Part shown: in pieces, positions 1 to 64,000 of the stretch
How the letters are laid out: each line of letters begins with the position of its first letter
Position numbering within the stretch: the stretch's first letter is position 1
Assembly (NCBI GenBank): GCA_029964075.1
Contig: CM057135.1
Span: 7,673,001 to 7,737,000, forward strand
Direction of reading: 5' to 3'
Source of the DNA: Patiria pectinifera
Lineage: Eukaryota > Echinodermata > Asteroidea > Valvatida > Asterinidae
Length of the DNA stretch: 64,000 bases
The notes under the pieces: model-generated
Database searches by the model: none
Seen by the model: the letters and a program-made list of their open reading frames with translations, nothing else
Told to the model about the DNA's origin: nothing
Program-made: the position numbers and the translations under genes

Positions 1-323
1 CAGTAGCTGTTGTAGTAATGTATCGACCTGAAACATATGTAATTACTGACTTTCTACATATTTTGAAAATGTTGTTGAATGAATTACATACAATTTCAAA
101 CAAGTGTATAGTCATGGGAGATTTTAATCAAAATATTATGAAACAATCATCATCTGTTCAAAAACTAATGCATGACCATGGTTACACGCAGTGTGTAAGT
201 GATGCTACTACAGAAAAAGGAACTTTGCTAGATCATGTTTATGTAAGAAACATACAATGTGTTGAAACATACATAAGTCCAACATATTATAGCTATCATG
301 AAAGTGTTGTAATTCAGTTTTAA
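1..323 (+). pseudogene. C-terminal part of an endonuclease/exonuclease/phosphatase (EEP) domain, mobile-element origin
   Basis: The open frame runs from the window edge to a stop at 321-323, so only the C-terminal ~100 residues are seen. Visible EEP signatures are MGDFNQNI (the Asp/Asn active-site strand) and, near the end, GTLLDHVYV followed by SYHESVVIQF, which fits the terminal His-containing motif of AP-like endonucleases. In animals such domains occur in non-LTR retrotransposons and at the C-terminus of Helitron2/Helentron helicase proteins. The stop directly after the EEP domain, with no reverse transcriptase following, favours the Helentron type. That is an inference from family architecture. 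The upstream part is outside the window. Confidence 0.6.
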
Positions 324-540
324 TCCTCACCACATTTTGAGCAGTAATAACTAACCCCAGACCTGCACGCTACATGTACTGGTATACATGTATATTTTGT
401 GTTCAATCTTAATTTGTTTGACATTTTCATGTACATATTGAAGGTTGTGGTTCTCATCTCAGAGAAATTGGTGTGTTGATTATTTGCATTATGATTATAT
501 TTTCAGCAAAGAGGAAATTATAAGCTTACATGAATACTCA

Positions 541-830
541 CAAAGCAATGTTTTGGCATAGTACATGTGAATCAGAAAAGTGAGCAATGGTTATGGAGAT
601 GAACTTAATTTTGGTGTCGGCGATCTTCAGTAAGAATGATTTAGCATAGTACATGTGAATCATGAAAATGAACAATGTGGCAATGTGCATGAAAGAGTTT
701 TGGTGTCGGCGATCTTCAGTAGGAATGATTTAGCATACATTTTTGTATCATGTGGGTATGTGTGAATCAGGAAAATGAACAATGTAATGATAATGATGAA
801 AGAGTTTCGATGTGGGCGATTTTGAGAAAA
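541..830. repeat. Three degenerate ~105-bp tandem units
   Basis: The phrases TTTGGTGTCGGCGATCTTCAG and TTAGCATAGTACATGTGAATC recur at about 100-bp spacing, each copy with small indels. No coding potential is apparent. The array lies between the endonuclease tail and the 91-bp minisatellite. The rest of 324-1254 is AT-rich sequence in which nothing else is recognised. Confidence 0.6.
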
Positions 831-1254
831 TTGGAATGTTGAACAGGGTGAAGCATTCTAGAATTTTCAGTAGGGCAGAACAGAACAGAATCTTTAGTAT
901 TGTAAAATAATATTCACTCTTTAATGGGATGAATATGTTCAATATAGTAAAACATTGAGCAATTTTCAGTGGGAAGAAAAATTTTGGAACTTAAATAGAA
1001 TGTAACAGTTTGGACTGTTTAGCACAATGAAACATGTAGCCAGAAATACAATGTATTTGGTGGCCTAAAATTAATTACTATATGATATTTATGACGAAAA
1101 AGTGGTACAAATGCCAGAAATGTGTCAATACACTGCTAAGAATGCAAAATGTTTAGTACAAATTTTGCATTGATGAAAACATTGTGTGTTATCTTGTTTT
1201 TTTAATAGATGAATACCATTTCCCATTTGAACTATAGGTAACACTGTGTGCCAT

Positions 1255-2605
1255 CCAGTTCACTCACAAAATAAATGACCACCATGCCATCAGTCATCAG
1301 AACTATGGAGTACAGTTGCTACACTCCCACTGGAGTGTGGCTATTCATAGGTCATCCAGTTCATCAATGGATGGCCACCATCAGTCATCAGAACTATGGA
1401 GTGCAGTTGCTACACTCCCACCGAAGTGTGGCTCCCCATTGGCCATCCAGTTCATCAAGGGATGACCACTATCAGTCATGAGAACTATGGAGTGCAGTTG
1501 CTACACTCCTGAGTGTGGCTCTTCATTGGCCATCCAGTTCATCAAGGGATGACCACCATCAGTCATCAGAACAATGGAGTGCAGTTGCTACCCTCCCAAC
1601 TGAGTGTGGCTCATCATTGGCCATCCAGTTCATCAAGGGATGACCACCATCAGTCATGAGAACTATGGAGTGCGGTTGCTACACTCCTAACTGAGTGTGG
1701 CTCTTCATTGGTCTTCCAGTTTATCAAGGGATGGCCACCATCAGTCGTCAGAACTATGGAGTGTAGTTGCCACACTCCCACCGAAGTGTGGCTCCCCATT
1801 GGCCATCCAGTTCATCAAGGGATGACCACTATCAGTCATGAGAACTATGGAGTGCAGTTGCTACACTCCCATCGGAGTGTGGCTCTTCATTGGTCATCCA
1901 GTTCATCAAGGGATGACCACCATCAGTCATCAGAACTATGGAGTGCAGTTGCTACACTCCCATCGGAGTGTGGCTCTTCATTGGTCATCCAGTTCATCAA
2001 GGGATGACCACCATCAGTCATCAGAACAATGGAGTGCAGTTTCTAGACTCCCATCAGAGTGTGGCTCTTCATTGGTCATCCAGTTCATCAAGGAATGACC
2101 ACAATCAGTAATCAGAGCAATGGAGTGCAGTTGCTAGACTCCCATCGCAGTGTGGCTCTTCATTGGTCATCCAGTTCCTCAAGGGATGACCACCATTAGT
2201 CATCAGCTCTGTACTCTCCCAACTGAGTGTGGCTCTTCATTGGTCATCCAGTTCATCAAGGGATGACCACCATCAGTCATCAGAACAATGGAGTGCAGTT
2301 GCTAGACTCCCATCGGAGTGTGGCTCTTCATTGGTCATCCAGTTCATCAATGGATGGCCACCATCAGTCATCAGAACAATGGAGTGCAGTTGCTACACTC
2401 CCACCGGAGTGTCGCTATTCATTGGTCATCCAGTTCTTCAAAGGATGGTCACCATCAGTCATCGGCACTTAACTCTCCCAACTGAGTGTGGCTCTTCATT
2501 AGAATCAAGTTTATCAAGGGATGACTACCATCAGTCATCAGAACAATGGAGTGCAGTAGCTACACTCCCACCGAAGTGTGGCTATTCATTGGTCATCCAG
2601 TTCCC
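1255..2605. repeat. 91-bp minisatellite, about 14-15 copies
   Basis: A unit built on GTTCATCAAGGGATGACCAC, CATCAGTCATCAGAAC, GGAGTGCAGTTGCTA and GTGTGGCTCTTCATTGG repeats with a period of 91 bp across the interval. Some copies are truncated and base changes are scattered. Because 91 is not a multiple of three, the array produces overlapping open frames in all phases with the same repetitive peptide. These are not genes. Confidence 0.9.
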
Positions 2606-3125
2606 GTCCCGACAAAAAAATAATGTAAAACCGACCTGAACCAACCCAACCCGATGAAAAACGGGAAAAAACACCAAATACCTTGCTTGGACAATGTAAT
2701 TACTTTTTTTTGTGCCTGCCTTTACCCACGTGGCATGAATTCTTTTAAAAAACAATCGTCTCTCTCTCTCTCTGTCATACTCAGTTAAACGCATGGCATC
2801 ATTGCGCGGTATCATGAAAACTGTAACAATGTTTCACTCTCACTCCCTTTTGACTGGAGAATACCATGGGAATTTGATAATGTGCTCGGTGGCCACACCG
2901 CACACAATGGGCTGCGGTCAAAGTGACTGTCAATAATATTGCATCACCTAAATTTCTCAACAGTTTCGGTTCATGTCATTTTATTTCCTTGTTTTCAAAA
3001 GATGGCTAAACCGACCTGACCCGAAAATGAAAATGCAAAACCGAAACTGACCAGACCTGACTGAAAAGAGGGACAAAGCTACCCAACCCAAAGTCGGTTT
3101 TGGGTCGGGTTTGCACATCATTAGT
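2606..3125. mobile_element. Possible decayed MITE with CCGACC-rich ends
   Basis: Both ends of the interval carry short runs of AACCGACCTGA / ACCCAACCC or the complement GGGTCGGGTTT, with AT-rich and CT-microsatellite DNA between them (TCTCTC at 2759-2772). Ends of this composition are common in hAT-type MITEs. I could not find a convincing target-site duplication, so the limits are approximate. Confidence 0.3.
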
Positions 3126-5035
3126 CTGTGTGATTCATTTATTACAATTTTGGGAAATAAATGTTGCAACCTGACGCCACTTCTGAGATTGTGTTCAAAG
3201 TCAAAATTGGAAATGTTTCTCGATTCTGGATTTATGTCTTATCATTTTTGCAATGACCTTCATTGAGATGATATACATGTATGAAGAAAACTATTTTCCC
3301 AATTTTGAATTTGAGACGTACATGTACATGAGCATGTTACTTCCCCAACTCAATTTTCTTTCACTGTAAATCTTGGACGGTTGTAACGTAATTGCGCATT
3401 TTCTATGATATAAATAAGGAGCAGTGGTATTTAGTCAAACTTCTTTTCATCAAAGTTGTCTGAAGGTACATGTACATGTTACATGTGACCTGATTTTACA
3501 GAAGTTTGTATTAAACATACATCTGGAATGGCGATTTACATACGCCTCCCTTCTTGCCTTTAACCATGTTAACTACAAGCCATGGCGCCTTCGTCATTTC
3601 AGTTAAATTACGAATGTATATACCGTACCTTTAACACATTGGTTCCATTAGTTATGAGTACTGAAAAAGTATACGTAAATGTACATTTATTAGACATATT
3701 AGCTTCATTATTTACACTTTATTGAATTGTGTTAATTTGCTATTTACCAAAATCAAATAGAATTTGAATATTCCTTTGAATTAAATAGTTAAGTAAATAA
3801 AACAAATATCTTCAAGTTAACTTAAATCCTCAATTCTAATTGATTGATCTATAGCAACAAGCATGTAACAATGTCACATGGCCACCATCCATACGACACT
3901 CTGAATATTGAGGCACTCTTAAGATACACACACCCTTCCGTATATACCATGCATGTGAAATTATCTCCTAAAAAAAATCTGTAGGGCGTGTGTTTCATTT
4001 TCACTGTGCTTCAAGTTTGCTTGAAGATAAAAGAAAGAAAAATCCTTTTGAAAATGTATACTTGATATTTGGAAACTTCACATTCATTTGATTACTACTG
4101 GATTTCAAATATGTGTATAAATTTCAGAACTCATAAATGCTGTTGTATTTCAAATATTTTACATACATGTCTATCTTTTGAAAAATGTCTATGCAAACAA
4201 CTTTATTTAGATAGATAATCCATTTGTGACTTGTTTATAATATTTTGTAAAATTACATTGTGATTAAATGCAAAAGAAATATTAATAAACATTTGAATCA
4301 TATGTATGTACAATGTACTGTTTACTTGGTTACAGGATTATGTTCTTTATGTTACTCCAAGTTCAAAAATGAATTGATAAAAATGCATCAGTACGCATAT
4401 TCATAAGTTTCTTTGCCAATAGTGTGACAAGTTTATGTACATGTGCGCTTTTACAAAGGCATTACATGTACTTGCATGGAATGCAATTATTGTGTACCAA
4501 TCAGCAAAACAAAACGAACACTGTATAGCAACGGGCAAACAAAACCCAGGCTACCTGCATGAAGTTAACGCTTTTGTATAGTGTTGTCAGGTTTATTTTA
4601 ACAAAAACAGTTCATCATGTAGCGCGTACGTTTTTCTTCTGTAGATTAAACTGAAAATAAATAGGCCCCTACTTCATTATTGATTGGAAATCTTGAAAGG
4701 AAATTCAGTCAAGTTTACTTTGCTCCGTAGAACCATATATGAAGAAAGGATATACATGATGTATAGTGTCAATTCATTGGGCAAGAAACCAAAACAGTCG
4801 CAATGAGTTCCGAACTTTCCAGGGAATTTGAACAAGTCATCATGTTTTCACCAACTTTGTGACACCAAGGCAGGCACCAGCAGAGGGCAGCATATCACTT
4901 GACAAGCCTCGGGCGGGGTACTGCATGCTCGGCCAGGCGGGACACGCAACAAGTGTAAAAGGATGAAACTTGTATACGTTAATCAGAAAATATTGGACTC
5001 CCGGCATATATAAATTGGGATGGTCTCTTTTAGAC
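3126..5035. other. AT-rich interval with no recognised feature
   Basis: No long open frame, RNA gene or clear repeat boundary was found. Short ACATGTACATGT palindromes are present, as elsewhere in the window. Confidence 0.5.
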
Positions 5036-5495
5036 TATGAAACTTCCCAATTTTCAAGACACCTCCAAAATTAGTATAGAGCCGTGATTGGGTAGTTTGG
5101 GAGTCGTTAAATGTATAGTTGATCAATTTCAAGATAAAGAATGAAAACGTTTCAGGACACCTCCAACATTAATACAGATACGTGATTGGGTAGTTTTGAA
5201 GTCGTTTTAAAATGTAAAGTTGATCAGGTTGAAGATAAGTAATGAAAACGTAGACAATCTTCAGATGGTGGTCAAAGTGTGTGCCTGGTTTGAAGTCGAT
5301 CAAATCCTATTTCAGTAATAAGAAGAAAAAATTATAAAAAAATCAGATGATGACGTCATGATGACGTCACTTCACGTTTTGAATACTTAGATCTATACCT
5401 ACCTACTCACCAAGTTTCGTAACGATCGCGCATACCCTTATATGTGAATAAAAAAAATCACGTTTTTTTATGACGTCACACATCTTACGAGATGG
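5036..5495. repeat. Two ~108-bp tandem units followed by an old Helitron-like 3' fragment
   Basis: GTGATTGGGTAGTTT followed by GAGTCGTT or GAAGTCGTT occurs twice about 108 bp apart (5084 and 5185). The sequence after about 5255 (TCTTCAGATG, GTGTGTGCC, GGTTTGAAGTCGATC) matches the 3' half of the Helitron-like copies at 5841-7151 and 7262-8583. It carries the same TGACGTCA palindromes. Confidence 0.6.
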
Positions 5496-5840
5496 GGCTT
5501 TTCTGCATTATGATTTGTTTTTATCAATAATACATCCTGACTATGCATGAACTAAATCTGTCAAAGTTAGCCGGAAATCGGCTAAAACGGTCACTGTGAC
5601 AGGATTTGACCTCAGCAACACGTGCGCTGCGTGCGGGCTGACTGACATACATGTACATGTACGACATGTACAACGTATGTGCATGTACATGTTCATGTAC
5701 AAAGCAGAGTTATTGTCAACCTGAAGTTTAAGCGTGCGCAGGGCATGTACGAGTTAGCTTATTGCCTCGAAGCTTTGAAATATTTCAGACCTACCCTTAA
5801 ATAGACAATTAAAGTAAAAACTAATATGAAAACTGCCATG
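5496..5840 (+). repeat. Truncated 5' copy of the Helitron-like family
   Basis: GACTATGCATGAAC, GTCAAAGTTAGCCGGAAATC and TTTGACCTCAGCAACACGTG appear here and again in the same order from about 5860, 7270 and 40550. This copy stops where the next begins, so it is a tandem truncated unit. Confidence 0.75.
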
Positions 5841-7053
5841 GTTGATTTGTTTTTATCAATAATACGTCCCTGACTATGCATGAACATAAAATCTGTCAAA
5901 GTTAGCCGGAAATCGGCTAAAACGGTCACTGTGGACAGGATTTGACCTCAGCAACACGTGCGCTGCGGGCGGGCTGACTGACTACGATATGTACAACGTA
6001 CATTGTGGACGTCCTTCTTCATGTTTTAAAGCAGAGTTTTTGTCAACCTGAAGTTTTAAGCGTGCGCAGGGCATGTCCAAGTTTGCTTATTGCCTCGAAG
6101 CTTTGAAATGTTTTAGACCTACCCTTAAATAGACAATTAAAGTAAAAACTAATACAAAAACTGGCATGGTTGATTTTTCAGGAATTTTCTAAGGAAAAAG
6201 AGTCTTTTCATTATAACTTCCGGTCTGATGATGTCATGCACCTTAAACTTCGCACACGTCTTAAGTGGATCAAGGTCATCATATACACCAATATTTAAGC
6301 GATTCCGACAAACTTCGCCACAGACATCTATTCAAAATACATTTTTGAAAATTTTCAACCTGTCGCTAGAGGGCGCTCGAAGATTGCATGACGTCATCGG
6401 TAGATGATTTAAAGAATACTATCAGCCAAGAGACTAACACCGTTAAAAGCAAGTTCCTATCTATTACCACTTTCAAATAATAAGCCACTTCCGGTTTGGG
6501 CCTTTCTCGACCGGAAGCAAGGGTCACGTGATTTCACGCACACTGAATGAAATAAAGACCTTAACCTACTCTACCACTTGCCGGCAACAGAATGCTGCGG
6601 ACGCGTACGGTTGATTTCTTATGCATTTTTAAATATTGAAATTGTCACAATTTAATTGCCTATAAATAAACACCGGATGACGTCATCATGATGTCATCAT
6701 TACACAATGTTGTTTGAATTAGAGTCTTTGCTTGGACAAAGATTGGTGTAAATGAATTACTGGCAAAGAGTCGAAAATGCCCTCTGAAAATTGACATTTT
6801 TTTTTAAATCTCTGTGTACAAAGTCTATGGGAAAAATTAAATATTCAAAATTCTATAATAAATCAGGTGATGACGTCAGCATGACGAAAAGTTTCGGCAC
6901 ACATCTTCAGATGATGGTCTAAGTGTGTGCCAGGTTTGAAGTCGATCGGATTTGAAAAAAAGCCAAAAGTGACTTGTAGAACGAAAACACGTGTTATCCT
7001 ATGAGAAAAAAGTCTGAAAAATAAAAGAGAAAAAAAAAAATAACAGAAACAAG

Positions 7054-7083
7054 AGCTGTTTCGGTGTGTACACCGAAACAGCT
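7054..7083. repeat. 30-nt hairpin, first of copy 2
   Basis: AGCTGTTTCGGTGT pairs perfectly with ACACCGAAACAGCT (14-bp stem, 2-nt loop). Confidence 0.9.
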
Positions 7084-7121
7084 AAAAAAAAAGGAAAAAA
7101 AAAAACTTTAACGAAAACAAG

Positions 7122-7151
7122 AGCTGTTCCCAATTAAAATTGGGAACAGCT
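7122..7151. repeat. 30-nt hairpin, terminal one of copy 2
   Basis: AGCTGTTCCCAATT pairs perfectly with AATTGGGAACAGCT (14-bp stem, 2-nt loop). It is preceded by TTAACGAAAACAAG and followed by AAC. The outer stem matches the other hairpins and the inner stem differs in both arms. Confidence 0.9.
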
Positions 7152-7261
7152 AACTAGAAATGTGTTTGTGGGCAAACACTGAGCTGTTTCGATCGTTTTC
7201 TTAATGACTGCCGTAAAGGAGTTTCATCCAGGGCGAATGAACATGTACATGCGTATTCTAT
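7152..7261. other. Spacer with a possible 5' end of a related element
   Basis: TGTTTGTGGGCAAACA is a short inverted repeat followed by GAGCTGTTTCGATCG. The same arrangement (TTTGTGGACAAAC, then GGCTGTTTCGG) precedes the copies at about 38,100 and 39,535. It may be the 5' terminus of this family. Confidence 0.4.
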
Positions 7262-8484
7262 ACAATGAGTGTCTATCCTACGTCCCTGACTATGCATGAA
7301 CATAAAATCTGTCAAAGTTAGCCGGAAATCGGCTAAAACGGTCACTGTGGACAGGATTTGACCTCAGCAACACGTGCGCTGCGCGTGGGCTGACTGACAT
7401 ACGATATGTACAACGTACATGCATGTACATGTACATTGTGGACGTCCTGTGCATGTTTTAAAGCAGAGTTATTGTCAACCTGAAGTTTTAAGCGTGCGCA
7501 GGGCATGTCCAAGTTTGCTTATTGCCTCAAAGTTTTGAAATGTTTTAGACCTACCCTTAAATAGACAAATAAAGTAAAAACTAATACAAAAACTGCCATG
7601 GTTGATTTTTCAGGAATTTTCTAAGAAAAAAGAGTCTTTTCATTATAACTTCCGGTCTGATGACGTCATGCACCTTAAACTTCGCACACGTCTTAAGTGG
7701 GTCAAGGTCATTCTATACACCAATATTTAGGCGATTCCGACAAACCTCGCCACAGACATCTATTCAAAATACATTTTTGAAATTTTTTAACCTGTCGCTA
7801 GAGGGCGCTCGAAGATTGCATGACGTCATCGGTAAATGATTTGAAGAATGCTATCAGCCAAGAGACTAACACCGTTAAAAGCAAGTTCATATCTGTTACC
7901 ACTTTTAAATAATAAGCCACTTCCGGTTTGGGCCTTTTTCGACCGGAAGCAAGGGTCACGTGATTTCACGCACACTGAATGAAATAAAGACCTCAACCTA
8001 CTCTACCACTTGCCGGCAACCGAATGCTGCGGACGCGTACGGTTGATTTCTTATACATTTTTAAATATTAAAAATGTAACAATTTAATTGCCTTTAAATA
8101 AACACTGGATGACGTCATCATGACGTCATCATTACACAATGTTGTTTGAATTAGGGTCATTGCTTGGACAAAGATTGGTGTAAATGAATTACTGGCAAAG
8201 TGTCGAAAATGCCCTCTGAAAATTGACATTTTTTTTTAAATTTCTGTGTACAAAGTCTATGGGAAAAATTAAATATTCAAAATTCTATAATAAATCACGT
8301 GATGACGTCAGCATGACGAAAAGTTTCGGCATACATCCTCAGATGATGGTTAATAACTATGCTGAGTTTAAAGTTGATCGGATTTGAAAAAAAGCCAAAA
8401 GTGACTTGTAGAACGAAAACACGTGTTATCCTATGAGAAAAAAGTCTGAAAAACAAAAGAGAAAAAAAAAATAACAGAAACAAG

Positions 8485-8514
8485 AGCTGTTTCGGTGTGT
8501 ACACCGAAACAGCT
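8485..8514. repeat. 30-nt hairpin, first of copy 3
   Basis: The sequence is identical to the hairpin at 7054-7083, with a perfect 14-bp stem. Confidence 0.9.
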
Positions 8515-8553
8515 AAAAAAAAAAAGGAAAAAAAAAACTTTAACGAAAACAAT

Positions 8554-8583
8554 AGCTGTTGCCAATTGAAATTCGGAACAGCT
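8554..8583. repeat. 30-nt hairpin, terminal one of copy 3, mutated
   Basis: AGCTGTTGCCAATT faces AATTCGGAACAGCT. Two stem positions no longer pair, so this terminus is decaying compared with 7122-7151. Confidence 0.8.
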
Positions 8584-8596
8584 AACAAAACGATTT

Positions 8597-8794
8597 TCAG
8601 CATTCCACAACCTCTTTAACGTGCATTACACAACACACGGGACCTACGACTTTACGTCCCATCCGAAGGACGAAGCAATAATGGTTAAGTGCCTTGCTCA
8701 AGGGCACAAGCACCATGTTCCCACGGTCAGGATTCGAACCCATGTACCAAGGCACACGAGTCGAACACCCTAACCATTGGACCACAGCGCCCCG
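8597..8794 (-). mobile_element. tRNA-derived SINE
   Basis: Read on the minus strand, the head GGGGCGCTGTGGTCCAATGG resembles a tRNA 5' half with an A-box-like segment. GGTTCGAATCC at 8730-8740 is an exact B box. The body after it contains CCCTTGAGCAAGGCACTTAA, a segment typical of SINE core regions in fish and invertebrates. Pol III transcription from the internal A and B boxes is expected for the family. No CCA or intact cloverleaf is claimed. Confidence 0.75.
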
Positions 8795-8821
8795 AGGGAT
8801 TCTTCTGAAAAACATCACTGA

Positions 8822-8905
8822 CTCGTGTGGGACTCAACCCACGACCCCCTGCATTCTAGTGCAGACATCTTAACCACTTGCCGGGGTTGGCTAGCTGGTT
8901 CGAAT
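8822..8905 (-). tRNA. tRNA-Ser-like sequence, probably a pseudogene or SINE head
   Basis: On the minus strand GTGGTTAAGATGTC is followed by an anticodon-type stem CTGCA...TGCAG closing a loop CTAGAAT (anticodon would be AGA). A T-arm GTGGG-TTGAGTC-CCCAC follows. The acceptor stem is not convincing and the sequence abuts another tRNA-derived element, so this is more likely a tRNA-derived repeat than a working tRNA. Confidence 0.4.
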
Positions 8906-9539
8906 ATAGCAGCGTGTACCGCAACCAAATATGGTGTTTTGGGGTGCTCGGGCACAACCCGTTTTAGTACCGGTATGTTTAAATGTATAGGTTTTTTTCT
9001 TTCCGCCTGACTGTCTGTCTTTTCTTTTTCTGGATAATAATTCTCTGCAGGTTTTTTTTTTTCTCAACGGTTTACGGTAAAACTTGCAACTATGAACCAA
9101 CATCATGACGTTTAAAAATTGTTCAATAAGATTGTCACAACAAACTACAGTTTTCAATGACCAATTGTCTCTTGCTTAATGTATTGGTTGAACAAACTTT
9201 GAAAGGAAACTTTCATGAAAAGAAAGCAGGCCTTTTTCAATTGCATGTAAAATACCGGATAGCCTAACCCATTGGTAGGCGTTTAGTATACATGAAAATT
9301 GAACAATAAAGTGTTAGTGTAAATGTAATTGAGTGAGGAAGTCTTTTTTTCACGGTCATCTCAACATTTATTTCTACAATGTAAAATAAATTTATTAAAG
9401 TATACAAAGGGCTAATATCCGACAGATATGTGATAAACTACAAGAATAGTAATTGCAACACATTGAAAAAGGGGAATTAAGGAGGCATGTTCAAAATAAC
9501 TCGTTAAGTTCACGCCAGGTTAATTCTTTTAGCTTATTA
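8906..9539. other. No recognised feature
   Basis: Poly-T tracts and AT-rich DNA. Open frames on both strands here look like chance. Confidence 0.5.
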
Positions 9540-9763
9540 CAGCTGGACAAAATAATGTGCAACTTGACGTGTTCTTGGACAAAGATACTTGTGACTTGAC
9601 TTGTTTTTAGACCAAATGACTTGTGACTTGACTTGTGACTGCACCTAATGACTTGTGACTTGACTTGTGACTGGACCTAATGGCTTGCGACTTGACTTGG
9701 ACTTGCAAACAATGACTTGTGACTTGACTTGGACTTGCAAAAAATGACTTGCTGCCACCTCTG
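9540..9763 (-). repeat. hAT-like terminus with GACTTGTGACTTG subterminal repeats
   Basis: GACTTGTGACTTG and GACTTGACTTG recur many times. Read on the minus strand the block opens CAGAGGTGGCAGCAAGTCA, the CAG-G-TG form typical of hAT ends. No matching opposite end was seen, so it is either a solo end or the partner has decayed. Confidence 0.45.
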
Positions 9764-10575
9764 ACATCATCCCTGATCCAATTGTGTGCATATTACAGAC
9801 GTTATCAGGTATCAAAGTAAAAATAAAATTAGTTAAATAGTGACAAAATATCTTCTATCATTACCTATTATGTTGATACTTTGTAATCTGATAGCGGTCA
9901 AGTAATTTGTAAAAAAAATTATAAGGAAGGTTCCCTCGACAATTTATACCATTTTCTTAAACAGAGCAAGGCCATCATCATTGTTAATCACCGTCCCGTC
10001 TCTTGATGTGAAATCACTGACGTCTTCCAGCAGCTCCTGAAAATTCTGTCAGGAGCATGCTAAAGATGACTGCTCAGCATTCGTACATCTTTTCACTTTG
10101 AAGACCTCCGTACCTTTTTCTGTTTCATTTTTTTGTAGAGCCTAATTTGGCCATCGGTCCGATTTTATGGCATGGTGATATAAAAGTTAAAAAAAAAATA
10201 AGCATTTGGGGTGAAATAAAAAAAAAGTTGATAATATGCATGAAGTAAAAATAAATTCCAAATAGGTGCTTAGAAAAACATCATTTTGGGGGGCATTTGT
10301 GTCAAATCAAACACTGTTGATGCCAATCTCAAACATTTTCGTGTTGGAATTGTTTGGCTTAAACATTCCCAAATTAAAGTGTTTTGAGTTTAATGCGGTT
10401 TGTGCAATAGAGTTAATTATTTGAACGTTTCCATTGCGATTTTTGACTAAATCCAATCGCCTGTCACGTGTCACAAAATGGGTTAAAAAAGAATTCAAAT
10501 AAGGTTTCCTCATGAAATATAAAAAGGGGATCTCAAGCAGTTAAGAAGGGATGCAAGTTTACAGTTAGCCCGACT
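9764..10575. other. No recognised feature
   Basis: AT-rich with several A- and T-runs. No supported gene or repeat was found. Confidence 0.5.
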
Positions 10576-10624
10576 GCGTCTGGCCGTACAGTACTATCGC
10601 AAGCTCTGTAGTACGGCCAGACGC
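10576..10624. repeat. 14-bp perfect inverted repeat with 21-nt spacer
   Basis: GCGTCTGGCCGTAC at 10576-10589 faces GTACGGCCAGACGC at 10611-10624. It is GC-rich compared with its surroundings and could extrude as a cruciform. Confidence 0.85.
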
Positions 10625-11014
10625 CCGATGCTTCCACAGAGACTGAATTTTGTTGGCCGCCGATGTAGCGATTTTGCTGCATCTTTCGATCGCGATTATC
10701 TTTCCATCCAGGACCCAAATTTCCAAAGTTAAGGTTCGTAGTCGTAGAGCAACTCATACCTTTTCGAAAAAACGTTGTTTGGTCTCAATATTTTCATCCA
10801 TCTGGCCACAAGACGAATTTCAGTCATCAGATTCCACAAATATCGTCCCCCATGCGATCCCCCATTCGATTTCAAAATGGCGGCCGCGCTGTAATATATG
10901 CAATATGCAGGCGCGCGGCGGGGCCGTACGTCCAAAAACACGAGGTCATGCGTCACAGACTGTTTATGCATATTCATGAGTTTGCGTGGGCGCGCCTGCA
11001 TATCGGCCTGCTAA
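10625..11014. other. Flank of the virus-like element
   Basis: GC-rich patches (GCGGCCGCGC, GCGCGCGGCGGGGCC) and a YY1-like AAAATGGCGGCC at about 10875 are seen. No gene is supported. The left limit of the virus-like element probably lies here or a little downstream, but no terminal repeat was recognised. Confidence 0.35.
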
Positions 11015-11154
11015 CCGAAAAAAATTAAAACATCAACACTACTACGACTGCATCTTTAACAATGAATCTAAAACAGAAACGATGACTCAAATGCAATCGA
11101 AAAACACGTCATTTACACCATATCGCTGGATAAACTTGTTGAGTCTGCTGGATA

Positions 11155-12131
11155 CTAAGAGGTACATTTTACCGGATGGAATACACACGCTCGCTTATGG
11201 TCACCGTCAATTAGGCGGTAATTGGGTGTCTTAGGGTACGACTTGAAGCTCTTGTTCACGAAAGATCTTTTTGGACCGTCTTGTAGGTAATAAAGCGTAG
11301 GGCCCGTCATCACTTTTTTACCGTTAACCACTTTAAATTGACTCGTTCTTTTTTCAACGTAAAAGATGTCTACGCTCCAAATGGGATCTGTAGCTCTTCT
11401 CAAAGTACTCCTTCTTGTTCGCCCGGGTAATATAAATATCTAACCATAGCGCCTTGCGATAAAATCTGTTCTTTACTTTTAACGGGGTTAGCCGGCGATT
11501 GCCGGACTCTGGGTAGTTTAACCGCCTGTGACGGTGCTTTAGCGATTAATCTTGTCGTTTCGTCGTTTATAGCCTGGATCACGCCGGGTAATCGCGCAAC
11601 CCATTGCGTGTTTCTACTCTCGGGATTTAACATTTCTAGAGCGTACTGATGACCAAACAGTCTCTCGGCTAGCGTTCGATTAAATCGATCTGTGATTTCC
11701 GGATTCGCCGACGATAATCTCGATGTTTTTTAAGGGCATCAATCGTTTAAAAGTACCTTTAAATTCAGTACCGGCGTCTATTCTCAACGTTTTGGGGTAA
11801 CTCAAAGGAGACCTCGCGTAAATCTTGACGATAGCATCTCCCGTTTGATCCACCGTTTTAGAAATCATAGGTTCTGCTTCGCGGTATCGACTCGCAACGT
11901 CGACAACCGCCCAAGCGTATTTGTAAGTCTTGCGTTTTACTTTATCCAAGGGTAGGTATAGCACATCCATTTGAGTGTGTAGTCGGGACCCGGTAGATAC
12001 ATTTGCCAGATTGCCAAGCTCTGACTACTTTTTTTATCGATTTTTGTTTTATTGAGTAAATGATCGACGGCACTTTCACCTTTCGAATAACCGATTTTAC
12101 TATAATACATTTTATGAAGTTGATCCGTCAT
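11155..12131 (-). pseudogene. Retroviral-type (rve/DDE) integrase of Polinton/adintovirus type, frameshifted
   Basis: Transcribed from 12,131 down to about 11,155 in four frame-shifted pieces. The N-terminal piece (12,131-11,970) has a basic region. The catalytic core starts with MDVLYLPLDK at about 11,970, has a second acidic strand LRIDAGTEFKG near 11,780, and a helix with the expected Glu in the NRTLAERLF region near 11,670. The C-terminal pieces (11,633-11,400 and 11,403-11,155) read like the SH3/chromo-type tail: DPIWSVDIFYVE and LYYLQDGPKRSFV. In the family the enzyme joins element ends to host DNA. At least two frameshifts make it non-functional here. It is the leftmost gene, as expected near one end of such elements. 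Confidence 0.75.
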
Positions 12132-12160
12132 TTGTTATAATAATAATTTAAAAGCTTTAT
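12027..12160. repeat. Left member of a ~130-bp direct repeat around the 12,161-13,345 insert
   Basis: The segment from the T-run through GATTTTTGTTTTATTG and AATGATCGACGGCACTTTCA to AATAATTTAAAAGCTTTAT is repeated at 13,392-13,523 with a few substitutions and a 2-nt difference. It includes the beginning of the integrase gene. Confidence 0.9.
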
Positions 12161-12633
12161 GGTAGCAGACCAGTAAATAAACTTCCATAGACCCCAATGG
12201 TAAATGCTCCCACTTCAAAAATTCGGGAAAAATACTCACAACTCTCCAAGGTGTTCGAGACACACATCAAATTAAAGCTTATTTCATCATCTTTCATTTT
12301 CTTTTCAATTTTCGGGGGGTCAACTAATGACTTTTAGGAGAAATTTCCATCTGAAGATGATCACCCCTGAAAATAGTCCTGAAGCCCATCGCCATTTTGA
12401 AAAACGATGCCTACACTCCATTGCGAAGTAGAGCGCTTTTAGGGTCCAAATTACATCAAAATTACACAGAACTGCAAGCTCCAAGTCCTGTGCACGGTTT
12501 CCACCCATATTTTTTACAAACCCTCAAGTTCATGGCCCACAGCATGCTCAAATACCGAAGATTTTGAGGGCATGCAAATCGTGATTTGGCCGGCGCAGGC
12601 AATTTCGGACCCATTTACTGGTCTGCACCCTAT

Positions 12634-12930
12634 AGAGAAGCGAGGTTTTGAAAAATTCCTCCAAACCACTTGTACGGCACGAGGAAGGATGGATGACTCA
12701 TATTTCATCAAAAAATTGCGAGAAAAAAAATCTCTGACTGCGATTTCTGGCCTGAAAACAAGCCTCGGCTACCTTACTGTAGGGCGCCCCCAACGGGCGT
12801 GAATTGAGTTTTGGCTCCTTCCGACCCCAAATTACCCCCCCCCCCCTTGTTCGCTCGAAATTGCAGTGATCGGAGGACGCTCCATCGGCCCTATTCAGAT
12901 TTTGGGCGCATTTGTTGTGGAACCGCCATT
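12634..12930. repeat. Internal direct repeat, copy 1
   Basis: It runs from AGAGAAGCGAGGTTTTG to GTGGAACCGCCATT and is nearly identical to 13,041-13,345, apart from an 8-nt indel near ACAAGCC and scattered changes. The open frames on both strands here exist twice because of this duplication. Confidence 0.9.
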
Positions 12931-13040
12931 GGTGACTCCTTTTTAAACGCTGCCCCCCCCCCCCAGGTTCCGCCCCTGAAAAAAAAAACACTCCGCAAAC
13001 ATTTGACAACAAACGGTGGAAGGCGCCATTTTGAAACTAC

Positions 13041-13345
13041 AGAGAAGCGAGGTTTTGAAAAATTCCTCCAAACCACTTGTACGGCACGAGGAAGGATGGA
13101 TGACTCATATTTCATCAAAAAATTGCGAGAAAAAAAATCTCTGACTGCGATTTCTGGCCTGAAAACAAGCCCTCTGTTTGCGGCTACCTTACTGTAGGGC
13201 GCCCCCAACGGGCGTGAATTGAGTTTTGGCTCCTTCCGACCCCAAATTACCCCCCCCCCCCCTGTTCGCTCGAAATTGCAGTGATCGGAGGACGGTCCAT
13301 CGGCCCTATTCAGATTTTGGGCGCATTTGTTGTGGAACCGCCATT
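13041..13345. repeat. Internal direct repeat, copy 2
   Basis: This is the second copy of the 12,634-12,930 unit, separated from it by about 110 bp that include a C-run and an A-run. Confidence 0.9.
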
Positions 13346-13391
13346 ACATTAAAAGATGGCGACAGCTGTTTTTTACTTTTTTACGACAACA

Positions 13392-13523
13392 ACTTTTTTT
13401 CGATTTTTGTTTTATTGTGTAAATGATCGACGGCACTTTCACCTTTACAATAACCGCTTTTACTATAATACATTTTATGAAGTTGATCCGTCATTTGTTA
13501 TAATAATAATTTAAAAGCTTTAT
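13392..13523. repeat. Right member of the ~130-bp direct repeat
   Basis: It matches 12,027-12,160. It is followed at 13,524 by ACATTAAAAGATGGCGACAG, which is also found at 13,346 just after the insert, so the junction is more complex than a simple target duplication. Confidence 0.9.
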
Positions 13524-13533
13524 ACATTAAAAG

Positions 13534-13930
13534 ATGGCGACAGCTGTTATTATAATGGTTGGAGGTGCTATAGTTAACTCATTGGCTTTTACGGGTTCGA
13601 ACTTTTTATTTTCAAGTCTAAAAACAGAGGCAGGCCGACGAAGAGCGAAAGAGACACAATTTAGCGGAAGAACAACTCGCGGCTGCAAGAGATTTATGGA
13701 AACGTCAACGAACGAAACGACTCGATTTTCTAAACGAACGGATCAGAAAGCAAAATGTTTCTAAACAAACATTTTCAGACGTTGACCAAGCGTTGCGTTA
13801 CTACAACGAAATGATCGGAGAAAATGTCGAGTTACCCCGCGAACCCAAACTCGAAGATAGATAGAGAACTCGCGTTTATCGCAGGAGGAACGCTATTTGT
13901 GGGCGTCTTAGCTTACATATACCTATAACC
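13534..13930 (+). pseudogene. Small membrane-anchored protein of Polinton type, two frameshifts
   Basis: The frame opens with MATAVIIMVGGAIVNSLAF, a hydrophobic N-terminal segment. After a +1 shift near 13,635 the coding sense continues with a charged helical region (RTKRLDFLNERIRKQ at about 13,710) and TFSDVDQALRYY. A further shift near 13,862 leads to a second hydrophobic segment ending AYIYL at about 13,927. The order hydrophobic end, coiled or charged middle, DVD-type motif and C-terminal membrane segment resembles a short conserved protein that I associate with Polinton-like elements. The role is unknown. The resemblance is from memory and needs a profile search. It lies immediately before the capsid gene. 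Confidence 0.5.
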
Positions 13931-13954
13931 GAGATTAAGCAAAAATTGTAACCC

Positions 13955-15064
13955 ATATTTGGTTATTAAAAGTTTTGAATATGATTTCGAATTTAAAGTC
14001 TTTATAAATAAAATGAATGCGTACGTAAAGAAACTCAATCGTGGCAGACTATTAAAAATACCCGGATCTATCAAAGGCGAAAGAAAAGAGTTGGTTATCA
14101 CCCACAATCCTAGTAGCATATCCGTGGGGCAAACGCTGAGATTCAAGTTTCCTCAATTGGGCGTAGACGATGTTATCGTACGAAATCGTGAGTTATCGAC
14201 AATTGGCTCAATGGCTCGGTGACTCGAAACATTGTATACTCGGGAATAGAAAAAAAAATGTGTCTGAACTAAGAACGGGGGCTGCAGATGCTTACATGGG
14301 CGCCAACAACGGTAAAGATAAAGCTATCGCGGATGCTTTCGGTAACAGATATTGTATTCCGCTGGGTATTGACATACTGACTTCGCATCACCCTTTTTAT
14401 CCCAACATTTTAAAACAACCTCTGACGTACGAGATAAAGATTAACGACCAAGTCGTCAACAGTACAGATACGTCGGCGATGTACAGTATCTCGGACTTGA
14501 CTCTCGAATACGAAGTGGTGACCAACAGAAACCTGGCTACCACCATCAAAAAAAAAAAAAGGGAGTAATGCTACACTTGTTTGATAGAATCCACTCGCTC
14601 GAAGTTAGATCCGTCAACAAATCGGACACGCTTTGGAACGTTAGCGTCAATCAACTCATCTGGAGCCTCAAGGGAATTTTGTTTTTATTTAAAGATCCCG
14701 CGGTTAAAAATCCGCAGCGATTTTACAATCCGAAAATAAGCAAAACCTCGGTGACCGTAGAAGGTAAACCCAATCAACTCTACAGTCAAGGCATATTTCA
14801 ATAGCAACACTGGAACGAAATTACTACCTAAGTGATGTCGGTGACTACCTAAAAGACAAGTAGGTTTATGGCTCGATTTTAGAGGAAACGACGACAATTC
14901 TGCTCACAGATCCGGTAGGAAACTAGGAGGCATCACGGAGGAGGCATCAACGTTCAATTCATCAGAGAAGCTGAAAATCAAGGTGACCTCACGATGTACG
15001 TATTTTTAATCATGGATGCTCAATTGACCTTGGAAGACGGGAATTTTAAATCTCTTGCATCTTA
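13955..15064 (+). pseudogene. Major capsid protein remnant (double jelly-roll, Polinton/adintovirus type)
   Basis: The coding sense is spread over three frames. The start region lies at 13,992-14,222 (LNRGRLLKIPGSIKGE). The middle lies at 14,250-14,568 (GNRYCIPLGIDIL, ending in strand-rich LTLEYEVVTNRNLA). The distal part lies at 14,568-14,804 (SLKGILFLFKDP, FYNPKISKT, QLYSQG), and after several stops MYVFLIMDAQLTLEDGNF lies at about 14,995-15,047. The order and motif style fit the hexon-like capsid proteins of these elements, which form the icosahedral shell. At least three frameshifts and several in-frame stops show that it is dead. It is next to the ATPase gene, as is usual in the group. 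Confidence 0.7.
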
Positions 15065-15117
15065 ACAAAAGAAAGAGTTTAAGTTAAATTTCGTAATCTT
15101 AAATAAAGTTTATGTTA

Positions 15118-15729
15118 AAATAACACAGCCACATTGTGCTTTAATCGTCGGCAAAACAAATTCGGGTAAGACTAAATGGATTTTAGATCTGTTAGAGTCA
15201 GACTATAAATACGTATTTGAAGCTATAGTCATCATCTGTCCTACCGGTTTTAAAAATAAAACGTATATCGAAAGAAAGTGGGTTAACACAGATCGCGAGA
15301 TATATCTCTGCGACCTAGAATTGTACAAGATGACGCTCAACGAAGCGATCGATTTTTACAAGAAATTACTCGAAGGTGTTGATACGTTGTTTATTGTTGA
15401 TTTATTGTGGCTCTTCTGATCAAGAGATTAAATATCGTAAAACGACGTGCGCGTTGGGTAAAATGGCGTTTAGCGGAAGACATTTTAATCACAGTTGTTG
15501 GTTATTGACTCAAAAGTATAATAGCGTTTTAAAAGACTATAGAGAAAATACGGCTTGGTTAGCGTTATTTTATTGTAAAGATAAAACATCTTTTGATCAA
15601 GCGTTAGAGGAAAACGACGTCGTACCCATTGAAGAACGAGATCATATAAAACAGCATTTGAAAGACGTTAAATATAGTAAAGTAGTCGTGTACACCAAGC
15701 CTCCAACTAGATACGAGCTACTTAAATAA
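15118..15729 (+). pseudogene. Packaging ATPase (A32/FtsK-HerA type), one frameshift
   Basis: A Walker A motif GKTNSGKT is read at 15,150-15,173, preceded by a hydrophobic strand (HCALIV). A Walker B-like strand TLFIVD lies at about 15,376-15,393. The frame shifts right after Walker B and the second part continues to the stop at 15,729. It contains GRHFNHSCWLLTQKYNSV, which fits the sensor strand of the family, and a C-terminal region ending ELLK. In relatives this protein pumps DNA into the capsid. The length (about 200 residues) fits small packaging ATPases. The true start is unclear because the region before 15,124 has a stop in frame. Confidence 0.75.
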
Positions 15730-15731
15730 AT

Positions 15732-15783
15732 AACGCAAAAAGCTCTTCATAACGTTTTATCGCTATGAAGAACTTTTTGCGTT
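15732..15783. terminator. Hairpin between convergent genes
   Basis: AACGCAAAAAG faces CTTTTTGCGTT, with a second paired segment (TCTTCATA / TATGAAGA) inside. It starts 3 bases after the ATPase stop and precedes the oppositely oriented cysteine-rich gene. A bidirectional 3'-end or termination signal of viral type is inferred from position and symmetry. Confidence 0.55.
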
Positions 15784-15799
15784 GAGAGCAAAAAAAAAA

Positions 15800-16510
15800 T
15801 TGTTAATTTTTGTGGAATTTTCTTTTAACATTACAACTTTTACAGGCTAACACGCAATTACTTTTAATGTGCCCGATTGAGTTATATAAACGCTCGATCG
15901 TTGCCATATTACCCTCATAATGATCGTATAGTAAAACGACTCGACAATCTTGGTAATAACAATGTGTATAATCTTCCGTAAGACCTCTAGGAAATCTGTG
16001 TCGATGAAAAGAGCCAACTCGAAATAGTATAGTGAATGACTTTACCTTCGTTACTTATACATTCTCGACAGTGATTGCATTGAAGACCGTGCGTACATAA
16101 ACTAGAACCGCCGCAATCTTTACATACGTTGCGTCGGCGACCGAGTAGACAGACATTAGAACCACCACAATCTTTACATTGACTGCGTTTGCGATTGTGT
16201 GGACATTCCCTTTGTTTAATTTTATTTCTACATTCAGCGCTTTCACCGTTTCATTTAGTGCTAAGATTGCAATTTTTACATCTATTACAAACGTTTTGTT
16301 GCGAGTAAAACTTTTGTTTTAATTCACCCCTACACGCAATGCATGTCTTTTAACTTTCACCTTTTGAATTAATACCAAACTTTTTAGGATCACAGATCTT
16401 ACAACATTTAACACAAGCGTTTACATTTTTAATTTTGAGGATATACGTTTTATACCAGCAAGCATTTCACGTTATAGATATTGATCAATCTCTTTTTAGA
16501 TGAATGTAAT
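15800..16510 (-). pseudogene. Cysteine-rich repeat protein with HNH-like C-terminus, decayed
   Basis: On the minus strand, successive C-x2-C units appear between about 16,400 and 16,060. The clearest are CKDCGGSNVCLLGRRRNVC and a second CKDCGGSSLC with CTHGLQCNHC. This C..CGGS..C..GR..C pattern occurs in giant-virus and related cysteine-rich proteins. After a frameshift near 16,030 the tail reads GHIKSNCVLACKSCN (about 15,860), an HNH/zinc-binding type ending. In-frame stops occur near 16,350 and 16,255, so it is a pseudogene. A DNA-binding or nuclease role is inferred only from the motifs. It is convergent with the ATPase gene. Confidence 0.5.
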
Positions 16511-16621
16511 CACTCGATAACATTTGGTGACATCGTAAACATTTTTTTTTCCATTTGTTTTTATTTATTATATAATAATAGAATTTTTTTTTCTTCTAAT
16601 ACTTAGTTCACAACAAAATCA

Positions 16622-16730
16622 GCCAAAAAATAGCTAGCTACTCAGCAGTTAATTACTAGCTACTCAGCAGTTAATAGCTAGCTACTCAGCAATAAATGGC
16701 TAGCTACTCAGCAACTAGTAGCTAGCTTTA
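16622..16730. repeat. Short tandem repeat built on GCTAGCTACTCAGCA
   Basis: Four units of about 25 bp with TAGCTAGCTACTCAGCA and short TTAAT or AATAAAT spacers. There is no coding sense. It lies between the cysteine-rich gene and the rightward small ORFs. Confidence 0.85.
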
Positions 16731-16827
16731 TAAGTAAATGATTCTTGTGGTCGGACATCCAGGAACCTCGTTTATCTTCGCATAGTTTATGCAGTTGCCG
16801 CGAAGGGGAAAATTTGAGGTTTAATGC

Positions 16828-17040
16828 ATGTTGCTATCGAGAGGCTTGCCCCGTTGTGACTTCATTCCGACTGCGAGAATAGCAGTATTTGAGTACTTAC
16901 AATGTTTTGCTATTATCATCATAGCCGTTAATTTATTATTTTACACCTACGAATATCTACTTATCTGCAACGTAACAAATAATTTTGTTGTTTCAGCAGC
17001 GTTGAAATTAAACTCGTATTTAACTAAATTGAAGACTTGA
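16828..17040 (+). CDS. Uncharacterised 70-residue ORF
   Basis: This is a short open frame with one hydrophobic stretch (FAIIIIAVNLLFY). There is no recognised family. Codon style fits the virus-like region, but it could be chance. The stretch 17,041-17,290 downstream contains further AT-rich, broken reading frames. Confidence 0.2.
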   Translation: MLLSRGLPRCDFIPTARIAVFEYLQCFAIIIIAVNLLFYTYEYLLICNVTNNFVVSAALKLNSYLTKLKT

Positions 17041-17290
17041 AACTTGCTTTAACTAACGAAAAAGATCTAAAAAGTACTTAGGGAAAGAATATACCGTTAA
17101 AAAAATATCGAAGCTCTTGACAGTAAAACACTCAACAAATTATACAAGCTATACAAACTAAATTTGGAAGTGAAATTGTTCAAAATGTTGGAAAGTACAG
17201 TCTATATTTTCGAGAGTGTTAGGTGTTGTTACACCCGTCGAAGTTTGAGGATATAACGTCACTACAGATTCTGAAGAACTCACCAACGAT

Positions 17291-17527
17291 TTGAGTTCTG
17301 ATCCTATTATAAGCGCAAGTATGGCTGGTATGTTGAGCGACGTTTGTTACAAGTACGGAACTTTTATATCACCCTTGATAGCTACGATAATCACAACAAA
17401 ACATTTAAAATTTAACAAAACTAATATAATAAATGGACGATCACAGATAGTGACACCGCAGACAACAGAGAGACAGCAGACAACATCGCCAGTAGTGACA
17501 AAAGCTCTAGCTGAACCTTATAGATAA
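17291..17527 (+). CDS. Small possible membrane protein, virus-like region
   Basis: 78 codons from a start near 17,291. The first half has a hydrophobic segment (YGTFISPLIATIITT) and the rest is Gln/Thr-rich. The next small ORF lies 5 bases downstream. Tight packing of small rightward ORFs suits a viral gene cluster. Function unknown. Confidence 0.3.
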   Translation: MSSDPIISASMAGMLSDVCYKYGTFISPLIATIITTKHLKFNKTNIINGRSQIVTPQTTERQQTTSPVVTKALAEPYR

Positions 17528-17530
17528 TAG

Positions 17531-17736
17531 ATGAAATTAAAATTATCAAAAATGGAATCAACGGCAGAAGAAGCTTCGAGCAATGGTTACAGCTCTTGGA
17601 TGATGTGAGGGCTGTAGCATCGATAGTAGGATTAGAATTTTTATTAAAAAATAAGGCAACTGCGCCAGTGGTACAGCCAGCGCCTACAGTAACAACGCAA
17701 CCCACAACAGCCAGCGCCCCCAAGTACATGGAATAA
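17531..17736 (+). pseudogene. Small ORF with one frameshift
   Basis: It opens MKLKLSKMESTAEEA at 17,531 and, after a shift near 17,595, continues with a hydrophobic piece and a Pro/Thr/Val-rich tail ending KYME at 17,736. It is followed 36 bases later by the next gene. No family was recognised. Confidence 0.3.
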
Positions 17737-17772
17737 ACGTCAAATTAAAAAAATAAATATATAATACAAACG

Positions 17773-18090
17773 ATGAGTAACTTCGACTCTAACACAATAG
17801 CGACTACAATTTATCACGGAGCTGTTATAGGCGGTCTTTCAATGGCATACGCCATGGTAGGAAGTAAAGTACTTAAAATGAATAAACTAAGCGTAGAAGA
17901 CGCGGGCAAATTGACGGGTATTATAAGTGGAGCTCTGGCCACGCAAACTTGGTTGTTGACCCGGGGTATACGTAATGTTCTGGTCATTTTATATAGCTTT
18001 ATTAAACAAATGGATGAAGGGGGATTTGACATGGATCCAGACTACGAAAGAACTGATAACGACGTAGACAATGGAGACGATGTAGCAGAT
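17773..18090 (+). pseudogene. Two-helix membrane protein gene split by a retrotransposon
   Basis: It starts MSNFDSNTIATTIYHGAVIG and shows two hydrophobic segments (GAVIGGLSMAYAMVG and GIISGALATQTWLL), then an acidic tail (YERTDNDVDNGDDVAD). The frame is cut at 18,090 by the 3' end of a minus-strand LINE. The tail resumes after the second copy of the 106-bp duplication, at 22,125-22,262, ending NFYKQFG. The intact gene would have coded a small membrane protein with an acidic C-terminus. No named family was recognised. Confidence 0.55.
17985..18090. repeat. 106-bp direct repeat, left copy, flanking a LINE
   Basis: It is identical to 22,019-22,124 except for three substitutions (T/A, C/G and G/A at positions 8, 23 and 32). 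It immediately abuts the 3' end of the LINE. Confidence 0.95.
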
Positions 18091-18103
18091 CGTCGTCGTC
18101 GGC

Positions 18104-18914
18104 ATCCTTCCGTCATCGAGAGACGATGGAGTGTCTCCGTGGGTCTCATATGTTGTTACACTTCCGCGAGTGGCTTAACAGCCACACCCGTGAGTGGCAG
18201 CCTCTGTCGCACTTGGAGCAGATGTAAGCTGTTTGCTGCTGCGGCTGGCGTTCTTTTTTCCTTCCGCCTTGATCTCTTCTCTGCGAGAGCCGCATTTCTC
18301 ACATCCTCGGCTGTCCGCACACCTTCCCTCACAGTGGAGCGCCACGATGGGCGATCTTCAGCCAGCGTCTCCCATGAGGCGACGTCGATGCCACAGAGCT
18401 TCAGGTCCCTCTTGCAGACGTCCCTGAAGCGGAGGTGCCGGCGCCCGATTGGTCGTACACCCTCAGCTAGTTCGCCGTACAGGAGATCCTTGGGGATGCG
18501 ACCAGGTTCCATCCGTCTGACGTGGCCGAGCCAACGCAGGCGTCTCTCCCTGAGGATGGCAAGCATGCTGTTAATCCCGGCTCGCTCCAGAACCTCAGTG
18601 TTCGGCACCTTGTCCTGCCAGTGGATGTGCAAAATGCGTCGCAGACACCTCAAGTGGAAGCTGTTGAGTTTCATCTCATGCCTTGCATAGGTAGTCCAAG
18701 CCTCGCTGCTGTAGAGGAGGGTACTGAGCACACAGGCCTGGTAGGCGCGCAGCTTGGTCTTCTCCGTGAGGCTGGAGTTGTTCCAGACTCTCTGGTTTAG
18801 CTTCGCCATAACTGCAGCAGCCTTGGCGATCCTGCTGTTCACCTCCGTTTCTAGGATGAGTGAGCTTGAAATGCTGGACCTGAGGTAGGTGAAGTGGTCA
18901 ACAGCACCCAGCAC
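18104..18914 (-). pseudogene. LINE C-terminal domain with CCHC-like finger
   Basis: The frame 18,914-18,156 carries the thumb region (SEAWTTYARHE, LRCLRRILHIHWQDKVPNTE, LRWLGHVRRM, FRDVCKRDLK). After a shift near 18,200 a finger is read, with CSKCDRGCHS followed by a His/Cys pair and a stop near 18,150. The finger is typical of the C-terminus of several LINE families and binds the RNA or target. Confidence 0.75.
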
Positions 18915-20630
18915 TTGCCTGTCGATGGTGATGGTTGGGGGGGGGGGCGGTCTGTGCCCTGCGCCATGACGTTTGACTTCTTTAGACTGATGGTCAGTCT
19001 GAACTCATTGCAGGCGTGGGAGAGGCGACTGACAAGCTGTTGTAGACCTTCTTCCGTGTGTGCCGTCAGGGCTGCATCATCGGCAAAGAGCATCTCGCGG
19101 ATGAGAACCTCTGTCACCATGGTCTTGGCACGGAGACGGGCGATGTTAAAGAGCCTGCCATCAGCCCTAGTCCGGATGTACACACTCTCGCTGCAGTCCT
19201 TGAAGGCGTACTGGAGGAGCATCGAGAAGAATATGCCAAAGAGCACTGGCGCAAGGACACACCCCTGCTTCACGCCACTGCTGACAGGGAAGGCCTCGGA
19301 CGTAGCACCGTTGAAGCAGACTGTGCTGTGTATGTTCTCGTGAAACGAGGTAACAACAGCAAGGGGGTGTGGGGGGAAGCCGATCTTCTGGAGTAGCCTG
19401 AAGAGTCCGCTCATGCTGACCAGGTCAACGCCTTCGCCAGGTCAATGAAGGCGAGGTAGAGAGGCACTTCTCTTGGAGTTGGCGCAGTGAGAAGACCATG
19501 TCCGCCGTTGACCGGCCAGCACGGAAGCCGCACAGGGACTCCGGGTAGACACAGGAGGCGAGGGTCTGCAGGCGTGTCAGGACGAACCGTGCGAAGACCT
19601 TTCCCACAATGCCGAGGAGGGAGATCCCGCGGTAGATGTTGCAGTCGCTTCTGTCTCCCTTGTTCTTATACAGGGTAACGATGTTAGCGTCTCGCATGTC
19701 CTGGGGAATCTGTCCCTCCTCCCAGCATTGGCAGAGCAGTTCGTGCAAGGGCTGGAGCAGCACAGGTTTCCCGCTCTTCAGGACTTCTGCAGGGATGCCG
19801 TCGCTCCCTGGAGCCTTCCTGCCGGCGAGGCAGTCGATGGCTTTGCCGAGCTCCTATTCCGTTGGCGGCGTGTCCAGCTCCTCCATCACCGGCAAGTCCA
19901 GGATGGCGGCGAGAGCAGGGTCGGTGACAACGTTCTGGGTCGCGTACAGCTCGAGGTAGTGCTCCACCCAGCGCTTTAGTTGCTTCCCTTGGTCGGTGTT
20001 CACTTCACCTGACTTGGACTTGAGCGGAGAAGACTTAGTAGGGGTGGGGCCTGTCGCCTTTTCGATGCCCTCGTACATCCCTCTTGCGTTCCCTGTTTCG
20101 GTGGCTGTCTGGATGCTGCCACAGAGATCCCACCAGTAGGTGTTGGCGCATCTGCGGGTGGTCTGTTGGGATGCTTTCCTGGCGGCCCTAAGTGCAGCTA
20201 GTGTACTAGGGCTTGGTGCTGCCTTGTAAGCCAGGAGGGCTTTTCTCTTCGCCTCGGTCACAGGTTCCATCTTCGCCCAGTGGGCCTCATACCAGTCGGC
20301 ATTCTTGCGCTCCTTCTTCCCATAGGCAGATACAGCAGCGTTGTAGACAGAATCCCGGAGATTGGACCACCTGGAGTCGATGGTGTCGGCGGTTGACGTC
20401 GCTTCGGCAAAGGTTTCGTCGAGGTTGCTCAGGAACCGCTTGGTCTTTTCTGGATTGTTGGCACAGCAGGTGTTGATGCGTGGGCGTCCTTTCTTCCTGG
20501 AGTGATGCATCCTCCTCGGTGTCACGCGAACCTTGCTGGCAACGAGGGAATGATCCATGTCGCAGTCCGCGCTATAGTAGGTACGGGTGAGAAGGACGCT
20601 GGCAAGGTCCCTTCGCCTGGTGATGATCAA
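18851..20630 (-). pseudogene. LINE reverse transcriptase domain
   Basis: Three frames in series: 20,630-19,854 (linker, Lys/Arg-rich), 19,763-19,425 (IPQDMRDANIVTLYKNKGD, then GFRAGRSTADMVF) and 19,414-18,851 (GVKQGCVLAPVLFGIFF and the catalytic LFADDAAL). The FADD box holds the two metal-binding aspartates. Frameshifts near 19,800 and 19,420 disable it. Confidence 0.85.
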
Positions 20631-20643
20631 GTCCAGCTGGTGC

Positions 20644-21404
20644 TTATGACGTGAGCGCGGGTGTCTTCAGGACGGTTGATGGATCTCCTTGCACTGGAAC
20701 AAGGTGTTGGTCACGCACAGGCCGCTGGCCATTCTCGTTGATCTCCCCGCGTCCATAAGTACCGAGACAGGTGGGCCAGGCCTCGCGATCAGCTCCCACT
20801 CTGGCGTTGAAGTCGCCGAGGAGGTAGAGTGCTTCAGTGTTGGGAATCCTAGATGTTACTTCATCCAGCGCCTCGTAAAACTGGACTTTTTCCTCAGGGG
20901 TTGAGTAGAGGGTTGGGGCGTACACACTGAGGATGGTGGCTGGGCCAGAGGATGTGGACAGCCGAAGTGAGATGATTCACGTGATGAAGGGGGCTCAATG
21001 AAGGCGACAAGCGTGTTTCTGACAGCAAAGCCAACCCCATGCTGACGAGGTTTATCTGTAGACTTGCCTTGCCAGAAGAATGTGTAGCTCGCTTCTTTGA
21101 CGGTACCGCTGTCAGCCAGTCGAGTCTCCTGAAGACAGGCTATGTCGACGTTTAGCCGAAATAGTTTTTTGTCGACGACTGCGGTCTTCTTCGCGTCGTC
21201 AATTTGCTGCAGGTCAGCAGCGAGTCCAGGACACAAAATCCTGACATTCCAGCTTGCGAAGCAAAGAGCTGGAGTCTTCTTTTCTTTACTTTTTCGTATT
21301 TGTAGTAGTTTTGCCTGGTGCGGGGGTTTCATGGCTCGCTCTTTGAGATGAGTCTCTACTCTCCAAGCACCCGATGGAGTAGGCAAGCCATGGCGGAACA
21401 GCAC
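20644..21404 (-). pseudogene. LINE endonuclease domain
   Basis: Read leftward from 21,404. ASWNVRILCPG (first strand with Asn), ACLQETRL (catalytic Glu), FFWQGKS and GVGFAVRN lie in the first frame. After a shift near 20,935, MYAPT and LLGDFNARVGAD (catalytic Asp/Asn) follow. This domain nicks target DNA to prime reverse transcription. The distal part of the domain is altered near 20,690. Confidence 0.8.
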
Positions 21405-22018
21405 CTAACTGACTGGGGGCTGCCCAGCTTGAAGCGGGCGGTAGCTGTTCAGTGGGACTACAACGGTCCCTCCCACCGACGGAAGTGGCCCCTGGCGCCC
21501 GTTAACCTTCGCCAACCGGTTGGGCTTAGAACCGGTACCTGCTCACTTCCTGTGTTGAGTCGGCACCTTGCGGTGACGCTGAAGTGTCCTCTCCAGTGGA
21601 GCTACGAAGTCTGGGCTGGTACATTAAGAGGGCAAGCTGATGTCCAGGCAACCCCCCTCCCCTCTCCACGCAGCTGGTGACCCCAAGGGAACGACGGGTG
21701 TCGATACAGCTTGGCACCAGCGGCGTCGCAGGAGTTGCCGGAAAGACGTTTCTAGGTGTCGGACCGCCTTCGGGACTCCGACTCCTGTTTTTCTGTCGGG
21801 GTTAACTCCCTTGCCGAAGCAACCTGCCCGAAGCAAGCTCGTCCCTTCTCCTGTTGGTTTGAAACAGGTCCGCCAGGCTTAGAGACTAAGCCACACGAGA
21901 AGGCCAGGAGCTGGACTGAGTTGTCAGGGTCTATTTGAGCCGCGCGCCGTATGGGGCATTTTATAGGAAGTGGGAGCTTATCCCCACTACCACCCCCGGC
22001 TTAACAATCCATTGGACC

Positions 22019-22124
22019 CATTTTAAATAGCTTTATTAAAGAAATGGATAAAGGGGGATTTGACATGGATCCAGACTACGAAAGAACTGATAACGACGTA
22101 GACAATGGAGACGATGTAGCAGAT
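22019..22124. repeat. 106-bp direct repeat, right copy, flanking a LINE
   Basis: It matches 17,985-18,090 with three substitutions. The interrupted membrane-protein gene continues directly from it. Confidence 0.95.
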
Positions 22125-22262
22125 ACTTATTTTGATTGGGACGATACCGGTACTACTACAGAACCAACTGACTTCAATCTTGATATTGATAATATTTTAG
22201 ATAAAGCAAACACTGCACTCACTATTCCTATCATTGATAATTTTTACAAACAATTTGGTTGA
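22125..22262 (+). pseudogene. C-terminal part of the interrupted membrane-protein gene
   Basis: It continues in the frame of the 17,773 gene after the duplicated 106 bp, with an Asp/Thr-rich stretch (FDWDDTGTTTEPTDF), then LDIDNILDKANTALTIPIID and a stop. It reads open from 22,044 through the duplicated segment. Confidence 0.55.
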
Positions 22263-22879
22263 GGCGATTTACTTCCACAGTATGAAAATTTTACATATGA
22301 TCGTAAAAAAAGTGTTGTTTTACTTTGTTCATAATAATGATTTAGTGATGTTTGTCATGATGAGAATTGAATTTAGGAAATTAATCTTCTAAAGTTATAC
22401 CAGAACCTGAACATCGAGTAACACAATTTTGTTTGTACATGGCCATAGTGACGGCTAACCCCGAAGTACTATTATTATGTTAATTAATTAGTTTCACGAT
22501 GCAAGGAGTCTGTTTCTCATGTCTATTCTTTTTGTTTACTTGGGTAGGGGAAACAATAGGGCCACACATCACGGGATCTTTTCGCGGTTTTTTTCAGAAG
22601 GGTTCTCGGGTAGTGAGATACGACATTCGAAATCAAAAATTCACGAGAAAAGGGCTACGTTTGCCAGCCTCAATTTATGCGAGTTTTGCCAGCTAATGAA
22701 AGCTGAAGACACTGTTGTGTGAGGCTTTAGATAGCACGTCATTCTGAGATAAAGCCCGAGCTAGTGAGAGTTTCGGCTCACGAACCAGGATCGTCACAGA
22801 CCTGTAAGTTTTATAAATGTATAATTTTGATATAGTTTAGGATTTTGGTATATCGTTCACGAAATAGATTTATTTGCTT
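22263..22879. other. Right flank of the virus-like element, nothing recognised
   Basis: AT-rich with no supported gene. If the virus-like element had a right terminal repeat, it should be here or beyond, but none was identified. Confidence 0.4.
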
Positions 22880-24000
22880 AAGACCCTTCATCTCATCTTG
22901 GCCTGTCCCTTCGTAAACGACGATGAGTTCGACGTCTTTTACAATCGTCAGTGTAGGTCTGTGAAGAGACTGAATGCCCTGAGTGGATAGCAGAGCGCCA
23001 GAAGGAGCGACCCAGTGCAACAGACTCCCAGGTATCATGTGGAATGTCAAAGGCAGACAAGTCTCGCTTAAGGACGTCCTTGAAGCGCAACCTAGGACGA
23101 CCACGAGGACGTGGGGCATCAGCCAGTTCACCGTAGAAGATGTCCTTAGGGTGGCAACCATCATCCATTCTGCGAACATGACTGGTCCATAGAAGGTGAC
23201 GTACTCTCAGCATGGTGAACATATCAGTCGCTCCAGTGAGAGCAAGGATGGTGGAGTTCGGAGCGCGGTCTTTCCAGGTGATTTCAAGTATGGAACGAAG
23301 GCAACGGAAGTGAAATGAATTTAAGCGTCGCTCCTGGCGGCTGTATGTGGCCCAAGTCTCGCTGCAGTGAAGTAGGACACTCAGTACGCAAGCTGTGTAC
23401 ACACGGATTTTAAGATTGATGGAGAGGTCCCGGTTGTCCCACACGCGGGAACGAAGCTGACCAAGGGTGGTTGAAGCCTTCCCAATGCGAGTGTCGATCT
23501 CCGCATCCAGAGAGTTGTTGTTAGTGATCATGGAACCAAGGTAGCAGAACTTGTTTACCACACTTAGTGCTGAACCATTGATGTAGATGTTGGGTGGAGC
23601 TGGTGTCCCCTGAGAGAGAACTACTGTTTTGTTGAGGCTAATCTTCATGCCAAACTCCGAGCACGCTTTGGCAAAAGAGTTGCAGAGGTCTTTAAGTTCA
23701 GCTTCGGAGTGTGCAACAAAGGCAGCGTCGTCTGCATACAAGAGCTCTCTGATGAGAACCTTTCTAATCTTTGTTCTTGAACGGAGGCGTGAGAGGTTAA
23801 AAAACTTACCAGAGCTGCGGGTGTGGAGCAGTACTCCTGAGGGGTCAGGAAATGCACGGTGAAGTAATGCAGAGAAGTAGATTCCAAACAGGGTGGGAGC
23901 AAGCACACACCCCTGTTTGACGCCCCGGTGAATGTCAAACCTCCTAGATTTGGAGCCGTTGTGTAAGACCCTTAAAGTCTGTGAATTAATGTGAATCATT
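22880..24000 (-). pseudogene. 5'-truncated LINE copy, reverse transcriptase to C-terminus
   Basis: A single open frame from 23,999 to 22,893 contains GVKQGCVLAPTLFGIYFSALL and the catalytic LYADDAAFVAH. It then has the thumb and C-terminal pieces (SETWATYSRQERRLNSFHFR, RMDDGCHPKDIFYGELAD, PRGRPRLRFKDVLKRDL). It is related to, but clearly diverged from, the LINE at 18,091-22,018, and it is in the same orientation. The copy begins abruptly at about 24,000, as expected for incomplete reverse transcription. The unbroken frame suggests it is younger than the longer copy or has simply been lucky. Confidence 0.85.
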
Positions 24001-24381
24001 CATTAATTTTGACACCGGTTATTTGCCTAAAGTTGAATAATGTACTTTCATCCAAGTCATGCAACAGTTGTTAACTAGCTTCTGTATACCTGTTTTATTG
24101 GCTGTGGTCAATTTCGTTGCTAGAAAGTAAGTCAGGAATGTTTAATTGTGTTTAATAATAGGTTTCCTCCGTGAGAGACGGAAAGCAAAGGGCTGCTGGA
24201 CGGGTGAGGCTTGAGGGTGAGGCTGGACGGGTGAGGCTTGACTGCCGGTCAAGGTGCAACCACACTACCCTCTTTCCTGACCGGAGCACGGACTCCGTGA
24301 CGCCACAATCACACGAGGGAGGCCGCACTGCCGCAACTGCCGGCGGGTCGACCGTGTAGAAACAGTCGCCACAGCCCCAAC
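24001..24381. other. No gene; short GGACGGGTGAGGCTTG repeat
   Basis: A small tandem duplication of GGACGGGTGAGGCTTGA lies at 24,199-24,242. The remainder is unrecognised. The last six bases, CCCAAC (24,376-24,381), are the left target duplication of the next element. Confidence 0.6.
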
Positions 24382-25333
24382 AATCCCGGGACATACCGTT
24401 ATTTCGTTTTACCGTTTTGCATTTCCTCAAAAACAAAAACAGTAAACGCACCGTTGACCGTTTTTTCGTTTTATAGTTTTGTAAAACGGTCAAACGGTAT
24501 TAGGTCACAAAAAACAATGACCTTTTTGTTGTTTTTCTTAATTGTTGAAAGCGATAAACGGTTAGTTGCTTCATTTCAGAGTGTTGTTTTACAAGAACAT
24601 GACAATGAAAAACGGTCAATAGTCCTGTCGACCATTTTTTGATTTAGGTTTGGCAATTAAGCAATGCACCTAGGAATGTTAATGCGTCCTCATGGGATCG
24701 AGTCTTTGCCTGGGACCCAAATTACCCTCCTCACATTTCGTTCTCACGACATAGTTGTCGAACTGGCTATTGAAGAGCCGCGCCGAACTCCAATTTCCTT
24801 CAAATATCTGCAACTTCTTCAAACGTATTACCATCCTGTATTCATTGTAAAAAGTAATGTCATCCCTTCAAGTTTTCCAGCGCCATTTTGCTTTCAACTC
24901 TTAAGCCCCACCAACTGAATCGCGTGAGAAGGGGGGTCAGGGTCACGCCAGGAATCACACCACCACGCATTATGCCGAGGTAACACTTTTTCATGTAAAG
25001 CATGGTCCCCCTCCACCCCCCTTGCCCAGCACCACAAAATGCACCACGGACTGTTCACTATGACACTGAAATTAAAAAAACAGTCTGTATTCAATACTTA
25101 CCGTTTTGCTGTTTTTCAAAGTTATTTGTGTAAAACTGTAAAACAAAAATCATTGATCGTTATGCTGTAATGAATTTTATTAAACTTATAAAACAGAGAA
25201 ACCTTATTTATCTTAATACCGTTTGACCGTTTTAAAAAACTGTAAAACGACAAAACGGTCAATGGTTTGTTTACTGTTTTTGTTTTGAGGAAATGCAAAA
25301 CGGTAAAACGAAATAACGGTATGTCCCGGGATT
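24382..25333. mobile_element. Non-autonomous DNA transposon with ~120-bp inverted ends and 6-bp duplication
   Basis: The ends read AATCCCGGGACATACCG on the left and its complement on the right. Similarity continues inward for about 120 bp (AAACGGTCAAACGGTATTA near 24,515 and its complement near 25,220). CCCAAC flanks both ends (24,376-24,381 and 25,334-25,339). The interior has no transposase. A 6-bp duplication is not diagnostic: Dada-type and Polinton-type elements both make it, and the ends fit neither well. Confidence 0.85.
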
Positions 25334-25339
25334 CCCAAC

Positions 25340-28000
25340 GGTGTAAATAACGAACATTTGGAAATGTGTATATACATACTGTAAATTTTAATTAATAATA
25401 TATTACCTCTGTTTAGCAGTTATTAGTGTGTGTTGATATCATGATCAGAACTTAAACTTCCAACTATAGTAACGGTTGAACCAAACCCCGGGTGAACGAA
25501 TATCTAAAAGCACGTTCAGTGTATGTTTTTGGTCTTTTGTAAATAAGGACTAGTGTAACTGTAAATAAATATGTAAATATCTGTAAATACTCTAAGAATT
25601 CGAGTGAATTGATGTTTTATTGTGTGTGACGATGCATTAAGCGTTAGATCCCTTACCGCCCGGTTCCCAGACGGTCTGGGCTAAGCCTCGCCCACTCCGA
25701 GAAAGGGATTGGGACTCCTCTCCAAAGTGGGCGAGCTCGGATTAAGAGAACGAAGTACAAGTCTGACTGGTGGGCCCTCTCTTGAACCTAACAAAAGAAG
25801 CAATTTGCAAGGCGATAATCCTCACTGCTGGGTAACAAAGACCCGGCAAATCAAAGGGCGCGCCGCCGGTAATCCCTCCCGTGGACTGCTATTGTTGGTG
25901 ACCCATTGCCCTCGCAGGCCTATTGAAAAGCTTGAGTGATCAGTGAACATGGGTTTCAATTAGTTACGCAGTACGTTTTTCTCCCCTTATAAATGTATAC
26001 AAATGTATATGGACTTGCACCGATGAATCTCTGAATCTGACTTTTAAAGCAAACGGGGTTGGTATTTTGTTCAGTATTAAGATCAGAATTCCCCAGTTTG
26101 TTCTATTTACGTGCATTAATTTTTTTTTTCGTTCAACAGATAGTCCAAAGGCGTTTATCACAAAGTGTAGTGAAAGGGTATCAGACTATTATGTTTACAG
26201 CGTGTATCACACTTTCTGTCTGACACCCAATCCCGCGTTGAAACAAAGCAGTACACGTCATGGGCTGTTCCTTCGGTTAGATATCCCCCGCTGCGCTGTA
26301 TGTATTCGATATTAAGACATGAGGGAGACCGTTCAATGGATGACAAAGAAGGTTTGCTCTGCGCTCGCTTGACGCCAGTGTAGCATGAATTTAGGTTGTA
26401 TGAAGTACGGGCTCATTGGGGGTATTGCGCATGCCCTTGCATAGACAATTAGGAGACGGACCGGTCACGTGAGAGGTTTTAACCAATAAAAGGGACAAAG
26501 AGTCCGATTTTCGTATGACACCGGGTCCCGTACACGGACGACGGGCGGGAACGTGGTCCATGTAGTAGTCATCCACAAGTTGCTTTCACAGCTCAGTGGT
26601 TTGATTAAAGAATGTGCGTGTTCACGTACAATTTTGCAATGTCTTATCTTGCATATTTTCTAGATAAAAATTAGAATAGCTAGAAGAAAATAATCCAACT
26701 ATTAATTTAAATGAGTCTCAGGGTGAACAAAACATGTACACATACAAATCTGGTTTCAGGATTTAAAGTGTTCATACCGATCGGGAGCTACAGAGTGGGT
26801 CATTCCCACCCGCTTCTCGAGCGTCACGCTTGAATAAAAGAGTGCCCAGTATTCATACCGATCGGGGCTACCGAGTGGGCTACTTCATACCGATCGGGGG
26901 TCAAGCCCGCCCGCTTCTATTCTCAAACGAGTATCACACTTTTCTGTTTAAATTGCGTATGCATTAACGTGAATAAGGGGCAAGTGCGGTGTTGTAGTCT
27001 AAAATTCAAAAACATCACGTTATTACCACACGCAAAACAATTCATGTTCGTCATATGGGGAATACTTTATTTCAATTAATACAGAATGAGGTATTTCGTA
27101 CATTTGATCAATTCCGAGAATATAGATATCGAACATCGTATTTCGAAAAATTCAAAGAAAAAAACATTCACACCTTGATCATCTAGCTTTTAACCATTGT
27201 TCATATATAGAACTTTGCAAACTAGGCAGTTTTATCAAGTTTATTTGTTAAATGATTTCATGCAAAAATAAAATACTTGCATTCTATGAAGATAGAAAAG
27301 AATAAAATTCCACACCAACCCAACCTGAGTTGGGCGCTGTAATCCTCGAACAATAACCACTAATCCGTTGATAACAGCTATTGTTGTGACCCAGAGGGCC
27401 ACTCCAGCAGGCAACCGAGCGTCACGCTTGAGTAACCGGGCGGGTACAGTTCGAAGCGGGCGGCAGCTTACTGGGCGGGCCGAGCTCGCCCGGTTCTCGA
27501 ACGGTCCCATTCCGGATCCCATTCCTTAGACTACCGAGGGTCATATTTCTTGGGGAGGGCAAACTGGGGAATGTGACATGTGAATGTGACTGCGGCTAGG
27601 GGTTGACGATAGCAGCAGTCAATATAATTACCCAAGACGTCTTCTTCGGAAGTGGTGAGTCGCACCCGCTGAAGTCTAAGGTTGAACAGCACTCAAAGTG
27701 TAGACATGCACACACATTGGATTCAGGAACACGACTGGCGTGACCGTGGTTTGCATCGAGCTGATGTACACCCCGGACACGCCTGACTGGTTTATTGTAC
27801 TCATGTTACGTAATCGCACTTAACTACATTCCTCCCCGTTATATTTAGTTGTTTTTTGTTTTTTAAACACAAAAGTTAATCTATGTACCTGGAAGGTGTG
27901 TACCGGAACAGAAGGGACCATGAAGACTGCAGTGTCTCGTTATCTCCCACTTACGACAGACCCAGCAAGATAGTAAAGGGTACAGAAACCACCATTCTCT
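25340..28000. other. No gene; short GC-rich repeated phrases
   Basis: TTCATACCGATCGGG occurs three times at 26,775-26,900, and CGAGCGTCACGCTTGA recurs at about 26,818 and 27,415. Neither strand shows a supported gene. The phrases may be remnants of a repeat family. Confidence 0.4.
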
Positions 28001-28194
28001 ATTGCAGATATGTTTTCGCACGACATGACGCTTCATTTTATTGGTTCTAAAACCACACCCTGGGTGGGAGCAGACTGGTTAAAAGATTTATCTTTCTTAT
28101 CTAGCACTTCCGAAGTCTACGGTTGTGTAGGGGTACACTCGCCTGTTACACCATCTTGCGGTCTTGGAAGTGATAAAGGCCCTGGCTCGTTGCT

Positions 28195-28330
28195 TGATTC
28201 CAACTCCTGTTCTCCTGGTCTGGGGTCTATGCCATGGTCAGTGATGGAAACGGCGTCCAATTCCTCGATCACTTCCTTCTCCCGTTCCTCTTCTGTTGGG
28301 TCTTCTTGTAGTCGAGGATGGAATTCACTT
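28195..28330 (-). repeat. Duplicated ~135-bp segment, copy 1
   Basis: It shares TTGATTCCAACTCCTGTTCT, CTATGCCATGGTC and TTCCTCGATCACTTCCTTCT with 28,583-28,718. On the minus strand both read an acidic peptide containing EEREKEVIEE and DAVSITDHGI. It could be a duplicated coding exon. The gene is not identified. Confidence 0.7.
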
Positions 28331-28582
28331 CCTCCATGGTGTTTATATTCTGCAGAACTGAAAAATGTGTTAAAGAGGGACATTGCCTTTAAGTCTCAAA
28401 AAGTAAATCTGGCTGTTTGGAATTGCTCCTTAACCAATGTAAGAATTCATCATGCAGTTAAACAACTATAATTTGTTGCAATTAGAGCACGTGATTACAA
28501 AACTAAACATTTGCTTCGTAATTGATAACCAAAATAGTGGACCGTGTTTTGTCACGAAATAACATATACCCAGTAAATTTCA

Positions 28583-28718
28583 TTTGATTCCAACTCCTGT
28601 TCTCCTGGTCGGGACCTATGCCATGGTCGGTGATGGAAACGGCGTCCGGTTCCTCGATCACTTCCTTCTCCCGTTCCTCTTTTGTTGGGTCTTCATTGTA
28701 GTCGAGGATGAAATTCAC
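28583..28718 (-). repeat. Duplicated ~135-bp segment, copy 2
   Basis: It is the second copy of the segment at 28,195-28,330, 388 bp away in the same orientation, and it keeps the minus-strand frame. Confidence 0.7.
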
Positions 28719-28897
28719 ACTCCTTATTTTCAAGACATTTATGTGAATCACAGTATTCTACATTTAAATCATCTAATAAAAACGCTTATAACAGCTCTAA
28801 GCTAAAGGCAACGTTCCCCTGCTAGAGCACTTTCATTAATAATAATCAATATTACATAAATAAGTTCTGTAATATTAGAGATTTCTTCCAAAAAGTA

Positions 28898-31007
28898 TCA
28901 CCAATTAAGAATCACCTTAAAACTTAAACACTCATCTCTAAACATTATGGGGGGGGGGGGTCTAACTACTCTACCACTCCTTGTGGTGTGTCTAACTGGG
29001 TAATCAATATTTTCAACTTGGTGTTCCACCTGCGCAGCGAAAGCCGCGTCGGTGGTACTACTATCCGTTTGAAAAAAGGGATGAAGATCAACCTCATTTT
29101 CTATGGGTCCCTTTCCTTTCAAACTGCCAACCGAAAAGACTTTGCTTCGAGCTTTACGGAGCCAAAGTAGAATTTCTTTGTTGGAGCAAAGTTTAAGGAG
29201 ATCGTGATGGACAATCTCGGTCCTCTTTCTTCCTTGAATGTTGTACAAAATTGGTGATATAGCTTTGATCACTAGTAGGGGTCCGCGCCATATTGGTTGC
29301 AGTTTTCGTCGCAGTTTTCGTTGCAGTTTTTGTTGCAGCTTTAGGAGCTTTGTTTAGTTTATAAACCAAGTCACCTTCATCAAACATGCTCTGATTGATA
29401 TTATGGTCATAATACCTTTTTTGGTATTTTTGCGACCCACCAATATTGGCTCTAACAATGGAATGAACCTTTCGCATGCGCTCTTTTAGATTATGTACAT
29501 GTTCATGAGGCATTGCACTTGGAGTGTTAGCATTTGTCATATCAAAGCTAAGTTCTATTGGTTTCTTCACCACCCGCCAAAGCATCATCATATTAGGTGT
29601 AAGCCCGGTACAACGGTTTGGGAGAGGACGTATTGCCCCAGTAAGTATAGGCAGATCTTCATCCCATTTTGCTACACTACCCTTTAGATGACACCTAATA
29701 GCCTGAAGTAATGTTCTATTATATCTTTCTATTTGACCATTTGAACATGGGCGGTAGGGGTTGTCCTAGTTTTTGTTATCTCGAGCAGACTACATATGGC
29801 TTCAAAAAGAGAACTTGTAAAATGTCTGCCCTGTGAGTTTGTTCGGGGCATCCAAATCTTGATATGAAATCGTTAACAATTACAATGGTAATGCTTTCTG
29901 CAGTTTGATCCTTTAAGGGATAGACCTCGACCCACTTTGTAAATTGACAAATAAGCATTAGAATGTATTTGTTTCCCGACCCAGATGGGTTGAACGGACC
30001 TAAGGTATCCAAGTGGATACGTTCTACTGGTGCACAAACATTAAATTTGGTTAATGGTGCTTTGTTTGTCCTTGATGGACCTTTGTGCACAGTACATTGA
30101 GAACAAGTGTTGACATACAGTGAAATGTCTTCAGCCATCTTATACCAATAGGCAGTCTGCTTCACCTTTTGGATGGTTTGTGTGATCCCAGGATGCCCAG
30201 ACATTTTCGAATTGTAAGAAAGTTCAATGACCTCTTGTTTCATAGCATTAGGCACTAAGAAATGTAACCGTGGGGACGGTTCGCATTCCCACTGAAAATA
30301 AAGGACTCCGTTTTGTAAGCACAAAATTGAGACATTTAGCCAAAGGTATTTCACTGCTGGGGAATAAAGATGCAGTTCGTTTTGTGGAGGGGAGATGTTT
30401 TTTCTTTCAAGTTTAATAATGGGCCCAAGTCATGTCCTGTTGCTGCATTTCTCTCAATCGCTTGTGACTGTATTTGTTCTGGAACGCCATGGATTTATCA
30501 ATCGACTGAGCAGGCATCTGGCCACTATTTTTTGAGAAATTGTCAGCAGCAGGAACATTCTGATCAGCCACCAATGAACGCCGGGTCGGACTGAGCCAAT
30601 TGTTATCGCTGCTCACTGACATATTTTCATTCGTAGCGGCAGCGGGTCCATGCACTTGTTTGTTAAGTTTGTAGTCCAAAGGAGTTGGTAAGTTGACAGG
30701 CTTTGCAATTTGGCGCACAGCCAGTTGGACGACATCGTCAACATATTCGTTGAAACGTTCCCACTGGCTGTGGATTCGCGTACAAAAGTGGCAACCACCA
30801 CATGGGAGATCTTTAACTTTCCACCCCTTTGTAGCAGTTACAAAATGGAAGATCGCAAGGTACTCGTGAAAGACAATGAGCAGTGGTATATTTTATTCCC
30901 TTTCTACGACGTATGACCATATCGTATTGACTTAATTCTTCGATCCACCTTGCCAGCACACCTGAAATTAGTTTGAAACGCATTAGCCAGGCGAGACTGT
31001 TGTGATC
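28898..31007 (-). pseudogene. Ty3/gypsy pol, distal part: end of RNase H and integrase
   Basis: On the minus strand the sequence from 31,007 reads the end of RNase H (DHNSLAWLMRFK, then ARWIEELSQYDMVI). A spacer with a Cys/His-rich CDLPFC-type segment follows, then integrase. The zinc-binding N-terminus has SGHPGITQ and CSQC. The core has RIHLDTLGPF (first Asp) and, after a shift near 29,830, NGQIERYNRTLL (catalytic Glu, about 29,725). The C-terminus reaches LLKLCSN and beyond at about 29,190-28,900. Several frameshifts exist. The other part of this gene is at 45,280-46,531, beyond a 14.3-kb insertion. Confidence 0.85.
29290..29345 (-). repeat. Short in-frame tandem repeat in the gypsy integrase tail
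   Basis: GCAGTTTTCGT-type units of about 12-15 bp repeat. On the minus strand they code KTAT repeats in the linker before the integrase C-terminal domain. Confidence 0.75.
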
Positions 31008-31545
31008 TAGTATAGGCTGTTATGTAGTTTTGCATTTTTTTTGCTAAAGAGGGAATTTTTGTCATATTTGGATAGAGTTTACCTTCCTTAGCCAGAAATC
31101 CATTGGTAACATTTTTCCATCTACCATGTGGCGGCCATCTTGGATTTCAAAATGTCCGCCATTTCGGAACTTATGTGTATAATAACTTCGGACCTGATTG
31201 TCATATGAAGTCCCTTTTGGCAGCAAACCCTAGGTTTTTGATACCAAGGAATCCAAGTAAATCATTATTGACGGGTTACTCCCAATGGATGGCTGCCATC
31301 TTGGATATTTCAAGATAGCCGCCATCTTGGATTTCATTTAAATAATAACGTTGCACCTGAATGTCGTACGAAGTCCAGTTTGGTGGCAAACGTCATATTT
31401 TTGATACCAAGGAACCCAAGTAAATCATTGTTGACAGAGTACTCCCAATGGATAGCAGCGATCTTGGATATTGTGGTGGCAATATCAATCCCATACATTT
31501 GATACCTAGGAATCTACACATTGTTACCCCGATGGATGGCATGTT
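31008..31545. repeat. Left inverted end of the 14.27-kb element, with ~150-bp tandem units
   Basis: After TAGTATAG the arm contains CCATTTGG-type and GGCCATCTTGGAT phrases. It then has repeated units with GATACCAAGGAATCCAAGTA and CCCAATGGATGGCTGCCATC. The right arm shows the same in the opposite orientation, with more units. Confidence 0.8.
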
Positions 31546-31751
31546 TCTCTGGGAAGAATGTTTCAAACCACATGGAGCAATATTTGGAGTGTAATTACCT
31601 CATGGGCATCAACAGCACGATCATAATGACTGCTGGAAATGATTGGACTGACTGTAACCTGACTGTGCAGATCAGAAGCAACCCATGCACTAAACCACCA
31701 GTGTTCAACCGTCTTTCCCAGGCACCTAATAGCACAGAAACTGGTGTGAAT

Positions 31752-32499
31752 CAGAGTTGTAACAAGTCACTAATTTTTGTGACTCGAGTCGAGTCAAGCA
31801 AAGAAGTGAGTTGAGTCGAGTCATCAGTTTAATTTGAGTCGAGTCGGGTGGAGTCAAATGTTTACCTCAAGTAAATTCCAGTTACGAATATTTGAAAACT
31901 ACATAACAAAGACAAGGGAAAAGTCACTTGTATCACTAACAATTAACAAGAAGTGAATCTTCGATCTTATAAAGGCTATCTGACTTGGATTCGGGTTTAG
32001 ATTTTATCAAAACCAACTTGCATTATACAGAACTGTATATGTTCTGATTATTTAAAAGTCGGTATGTTTCTATTTAATTTTTAAAAGGAGGGCATAAATT
32101 TAGCCAGCGTTCGAATCCAAGAACTTTATAAGAAATCGCCCAAAGCCAATGATGAAACAACAAATTGGAAAATGTGTTTAACATCCGGTTCCTCGATGGA
32201 TAGTATTTTGTGCCCTCCAGAATGATGTGGTATGGGAGTCTGTGACACGTGGACATTACAATCGGTGGCTGTAACTGTATTTGCAAAGCGGCATGAACAT
32301 AAATGTTGCACCGTAGTCAATGCAATTATTTTTCGCAACGTTTTGCTTTTATTTTTGGGACTCGAGCCTAACCACCCTTCGCTCAAGTCGAGTCGAGTCT
32401 TCTTGTGAGGACTCGAGTCGTTTGCTTGCCGCGACTCGAGTCGAGTCATTTACCCTTAGGGACTTGAGTCGAGTCGAGTCACCAGAAGTTGTGACTCTG
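31752..32499. mobile_element. hAT-like MITE with GACTCGAGTC repeats
   Basis: The ends read CAGAGTTGTAACAAGTCAC on the left and, on the complementary strand of the right end, CAGAGTCACAACTTCTGG. Both are followed by many GACTCGAGTCGAGTC copies. The CAGAG start and internal repeats resemble hAT MITEs. The expected 8-bp duplication is not evident (GTGTGAAT versus CGTTCATA). Confidence 0.45.
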
Positions 32500-32734
32500 C
32501 GTTCATATCTAGCCTAGCCACGACAGGACCAGGGTTGTCTGGGCATGTGATGCAGATGCAGTTGATGCAGAGAGCCACTAACGAACAAAAAGAAACACAG
32601 GCATACAGACAACCTGAAGTGGACTTACTAATTGCTAACTATAGACAACATTCACACGTACTTGCAGTGGAGCGGCATAGCCCCAATAATACCAAGAATT
32701 GTGCAATCTGTGATAAAATTATGAATTAAACTTC

Positions 32735-34080
32735 GCATATTGGTTCTTCATGCCTTGAAGAAATTTTTTTAGATATAAGTGGCATTTCATATTTGACTTC
32801 TGGTGACCTTTGGGAGTCAACAAACTTTAACAATTATTCTTCAAAACTTCACTTTCCTATGTCCCAAGTCTACATCATAGGTCTTCATGCAATGAAATTA
32901 ATGATCAGATTTGGGAACAACTCATGTCTGACCTTCAGTGACCTTTGAAAGGCCCATACCCTCCGTAAACCTTATTTATAGCTATTTGTAAGGTTTACTA
33001 TTTAAACCCCAACTTTTTCACGATCTAAGTCTAAATTTTAGGTGTTCATGCTATGAAAAAATATTCATATATACATGTAGGACAATTCATATTTAACTTC
33101 AGGTGACCTTTCGAGAAGTCATGACACATCTTTAGATATTTATAAGATTGACTCTGGTAAATGCAACTTGTTCATGATATGAGGAATCATATCTGACGTC
33201 TAATGAACTTTGTATACCTTATTTGTCGATATCTATCATATTTATTCCATAGTCATGTATTGAATTCAGACCCGTTGCACAAATAATTATGAGGTGTCGA
33301 CCTCTGAACTCAATTTTCTTTTTTAAATTAATGGCAGACTCGACATGCCGCGATTGGAATGCAGTGGAATATGTATATGTCAAGCAGTATTCATTATTGT
33401 GTTCTTATTACATTCTGCTATCCAGACGGACTTGGGTAACCACATTTTTAACCTTTTTACACAGCCCACTGGTCACTGTCATAGTGTGATGCTTATCCGA
33501 TGTACCTCTTATATTCTTAAAACAGGGAAATGAAAATAAGAGGTCATGACAAAATTGTCTTTGGGTCTGAATCATTACATACTATAGAGTGTTAAAAAAA
33601 ACACCTTCTTTTTCACTATTTAGACTTCAGTCATGTCAAAGTGGCATTTTGGAAGATTAAATAAATAGCGGCATTTGGGGTATACAAAGTTCATTGGGAA
33701 AAGATGTTACATCTTGACATCACTTTTTTCATCATATATCATCTCAATGAGGGTCAGTCATTGCTAAAGTGTTGAAAAGACATTTCCAATTTTGTTCGGA
33801 AAATACTTACAAAACTTTCTTGACTGATAGACTTTGTACACATCCGCTGAAGTGGCATTCTACATTCTTCCTGTTTATTGACCCTTTACAAAGGTCACCA
33901 GGGGTCAGATATGCAATGCCTCTATATCTGAAAATTCTCGTCAAGACATGAAGACGCGACATGCCAAGTTTAACCACAAAGTGCACAATTCTGTCACTAT
34001 GCCGCCCTACTATTGCAAATAATGAACAATCCAGTCCACGAATGGTCAACACTAGTCACCGTGCTATAGATACCCTTTAA
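32735..34080. other. Degenerate ~150-bp repeats; no gene
   Basis: Phrases such as TTCAGGTGACCTTT, TTCTGGTGACCTTTGG and GTCTTCATGC recur at roughly 140-170 bp spacing between 32,750 and 33,240. No coding region is supported to 34,080. Confidence 0.45.
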
Positions 34081-34084
34081 AAAA

Positions 34085-34640
34085 CTGAACTGCAAAATGG
34101 TGCTCATTCTGAAATATCCAAGATGGCTGCCATCCATCGGGGATACCTCATCAAAAATGTATTTTTTAGATTCCTTGGTATCAAGTTTAGGCCAAAAAAA
34201 AAAAGTCTCCGGTTTCTGGTATGCGCGCGCGTCGCCGTAGCCATGCGCGTCGGCAAAATGAAAAAGTTTTTTTTTCAATACAAGATGATGTTTCAAAACC
34301 GCCAAACTCACTGGTTTGCCTGGAATTCTGCTGCTGCACAATTTTAACGTGTTTTTAGATGGGGTTATGATCGAGAATAAGATTTATGTGGCCTCTCTGG
34401 ACTCCCATATATGTGCACTAAGTTTAGTCGGGCACCATTTGCAGTCATCAGCCGACATTTGAAGCCAAAAAAAAAAGAAAAAAAGCCGCGTCGCCGCACC
34501 ACTTTTGGGGCAAGCTCCATACCAGAAACCGGAGACTTTTTTTTTTGGCCTTATGGGGTTTGCCACAAAAATGGACTTTATGCGACATTCAGGTGCAACG
34601 TACGTTATTATAGGTTTTCCCGGCCAATTTCTCCAAGTTT
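34085..34640. repeat. Internal copy of the 14.27-kb element's end repeat, split by a MITE
   Basis: ATATCCAAGATGGCTGCCAT, TTCCTTGGTATCAAG, GGGTTTGCCAC and AAAATGGACTT occur in the order seen in the right arm (44,600-45,110). The unit is interrupted after GGTATCAAGTTTA by the MITE at 34,190-34,550. Confidence 0.75.
34190..34550. mobile_element. 361-bp MITE, PIF/Harbinger-like (TTA duplication)
   Basis: The terminal inverted repeat is about 33 bp, GGCC followed by an A-run and GTCTCCGGTTTCTGGTAT, with the complement at the right end. TTA stands at 34,187-34,189 and 34,551-34,553. The 3-bp TWA duplication and G-rich terminus suit PIF/Harbinger-derived MITEs. No transposase is present. Confidence 0.8.
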
Positions 34641-35936
34641 TCATTCAATTTAACGCCTGGCTCATTCGATTTAGATTGAAATTGAACGATCTATTTCACT
34701 ATCCGAGCATTCTATCGCCTTTTAGCTTCACTCGTCCCTATTGAAGATGCATTCGTATTAAAAGTATTACGTTGTTCATTCAATTTCGTCTAAACCATTA
34801 GTAAGGGGTTGATCGGGCATTCGTTTTCATTAATGGGCAAACATATTTCACATTTTGTCAAACATCTTTTAAGACTTCATACGTGTTCGTATTCCTTAGC
34901 GTAAATCATATTTGATGACCGCAAAGCGTAGAATGATTGGCTTTCTTTCTTAATTAAAGGGTATGTGCAATGAATTTTTCTCATGAATTCTGTTTGCGCA
35001 TCTCTGTGAAATGTAAGAAAACTACACATTTGACAACACTTTTTAGGTTTATCTTATTGCAAAATAATGTGCACTTTTTAAACATTTAAAAGTTTCCATG
35101 CCTTTCCGGACTAACGCTGTTACTGTGATGTCATTTCAGGAAGACAAATTATTCATACAAAATTTGCGGGAAAGGGTTGGTCATTGGCTTACTGCCATGT
35201 ACTGACACATCATTTGTGACCGGCTCTACAAAAATGGGTATTATGGGACAATTTTTTTAAAATTAGTTACATACATAGCTGAGTTGGTTACATCATAAGC
35301 TTTTATTTGGTATAGGTTTAAACCCTGTGGCACTTTGTGTTCTGGAGATATACTGATTTTTGCATAATCAAATATACTGATTTTTGCATAATCATAATGT
35401 ACAAATTTACATAAGTGACTTCCGAGATACAGCCCTTTAAACACAAGAAGTGAAAAAAGAAATGAGCTAAGCCAAAACTCTCTTGAATGATTCTTTTGAG
35501 CTATTTTTCTTTAAAAAAAAATCAGGTCTTAGTCAGGAATGCTTGAGCAATATAAATTTCAATTTTCAAGCACATTGAAGCATTTTTTCAAATATTTTTG
35601 CTAATTTGCATAATGTGAATTTTTAAATGCTTTTTGGTCAAATTAAAAGTCTATAAATCTAATGAAGTAACTGTGAGACGAGTGAGAATATACTTCTTAG
35701 CCAAGTGAGAGTCTGCTATTTGTCTAATTAATCAGCATAATCAAATTCACTTACATGAACATAACCTAAACACATACAATTTTGGTTTAAAAAAACACAT
35801 TTTTGGTAAAAAAAAAACATTTTTGTTTTGTTTTGTTGCGACTGATTGAATTTCGAGCAGTTGCATCCTTGTGATTAGGCTGGGTCAGTACATGTTTTTG
35901 TTATCACGGCTTCTCCATTGGAGGCAGGGGGGCACA
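34641..35936. other. 3' flank of the DUF7869-type gene, no feature recognised
   Basis: AT-rich with a TTTTTGCATAATCA duplication at about 35,355-35,392. It would be the 3' untranslated and intergenic part of the 14.27-kb element. Confidence 0.4.
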
Positions 35937-36141
35937 CTATGTCTTTGTGCGGTCGCTACAAAACTCGCGGATTCTCTCGAACAAATACCACTGGCGCTTC
36001 GCATCCAGGCCGGGCGGAGTCTGTGGCTCAGGTACGTCAGCAGGAGGACGGGTGCCATGGGATTTCAGCAGCTGGTAGCTTACCTCCGGGTCATCAAGGT
36101 GCTTGCGGGCATAAACAACTCCTGGCTCATCAGATGTAAAG
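35937..36141 (-). CDS. DUF7869-type gene, exon 5
   Basis: 205 bp after an ATATTTTAG acceptor, ending in TAG at 35,937. It reads SDEPGVVYARKHLDDPEV, a Pro-rich stretch and PPGLDAKRQWYLFERIREFC, a conserved-looking C-terminal helix. Confidence 0.75.
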
Positions 36142-36512
36142 CTAAAATATAATCAAAGAAAACATGGTGGGTATTAATAACACAGTCATGCAATTTACAT
36201 GTACACAGCTATGCTTTTCTGAAGGCATTTTAGCAACTCTGACTGATCATCGGTCAAACTCAAGAGCAAAAATACGAGGCCAATCAATGAGTTGAAACAC
36301 AACTTTCCTCGTGTAATATAAAATCTTCCTACATCGGTGCTTTTAAAATCAATACTTTAACACTTAGCAACACACGTGATTCAGTTCATCAGAACTTTGA
36401 AAAAATCTTGTCCAAACTGGGGTTTCGTAGGAGCCTTAAGACTGAGCTTGTATTTCCAAGAGTGGACTGTTTTACTATCGACGGAAAAGTAGATTTGCTG
36501 CATTGTACCTAC

Positions 36513-37420
36513 CGAAAGTGTTGCAAACTTGATTCCATGAAGTGGTTTGAAGAAAGGTGACAAAAACTCTTGCCAGTCAAACTGCTGGACGAATACATTT
36601 CCGGCCTCGTCACACACAAGCTGAGGAATGTTGACCCCTGTCTGAGTACTACCGTTGACAACTGCAACTACGTCTTCCAGACACGAGACCGGCGTTTGTC
36701 TGAAGCGCTGTTTGATGAGGCCAAAACACCAGTCTGGCACAAACTTAGTGTGGCCCACCACCATGAAATGCAGCTGGATGGATTGGTGCAGACCACACAT
36801 ACAGCGCAACAGCAAGTACCATAACATAAACCTGTTCTTATTCTGCCCACTGCAGTTGTCACAGTGCAATTGGGCAGTACGCTCTCCCAAACCATACCTC
36901 TGAAAAAAGTGGTTCAGATAGCTGAGGACAGCGTTGCTTCCCTTGGAAATGAGAAGTGCCTCGTCAACAAGATAGTTTATCTGCTCTGTCACACCCTCAC
37001 AGTGAATGCCGAAAATGCCGAGCTTTCTGGGCGTCAAAAAGTATACTGGACCAGGCTGCACAGGATCCGCAGGGTAATGGACCTGCTCGGCGAAGTCAAA
37101 AGAGTAGTGCATGGCCTCTACTCCACTGCATGCCTTGTTGGGCCCAAGGTGGCTGACTCCACGTAGTTCTGCTGTCTCCTTAGCCTGCTTCACAAGTGTC
37201 CGGTAAAATTCTCTCTCCCTGTTTACCTGCTGAAGGTGATTGTGCTGCAAAATGCAGCGGGCTTGCTTCTCAGCATCTGGTAAGTTTTCCGACTTGTAGA
37301 GCAGGCTATTGTTCTTCTGGCACTGCCAGCACACATCCGACATGGGCTTATGGCAAACTATGAAAGGGCAGACTCTGTTCCAGAGCTTCCGGAATGTGGA
37401 AAGTGCAACCACCCTGTTAC
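36513..37420 (-). CDS. DUF7869-type gene, exon 4 (zinc pair and RNase H-like core)
   Basis: 908 bp, with acceptor CCATAG before 37,420 and donor GTAGGT after 36,513. It contains KPMSDVCWQCQKN, then the three candidate catalytic aspartates with codons at about 37,097, 36,860 and 36,734. Also seen are a YFLTPRK strand and GHTKFVPDWCFGLIK. One indel near 36,530 is needed to join exon 5 in phase. Confidence 0.8.
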
Positions 37421-37806
37421 CTATGGAAAGTGAAAAATTGTAAACTGGATTAAAATATTTTTGCATTTGAATATTTCATCTATACTATAATTCCAGGTCT
37501 GTCGTATGAAGTTGAAAATCGGCGGGTATATTGCTTGGGACAACAGTGCCAAGATGGAACTTGTTTGGACGAGCGGTTCTCGAAAAAGCTGCAAAAAAAG
37601 CAGCATTTACTGAGCCTCAACATGGCAGATATAGCCTAGAACACGCAAAGTCCTTTTCAATTGTTTACGTCATGTTTGAGCAAAAGCGTGCGTGCTCAAT
37701 ATGACACAACAACGGGAAAAGGATGGCGCATGCATTGCAGGGCGATCATTGTCCAGAGTATTGGTGATTATAATAATAATAATAATAATGCGGGCATTTA
37801 AAATAC

Positions 37807-38078
37807 CTGACTGTTTCATGGCAAGCTTGTATTTCCTCCACACATTTGCCTTGGTTTCGCTGGATGGAAGGAGTTTGAGGTCATCCCTCTTAAAACCCGG
37901 AATACGGCCTGGCAGCAGAATAGCATGGGTCTCTGCATAGTTGCCGATGAAATTGCGTGCGCATAGTCTATCATCAAAGCTGAGATGGTTGGGGAAGGTT
38001 TTGCTCCGATGAACCCTCGGCTTGCATCCGTTTTCTTGGTAGTGTTTGTGTAGCGCAGACCACTTGTTTTTGCTCATA
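37807..38078 (-). CDS. DUF7869-type gene, exon 3
   Basis: 272 bp, preceded by a T-rich tract ending in AG and followed by GTATTT. It reads MSKNKWSALHKHYQENG, FDDRLCARNFIGNYAE and AILLPGRIPGFKRDDLKLLP without a break. The intron before it is 3.75 kb because of the Helitron-like insertions. Confidence 0.8.
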
Positions 38079-38097
38079 CTAAAAAATAAATAAAAAA

Positions 38098-39520
38098 ATA
38101 AATTGTGGACAAACATACGGCTGTTTCGGTAGCTTTTTGTGACATGTGTTCCATCAACGAAGGATGTGTAGTTCTGTTTATAATAAATGGTGGCATATAA
38201 TATGTGATTCCATTCTCATAGGGCTTTGAATTATGACGTCACATGTCACGTGATGACGTCATGATGACGTCACATAAGGTTTCATCTATTACTATAATAT
38301 TATGGTAAAGAACAACTTAGCCAGAGCAAACATCGTTGAAAGCAAGTTCACGTCTTTCACCAATTTTAAATTACAAAGCACTTCCGGTTTCAGCCAGAAG
38401 AAAGGGTCACGTGATTTATTTGCACATATTTAAAAAATGAAGAACCTCGATAATTCTATCAATTCCCGCAAAAATCATATTCAGGTCTCTCACAGTTGAT
38501 TTTATACTGATTTTTAAAGATTAAATCTTTTAATCTTTAACGAGACGTCACGTAACCCATGATGACGTCATCATGACGTCACTTCAATTTTCATCTATAA
38601 CACATCCTGGTAAATACCAACTGTCAATCCAATCGGACCAGTGGTTCTGTAGATATTGGCCTTTGAAATGTGCATGTTTAGTATGACGTCACATGTCACT
38701 TGATGACTAAATCATGACGTCACTTCAATTTTCATATAAAACACATCCCAGTTTAGGTGCATACCAAGTTTCAAACCAATCAGACCTGTAGTTCTGTAGA
38801 TATTGGCCTTCAAAATATGCAATTTTTAATATGACGTCACATGTCACGTGACGACGTCGCTTCACTTGATGACGTCATCATAACGTCACTTAAATTTTCA
38901 TCTACAACACATCCCGGTTTAGGTACATACCAAGTTTCAACCCAATCGGACCTGTAGTCATGGAGATATAGGCATTCAAAATATGCACCTATATTGTGAC
39001 GTCACATGTCACGTGATGACGTCATCGTAACGTCACTTAAATTTTCATCAATAACACATCCAGGTTTAGGTACATACTAAGTTTCAACCCAATCAGACCT
39101 GTAGTCATGGAAATATAGGCCTTCAAAATATGCGCCTATATTGTGACGTCACATGTCACGTGATGACATCATCGTGACGTCACTGAAATTTTCATCTTTA
39201 GCACATTCCGGTTTAGGTACGTACCAACTTTCAATCCAATCGGACCTGTAGTTCTGGAGATATAGCTAAATCTGTCAGATCTAGCAGAATTTTGCTAGAA
39301 AACGGTCACAATAGAACAATCGCACATAATGTGACGTCACGTGATTCATGATGACGTCACGATGATGTCAATGTTCGGCACACAACTTCAGATGCTGGTC
39401 TAAGTGTGTGTGTCAAGTATCAAGTCAATCAGATTGATTGTAGTGCCAAAAGTGCCAGTAACAAAAAAAACGTGTACAAATGCTATGGGCAAAAATGACT
39501 GGAATTTTTTTTTTTAAAAA
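38098..39520. mobile_element. Helitron-like copy with expanded internal tandem repeats, in intron 2
   Basis: It starts TTTGTGGACAAAC then GGCTGTTTCGGTAGC at the reverse-complement-like 5' motif. It shares AGCACTTCCGGTTTCAGCC, TGACGTCA and TCACGTGA motifs with the 5.8-8.6 kb copies. It ends with AACGTGTACAAATGCTATGG, as in the other copies before their hairpin. The terminal hairpin itself is missing here. Confidence 0.5.
38541..39330. repeat. Five ~145-190-bp tandem units with TGACGTCA and TCACGTGA palindromes
   Basis: Each unit has ATGACGTCACATGTCACGTG, CACTTAAATTTTCATC, AACACATCC, CAAGTTTCAA, CCAATCGGACCTGTAGT and AAAATATGC. TGACGTCA is the CRE/ATF palindrome and CACGTG the E-box. Confidence 0.85.
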
Positions 39521-39534
39521 TAGACATATGTTTG

Positions 39535-40260
39535 TGGACAAACGTAGGGCTGTTTCGGTAGCTTTTTGTGACATGTGACATGTGTTCCATCAACGAAGGA
39601 TGTGTAGTTCTGTTTATAATAAATGGTGGCATATAATATGTGATTCCATTCGCATAGGGCTTTGAATTATGATGTTTCATGTCACGTGATGACGTCATGA
39701 TGACGTCATGATGACCTCACATAAAGTTTCATCTATTACTATAATATTATGGTAAAGAACAACTTAGCCAGAGCAAATATCGTTGAAAGCAAGTTCGCAT
39801 CTTTCACCACTTTTAAATTACAAAGCACTTCCGGTTTCAGCCAAAAGAAAGGGTCATGTGATTTATTTGCACATATTTAAAAAATGAAGACCCTCGATAA
39901 TTCTATCAATTCCCGCAAAAATCATGTTCAGGTCTCGACCACCTAATTTTTTTTTTACCTATAACACATCCCGGTCTAGCCAAATACTAAGTTTCAACCT
40001 AATCAGACTTACAGTTCTGTAGATATATGACTTCATAATATGCACGTAACTTTTCAAAAATCAATAAAATAAATTAGGTGATGACGTCATCATGACGTCA
40101 TAGTCTTGGCATAATTTTTGTGTGAGGGTCTTCCTTGGCTGTAACATTGATGACGATTCCAGATCGCCAAGTTATAGAAATGGTGGCTTGAAAACGTGTA
40201 CAAAGTCAATGGGCTAACACATGTACAAAGTTAACGGGCTAAAAAAAAAACCACTGCAGA
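39535..40260. mobile_element. Second truncated Helitron-like copy in intron 2
   Basis: The first ~150 bp duplicate 38,098-38,230 (GGCTGTTTCGGTAGCTTTTT, GTGTTCCATCAACGAAGG). The copy then follows the same path to CTTCCGGTTTCAGCC and diverges after about 39,940. Confidence 0.5.
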
Positions 40261-40519
40261 AACATTGCACCTTTAAATTTGTAATTTGCCTTTGAACTGA
40301 AACATTTTTATGAAATATTACTTGATATTCTGACCCTTAGGAATATGTTCAATCGAATGACAGCGCGAAAAAAAAATACGATTTATCTTTCCTTCTCATA
40401 GTAATTCTCGGCTGAAGTTCAGAACTACTCAGTAAGATATCAGTGTTGTATAGGAAAAGACTTGTGGAAAATCCCACTGCAGAAAAACTGCACCTTTAAA
40501 TACGTAACATTGGGCTTTT

Positions 40520-41618
40520 CGGCATTATGATTTTTTATTATACGTCCCTGACTATGCGCATGCATGAACATAAAATTTGTCAAAGTTGGCCGAAAATCAG
40601 CTAAAACGGTCACTGTGATGTGGAGAGGATTTGACCTCGGCAACACGTGCTCTGCAGGCTGACTGACATACGATGTACATGTATGTGCGTAACGTACGTG
40701 TATGTACATATAGACGTTCTGTGTATGTTTTAGAGCAGAGGTATTGTCAGCCTGAAACTAACATAAAAACTGCCATTGTTGATTTTTCAGGAATTTTCAA
40801 ATGAAAAAGGGTCTTTTTATTATAACTTCCGGTCTGATGACGTCATTCGCCTAAAACTTCGCACACGTCTTAAGTGGGTCAATGTCATCATATACGACAA
40901 TATTTAGGCGATTCCGACAAACTTCGATACAGACATCTATTCAAAATACATTTTTGCAAATTGTCAACCTGTCGCTAGAGGGCGCTCGAAGATTGCATGA
41001 CGTCATTGGTAAATGATTTGAAGAATACTTTTAGCCAAGAGACTAACACCGTTAAAAGCAATTTCATATCTATTACTATTTTCAAATAATAAGCCACTTC
41101 CAGTTTTGGCCTTTTTCGACCGGAAGCAAGGGTCACGTGATTTCACGCACACTGAAAAGTGTCACAATTTAATTGCCTATAAATACACACCGGATGACGT
41201 CATCATGACGTCAACATTACACAATGTTGTTTGAATTAGGGCATTTGCTTGGACAAAGATTGGTGCAAATGAATTACTGGTAAAGAGTCCAAAATGCCCT
41301 TTGAAAATGGACAATTTTTTTTTTTATTTCTGTGTACAAAGTCTATGGGAAAAATTAAATATTCAAAATTCTATAATAAATTAGTCGATGACGTCACCAG
41401 TACGTCAATGTTCGGCACACAACTTCAGGTGCTGGTCTAAGTGTGTGCCAAGTATAAAGTCAATCGGATTGATTTTAGTGCCCAAAGTGCCGGTAACAAA
41501 AAAACGTGTACAAATGCTGAGGGGAAAATGACTGAAAAAGAAAAAGAAAAAAAAGAAAAAAAAGAAAAAAAATCTTAACGAAAACAAAGGCTGTTTCGGC
41601 AAAAGTGCCGAAACAGCC
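40520..41618 (+). mobile_element. Helitron-like non-autonomous element, copy 4, in intron 2
   Basis: It is collinear with 5,841-7,151 (CCTGACTATGC, TTTGACCTC, GTCGCTAGAGGGCGCTC, CACTTCC, TGACGTCATCATGACGTCA), with a deletion near 41,160. It ends with a hairpin at 41,589-41,618, preceded by CTTAACGAAAACAAA. Orientation is plus, opposite to the gene it sits in. Confidence 0.65.
41589..41618. repeat. 30-nt terminal hairpin of copy 4
   Basis: GGCTGTTTCGGCA pairs perfectly with TGCCGAAACAGCC (13-bp stem, 4-nt loop). Total length is again 30 nt, and the inner stem differs on both arms from the other copies. Confidence 0.9.
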
Positions 41619-41832
41619 AACAATCAAAATAGTTAATATTTTTTATTTGAGTCGTAGGTTTCGTAAGGAATACCATTGAGAAGAGCACTTGTCGCTTAGA
41701 ATGCTTGCTTACGTTTTGAAACTGAATGCGGGACCATTACAAGTACAACCATGCAACATTTCATTTTTCATTTTATTTTTTTTAAACCATGAGGCCCCCC
41801 CCCCAAAAAAAAATGCAAATCCCAGAACTTAC

Positions 41833-41998
41833 TTGTGTAGAAACAATAACGTAGCTTGGCAGATTGGCTGGCCATGAAACAGGAATGACGACCTTTGGCG
41901 TTCTCGATTCTTCTGTCGGCTCTCACGGTGGTGGACTGTTTGCTCGCCATTGGTGGTAAAACAGCGCAACTGCCCCAGGATGACCATGTCCTTCTCCT
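41833..41998 (-). CDS. DUF7869-type gene, exon 2
   Basis: 166 bp with an AG acceptor at 41,999-42,000 and donor GTAAGT at 41,832. It reads KDMVILGQLRCF, a Lys/Arg-rich middle and ICQATLLFLH. Both ends keep phase with exons 1 and 3. Confidence 0.7.
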
Positions 41999-42701
41999 CT
42001 TTTAAAACAAAATAATGGAAAGTATTTGTTTAATCTGAATAAATTGTGTGTAGTTTTTTTAAAACCAGAATGCCCAATAATCAAGTCAAAGTGACATTAT
42101 TCCTACATGTGAGGTATTTTCTTAAGTTGTGTCAAAGCCGTGCTCGACTCGGCGATGGAACCTCAGGCATGCGTCTAGAGGGGTGCGTGAAGTTCAAGCA
42201 GCGAGTCGCAGGCGGCAATGCATGTTCAAAATAAACAAATCTGCCCGTGAACAAGACGGCGCACAAGACCGTGAAATGGTTTTAATGTTGAGCTGGCTAT
42301 AGGCCCACTACTGTGCGACACTGGTTTTGCACGGGTTTTGAAAAAAAAAACACCTAATTTAATTAGTGCCCATATTTTATTTATATTTATTAGCCTATGT
42401 AAGGTTGGTCCTACCATTGGGCTGATCCTACAGGACAGACAGAGAGGTGTTATTGTTGTAACAATTATTGAATTACTGACATGACTGACAACAAATCAAA
42501 AGGCCAGATCGAACTAGACATTTTTTTTTAACTACTGGGTAATTTTTTGTTTTTCATTTTTCATCAATGAGGAATGTTAAAAGGCTTAAATTATTTGTCG
42601 AGAATCAAAATGTCAATTAACGTTAAAATGTATTATTAAAAATAACAATATTTATGTAAGTAGCCTAGAGCCTATTCCTGTTTGCAATTCGGTTGGCTTA
42701 C

Positions 42702-43090
42702 CTCTTGTCAATTCAGCCATTTCACACTGCGAATTGACGAAGTCATCAACGGTGTAACGTTCAGAACAGGGACCACCGTAAAAAGGTGACACTTACAGTG
42801 GAAAGTGCTGGCCTTTTCGCGCTGGTCATCAACCTCCAAAGCACCATTTGTACGGTCAACAATGGCAACGAAGTCTACTTCTACCAAATGTCTTTCAGGT
42901 TCATCTGTTTCTGACATTTCTTGGTCACTTTCGTCGGCTTCGGTGTCGTCAGTTGATGATGAATCCGATGATGATGTTTCACCATCGTCATCGACGCCGG
43001 AGTTGACGAAGTAGGCTTCGACAAAGCCCAAAACATCGTGTACTACACGGTCCAGATTTTCATCACGTAGCTCGTTCAGTGCCTCAGCGA
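42702..43090 (-). pseudogene. DUF7869-type gene, exon 1
   Basis: It contains LNELRDENLDRVVHDVLGFV, an acidic Ser/Asp stretch (SSSDSSSTDDTEADESDQ) and a Cys-rich end. It ends AGAG/GTAAGCC at 42,702. A missing T near 42,780 shifts the frame, and a second small shift near the presumed ATG (about 43,105) leaves the start uncertain. Confidence 0.65.
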
Positions 43091-43099
43091 GACACTAAT

Positions 43100-44589
43100 C
43101 CCTCGAACATTACTCAGCAAATGACACGAAAAATAGCGTAGTATTTTTCTTGAAAATTACGTAAATATTTAGCGAAACGCCGATGCAAAAAGAACTTCAG
43201 ACGAACAGCTGCTGAATAGAAAACGTGGCAGATGTGATCATTGCACATACGCGATCTTCGATGCAGCGCGTTTTGCCCAATCAAGGTGTCGTATTCTGTA
43301 CACGTGATTGACAAACATGACGTCCCTGGCAACAAGAAGGTTTTGTTTACAGTTTTTTCTCCTTCCAAAAGTCATTTGCATGTGACCCATAACCTTTATT
43401 AAGCCCACATTTGGATAGAGTAGGCTTCCAGCTTTCGGTTGATACCAAATTGTTGATAGGGGGTGCTAAAGCCGTATCACTACGAAAGCGTAACACTGGA
43501 GGTTTTTCTGACCTAAAACTGACACAGAGTCACACAAAAGACGAACACAATGGACACAAAAACGTTTGTTTTTTATCTTTATTCATCAATATTTTTTTCT
43601 TGTCAATAAATTATGAAAGTGTTGATATAATAGAAACCAAAAAAAACAACAAACAAAAACACGTTGAAATATTTTTTTTCACCTTCTCCACATTGAACAG
43701 CCCTTCACGTGAAACAGCATAGTGTCCCTTAATACCCTTTTTCGCAGAGCGGGTCACATATAATCACCAAATAAAAAAAAATTATGACAGCAAAATATAA
43801 AAAATTCTAGCAACTTTTTTTTTGCTGAAATAGCCGTGTAACATTAATCATGCTCGGAATGCCATCACAGGTTTTCTAATGAATATGAAACTTTGCATTA
43901 GCATAAAAACGGAGAAGGCACTAAAAACACCTCTCGAAATGGAAAATAAAACTTGCAAATAAGGTTAAATGTGTCACAGAGATGTATTTCCAAGGTCTGC
44001 ATTGTAACCTTTGCATGGGCCCTGTGAATACGGTAAGTGTTCGGTCAGACATTCGCAAGAAAACATTTAAGAAATAACTCAAGAGAAGTGTTCCCGACGG
44101 TACCACCATTGCCAAACATACGTGTCTCGATGTCTTGCACGTCAGGAAATCGTCAACGTAAAAAATCCCCTTGATCAAACGTTTAAACAAGTACATGTAT
44201 ATAGAAAAGTCTTAGTCCCCTTCAATTCAGTCATCAATATTTTTTTTTGGGGGGGGAATGAACCTCGGAGAAAATAGGAACAAATATCGATTAAAAATCT
44301 TACTAATTTAAATAACCAAACGATGAAAGCGATTGCCCATAGACAAATAAGAAACGAAAAGCATGGTTATACGTTATAAGCGCACAGATGTTCGCTAATT
44401 TGAATGCGTCAACCGTCAAAAGGTTACAAAGACTTAACAGCAAAATTCACAGCAAAATCTTGGCTGCCTTAAAATGAAATTGAATGAACCCCAAGTGAAA
44501 AAAAAACCGAATTGGACCACATGTGCAAAGCTCACGCGAAATTGAATGGCTGATAATGAAACTGATTAGAACAATTCGGAAATTCGCCG
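43100..44589. other. Upstream region of the DUF7869-type gene, no other gene seen
   Basis: AT-rich with several A- and T-runs. It would contain the promoter of the inferred transposase gene. No TATA box or other element stands out enough to call. Confidence 0.4.
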
Positions 44590-45279
44590 GGAAAACCTAT
44601 ATTAGAATAAAATCCAAGATGGTGGTTATTTCTAAGTATCCAAGATGGCTGCTATCCATTGGGACTACCCCGTCACATTTGATTTACTTGGGTTCCTTGG
44701 TATCGAAAACATAGGGTTTGCCACCAAAATGGACTTCATACGACAATCAGGTCCGAAGTTATGATACAAATAAGGTCCGAGACGGCGGCCATTTTGAAAT
44801 ATCCAAGATGGCTGCAATCCATAGAAAGTACCTCACCAACAATGATTTCCTTGGGTTCCTTGGTATAAAAAACGTGGGGTTCGCCACCAAAATGGACTTC
44901 ATACGACAATCAGGTCCGAAGTTATGATACAAATTAGGTCCAAAATGGCGGCCATTTTTAAATATCCAAGATGGCTGCCATCCATTGGGAGTTCCCCGTC
45001 AACAATACTTTACTTGGGTTCCTTGGTATCAAAAAACAGGGTTTGCCACCAAAATGGACTTCATGAGACAATCAGGTCTGAAGATATGATACACATTAGG
45101 TCCGAAAAGGCGCCCATTTTGAAATCCAAGATGGCCGCCACATGGTAGATAGAAAAGAATGTTACCAATGGATTTCTGGCTTAGGAAGGTAAACTCCATC
45201 CAAATATGACAAAAGAATCCTTCTTTAGCAAAAAAAAAAAAATGCAACGGTCAAAAATGCGACATAATGTACTATACTA
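44590..45279. repeat. Right inverted end of the 14.27-kb element, three ~160-bp tandem units
   Basis: The units contain ATATCCAAGATGGCTGCCAT, ACTTGGGTTCCTTGGTAT, TTTGCCACCAAAATGGACTT and CGACAATCAGGTCCGAAG. The last unit runs into CCACATGGTAGATAG and ATACTATA at the terminus. In reverse complement this matches the left arm at 31,008-31,500. Confidence 0.85.
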
Positions 45280-46531
45280 ATCTGTCCTTACGTAAAACTT
45301 TCATTATGAAACTACCGTAACTGATAACTCGTTCGCAAGTACCTTGAAATTGAAAAAGCTCCGCCCCGAAGGCGAAGTCAGAGGCATCCGTATCTAAGAT
45401 AAATGGGTCGTCGCTATTATTCTTAGGAAACGCTAAAATTTGGCTAGTTGTCAATACACTGATCAAGTGGCGAAAGGATTGTTCGTGTTCATCCTGCTTC
45501 AGGAACTTTGTGTTTTTCTTTGTGAGATCGTATGGAGGTATAGCTAGTCTTGCAAATCCTTGATGTGATTTTTGTAATAATTGGCGAGCCCCATAAATCT
45601 GTCCACATCCTTCTTCGAGGATGGCTTAGCCCAGTTTGACTACTTCTATGCAACTTGGGTTAGGTGCAATACCTATTCTACTCACAAGTTTTCCATGGAA
45701 AACAACATGTTCCTGAAATAAAGACATGTTGCTGCCTTTAGTTTCAGGTTGTGTTGACGGAACCTCTCTAGTGCTTTGCCTAGTGCACCCATAGTTTCGT
45801 CAAAATCTTTCCCTAGGATAATTACATCATCTTAATAGGGGATTGTCTTGGAAGGAAGTCCTGGCCTAAGTATCAAATTCATTGCCCGTTGAAACGTTGC
45901 TGGGGCCCTACATAGCCCGAAAGGCATAAGGCAGTATTGAAACAGTCCATACTTTGTTGTGAAAGCTGTTTTATTTTTGTCGTCTTCCTCAAGCTCTATT
46001 TGATAATAACCACTAGTCATATCAAGTGTACTGAAGAATTGGGTTCCTTCCAGAACATCTAAACATTAATCAATGTTTGGTAAGGGGAAAGCATCTTTAA
46101 TAGTGGCGTTATTAAGAGCCCTGTAGTCAATAAAGAAACGGACTTTTTCATCTTTTTTTCTAACGAGCACTGGGGGTGAAGCCAATCCTGAAGTTGAAGG
46201 TTCTATTACACCCATTTCTAATGATGAATCCAGATGAGCTTTCTCCTCATTTTCAAAACCTAATGGGGTCCTTCGCATTTTTTGCTTGATTGGGGTAGCC
46301 GTGCCAGTACTGATCGGATGTTTTATATCTGAGTATTTTTCCCAAATCTAGGTCATCCTTAGAGAACACATCAAAATATTCTGTGACTAATTTTGCCACT
46401 TCACCCGATTGCTCCGGTGTAAGATGTACACATGATTTTTTCTTTCTTATTTGTTCAAATTGTCTGTAATTGTTGTTATGCCTGTCAAGTGTCCGTGTGT
46501 ATCCTGTAACCGTCCTGTTAAGATGAACCAA
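45280..46531 (-). pseudogene. Ty3/gypsy pol, proximal part: reverse transcriptase and start of RNase H
   Basis: On the minus strand, 46,531 to about 46,250 reads a linker (VFSKDDLDLG). Then come the reverse transcriptase (MGVIEPSTSGLASPPVLVRK, VRFFIDYRALN, GYYQIELEEDDKNKTAF, FGLCRAPATFQ) and the RNase H start (FILDTDASDFAFGAEL). Several frameshifts are present. The expected catalytic YxDD at about 45,830 is read as YDDVI-like in another frame and is altered. The gene stops at 45,283, where the 14.27-kb element enters. Nothing of gag or protease is seen beyond 46,531, where a LINE fragment begins. Confidence 0.85.
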
Positions 46532-47695
46532 TGTAAATTATTTTGCGATGTCTAACAATTGGTCTCGTTTGAAATATACGCAACTCTCCCGCGCTGATTA
46601 CGCTCAATTATCAAACCAATCCTGGTATTGTTCTACATGTTTAACCAACATTTTACCCTTCTATTTCTTAGACCATAATGACTTCCAGGAATTAATTCAT
46701 GATCTCAACTCAAATGTATCTGGCACTGCTGATCCATCTAAAAGTACAACCTCTAACTTTCTATTCGAGAAGTTAAAGTCTGTTACTCCAATCTCTAGGT
46801 AATTTTTCAGTCATTGCCCTATCCGAAACATGGTTTAAAGACGATAGTCCTTCGATTTTTTCCTTACCTGGATATAAATCAATCACTAACAAACGAACCA
46901 ATAGACCCGGTGGTGGAGTCGCTCTCTATATTAATACTGATATTCCATACAATATTCGGCATGATCTGAACTATTCTTCTGAATCTCTCGAATCACTGTT
47001 CATCGAAATAAAAAAAACATCTTGTAAAAAACATTGTTATCGGAGTAATCTATAAACCACCTCGCATTATACACAATGATTTTATGTTCCACTTCCGGAA
47101 TGTTACCTCTTGTTTATCATCTGAGCACAACAAAATTGCATTATCTCTGGAGATTTCAATATTAACCTTTTGGAATAGAACAACAATTGTGTTCAGGGCT
47201 TTCTTGACTTTCCCTTCCTTTGTCCCTCTTATAGACAAACCAACAAGAGTATCTCGTTTTTTTAGCAACCTTAATTGATAACATTTTCACTAATATTCTA
47301 CCCATCCCCAATTCCGTTATTTTAATTTCTGATATTGCTGACCACTTTCCTGTATATACTTCAATTCCAACACATCAGGCTCATCCGACAATCGTTAACA
47401 ATAGTAACTTCCGTTATTACACTGAGGAAAATCTTCAAAAACTTAACGACTTGCATAGTACTGACTGGTCCCCTGTGTATAATTATGATGATGCAAACCT
47501 CGCCTTTGACGGTTACATGAATATGTTTAACCACTACCAAGATATCAACATACCGCTTAGGAATAAAAGACCTAAATCCACGCCTCAGTCACCTTGGGTT
47601 ACGCCATCCCTTCTGAAAGCTATAAAGTTAAAAAATAAACTTTATCATAAACTCCTTAGCAGACGGAATGAAATTAATCATACCAACTATAGTCC
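46505..47695 (+). pseudogene. LINE fragment with PHD-like finger and endonuclease domain
   Basis: The plus strand reads a remnant zinc-finger segment (SWYCSTCLTNILPF at about 46,620) and then endonuclease motifs in shifting frames. These are IALSETWFKDD near 46,815, GGGVALYINTDI near 46,915, SGDFNINLL near 47,145, and a terminal SDIADHFPVY near 47,325. A linker to the reverse transcriptase follows (PWVTPSLLKAIKLKNKLYHK). It is cut at about 47,695 before any RT. The PHD-plus-EN layout suits CR1/L2/jockey-type LINEs. It is not related to the minus-strand LINEs at 18-24 kb. Confidence 0.75.
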
Positions 47696-48372
47696 GTGGG
47701 CTATGGGGGTCCCAGTGCACCCCCCCCCCTCCCAGAGCCCACCGACACCGATATTTTTGTGATCCTTGGCATGTCCCCAATAGGAAATAAAGATGTTAAC
47801 AGTGAAAATTTAGGGATGCACTTTCTCAGGAGGCCAATTATTGGACCCGCCTATGATTGAACTTAGATGCATTTTCTTAGCACTAGGGTTGGAAGGGGAA
47901 AAACAAAACGCCATAACAAAGTTATTCAGCACACCTTGATTGATCGTAACCAAACTTAGAACAAACTTAGAACAAACAATGTTTATGAAAAGGTCTTTTA
48001 GATAAAATCATTAGTTGCCATTGAAACTAATCATAGAGGGCGCTAGAGGTTAAAAAACTTTCCAGTAACATTTACTTTCGCAGTCGTCATAATTAGTTCT
48101 GTAATTTAATCATTAAAGTTCACTGTTCATCTTAAAAGTCACCAAATGGTAACACAGCATCTAAGTAATGGGTTATCTGACTTTATTTGAACTAATTTGC
48201 GAGTAAAGTCCTGGCAAATTGACAATTGAACATTATTTGAATGGTATAGTCACCCCCATGCTGAACCCGGTTTCTACTACTCTTAGCGATTGGGGTGGAA
48301 AGTGATACGTCAATCCTTCAAATGCGTGGACAGGCAGTCACCAATCTTGTTAAACCTTGACATGGTACATTT
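47696..48372. other. No gene recognised; begins with a C-run
   Basis: GTGCACCCCCCCCCCTCCC at about 47,718 marks a change of composition and may be the end of another repeat. The rest is AT-rich, with TTAGAACAAAC duplicated at 47,955. Confidence 0.4.
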
Positions 48373-48572
48373 TCATTTATATATCTTTCTGGTCAGAGCA
48401 TAGTCTGTATCTGACAGCATGCTAGCAAAGTCGAGTGTTGCATGCAGATAATTGGAGCGCTCATGAGCTGTTTGCATCCATCTTTGGTAGGACTTATAGT
48501 TGCTGAGAATCCCAGTAAGGCCTGCACCGCTTCCACCTGCCCCTCCTCTAGACTTGGCATGGTTCATGATTG
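48373..48572 (-). pseudogene. 3' part of a conserved exon of unknown function, cut by an LTR element
   Basis: On the minus strand it continues from 50,757 in the same frame once one ATTG is removed: IMNHAKSRGGAGGSGAGLTG, then SNYKSYQRWMQTAHERS. The Gly-rich segment and following helix look conserved. I associate the pattern with large multicopy invertebrate genes of unknown function. This is the end of the visible reading frame. Confidence 0.6.
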
Positions 48573-48824
48573 TGTAGCGGGACATTCTATACAGAATGCA
48601 CTGTAGAGTAAATACCTAGCGCCCCTTAGGCTCATAATGGTATAGCCCATATGTCGTATTGTATTGTGGGAAGGTTTAGACCAGGCCTCATCATGGCTGC
48701 CATTCAGCCATGACCTTTCTATGTTGATGTAAATAAAGATAGTAATCATGTAAAGCCAAGACGAGTCCGCAAGAGTCCCAATCCCCTCCATCCGAACCTG
48801 GTAATGGTTAATAAGACCGTTACA
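48573..48824 (+). repeat. 5' LTR
   Basis: 252 bp, TG...CA ends. It contains a possible polyadenylation signal AATAAA near 48,731. Confidence 0.92.
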
Positions 48825-48825
48825 C

Positions 48826-48843
48826 TGGCGTAGTCGGCAGGAT
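48826..48843 (+). promoter_or_regulatory. Primer-binding site
   Basis: TGGCGTAGTCGGCAGGAT starts with TGG, complementary to a tRNA CCA end, one base inside the 5' LTR. The tRNA was not identified. Confidence 0.75.
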
Positions 48844-49199
48844 GGGGGAAAATTGGAGAGATTTTCGTGGATTGTTTTGTGCCGTGAATTCGACATGCTG
48901 AAACAACGTGCTGTGCATCGTGCACATTCCAATGGACACGCCTGCCTGTTCGTGATCATCGAGCTTACATGTACATCACAAGTTATGTAAATAGTTCTGC
49001 AACTTCATGCTGTTGATTGTTTTGCTGATTGTTGCCAGCTGTTGGACATTAATCATCATTGATTAATGGAGTTAACTTGATTCCGAATTTCGTCCTGAAA
49101 TTCGCCGTGAAGATCATCATGTGATCGCTTCCATTTTTGGATCGCTGTCAGTTTTGCATGTACCCTTTTTGCATGTAAAATGTCTGATCGTCCCTTCGT

Positions 49200-50090
49200 C
49201 TTTGGACCCACCTCGTCTCTTCGGACTCTGTGTGTTATGTCTGGTCACCCCCGTGTGAACAACTCGTCCCGTCGTCGGACTCTGTTAACCAGTTAACTAT
49301 GTTTGATCACCCTCGTGTGAACAACTCGTCCTTTCGGACTCGACTCGTCCCTTCGGACTTTGAAACGTCACTGTTTTTGGCAACAACCCTTCGCCCAGGG
49401 GAGGAGTACCCAGCTCCTTGAGCACGGTTGCGTTAACCTTGGCCGCACCCAGTTTGGCCCGGGGAAGAGCTGATCTCTTTGAGCACCGCTTGCGATAACC
49501 CTTTGCCCAGGGGAGGAGAACCCGTCTCTTCGTGCCTACTGTTTTCGTCGACTGATGATCGTCTAAAGTTCTGCATGTATTCAGCCCTTCGTGCCCTCCA
49601 TTTGACTGTTGTGACTGTTTCGTTTCCATCGGTTAAGTCTCGTGACTGTGTCAACTGTGAACCCTGACTGTAACTGTTAATAATATGTTCACCCAGTTTA
49701 AGTGTATAACAATGTACATCACTCATTGTCTTGATCACGTTGATTATGCAAATTCTGTTTAACCAGAAGTTGAGTTGTTAGGCATATAAGTACTATTGTT
49801 AAAAAAAGCATTTGTGTGTTTTGACATCATGAGGAAACTGTTTGATCACTTTGTATTTTCGTCACAATTTTTTTCAATTTGATCGTGATCGGTATCATTG
49901 ATCGTTAAGAGGAATGAGTACCTAGCTGTTAGTGAACGTAGAGTATCCTGTTTCATTGTGTCTATCGGATCATCTCTGGCAGTGAACTCGAGTGGAGGGG
50001 AGGAGTACCCAAAGTCTCCTTGAGCCAATACCTGGAGTATGGCGACAACCCAAAGCTGCGGGGAGGAGTACCCAAAGTCTCCTTGAGCCT
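49200..50090 (+). repeat. Short reiterated phrases inside the LTR element
   Basis: GGGGAGGAGTACCCA and CTCCTTGAGC occur several times (about 49,398, 49,995 and 50,060), with variants. ACTCGTCC plus CTTCGGACT occurs repeatedly between 49,200 and 49,360. They are not coding. Confidence 0.7.
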
Positions 50091-50489
50091 ATGTGATTGC
50101 AGTGTCTGACTCAAGAATGGATAAACCTGTCTACTAACTGTGACTGAATTTTTTTTTGAACTGTGATCAACATTATTTGATCTGTATTACATTTGCAAAT
50201 GATGATCCTATCATCTGATTGTTCAGCACATGTCTGCTTGTACATGTAGTCGCACACATAAGAGTATTGTTTGCCATTTAACCATGTTAACATAGGCATA
50301 TTGAGGATTTGCTGTTTTTTCCATGTTCGACTTGTTTGAAGGGAAGAAAATTTGTACTGAACTTAATTTCACCTTATTGCCAGGATTGACAAAGTTGTGA
50401 ATTTTGAACGCTTGTAGGGTTACACTGATCTGAGAGATTTACTAAGGAGTAAACAAGATTTATTACACTCTTCTTACTGTAAACTTCGT

Positions 50490-50504
50490 CTAAGGAGGGG
50501 GGAG
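50490..50504 (+). promoter_or_regulatory. Polypurine tract
   Basis: The purine-only run AAGGAGGGGGGAG ends exactly at the start of the 3' LTR, as required for plus-strand priming in LTR retrotransposons. Confidence 0.85.
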
Positions 50505-50756
50505 TGTAGCGGGACATTCTATACAGAATGCACTGTAGAGTAAATACCTAGCGCCCCTTAGGCTCATAATGGTATAGCCCATATGTCGTATTGTATTGTG
50601 GGAAGGTTTAGACCAGGCCTCATCATGGCTGCCATTCAGCCATGACCTTTCTATGTTGATGTAAATAAAGATAGTAATCATGTAAAGCCAAGACGAGTCC
50701 GCAAGAGTCCCAATCCCCTCCATCCGAACCTGGTAATGGTTAATAAGACCGTTACA
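50505..50756 (+). repeat. 3' LTR
   Basis: 252 bp, matching the 5' LTR base for base as far as I could read. Confidence 0.92.
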
Positions 50757-50968
50757 ATTGTTTCCTCTATCGTCTTGTCTACAGCACAGCGATTTCCTGG
50801 GACGAATGATCTAGCCACACTGAAAGCCCCTCTTTTTAGCAATTCAGTAGCTCCAGGGTGCGACGTCTCAATGCTGGAAATATGACTACTGAAATAGGTC
50901 AGATATGGAGAATAATTTTGACCACCAAAGCTGAAAAACAGGTCTGGTATAAGATGGCGGCAGTGCAC
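50757..50968 (-). pseudogene. 5' part of the conserved exon of unknown function
   Basis: On the minus strand it reads YLTYFSSHISSIETSHPGA, then LLKRGAFSVARSF and PGNRCAVDKTIEET, and is then interrupted by the LTR element. The reading frame is open on both sides of the insertion, so the gene may have been intact until the element arrived. Probably part of the same gene as 52,496-53,474. The intervening exons were not recognised. Confidence 0.6.
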
Positions 50969-52495
50969 ATAGAGATTGAATTGCTACCCAAAAAAATACA
51001 AAAAGAAAAAAACACAGTCATTCTTCAGCAGTCTGCAATAACAGAAAACAGAAAAATAGAAATTCATTTAATTTCAAATATACAACGACTTTGAATCAAA
51101 TAATTCAGTTATTTTAAATAACCATCTCTCCTTATCCTTGGTTATCTCTCGTCATGAGAAATTGCATTAGCGGTTTTGTAAACCTCAATTTCCATTTATT
51201 TGTTCCAAAGCAATGTTTCTGGTGCGAATTTACAAGTACATTTCTTAAGAGAGGCATAAAAATATTAAAGGCATGGAAATCTAATCAAGGAGAAATAATC
51301 TCCAAAAGCACTTGTTATGCAATAATTTTACAAAACATTAATCTCCAAATCTCCTATTTCTTAGGCACATTTTAAGGAATAATGTTCTATACACGTACCC
51401 AAATGTTATGGATGCTGGATATAGGATACACTGGTCTACTCGAGAAGGCTTCTCCACTTGTGACCATCAGGAACCACCAGAACCACAAGCAGAAACTGTA
51501 ATAAAATTACTGTACATAAGTAATCTCATCAAATGTTTCGATGAAGTATTAAATATTCATCAGTGCCATCAAAAATGTTTCATCGCCACCGTACACGTGT
51601 ACACATCCTTAGTTATGCTACATTGATGAATTTACAATGCATTTCATACTGTACATTTATTTCTTAACATTTGTTTGTTTAAACAGCAATAAAAAGAGTA
51701 TTAAATATTCTTTATTCGTACATCCATCTGTGTGTATCTCATGTGTTTCATTGCAGGCTAAAACATTCTCTTATTTCTCTTTCTATCCACGCTATCCAAA
51801 TTTGAGCTCACTACAGTGCATTGACCCTATAATGCAACATATTTAGATCGAAGTATGTGCAAGTATACAGTCAATATTACAAGGAGGTTTGGTGTCGAAA
51901 ACTCAAGTCATATTATGCACAATTTTCATATAGACTTGGCTTTCAACCTAGGATATTTATTTTACGGCATAAAAATGTTTTTTACAGACTTTGCTTTCAA
52001 CCTCGAGTATTCATGGCCTAAAAATGTGTCGCAAAGTGCTATTTTAAATAACATCAACATTTACGAAGTTGTAACACTTACCGGAGCAGTTGTGGCCTGT
52101 GTACCTATGCATCGGGATGTTTGAGCAAACTACACGAATGCATGTACACGATCTGTGTATGCACATGCGGCGTGCTAACCATGGCAAAACCACGTACGAA
52201 ACACAGCAAAATTCAATGAAACTGGCTCGCAATAAGGTGTGGCTGGTAGCAGCAATGACAAGCAGTCAAGTGACCTACCCATGCTTGCTTACTCTCCAAG
52301 AAAACTAACGAAATATTCAAGGAATGTGCGTCTGAAGCGTTATGCTTTTGAAATACTGCACGGAATAAAATGTTTTTCGAACTGCATGCCATATGCAAGT
52401 TAATTACGCAACTCAGTAAGCTATATTCAATGGAAGACACAAGAGGGGGCTCGCAATGCACAACTTTCGCATCGCTCGTTTATGTTAAAAATATA
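50969..52495. other. AT-rich interval, possibly introns of the minus-strand gene
   Basis: No reading frame stands out on either strand. It separates the C-terminal exon from the N-terminal exon of the multicopy gene. Confidence 0.4.
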
Positions 52496-53474
52496 AGACA
52501 TCGACAAAGAAACATTTTACAGACGGGACCTGGCAGCATAATTACAGGAATTGAAGTCTGGCCGGTCACATTTGTTTTGAGTTTTTCGCCCCTGTGCTTT
52601 GAATTTGGAAATTTGGTGTTCTTCAGACTGATGTACTCCTGGTTAAGGTCAGTGAGTTTCATGACCTTTCCATCAAGCAGGATTTCTTTGTCAATTATTT
52701 GACTGACCTTTGAGAAGGCTTCTTGATGTACATTTTCTAGCTCTGTTTGCTTTTCCTTTTCTTCCTCATTTTTACTTCTCCAGTGAAGTGGATCTTTCAC
52801 ATATGACATTCGACAGCTTCTGTGATACTGTGCCTCACAAGCAAACAGATCAAATCCCCTGATTCGCCTTAGAAGCTTTTTGTCGGACTTCGTCTCAGCA
52901 ATCTGTACTACATTCTTCCATCCATCACATTAAAAATTCGATGTTCATTCTGTCGTCCAAATACTTCCTCTTCTAACCTTTTTTCTTCCTTCTTTATTAC
53001 AACATATGCAGTCTGGCTTAAAAAGAATTTTTCCCTATCACCAGAGATTTGACGGCTAATACGAGCACGAGATGGAGGTGCAATTTTGGGACTTGGTGCC
53101 TGTAGGCGGCTGAGATTCATTGTGAATCTCTGGTAGCAATCTCGATGGTCTGTGTGTTCACTAGGTAAGAGCTTACATGTTTCTGTTAGTCTGTGGCTTG
53201 AACATGAAGGCTGAGCCAATCTTTGTTCACGTATCTCCTTCAATTTATCTAGCCGAGCTTGTGGATCCTTTATTTGATGTAAGAAAGTAAATGATATACA
53301 ATTGGACTCGGGAAAGTGAACTACACACACCTGTTTCTGCTTAATTGGGAAACTTTCAGTGTCCATCACATCGCTCCCTTTTCTCTTAAACGATTTCGAG
53401 TCTAGTCGTACACACAACGACACACTCTGCTCTGGCCATACACTAGTCATCCTGCCAGTCATGCCAGTGGTCAT
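52496..53474 (-). pseudogene. N-terminal exon(s) of the multicopy gene of unknown function, one frameshift
   Basis: It starts MTTGMTGRMTSVWPEQ at 53,474 and reads a basic region, KDPQARLDKLKEIREQRL and HRDCYQRFTMNLSRLQ, then after a shift near 52,920 a zinc-type FACEAQYHRSCR. It continues DPLHWRSKNEEEKEK and MKLTDLNQEYISL to about 52,520. The His/Cys spacing suggests metal binding. Members of this kind occur in many copies in marine invertebrate genomes (from memory), and they have no assigned function. The upstream region and first exon are duplicated in inverted form at 57,565-58,677. Confidence 0.6.
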
Positions 53475-54124
53475 CTCGAACTATTCTGTTCCAACTTTCA
53501 GCAAACTTTTGTTCACCAGTTCAATGCAGTACTGCAGTAGCTAGGCTATAAAAAACACAAGGAGTTAGAATACAAGTAATAACAGCCGGCTACACATAAT
53601 CCAATTAACAGGCCAGTCCCACACAGAGTAGTGACCACCTGCTGTGCAAGGTCAGATTACAACCACTGTTTTCCGCTGGTAACCCAGTCTCACCCAACGT
53701 ACAGTACACACAACCTTGCATACCAGTCAATACCTAAATCTCCCTGTGTGGCAGATTTGAATTCTGTCAGTTGGACCACAGAGCAAGGAATGGGTTGCTG
53801 GTAATGTTGTACTTGTACAAGAAGTTTAAGACAGTATTTCTCTAAACATGAATGTTGGCTGTTAAGTGCATGCCTATGGACACTTTCAAGACTTAATTGC
53901 TCTTCTTGCAAACACTTATGATGGAATTTTATGGACGTTAATGCATTTATAAATGTTGCCTACATCACCATGCTCACAATTTCAAAGGTCGTGATGATGT
54001 CGTTCTACTCTGCTAGAAAGAATAACGGAGGACTTGGAGGATGAAAAAGGTTGGTGAGTAGAGAATCTTTCATTTAAAACCAACTTTAGATATGTTGCAG
54101 AATAGAATAGTGATATAATATTAA

Positions 54125-54686
54125 GGCAGTGGATATTTTGCCGGAGACGGCAAACCTTCAGTAAACGTTAGTTTGCCGGATATGCACTGAACATGCGCAG
54201 TTACTGTTTTTTTGTACTTAAACATTTTCCGGTGACAAATTTTAGTCTGGCTCCATGCCAATATTATCGTTGTATTTTTGTATTAACAAGATGGGAATCA
54301 GACCATTTTATAATTTCGGACTTTATTTCCCTTTAAAAAAAATCCTCCAGAGCTCCATATCTGAAAAAGTAATACTCTGCAATAAAATGTTTGAGACATA
54401 TTAAAATAATAAAAGAAGAATATTATTATATTTATTTGGGGATTGGAAAAAAAACCTTAAAATTGTGGCGGGGGTCAGGATTCGAACTCGGGACATCCCA
54501 CTCACTAGAGCTATTGCTTAACCACTGCACCAATTGTGCTACACAACTTTGGTGGGAATTTAATACATGTTATAATTCAGCCCTATCTTAAAGAGTACAG
54601 CGCCCTCTGTTGATATTGATTGCCGCCGGCAAACCTTTAGTAAACGTTAGGTTGCCGGCGTTACCTCCGGCAAAATATGCACTACC
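54125..54686. mobile_element. 562-bp element with 9-bp duplication (Mutator-like MITE)
   Basis: The ends read GGCAGTGGATATTTTGCCGG and the complement of GGTAGTGCATATTTTGCCGG, followed inward by GGCAAACCTTCAGTAAACGT-type sequence. TAATATTAA flanks both sides (54,116-54,124 and 54,687-54,695). The other arm of the inverted duplication has the empty site. The 9-bp duplication suits Mutator-like elements, inferred from duplication length only. Confidence 0.85.
54464..54545 (-). tRNA. tRNA-like sequence inside the MITE, probably a SINE head or pseudogene
   Basis: On the minus strand GTGCAGTGGTTAAGC resembles an A box and GAGTTCGAATCC an exact B box, at tRNA-like spacing. A cloverleaf could not be closed convincingly. 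Confidence 0.4.
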
Positions 54687-55132
54687 TAATATTAATGTAA
54701 ATAACAAACTGTTATAATGTTATGGTACGGTCTCAGTTACAGTTCATGATTACCAGATTCCTTCAACATCAAAGTTGCAAGAGAATTTCACAATTTTTAA
54801 GAACTACATGTATTTTGTCCAATGATTGTTGTAGGGAGGGAGTTAGGGCAGAAACTATTGTGACCCACATTAAATGTATATCGTCAATTGACTAAGGGTC
54901 GAATTAACAAATAAGAATCAGCCATGTCAGCTGATTTGACAAGTTTGGAGATTGGTTTGACATGTTTGAATTTGTTCATCATGTTTATTCGAAAGTGTGC
55001 TGCTGTATTTTGCCGACACCAAGTTCATTTGTGGACAAGTCGACTTGATCATTCATTCACACAAATAGTAGCAACGGTATACAATGTATACACACTCGTA
55101 AACGTTGCTATAGGTTTAGCCATGCTGTAGCC

Positions 55133-57564
55133 ACGTATACGCTTCGTCCATAATTACCTCCGGACTTTTGACGTTTGTTATTGTTTGGGCTCCATGTATT
55201 TTCCCTCGCAATTCTTTTTATACCAATGTGTAGGGAATTAAATGAAAAAGACATTTAAGATCGCCCGATTGATGTGTAGAGTTTGTCAGGTTGTGTTTTT
55301 GATATCTCGGAACAAAATCTCAATTACGATTTATTGCTCGCGAGGGGCAACTTGAAGTGGTGAACTTGTGACCCGGCCTACTGGTCATGGTCATTAAGGC
55401 TGTGTGTGCTGAAAGTTGAAGTTAAAGGTCACTACATTAATTTTGTGTGCTTCACAAAATAGGTTCTTCAGTTCTTTTCCCCTCCATTGAACCAATTCAG
55501 CTAAAACATGTAAAACTGAAAAAAAGGTTAGGAATGTGGTAACCAGTTCGGACCTCTATATTGCCACAAGATGAAACCTTGATTAAACTTCACAAAGTTG
55601 TCCTCCAGCCAAAAGTCAAAGTAGAAAATACTGAATAATTTACACTCTTTTTTACTAAGGCATCAACACAGCATTAAAATGGAGCAGAGTATATCTATTA
55701 ACCGACAATTAACTGCTCAATTAACTGGTTCATTTGCCATTTTATCCTTTTAATTTTCCCCCAGGAGGAATGCATGAGGAAACCACTCTAATATACCAAG
55801 GGGGCCGAAATCAAGAATGGCTACTGGGGAAAACAGTCTCCAGACCTTGCAGGTGGATGAATTACAAAGTAAGTTCATTTTTGCAAATTTGACGTTGTTT
55901 ACACACATGTGCTAAATATCCTGGTTACTGTTTAAATGTTTTTCTTTGTTCTTCCATGGATGCGCTGTAGAAGAATCTACATAAGGAATGAGTTACAACC
56001 TAACACGAAAATAACGTATTACGCATGGGTTTTTTTTCCGCATGTTACAAAGAATTATCAACTTGCCAATACATAACATTTCAATGTTTATAACTTTGTG
56101 GGGATTATGGGAATTGTTTACAATTCTTCACACATTTGTGAGTTGTGTCGGGTACACAATTTCCAATTATAGATGCTAATAGAATTCATGACTTGTTTTT
56201 ATATGACATGAGCTGCCAATTTTTGTTTGCGCTGAGAACCTTTACATACTGCGAGCATCAGTTTGTGCTTGCCAAACCCAAGTGAAATTCAATCGACAAT
56301 CAACATTTTAATGACTAGATCAGCAACTTGGCAGTATGATTTAAGTATAAGTGAACATGTAGGAATTGCCTTTGCAAATATTGTACTATGAACTTAGCCC
56401 GTAGGAGTCTGTATTGTGATCTTGTTCCTTTGAGTGATTTGCAGAAGGAATCCCTCAAATACTCCTCAAACTATGACTCCTCAGATGACCAGTGAGGACT
56501 TTTATATTAACAAATTTAGTTAAGAAAATATATGTTTGCTTTGCCAGTTTTGAACACTATGTTTAGGATAAAGACCAGTTGGAGTCTATTGTACATAGAG
56601 AAATAATTAGAGATATTCGTTACCCCAAAAAAGTTATTTTACCTTCATGGGGAATGAGTATTCAGTCCCTGCTTGATTCCATGGGTTTTCTCTAAAATGT
56701 CATTTCGGGGATTTCCTCCCGCCACTAAAATTGGAATTTCCTGCCACTTCCTCTACTATGCCAACAGACCCAACTGGAAATAAGTTGAGTTAGCCTACTG
56801 CCACATACATGACATAGGTGATCCCAGCCACTTGTCAAATAATTAATACATACTACTACTTCTACTTACTATACATGTACATGCATGTGTATAAGTCGCA
56901 AATCGCGGAAGTGACGTCAGGTTGCAACATTTTTTTCCAAATAGTTTGACTCCAGCATGTCCAGACAGTCTGATCGAGTAGTATAAACAGGGGCCCTACA
57001 CTACACATTCGCATTTTTTTTTTTAAATAGGGGGCCTATATTTTACTTCAGTGACAGAAGCCCTTTGCTTTTGTCACATGAGCTTACACAGGCACTTCAT
57101 ATATATGTGGGGTGTTTTTTTTCGCTCACAGAGTTGACCATGATTTATAGTTCACGACGAAGCAGACCATGCTGGTTAGTTATAATTATGGAGCTAATTT
57201 AACGATAGGATGCAACATTAAACCATACCTCCATGGTTAAACAAAATAAAGTTTCGCTGATTTTTAAGCTGAAAAGTAAAGGCTCAATAATATAATAAAA
57301 TCCCCATTATATCTTTGTAATTCTTCTTTTAATGACACTGGTAACATTATCTGCACACTATAACTGAAATTTGAGTGTTCATAAGACAAGTATTTTTGCC
57401 GCGATTTATCGAAGAAAATCCATACATAAACTTATCATTTTGACGTGTGATGCAGAAACGCCGTGCGAGTACGTTGAAATTTACCGCACAAACTGATGAC
57501 GTCATTCACAGTTTTTCCGAGCTGCACACGCATCCCGTATCTGCATCGTTTTCTAATGGTCCCT
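55133..57564. other. Spacer between the inverted arms
   Basis: AT-rich. Apart from the possible small exon at 55,817-55,869, nothing is recognised. Confidence 0.4.
55817..55869 (+). CDS. Possible first coding exon
   Basis: ATGGCTACTGGGGAAAACAG follows a purine at -3 and has G at +4. The frame reads MATGENSLQTLQVDELQ and then meets GTAAGTTC, a good donor. No downstream exon was found, so this is speculative. Confidence 0.25.
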
Positions 57565-58665
57565 ATTACGTGGCTACAGCATGGCTTAACCTATAGCAAC
57601 GTTTACGAGTGTGTATATACCGTTGCTACCATTTGTGTGAAACAACGTGTCCACAAATGCAAACTTGTCGGCAAAATACAGCAGCACACTTTTGCATGAA
57701 CAAATTCAAACCAATCTCCAAACTTGTCAAATCAGCTGATTCTTATTTGTTAATTTGAACCCAAGTCATTGACGATATACCCCTTAGTTGAGGGAGGGAG
57801 TTTTAGCAGAAACTATTGTGACCCACATTAAACAAGCATTGGATAAATTATATGTAGTTCTTAAAAATTGCAACTTAACTTTGATGAGGAAGGAATCTGG
57901 TAATCATGAACTGTAACTGAGACTGTATAATAACATTATAACAGTTTGTTATAAACATTAATATTACATCACTATTCTATGCTGCAACATTGGTATCTAA
58001 AGTTGGTTCTAAATAAAATCTTCTCCACTCACCAACTTTTTTTATCATCCAAGTCCTCCGTTATTCTTTCTATCAGAGTAGTAACGGCACCGTGAAAAAT
58101 GTGATCACGGTGATGTAGGCAACAATTATAAACACATTAACGTCCGTAAAATCTCCATCATACGTGTTTGCAAGAACAGCAATGAAGCCTTGAAATGTTT
58201 TTTTTACAGCCAACATCCATGATTTGAGCAATACGGTCTCCAACTTCATGTACAAGTACAATATTTATTGTTAACAGCAAACCCAGTCCTAGATCCTCTG
58301 TTCCTTGCTCTATGGTCCAACTGACTGAATTCAAATCTGCCACACAGGCAGTTTCTGGTATTGACTGGTATGCAAGGTTACGTGCACATCTCACTTTGGG
58401 TGAGACTGGGTAGCAGCGGAAGACAGTGGTTGTAATCTGACCTTGCACAGCATGTGGTCACTACTCTGTGTGAGACTGGCCTGTTAATTTTGTTCTGTGC
58501 AGCTTGCTGTTTTTTTAACTCCTTGTGTTTATGTATATAGCCTACTGCAGTACTGGTGAACAAAAGTTTGCTGAAAGTTTGAACAGAATTCTTTTAGATA
58601 TGACCGCTGGCAGGGTGACTAATTATGTATGGCTAGAGCAGAGTGTGAGGTTGTGTGTACGACTG
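57565..58665. repeat. Right arm of the inverted duplication
   Basis: It is the reverse complement of 53,398-55,132 minus the MITE. It has the uninterrupted MITE target site (TAATATTAATG on the minus strand near 57,965), several indels and clear divergence, so the duplication is old. Confidence 0.85.
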
Positions 58666-58677
58666 ACTACACTTTGA
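58600..58677 (+). pseudogene. Duplicate first exon, truncated
   Basis: It reads MTAGRVTNYVWLEQSVRLCV and stops after 25 codons. It aligns with the start of the 53,474 gene (MTTG...TSVWPEQSVSLCVRL), so the inverted copy carried the beginning of the gene in head-to-head orientation. Confidence 0.6.
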
Positions 58678-59139
58678 AACAGAACAACTGCAGCCTGCGC
58701 GCACCTTGGCCAATCAGAGTGCCAAGACGTTTACGGGTCATTGTTTTTGGCGCTGTGATTCGATTGGCTAGAACCTTGCGGGATCCTGCGTAAGGCGTAC
58801 TGAAGGCGCGCCGCATTGTTCATGCATTGTGCCAATTATTTTTTCATCATACCGGCATGACATTCCATTTCTCGGTTTGCACATTAAAATAAAAAAAAAT
58901 AAAAATACAGGAAATTGACGATAAAAAACAGACAATATTAAAACATTCAAAAAAATAAAATTTATTAATTAATAGAAGTGTTGCTTAAAATACAGAAAAC
59001 CTTAACAACACACACGGGTTGCCTGGTAATTGAATATGTGTAAATCCATTCAACATTGCACAGAAAATGTGAGATTCCACATTCAATTCAACTTTATGAG
59101 TCTGTTTGTTTAGTTTATTTACGTTTGATTTCAAGGTTT
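58678..59139. other. No recognised feature
   Basis: AT-rich with A-runs. Small open frames look like chance. Confidence 0.4.
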
Positions 59140-59430
59140 TACAAACGTTTTGGAAATTCCGTTTTCCAAACGTCACTGAAGACCTTTTAATCTAGGTTCA
59201 TTTTTTAACGTCCGACAAACGTTTTTTAAACGTACCAAAAGATCGTTTCACGTGGGTACATTTTCTAGCGTTCGCAAAATGTTTTTAGAACGTTTAAAAA
59301 AAAAAAATCGAAATTGTACATTAAACTGAAACGTTTTATGCACGTTTTAAAAACGTTCTTTTTTGTGACGAAGACGTAAGTGACCTACGTAAAACCTACC
59401 AAAACGTTTTTTGAACGTTCCTGGGATGGA
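59140..59430. repeat. AAACGT/ACGTTT-rich repeat
   Basis: AACGTTTT, ACGTTTTTTAAACGT and AGAACGTTT recur about every 20-40 bp. This density suggests a degenerate satellite or the end of a repeat element. Confidence 0.6.
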
Positions 59431-60946
59431 TCGCCATCATCATTCTTTTCATTAGATTCCTGTTGCACTTCACAACACTTGTTGGGCTTCTTAGTTGATA
59501 CAACTGCAGTTTTTGGCAAAGTGGGTGCTTCCCTGTATCTTTCACTCTCATCCAGTCGTTTGGCAATTTGCACAATGGGTCGTTTCCCTGATCTCGCCAT
59601 GCTGTGGACATTGTATACAAGAAATTCGTATAGAACACGTCCCTGATCATTAAATACACCATCAACTGCTCAGCATATGCATTGTATACTGAGGACAACT
59701 TCGGGTTAACTAGAATGCATGTTACAACACTCAATGCCGTAAAATGACTATACAACTGAGACCTCGAGATTCCTTTCAGGCAAGTTTTGCTTGTGTAGAG
59801 AAGAAATTGTCTTAACTCGGTGGCTTTCTACCTGTCTATCTCAAAAAGATGATAAGGCTTCCGCTGAAATTCACGAGTGACAGAATTCCCTAGAGCAAGA
59901 AGTTTCTTACTCGCACTCTTCATCTGTGCAGATCCCAGTCTAAAGTTAAGCAGCCTGCCTTTTCCTCGCCTCCAAATGAGGATCAGTTTCCTCATCACTC
60001 CAAGACAACTTTAATGCATGTAGTCTATTAGAAAAACTCTTAATCATGTCAATTGGCAGTTCACAAAATGGTGTATATCTGTGATGCTCTGGATTTGCTT
60101 TGGCCCGGAAGGATTCATCAGTTCTCTTTTGCAAATTGATTGTTTCTGGGTACGTCATTTTCCCCTTCCACTCTCCCTTTTGGTCACATTTGCACAACCG
60201 CAGTACCCAGAATACAACTTCATTCCCTTTACCATAGCTTTTGCAGGTGAATCGCAAATGATGCATTTCAGATGCACTTGGAGAATGTCTCCATCCACAG
60301 AAAGGCAGTTTGCCAAGAGATTTTCAAAATCGTTCACAGTGTCACGAAGAAACGTACGATCTTGAGGTTTACTAGAACCATACGCTAATACCACTGGGAA
60401 CACTTAAACAGGAGATGAATTACTTATACCGCATAGGATTGGCCACAAGCTTTTAGCAGTATCTTTATGCAGAGGAATGTCATCTACATTTAGCGTAACT
60501 TCGATCGATTTGGCATCATCTGCTACGTTCGCTTTACATGTCCGGTAGGCTTTAGTTAGTTGCTCATGTAAACCATGTAAACCAGACACATGTAATCCAT
60601 TCCCGACACCTTATCAGTCTGGACACTACTGAACCCACTTTGCCAATTTGCTTCTGAAAGAAATATCCGATTCTTCATCAGAATAATCTGACCTGTCTTC
60701 AAGCTCGGACTCGGATGTAACTGGAATGTCTGAATTAATGTCTCCCCAGTCATCGGAATCGCTGTCATCAGTTTGCTTTAAAAAAAAGCACCACTATCGA
60801 CTTCTACATGTACATCCATTGTTTTTTTTTTCATCGCTCTCGCTACTACTTCTTATATCGTCGAGCACTCTCCCCAATTCACGATATGCCCTCATCCACC
60901 TTTTCTTGTAATCTTTGCGATCTGAGGCTGACCATGATTCACACAT
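59385..60946 (-). pseudogene. Transposase-like gene, decayed
   Basis: It begins MCESWSASDRKDYKKRWMRA at 60,946, with an acidic linker (TDDSDSDDWGDINSD, SELEDRSDYSDEESD). Then, in shifting frames, come LNVDDIPLHKDTAKSLWPIL, FPVVLAYGSSKP, LKCIICDSPAKAMVKG and a Cys-containing CGCANVTKRE, and last MTYPETINLQKRTDESFRA. The order (D-rich N-terminus, NxDDxPL..S..LWPIL, ICD.PA..MVKG, HxxY.GC..C) is that of animal proteins annotated as transposase-domain proteins. I link them tentatively to the CACTA/EnSpm group. Multiple frameshifts and stops disable it. Confidence 0.6.
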
Positions 60947-62098
60947 TTTGCTAACACAAAATACAAGTACTTGGAACTAGAAGTAGAAAAGGACAAATGA
61001 AAATAAATACTGATTATATGTTGAGAATTGCAGGACTTCGCTAATTACCTGGAAAACAAAATTGTCCGAGTAATAAGGCCCCCCCCCCCCCAAAAAAGCT
61101 TCTGCTTCAGATTTTTTTTTTGCCTATTGTTATTTTCTGCTGATTGATTGGGGTACTAAATTATATGCGAATACCTATGCAAAATTCAGCCTAAACTATA
61201 TCCATTGCACTACAAAAGCCATAAAAGAAACGATACCAAAAAGTGATAAAAACTTGTTTGAATTATTTGGAAGAACTATTTCCCATATCTGGCCGTCACG
61301 TGTCACCCTGTGCAAAAATCGTATGAGACTGGTCTGAAAATGTTGAAGTGTTTACTCAGTAAATACTTTCTGATGGTTGATAGGGGAGGTCACTGCAGCT
61401 GCAGGGAAAAAAAAGTGATGGCCAGATATGGGAATCTTTGCATTCATTGTCAACAACATTTACGGTTAATAATTCTTAAAAATATTGGAAAATTCAGGTT
61501 GTCAAGACTCAAGACCATAATTCATAACGCCCGGAAACTGGCCAACACAGTCCGTATATCGCGCGGTAAAATAAAACTAAAGAACGGGTGATGCACTATT
61601 AGTGGTCAGGTTTTACGGCAGGAAATTGCAGTGAAACACGTTGCATCTTATATCAGTACAACCTCGAAAAAATCCTGAACACGGAAAATACATACACAGT
61701 AACATGGACAATACATACACAATAAAGAGAAATCAAGTTATGAATTAACTTGCAAAAAATCGTCTTTCTCCATCGCATCAAACATTGGTACAGGACCAAT
61801 ATTTTAAAATAAAGACTCTTTTTTGACCCGCAAGGTGGAGTACACCGGGCCGAATCCCCAATATCTCTCTCTGTCTCTGAGTTGTTATATTATAAGTGGA
61901 GGGCCGGTACTAGTCCAAACCCCCCAATATCTCTCCCGCTCTCCCACCAGACAAAAGCCCCAGGAGGGCCGGCACCAGACCAGACTCTTACTATCTCTCT
62001 CGTATTGAAGATCTCTCCCACCGGCCGATGTGTCTAATTGCTTATAAACCAAAAGTCTAACCTCTTAAGAAATAAATATATATTGATATATATAAATC
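60947..62098. other. No gene; inverted repeat and CT-rich segment
   Basis: A C-run lies at 61,079-61,092. An inverted repeat lies at 61,280-61,434. A stretch with ATATCTCTCTCTGTCTCTG and AGGGCCGGTAC/AGGGCCGGCAC repeats lies at 61,850-62,000, just upstream of the virus-style ORFs. Confidence 0.45.
61280..61434. repeat. 20-bp inverted repeat with 115-bp spacer
   Basis: TTCCCATATCTGGCCGTCAC at 61,280-61,299 faces GTGATGGCCAGATATGGGAA at 61,415-61,434, with one mismatch. It could be a small MITE or a folded RNA element. Confidence 0.8.
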
Positions 62099-62236
62099 AT
62101 GAATACGATACGGCCAATCGTTAAAGGGTATTCTAGATGGAATAAAGCCTCTCTGCGTGATTACATCCAGCGAGATATAATATACCGCACAATCGAAATG
62201 CTTATCTTTCTCGAAAAGTCTACATCGACGGGATGA
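62099..62236 (+). CDS. 45-residue ORF overlapping the next one by ATGA
   Basis: It reads MNTIRPIVKGYSRWNKASLR and ends TSTG, with TGA at 62,234-62,236. The next start codon is 62,233-62,235, a four-base ATGA overlap rare in animal genes and common in compact viral ones. No family was recognised. Confidence 0.4.
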   Translation: MNTIRPIVKGYSRWNKASLRDYIQRDIIYRTIEMLIFLEKSTSTG

Positions 62237-62676
62237 AAAACTACGAAGCTCAATTTAAAATATTGAGGAAAAAGACACTACATGAGCTCAAACAGATTGT
62301 AGATGATTACGATCTAGAGTTTACACCGACGGGTTACAATGGTCGATTTTTGAAAAAAGATTTACTCTCAGCAATTCAAAATTCTACGCAACCCCAAGAT
62401 TTTCAAGAGGCTGAGTTTAGAGCGACGAGGAGATTTAGAAACAACTTTAAATACTGGGAACTGATTCCTAGACTTTTTAACGACGATTTAGTCAAGTTTT
62501 TTTATACGCACAAAGATCAAATTGTAAATAAAATCAAGTCGGAATTGAGAGAGCTAAGAGGTTTAAAAGTAGAACTTGTGATAAAAATAAGATACGAAAA
62601 AACCAAACCAGATGGTACGATCGACACGATTGAAGCTATTCATTTTAGCGATTACACGGCAGTTTCACTTGCATAG
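62233..62676 (+). CDS. 147-residue ORF with SAP-like N-terminus, virus-like style
   Basis: One unbroken frame. Residues about 12-48 (LHELKQIVDDYDLEFTPTGY...FLKKDLLSAI) resemble a SAP-type helix-extended-loop-helix, a DNA-binding fold. The C-terminal half has KIKSELRELRGLKVELVIKI, a strand-helix pattern that I loosely associate with the region preceding polymerase B in Polinton-like elements. AT-rich codon use resembles 11-17 kb, not the host-like repeats. It ends at 62,676 with no continuation. It may be a fragment of a second element. It is the only unbroken virus-style gene of this length here. Confidence 0.4.
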   Translation: MKNYEAQFKILRKKTLHELKQIVDDYDLEFTPTGYNGRFLKKDLLSAIQNSTQPQDFQEAEFRATRRFRNNFKYWELIPRLFNDDLVKFFYTHKDQIVNKIKSELRELRGLKVELVIKIRYEKTKPDGTIDTIEAIHFSDYTAVSLA

Positions 62677-64000
62677 CGCACACACAATAAAGTGTCTGTG
62701 ATGCGTTAGTTTGGTATTTGTTAACTCGAATGCGCCTGTGACGTCACACAACATGGCGCTTTCCATGTTCGGAAAAAATGTGTCGATGTTCCGTCGAAAC
62801 AAATGTCAAAAATAGACATTTGAAACAAATGTTTTACAATTATTACTGACAGAGGGTGACGAAGAGTGATATGTTCTTTCATAAAAAAATAAAAAAGGGT
62901 GACAGATTATCTCACATTGTTTGTTTCGGTGAATTTTCGCTGAAATTTTTACTGTGCTCTGTGAATTTTATCGTGTAGCGAGGACTTAAGAACGATCCTT
63001 GAAGAAACGTTGATCCGGTGCTTCCGAAGATATCTTGATATTACTGCTATTATTCAGTAATTATTAAACACAAATCATACTTGTTCTTGGCTGGGACACA
63101 ATTGAAAACGAAATTCTAGGCGCTGAAAGTTACGCTACAATTCTGTGTTTCGCGGAGGATACGAACTTTGGATCGCTGGTTTACAATTTGTTATGCCGCT
63201 AGTACATTCAAACTGACGCGCGGGTACCAACCGGCCTGGCTCTGCATGCTTTGTGTGCGCTATATGAATTACGTACACGTACATGTACTGTGCGCATTAC
63301 GTACATGTACGTGTTTGAACCCAATGTATATGTACATTGTACATGTACATGATATTACGTACAGTCCGCGTTGACACCGCGGCCTCAAAACCCGTAAGAA
63401 TAACGCAATTTTCTATCACAAGAAACTTCAAGAATGCAAATAAAATACAAAAAAGAGTATCTTTAATACAAAGAAAGAACAGTCTGCTCTAGGCTGAAAT
63501 TCATTCTGGAACAATAAAAACAATCCCAAACTTTGCTACTGTACGTGTATGCACATGGAGGAATAAAGCACAATCCAAACATGAATTTGAGTTTAGTATG
63601 GGACACTAACCCCTACGAATATTCTGGAGGGTGTTGCTGAAAATAGACTCAAGCTTAAACAAAACAATACGAATTGTTGTTTTGCAAAGAACATTCTTTA
63701 TTTCACAACTAATTCACATCATTTAAAAACACTTTTCAGAGAGGTGAAGCTTTACAACAGCCATTCTTCACTATAAATTTTATACATGTAATGCAGGAAA
63801 TTTAAATTCTCTGAAACTAATCAGCAATACTCTTGAATTAGGATGATTAAATTTACTCTCACTGTCTCAACAAAGTGACATACATTATTGCATGAACTCA
63901 GCTTAGGAAATTAGGAAGGTTGAACATGTGATAAAACTATTGATAATCCAAAACAAGGAACATTTTGCAATTGATTTATAAAGGAATCGATTTAAATGTT
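62677..64000. other. No gene; ACATGTAC palindromes
   Basis: A CRE-like GTGACGTCACA with ACATGGCG lies at 62,740. TACGTACATGTACGTG-type runs lie at 63,265-63,365. Nothing else is supported to the end of the window. Confidence 0.45.

What the first reader, a model, noticed from the sequence alone, without database searches (positions are those of the whole stretch)
31008..45279. A 14.27-kb DNA transposon in which a DUF7869-type protein is the likely transposase
Seen: the block interrupts a gypsy RNase H, has ATC on both sides, restores the gypsy frame when removed with one ATC, and has inverted ends starting TAGTATAG. Its only large gene (five exons, minus strand) has three aspartates in an RNase H-like order (spacing 78 and 41) with the motif LHCDNCSGQNKN. 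Known: proteins of this type are listed only as a domain of unknown function, as far as I recall. Inferred: they are DDD transposases of a superfamily with 3-bp duplications.
Basis: partly seen in the sequence, partly recalled or inferred. Interest (0 to 1): 0.88.

Follow-up and report, generated by a model that had tools for sequence, protein, structure and literature searches.

The report
Nested jumping genes; DUF7869 is transposase
The block is several jumping genes inserted one into another, and the uncharacterised protein in the innermost one looks like the enzyme that moves its own DNA element, a kind that also occurs as simple insertion sequences in bacteria.

Summary
The insertion at 31008-45279 is real: TAGTATAG ends, ATC on both sides, gypsy RNase H motif restored on removal. 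But it is not one transposon. Thirteen other end loci of the TAGTATAG family read straight through the place where the middle 10 kb begins. The block is a ~4.28-kb TAGTATAG element (3-bp duplications), interrupted by an element with TAGGTTTTCCCGGC ends (34611-44599), interrupted in turn by an 8.54-kb element (35215-43758) that holds the DUF7869 gene and has its own 36-nt TGTGACCGG ends. So TAGTATAG and the 3-bp duplication do not belong to DUF7869.

The wider idea, that DUF7869 proteins are transposases, survives on other evidence. In the same genome 7 of 13 DUF7869 loci read have TGTGAC inverted ends on both sides. Two copies are 97% identical from end to end with unrelated flanks. Seven bacterial loci encode relatives, three as one 631-655-aa ORF between inverted repeats in 2.1-2.7-kb units. 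Flanking 4-mers fit AWWT at 22 of 24 ends and are identical in 7 of 12 elements, as published for Sola2-type elements. Sola kinship is my best guess, untested by sequence.

The parts
31008..45279 (.). outer element: TAGTATAG-ended transposon (about 4.28 kb without the inserts, no transposase seen), interrupting a gypsy RNase H frame; 163-bp repeats near both ends
   Evidence: paired ends elsewhere; flanking 3-mers
31005..31007 (.). left ATC target duplication of the outer element
45280..45282 (.). right ATC target duplication of the outer element
34611..44599 (.). middle element with ends TAGGTTTTCCCGGCsAATTTC, flanked by TA (34609-34610, 44600-44601); about 1.44 kb without the innermost insert
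   Evidence: (I15); uninterrupted sites in other TAGTATAG copies, compared by eye
35215..43758 (-). innermost element: DUF7869 transposon, 8544 bp, gene on minus strand
   Evidence: inverted ends 35215-35250 / 43723-43758, 36 nt, 86%, E=9.7e-5; same kind of end at other DUF7869 loci
35212..35215 (.). left flanking 4-mer ATTT (AWWT)
43758..43761 (.). right flanking 4-mer ATAT (AWWT), one base unlike the left
36381..37475 (-). main exon: DUF7869 domain, D127 / D206 / D248, DNCSGQNKN
37799..38152 (-). exon upstream (LLPGRIPGFKRDDLKLLPSSETK block)
   Evidence: tblastn with relatives
41766..42008 (-). exon further upstream
   Evidence: tblastn with relatives
35820..36167 (-). C-terminal exon
   Evidence: tblastn with relatives
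42708..43094 (-). possible first exon (acidic, Cys-rich end); a stop lies directly upstream and there is no ATG where c9 and L054 have one
   Evidence: tentative

Best explanation
The 14.27-kb block is a nest. A TAGTATAG element (3-bp duplication) entered a gypsy retrotransposon, a TAGGTTTTCCCGGC element (TA duplication) entered that, and a DUF7869 element with TGTGACCGG ends entered the latter. The DUF7869 protein is the transposase of its own element: an N-terminal Cys-rich and DNA-binding-like part recognises the TGTGAC inverted ends (inferred), and a DDD core cuts the element out and joins it into AT-rich AWWT sites, duplicating the target (4 bp, or only its inner part). The family lives both in animals (4.7-8.5-kb elements with introns, nested inserts apart) and in bacteria (2.1-2.7-kb insertion sequences with one long ORF). 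It most likely belongs to, or is a sister of, the Sola superfamily. Shown: nesting, ends, AT-rich flanks, bacterial ISs, conserved D-D-D. Inferred: catalysis, the cut-and-paste route, end recognition, exact duplication length, Sola kinship.
For: Nesting: 13 of the 29 other end loci show the uninterrupted junction (12 if C301, which has C11's flanks, is left out). Matches over 100 bases of these 29 loci stop at 34.2-34.6 kb and resume at 44.5-44.6 kb, but for 1-2 hits at 40.3-41.3 kb (each locus reaches only about 2 kb inward, so the junctions are the proof). Of 11 paired copies, ten are 3.9-6.1 kb, one 21 kb. DUF7869 ends: of 13 loci read, 7 have both TIRs (window, c7_13.9, c9, c7_19.9, c7_9.57, L054, L055), self-match E 1e-4 to 8e-11; 4 have one, 2 none convincing. 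Two natural uninterrupted sites for c7_19.9 read GACATATTTC. L054 and L055 are 97.2% identical over 5.2 kb with unrelated flanks. Translated comparison of unlike elements finds no second shared gene: 6 of 14 pairs have no match outside the DUF7869 exons, five have 1-2 short ones, three close pairs have 7-27, those printed lying in the first 1.15 kb or at the ends. Bacteria: 7 loci; L058 635-aa ORF in a 2118-bp TIR unit, L060 631 aa in 2066 bp, L061 655 aa in 2719 bp. D430 and D472 invariant, D351 at least 90%, in 38 proteins, 5 of them from these bacterial loci and 5 from named animals. AWWT at 22 of 24 flanks, identical in 7 of 12.
Against: No structure could be predicted. Profile comparison with IS630 transposases gave probability 0.2%, no better than column-shuffled controls. 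Matches to a DDE family (PF07592) are below its cut-off: 20 of 70 members of A1 at E<=0.1, best 1.2e-4, and it is not among the 25 of 35 families shown for the 38 members of A2. Flanking 4-mers differ by one base in 5 of 12 elements, the window's included. I set the bacterial boundaries knowing the AWWT idea, which flatters the count. L060 also allows an exact 5-bp TATGA or 3-bp ATG with ends set further out. L052's single end is TATT, not AWWT. Only 13 of about 45 loci were read; no other named animal genome could be searched for ends. Excision or integration was not observed.
Confidence: 0.85

Rival explanations
1. One 14.27-kb transposon with TAGTATAG ends and 3-bp duplications, moved by DUF7869.
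For: Ends, ATC duplication and sole large gene are real.
Against: 13 other TAGTATAG end loci read through the insertion junction; the gene has nearer ends of another kind, shared with other DUF7869 loci that have no paired exact TAGTATAG ends.
Confidence: 0.03
2. DUF7869 elements are a branch of the Zator/ISAzo13 group.
For: Weak PF07592 matches in 20 of 70 relatives; NCBIfam ISAzo13 model in 4 of 70, best E 0.0042.
Against: Zator and ISAzo13 make 3-bp duplications (PMC10045372, passages). In 12 elements no 3-bp duplication recurs at one place: exact 3-bp matches at symmetric ends within 8 bases of the start used occur in 3 of 12 (window CAC, L055 TAC, L060 ATG), about the 3.2 expected by chance (12 x 17 / 64, my arithmetic). 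PF07592 is not among the families shown for the wider set.
Confidence: 0.12
3. DUF7869 is a passenger or regulatory gene carried by elements moved by another transposase in trans.
For: Catalysis untested; fold not modelled.
Against: No second gene is shared between unlike elements; two bacterial TIR units of about 2.1 kb are nearly filled by the one ORF; its conserved residues include a spaced D-D-D.
Confidence: 0.07
4. DUF7869 elements represent a transposon superfamily not yet described, distinct from Sola and Zator.
For: No paper in the held library names DUF7869 or holds its motif in the four spellings searched; the source names shown are hypothetical, uncharacterized or DUF7869 (120 rows each of 689 and 270).
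Against: Sola2-type elements are described with AWWT 4-bp duplications (PMC3627910, passages), and Sola is recalled as DDD with bacterial members.
Confidence: 0.4

Closest known systems
Sola superfamily (Sola1/2/3; Bao et al. 2009, recalled, not held)
   Same: DDD transposase and bacterial members (recalled); AT-rich 4-bp duplications AWWT (ATAT, AAAT, ATTT) stated for Sola2-type elements in PMC3627910 (passages); Sola1 mean length 5445 bp in bivalves (PMC10294476, passages)
   Different: sequence relation not tested; the Sola2-type transposase in PMC3627910 is 888 aa, the bacterial proteins here 631-655 aa; termini not compared
Zator / ISAzo13 (TP36, PF07592)
   Same: the DDE-type family hit most often by profile, weakly
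   Different: 3-bp duplications (PMC10045372, passages); none recurs here
Tc1/mariner and IS630
   Same: five star elements have TA on both sides, inside ATAT; D-D-D/E core of the same general kind
   Different: four of five bacterial elements (L059, L060, L061, L063) allow no TA duplication in the range tested; no profile similarity to IS630; spacings 78 and 41
PF25273 DUF7869
   Same: all 70 and all 38 aligned relatives match it
   Different: listed as a domain of unknown function; here given a role

Membership tests
Sola superfamily | DDD catalytic triad (recalled) | tested here: met
   D at three conserved positions in 70 and 38 sequences; P0091 has G at the first; activity not tested
Sola superfamily | 4-bp target duplication, AWWT for the Sola2 type (PMC3627910 passages) | tested here: inconclusive
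   22 of 24 flanks fit AWWT, 7 of 12 pairs identical; 4 bp and its inner 2 bp cannot be told apart where A and T are fixed; L060 allows another reading
Sola superfamily | significant similarity to Sola transposases | not testable with these tools
   no Sola sequence could be obtained
Zator / ISAzo13 | 3-bp target duplication | tested here: not met
   exact 3-bp matches in 3 of 12 elements at unlike places, as by chance
Zator / ISAzo13 | PF07592 transposase domain above cut-off | tested here: not met
   window exon 18.8 bits against cut-off 26.9; 20 of 70 relatives at E<=0.1
Tc1/mariner (IS630 group) | insertion at TA with TA duplication | tested here: not met
   TA on both sides in 5 of 7 star elements, but in 0 of 4 bacterial elements L059, L060, L061, L063; L058 allows TA at another place
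Tc1/mariner (IS630 group) | profile similarity of the catalytic core | tested here: not met
   hhalign probability 0.2%, within shuffled controls; only one IS630 alignment of 35 sequences was used
DDE/D transposons (general) | TIR-bounded mobile unit with target duplication and its own transposase gene | tested here: met
   the duplication is exact in 7 of 12
DDE/D transposons (general) | RNase H-like fold | tested here: inconclusive
   structure prediction off; weak profile evidence only

The most novel reading that the evidence does not exclude
DUF7869 defines an unrecognised transposase superfamily spanning bacteria and animals, with a DDD core (spacings 78 and 41), a Cys-rich N-terminal part, and AWWT as target, whose bacterial insertion sequences are also unnamed; proteins in public databases under this DUF would then be transposon enzymes.
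Probability: 0.38. Interest if true: 0.68.

Novelty: new member of a known kind. Interest (0 to 1): 0.52.

Why it matters
A protein domain listed as of unknown function gets a concrete, testable role, and with it proteins in molluscs, annelids, nemerteans, echinoderms, fish (names) and bacteria now called hypothetical or uncharacterized. It also gives a bacterial counterpart with compact, single-ORF elements, the easiest form in which to test activity. For genome readers it is a warning: a restored reading frame plus matching duplications characterises the outermost insertion only, and says nothing about which gene inside belongs to it.

Tried and rejected
Rejected: that TAGTATAG and ATC belong to DUF7869. 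Rejected: that the middle element's TAGGTTTTCCCGGC ends are those of DUF7869 (I held this for a while), because TGTGACCGG ends lie nearer to the gene and are shared with other loci. Rejected: 3-bp duplication for DUF7869 elements. A TA-only reading was favoured until the bacterial copies spoke against it.

Led nowhere: structure prediction (switched off); PDB by sequence (nothing meaningful); viral contigs (no relative confirmed); plasmids (no match); IS630 profile comparison (no signal); papers for DUF7869 or its motif (none); the 2009 Sola/Zator paper is not held. A 21-kb TAGTATAG copy on C8 could not be read inside.

It also said, without a test, that DUF7869 is the only conserved gene; that test was then run. 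Confidence went from 0.87 to 0.85. The C8 copy of the outer family was dropped from the clear 3-bp duplications, because its right end is shortened.
Full report
Observation. The outer boundaries are as described. ATC lies at 31005-31007 and 45280-45282, the ends begin TAGTATAG, and removal with one ATC restores the gypsy RNase H motif RTDHNSLAWL. The main exon matches DUF7869 (PF25273, E=3.2e-16) and, below its cut-off, PF07592. The spacing of the three aspartates is right.

Nesting. The left 493 bases of the block gave 105 matching pieces in the window's genome (613.5 Mb, 1020 contigs; 40 of 273 candidates scored, so a lower bound). Eleven places have a + and a - end on one contig; the sizes are 3.9-6.1 kb in ten and 21 kb in one. 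C301 has the same flanks as C11 and is not an independent copy. Where both ends were held, the flanking triplets are TTT/TTT (C21), GAT/GAT (C11) and TAG/TAG (C20, 11.27 Mb); in C8 the right end is shortened and TAG/TAG is only possible. So the outer family does make 3-bp duplications. When the block was compared with the 29 other end loci (about 3.5 kb each), matches over 100 bases stop at 34.2-34.6 kb and resume at 44.5-44.6 kb, with 1-2 hits at 40.3-41.3 kb between. Since each locus reaches only about 2 kb inward, the proof is the junction itself: 13 of them (L016, L020, L021, L023, L026-L030, L033-L036) read through it, six (L020, L026, L029, L030, L035, L036) as GTTATTATTAAAATGAAATCCAAG and the others with small differences. 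The window reads ...GTTATTA|TAGGTTTTCCCGGC ... GCCGGGAAAACCTA|TATTAGAATAAAATCC..., which by eye gives an insert at 34611-44599 with TA duplicated.

Inside that insert a second pair of inverted ends, TGTGACCGGCTCTACAAAAATGGGTATTATGGGACA, lies at 35215-35250 and 43723-43758 (36 nt, 86%, E=9.7e-5) and encloses all recognised exons.

DUF7869 elements in the same genome. The exon protein has 72 matches, about 45 loci when pieces within 10 kb are joined. I read 13 loci with 5-20 kb each. Seven have both ends: window; c7_13.9 (L045+L046, 6.4 kb); c9 (L049+L050, 4.7 kb); c7_19.9 (L041+L042, 5.9 kb); c7_9.57 (L043+L044, 10.8 kb with a 4.9-kb TTAA insert); L054 (5.3 kb); L055 (5.3 kb). Four have one end (c12, c22, L051, L052). 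In two nothing convincing was found (L053, 8 kb; L056, 5 kb). The ends are of four kinds, all starting TGTGAC. L054 and L055 are 97.2% identical over 5.2 kb, with a last 0.16 kb at 95%, and their flanks are unrelated. In six elements full-length relatives match exon after exon in order. A translated comparison of the 14 pairs of unlike elements gave no match outside these exons in six pairs, one or two short ones in five, and 27, 9 and 7 in window/c7_13.9, window/c9 and c7_13.9/c9; of these at most eight a pair were printed, and they lie in the first 1.15 kb (the tentative first exon and upstream) or at the ends. So I see no second shared gene.

Target. c7_19.9 sits in a repeat of which two other copies are uninterrupted. 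They read GACATATTTC where the filled site reads GACATA-TGTGACC...GGTCACA-TATTTC. This allows TA, or ATAT with one base less of the element at each end (or no duplication with one base more), and not 3 bp.

Bacteria. A scan of the prokaryote genome collection with the alignment gave 7 loci (35-50% identity in the best segment; Deltaproteobacteria, Legionellales, Nitrospirales, Thiomargarita twice, Desulfobacterales, Anaerolineales). L058, L060 and L061 have single ORFs of 635, 631 and 655 aa between inverted repeats in units of 2118, 2066 and 2719 bp; L063 has two ORFs in 2064 bp; L059 (645-aa ORF) holds an ISL3-type transposase as well. Neighbouring genes look bacterial or are other IS genes (AlbA_2, DDE_3, FG-GAP; HPr kinase-like and rhodanese-like below cut-off). 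Most contigs are short and metagenome-assembled and could join different copies. For L057 and L062 I assigned no TIR pair. Flanking 4-mers: AATT/AATT (L058), ATTT/ATTT (L063), ATAT/ATGT (L060), ATAT/ATTT (L061), ATAT/AAAT (L059). With the seven star elements, 22 of 24 flanks are AWWT and 7 of 12 pairs identical; I chose the bacterial boundaries with AWWT in mind. Of the four one-ended star loci three fit AWWT (ATAT, ATTT, ATAT) and L052 does not (TATT). A scan of symmetric end positions found the same 4-bp match ATAT at one place in five star elements, AATT in L058, TATGA (5 bp) or ATG (3 bp) in L060, and scattered 3-bp matches in window and L055 (L063's ATTT lies outside the scanned range and is). 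TA is possible in five star elements and at another place in L058, not in L059, L060, L061, L063.

Protein. 38 proteins (5 from bacterial loci, 5 from named animals, 28 without a shown host) share invariant D430, N431, C432, Q435, N436, K437, N438, H466-T467-K468-F469, P471, D472 and, in 90% or more, D351 (L058 numbering). A tree of 48 rows puts the 15 animal rows, window included, with the unnamed P0189 in one clade (100/100) beside a 13-row clade with the Legionellales, Thiomargarita and Deltaproteobacteria proteins; the Nitrospirales and Desulfobacterales proteins fall in a third, so bacteria are not one group (midpoint root, direction of transfer open). Of 689 hits to the exon and 270 to the bacterial protein, 120 each were listed and no name shown says transposase.

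What it is. The best reading is a DNA transposon whose transposase is the DUF7869 protein. Zator does not fit in duplication length (3 bp in PMC10045372, passages). Tc1/mariner does not fit in target or in profile comparison with IS630. I therefore file it as a DDE/D-type transposon family, Sola membership open.

Limits. No structure, no activity, no named second animal genome. PF07592 matches are weak and inconsistent. One-base differences between flanks in 5 of 12 are unexplained: mutation, chimeric contigs, wrongly set ends, or a mechanism that carries a flanking base are possible.

Noticed in passing
genome contig C7 (44.85 Mb), among them C7:41.0-43.2 Mb: 24 of about 45 DUF7869 loci lie on this one contig, 7.3% of the genome (binomial 4e-16; loci are not independent). 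Three named Patiria miniata DUF7869 proteins (P0003, P0025, P0111) have the same longest-contig length, 42.4 Mb.
   Followed up: partly
31008-34600 and 44600-45279: The TAGTATAG family has no transposase seen, 3-bp duplications and 163-bp tandem repeats inverted at both ends; one copy on C8 (1597981-1618993) is 21 kb and may be autonomous or nested.
   Followed up: partly
12 DUF7869 elements: Left and right flanking 4-mers differ by one base in 5 of 12 elements, in three of them although both fit AWWT; L060 instead has an exact 5-bp match further out.
   Followed up: partly
38138-41410: Introns of the DUF7869 gene hold repeats rich in TGACGTCA (ATGACGTCATCATGACGTCA-like units, partly 147 bp apart).
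   Followed up: no
34188-34553: Inside the outer element, a 366-bp stretch with 36-nt inverted ends (TAGGCCAAAAAAAAAAAGTCTCCGG..., 92%), perhaps a further small insert.
   Followed up: no
L043+L044 about 11.82-16.72 kb; L040:1002-1529: Two different inserts at TTAA in DUF7869 elements: 4.9 kb with CACGGCAG ends, and about 0.5 kb with AGGGAAGATACAACATTTGC ends.
   Followed up: no
L059:2281-3621: An ISL3-type transposase unit lies within the inverted ends of a bacterial DUF7869 element, so nesting occurs there too.
   Followed up: partly
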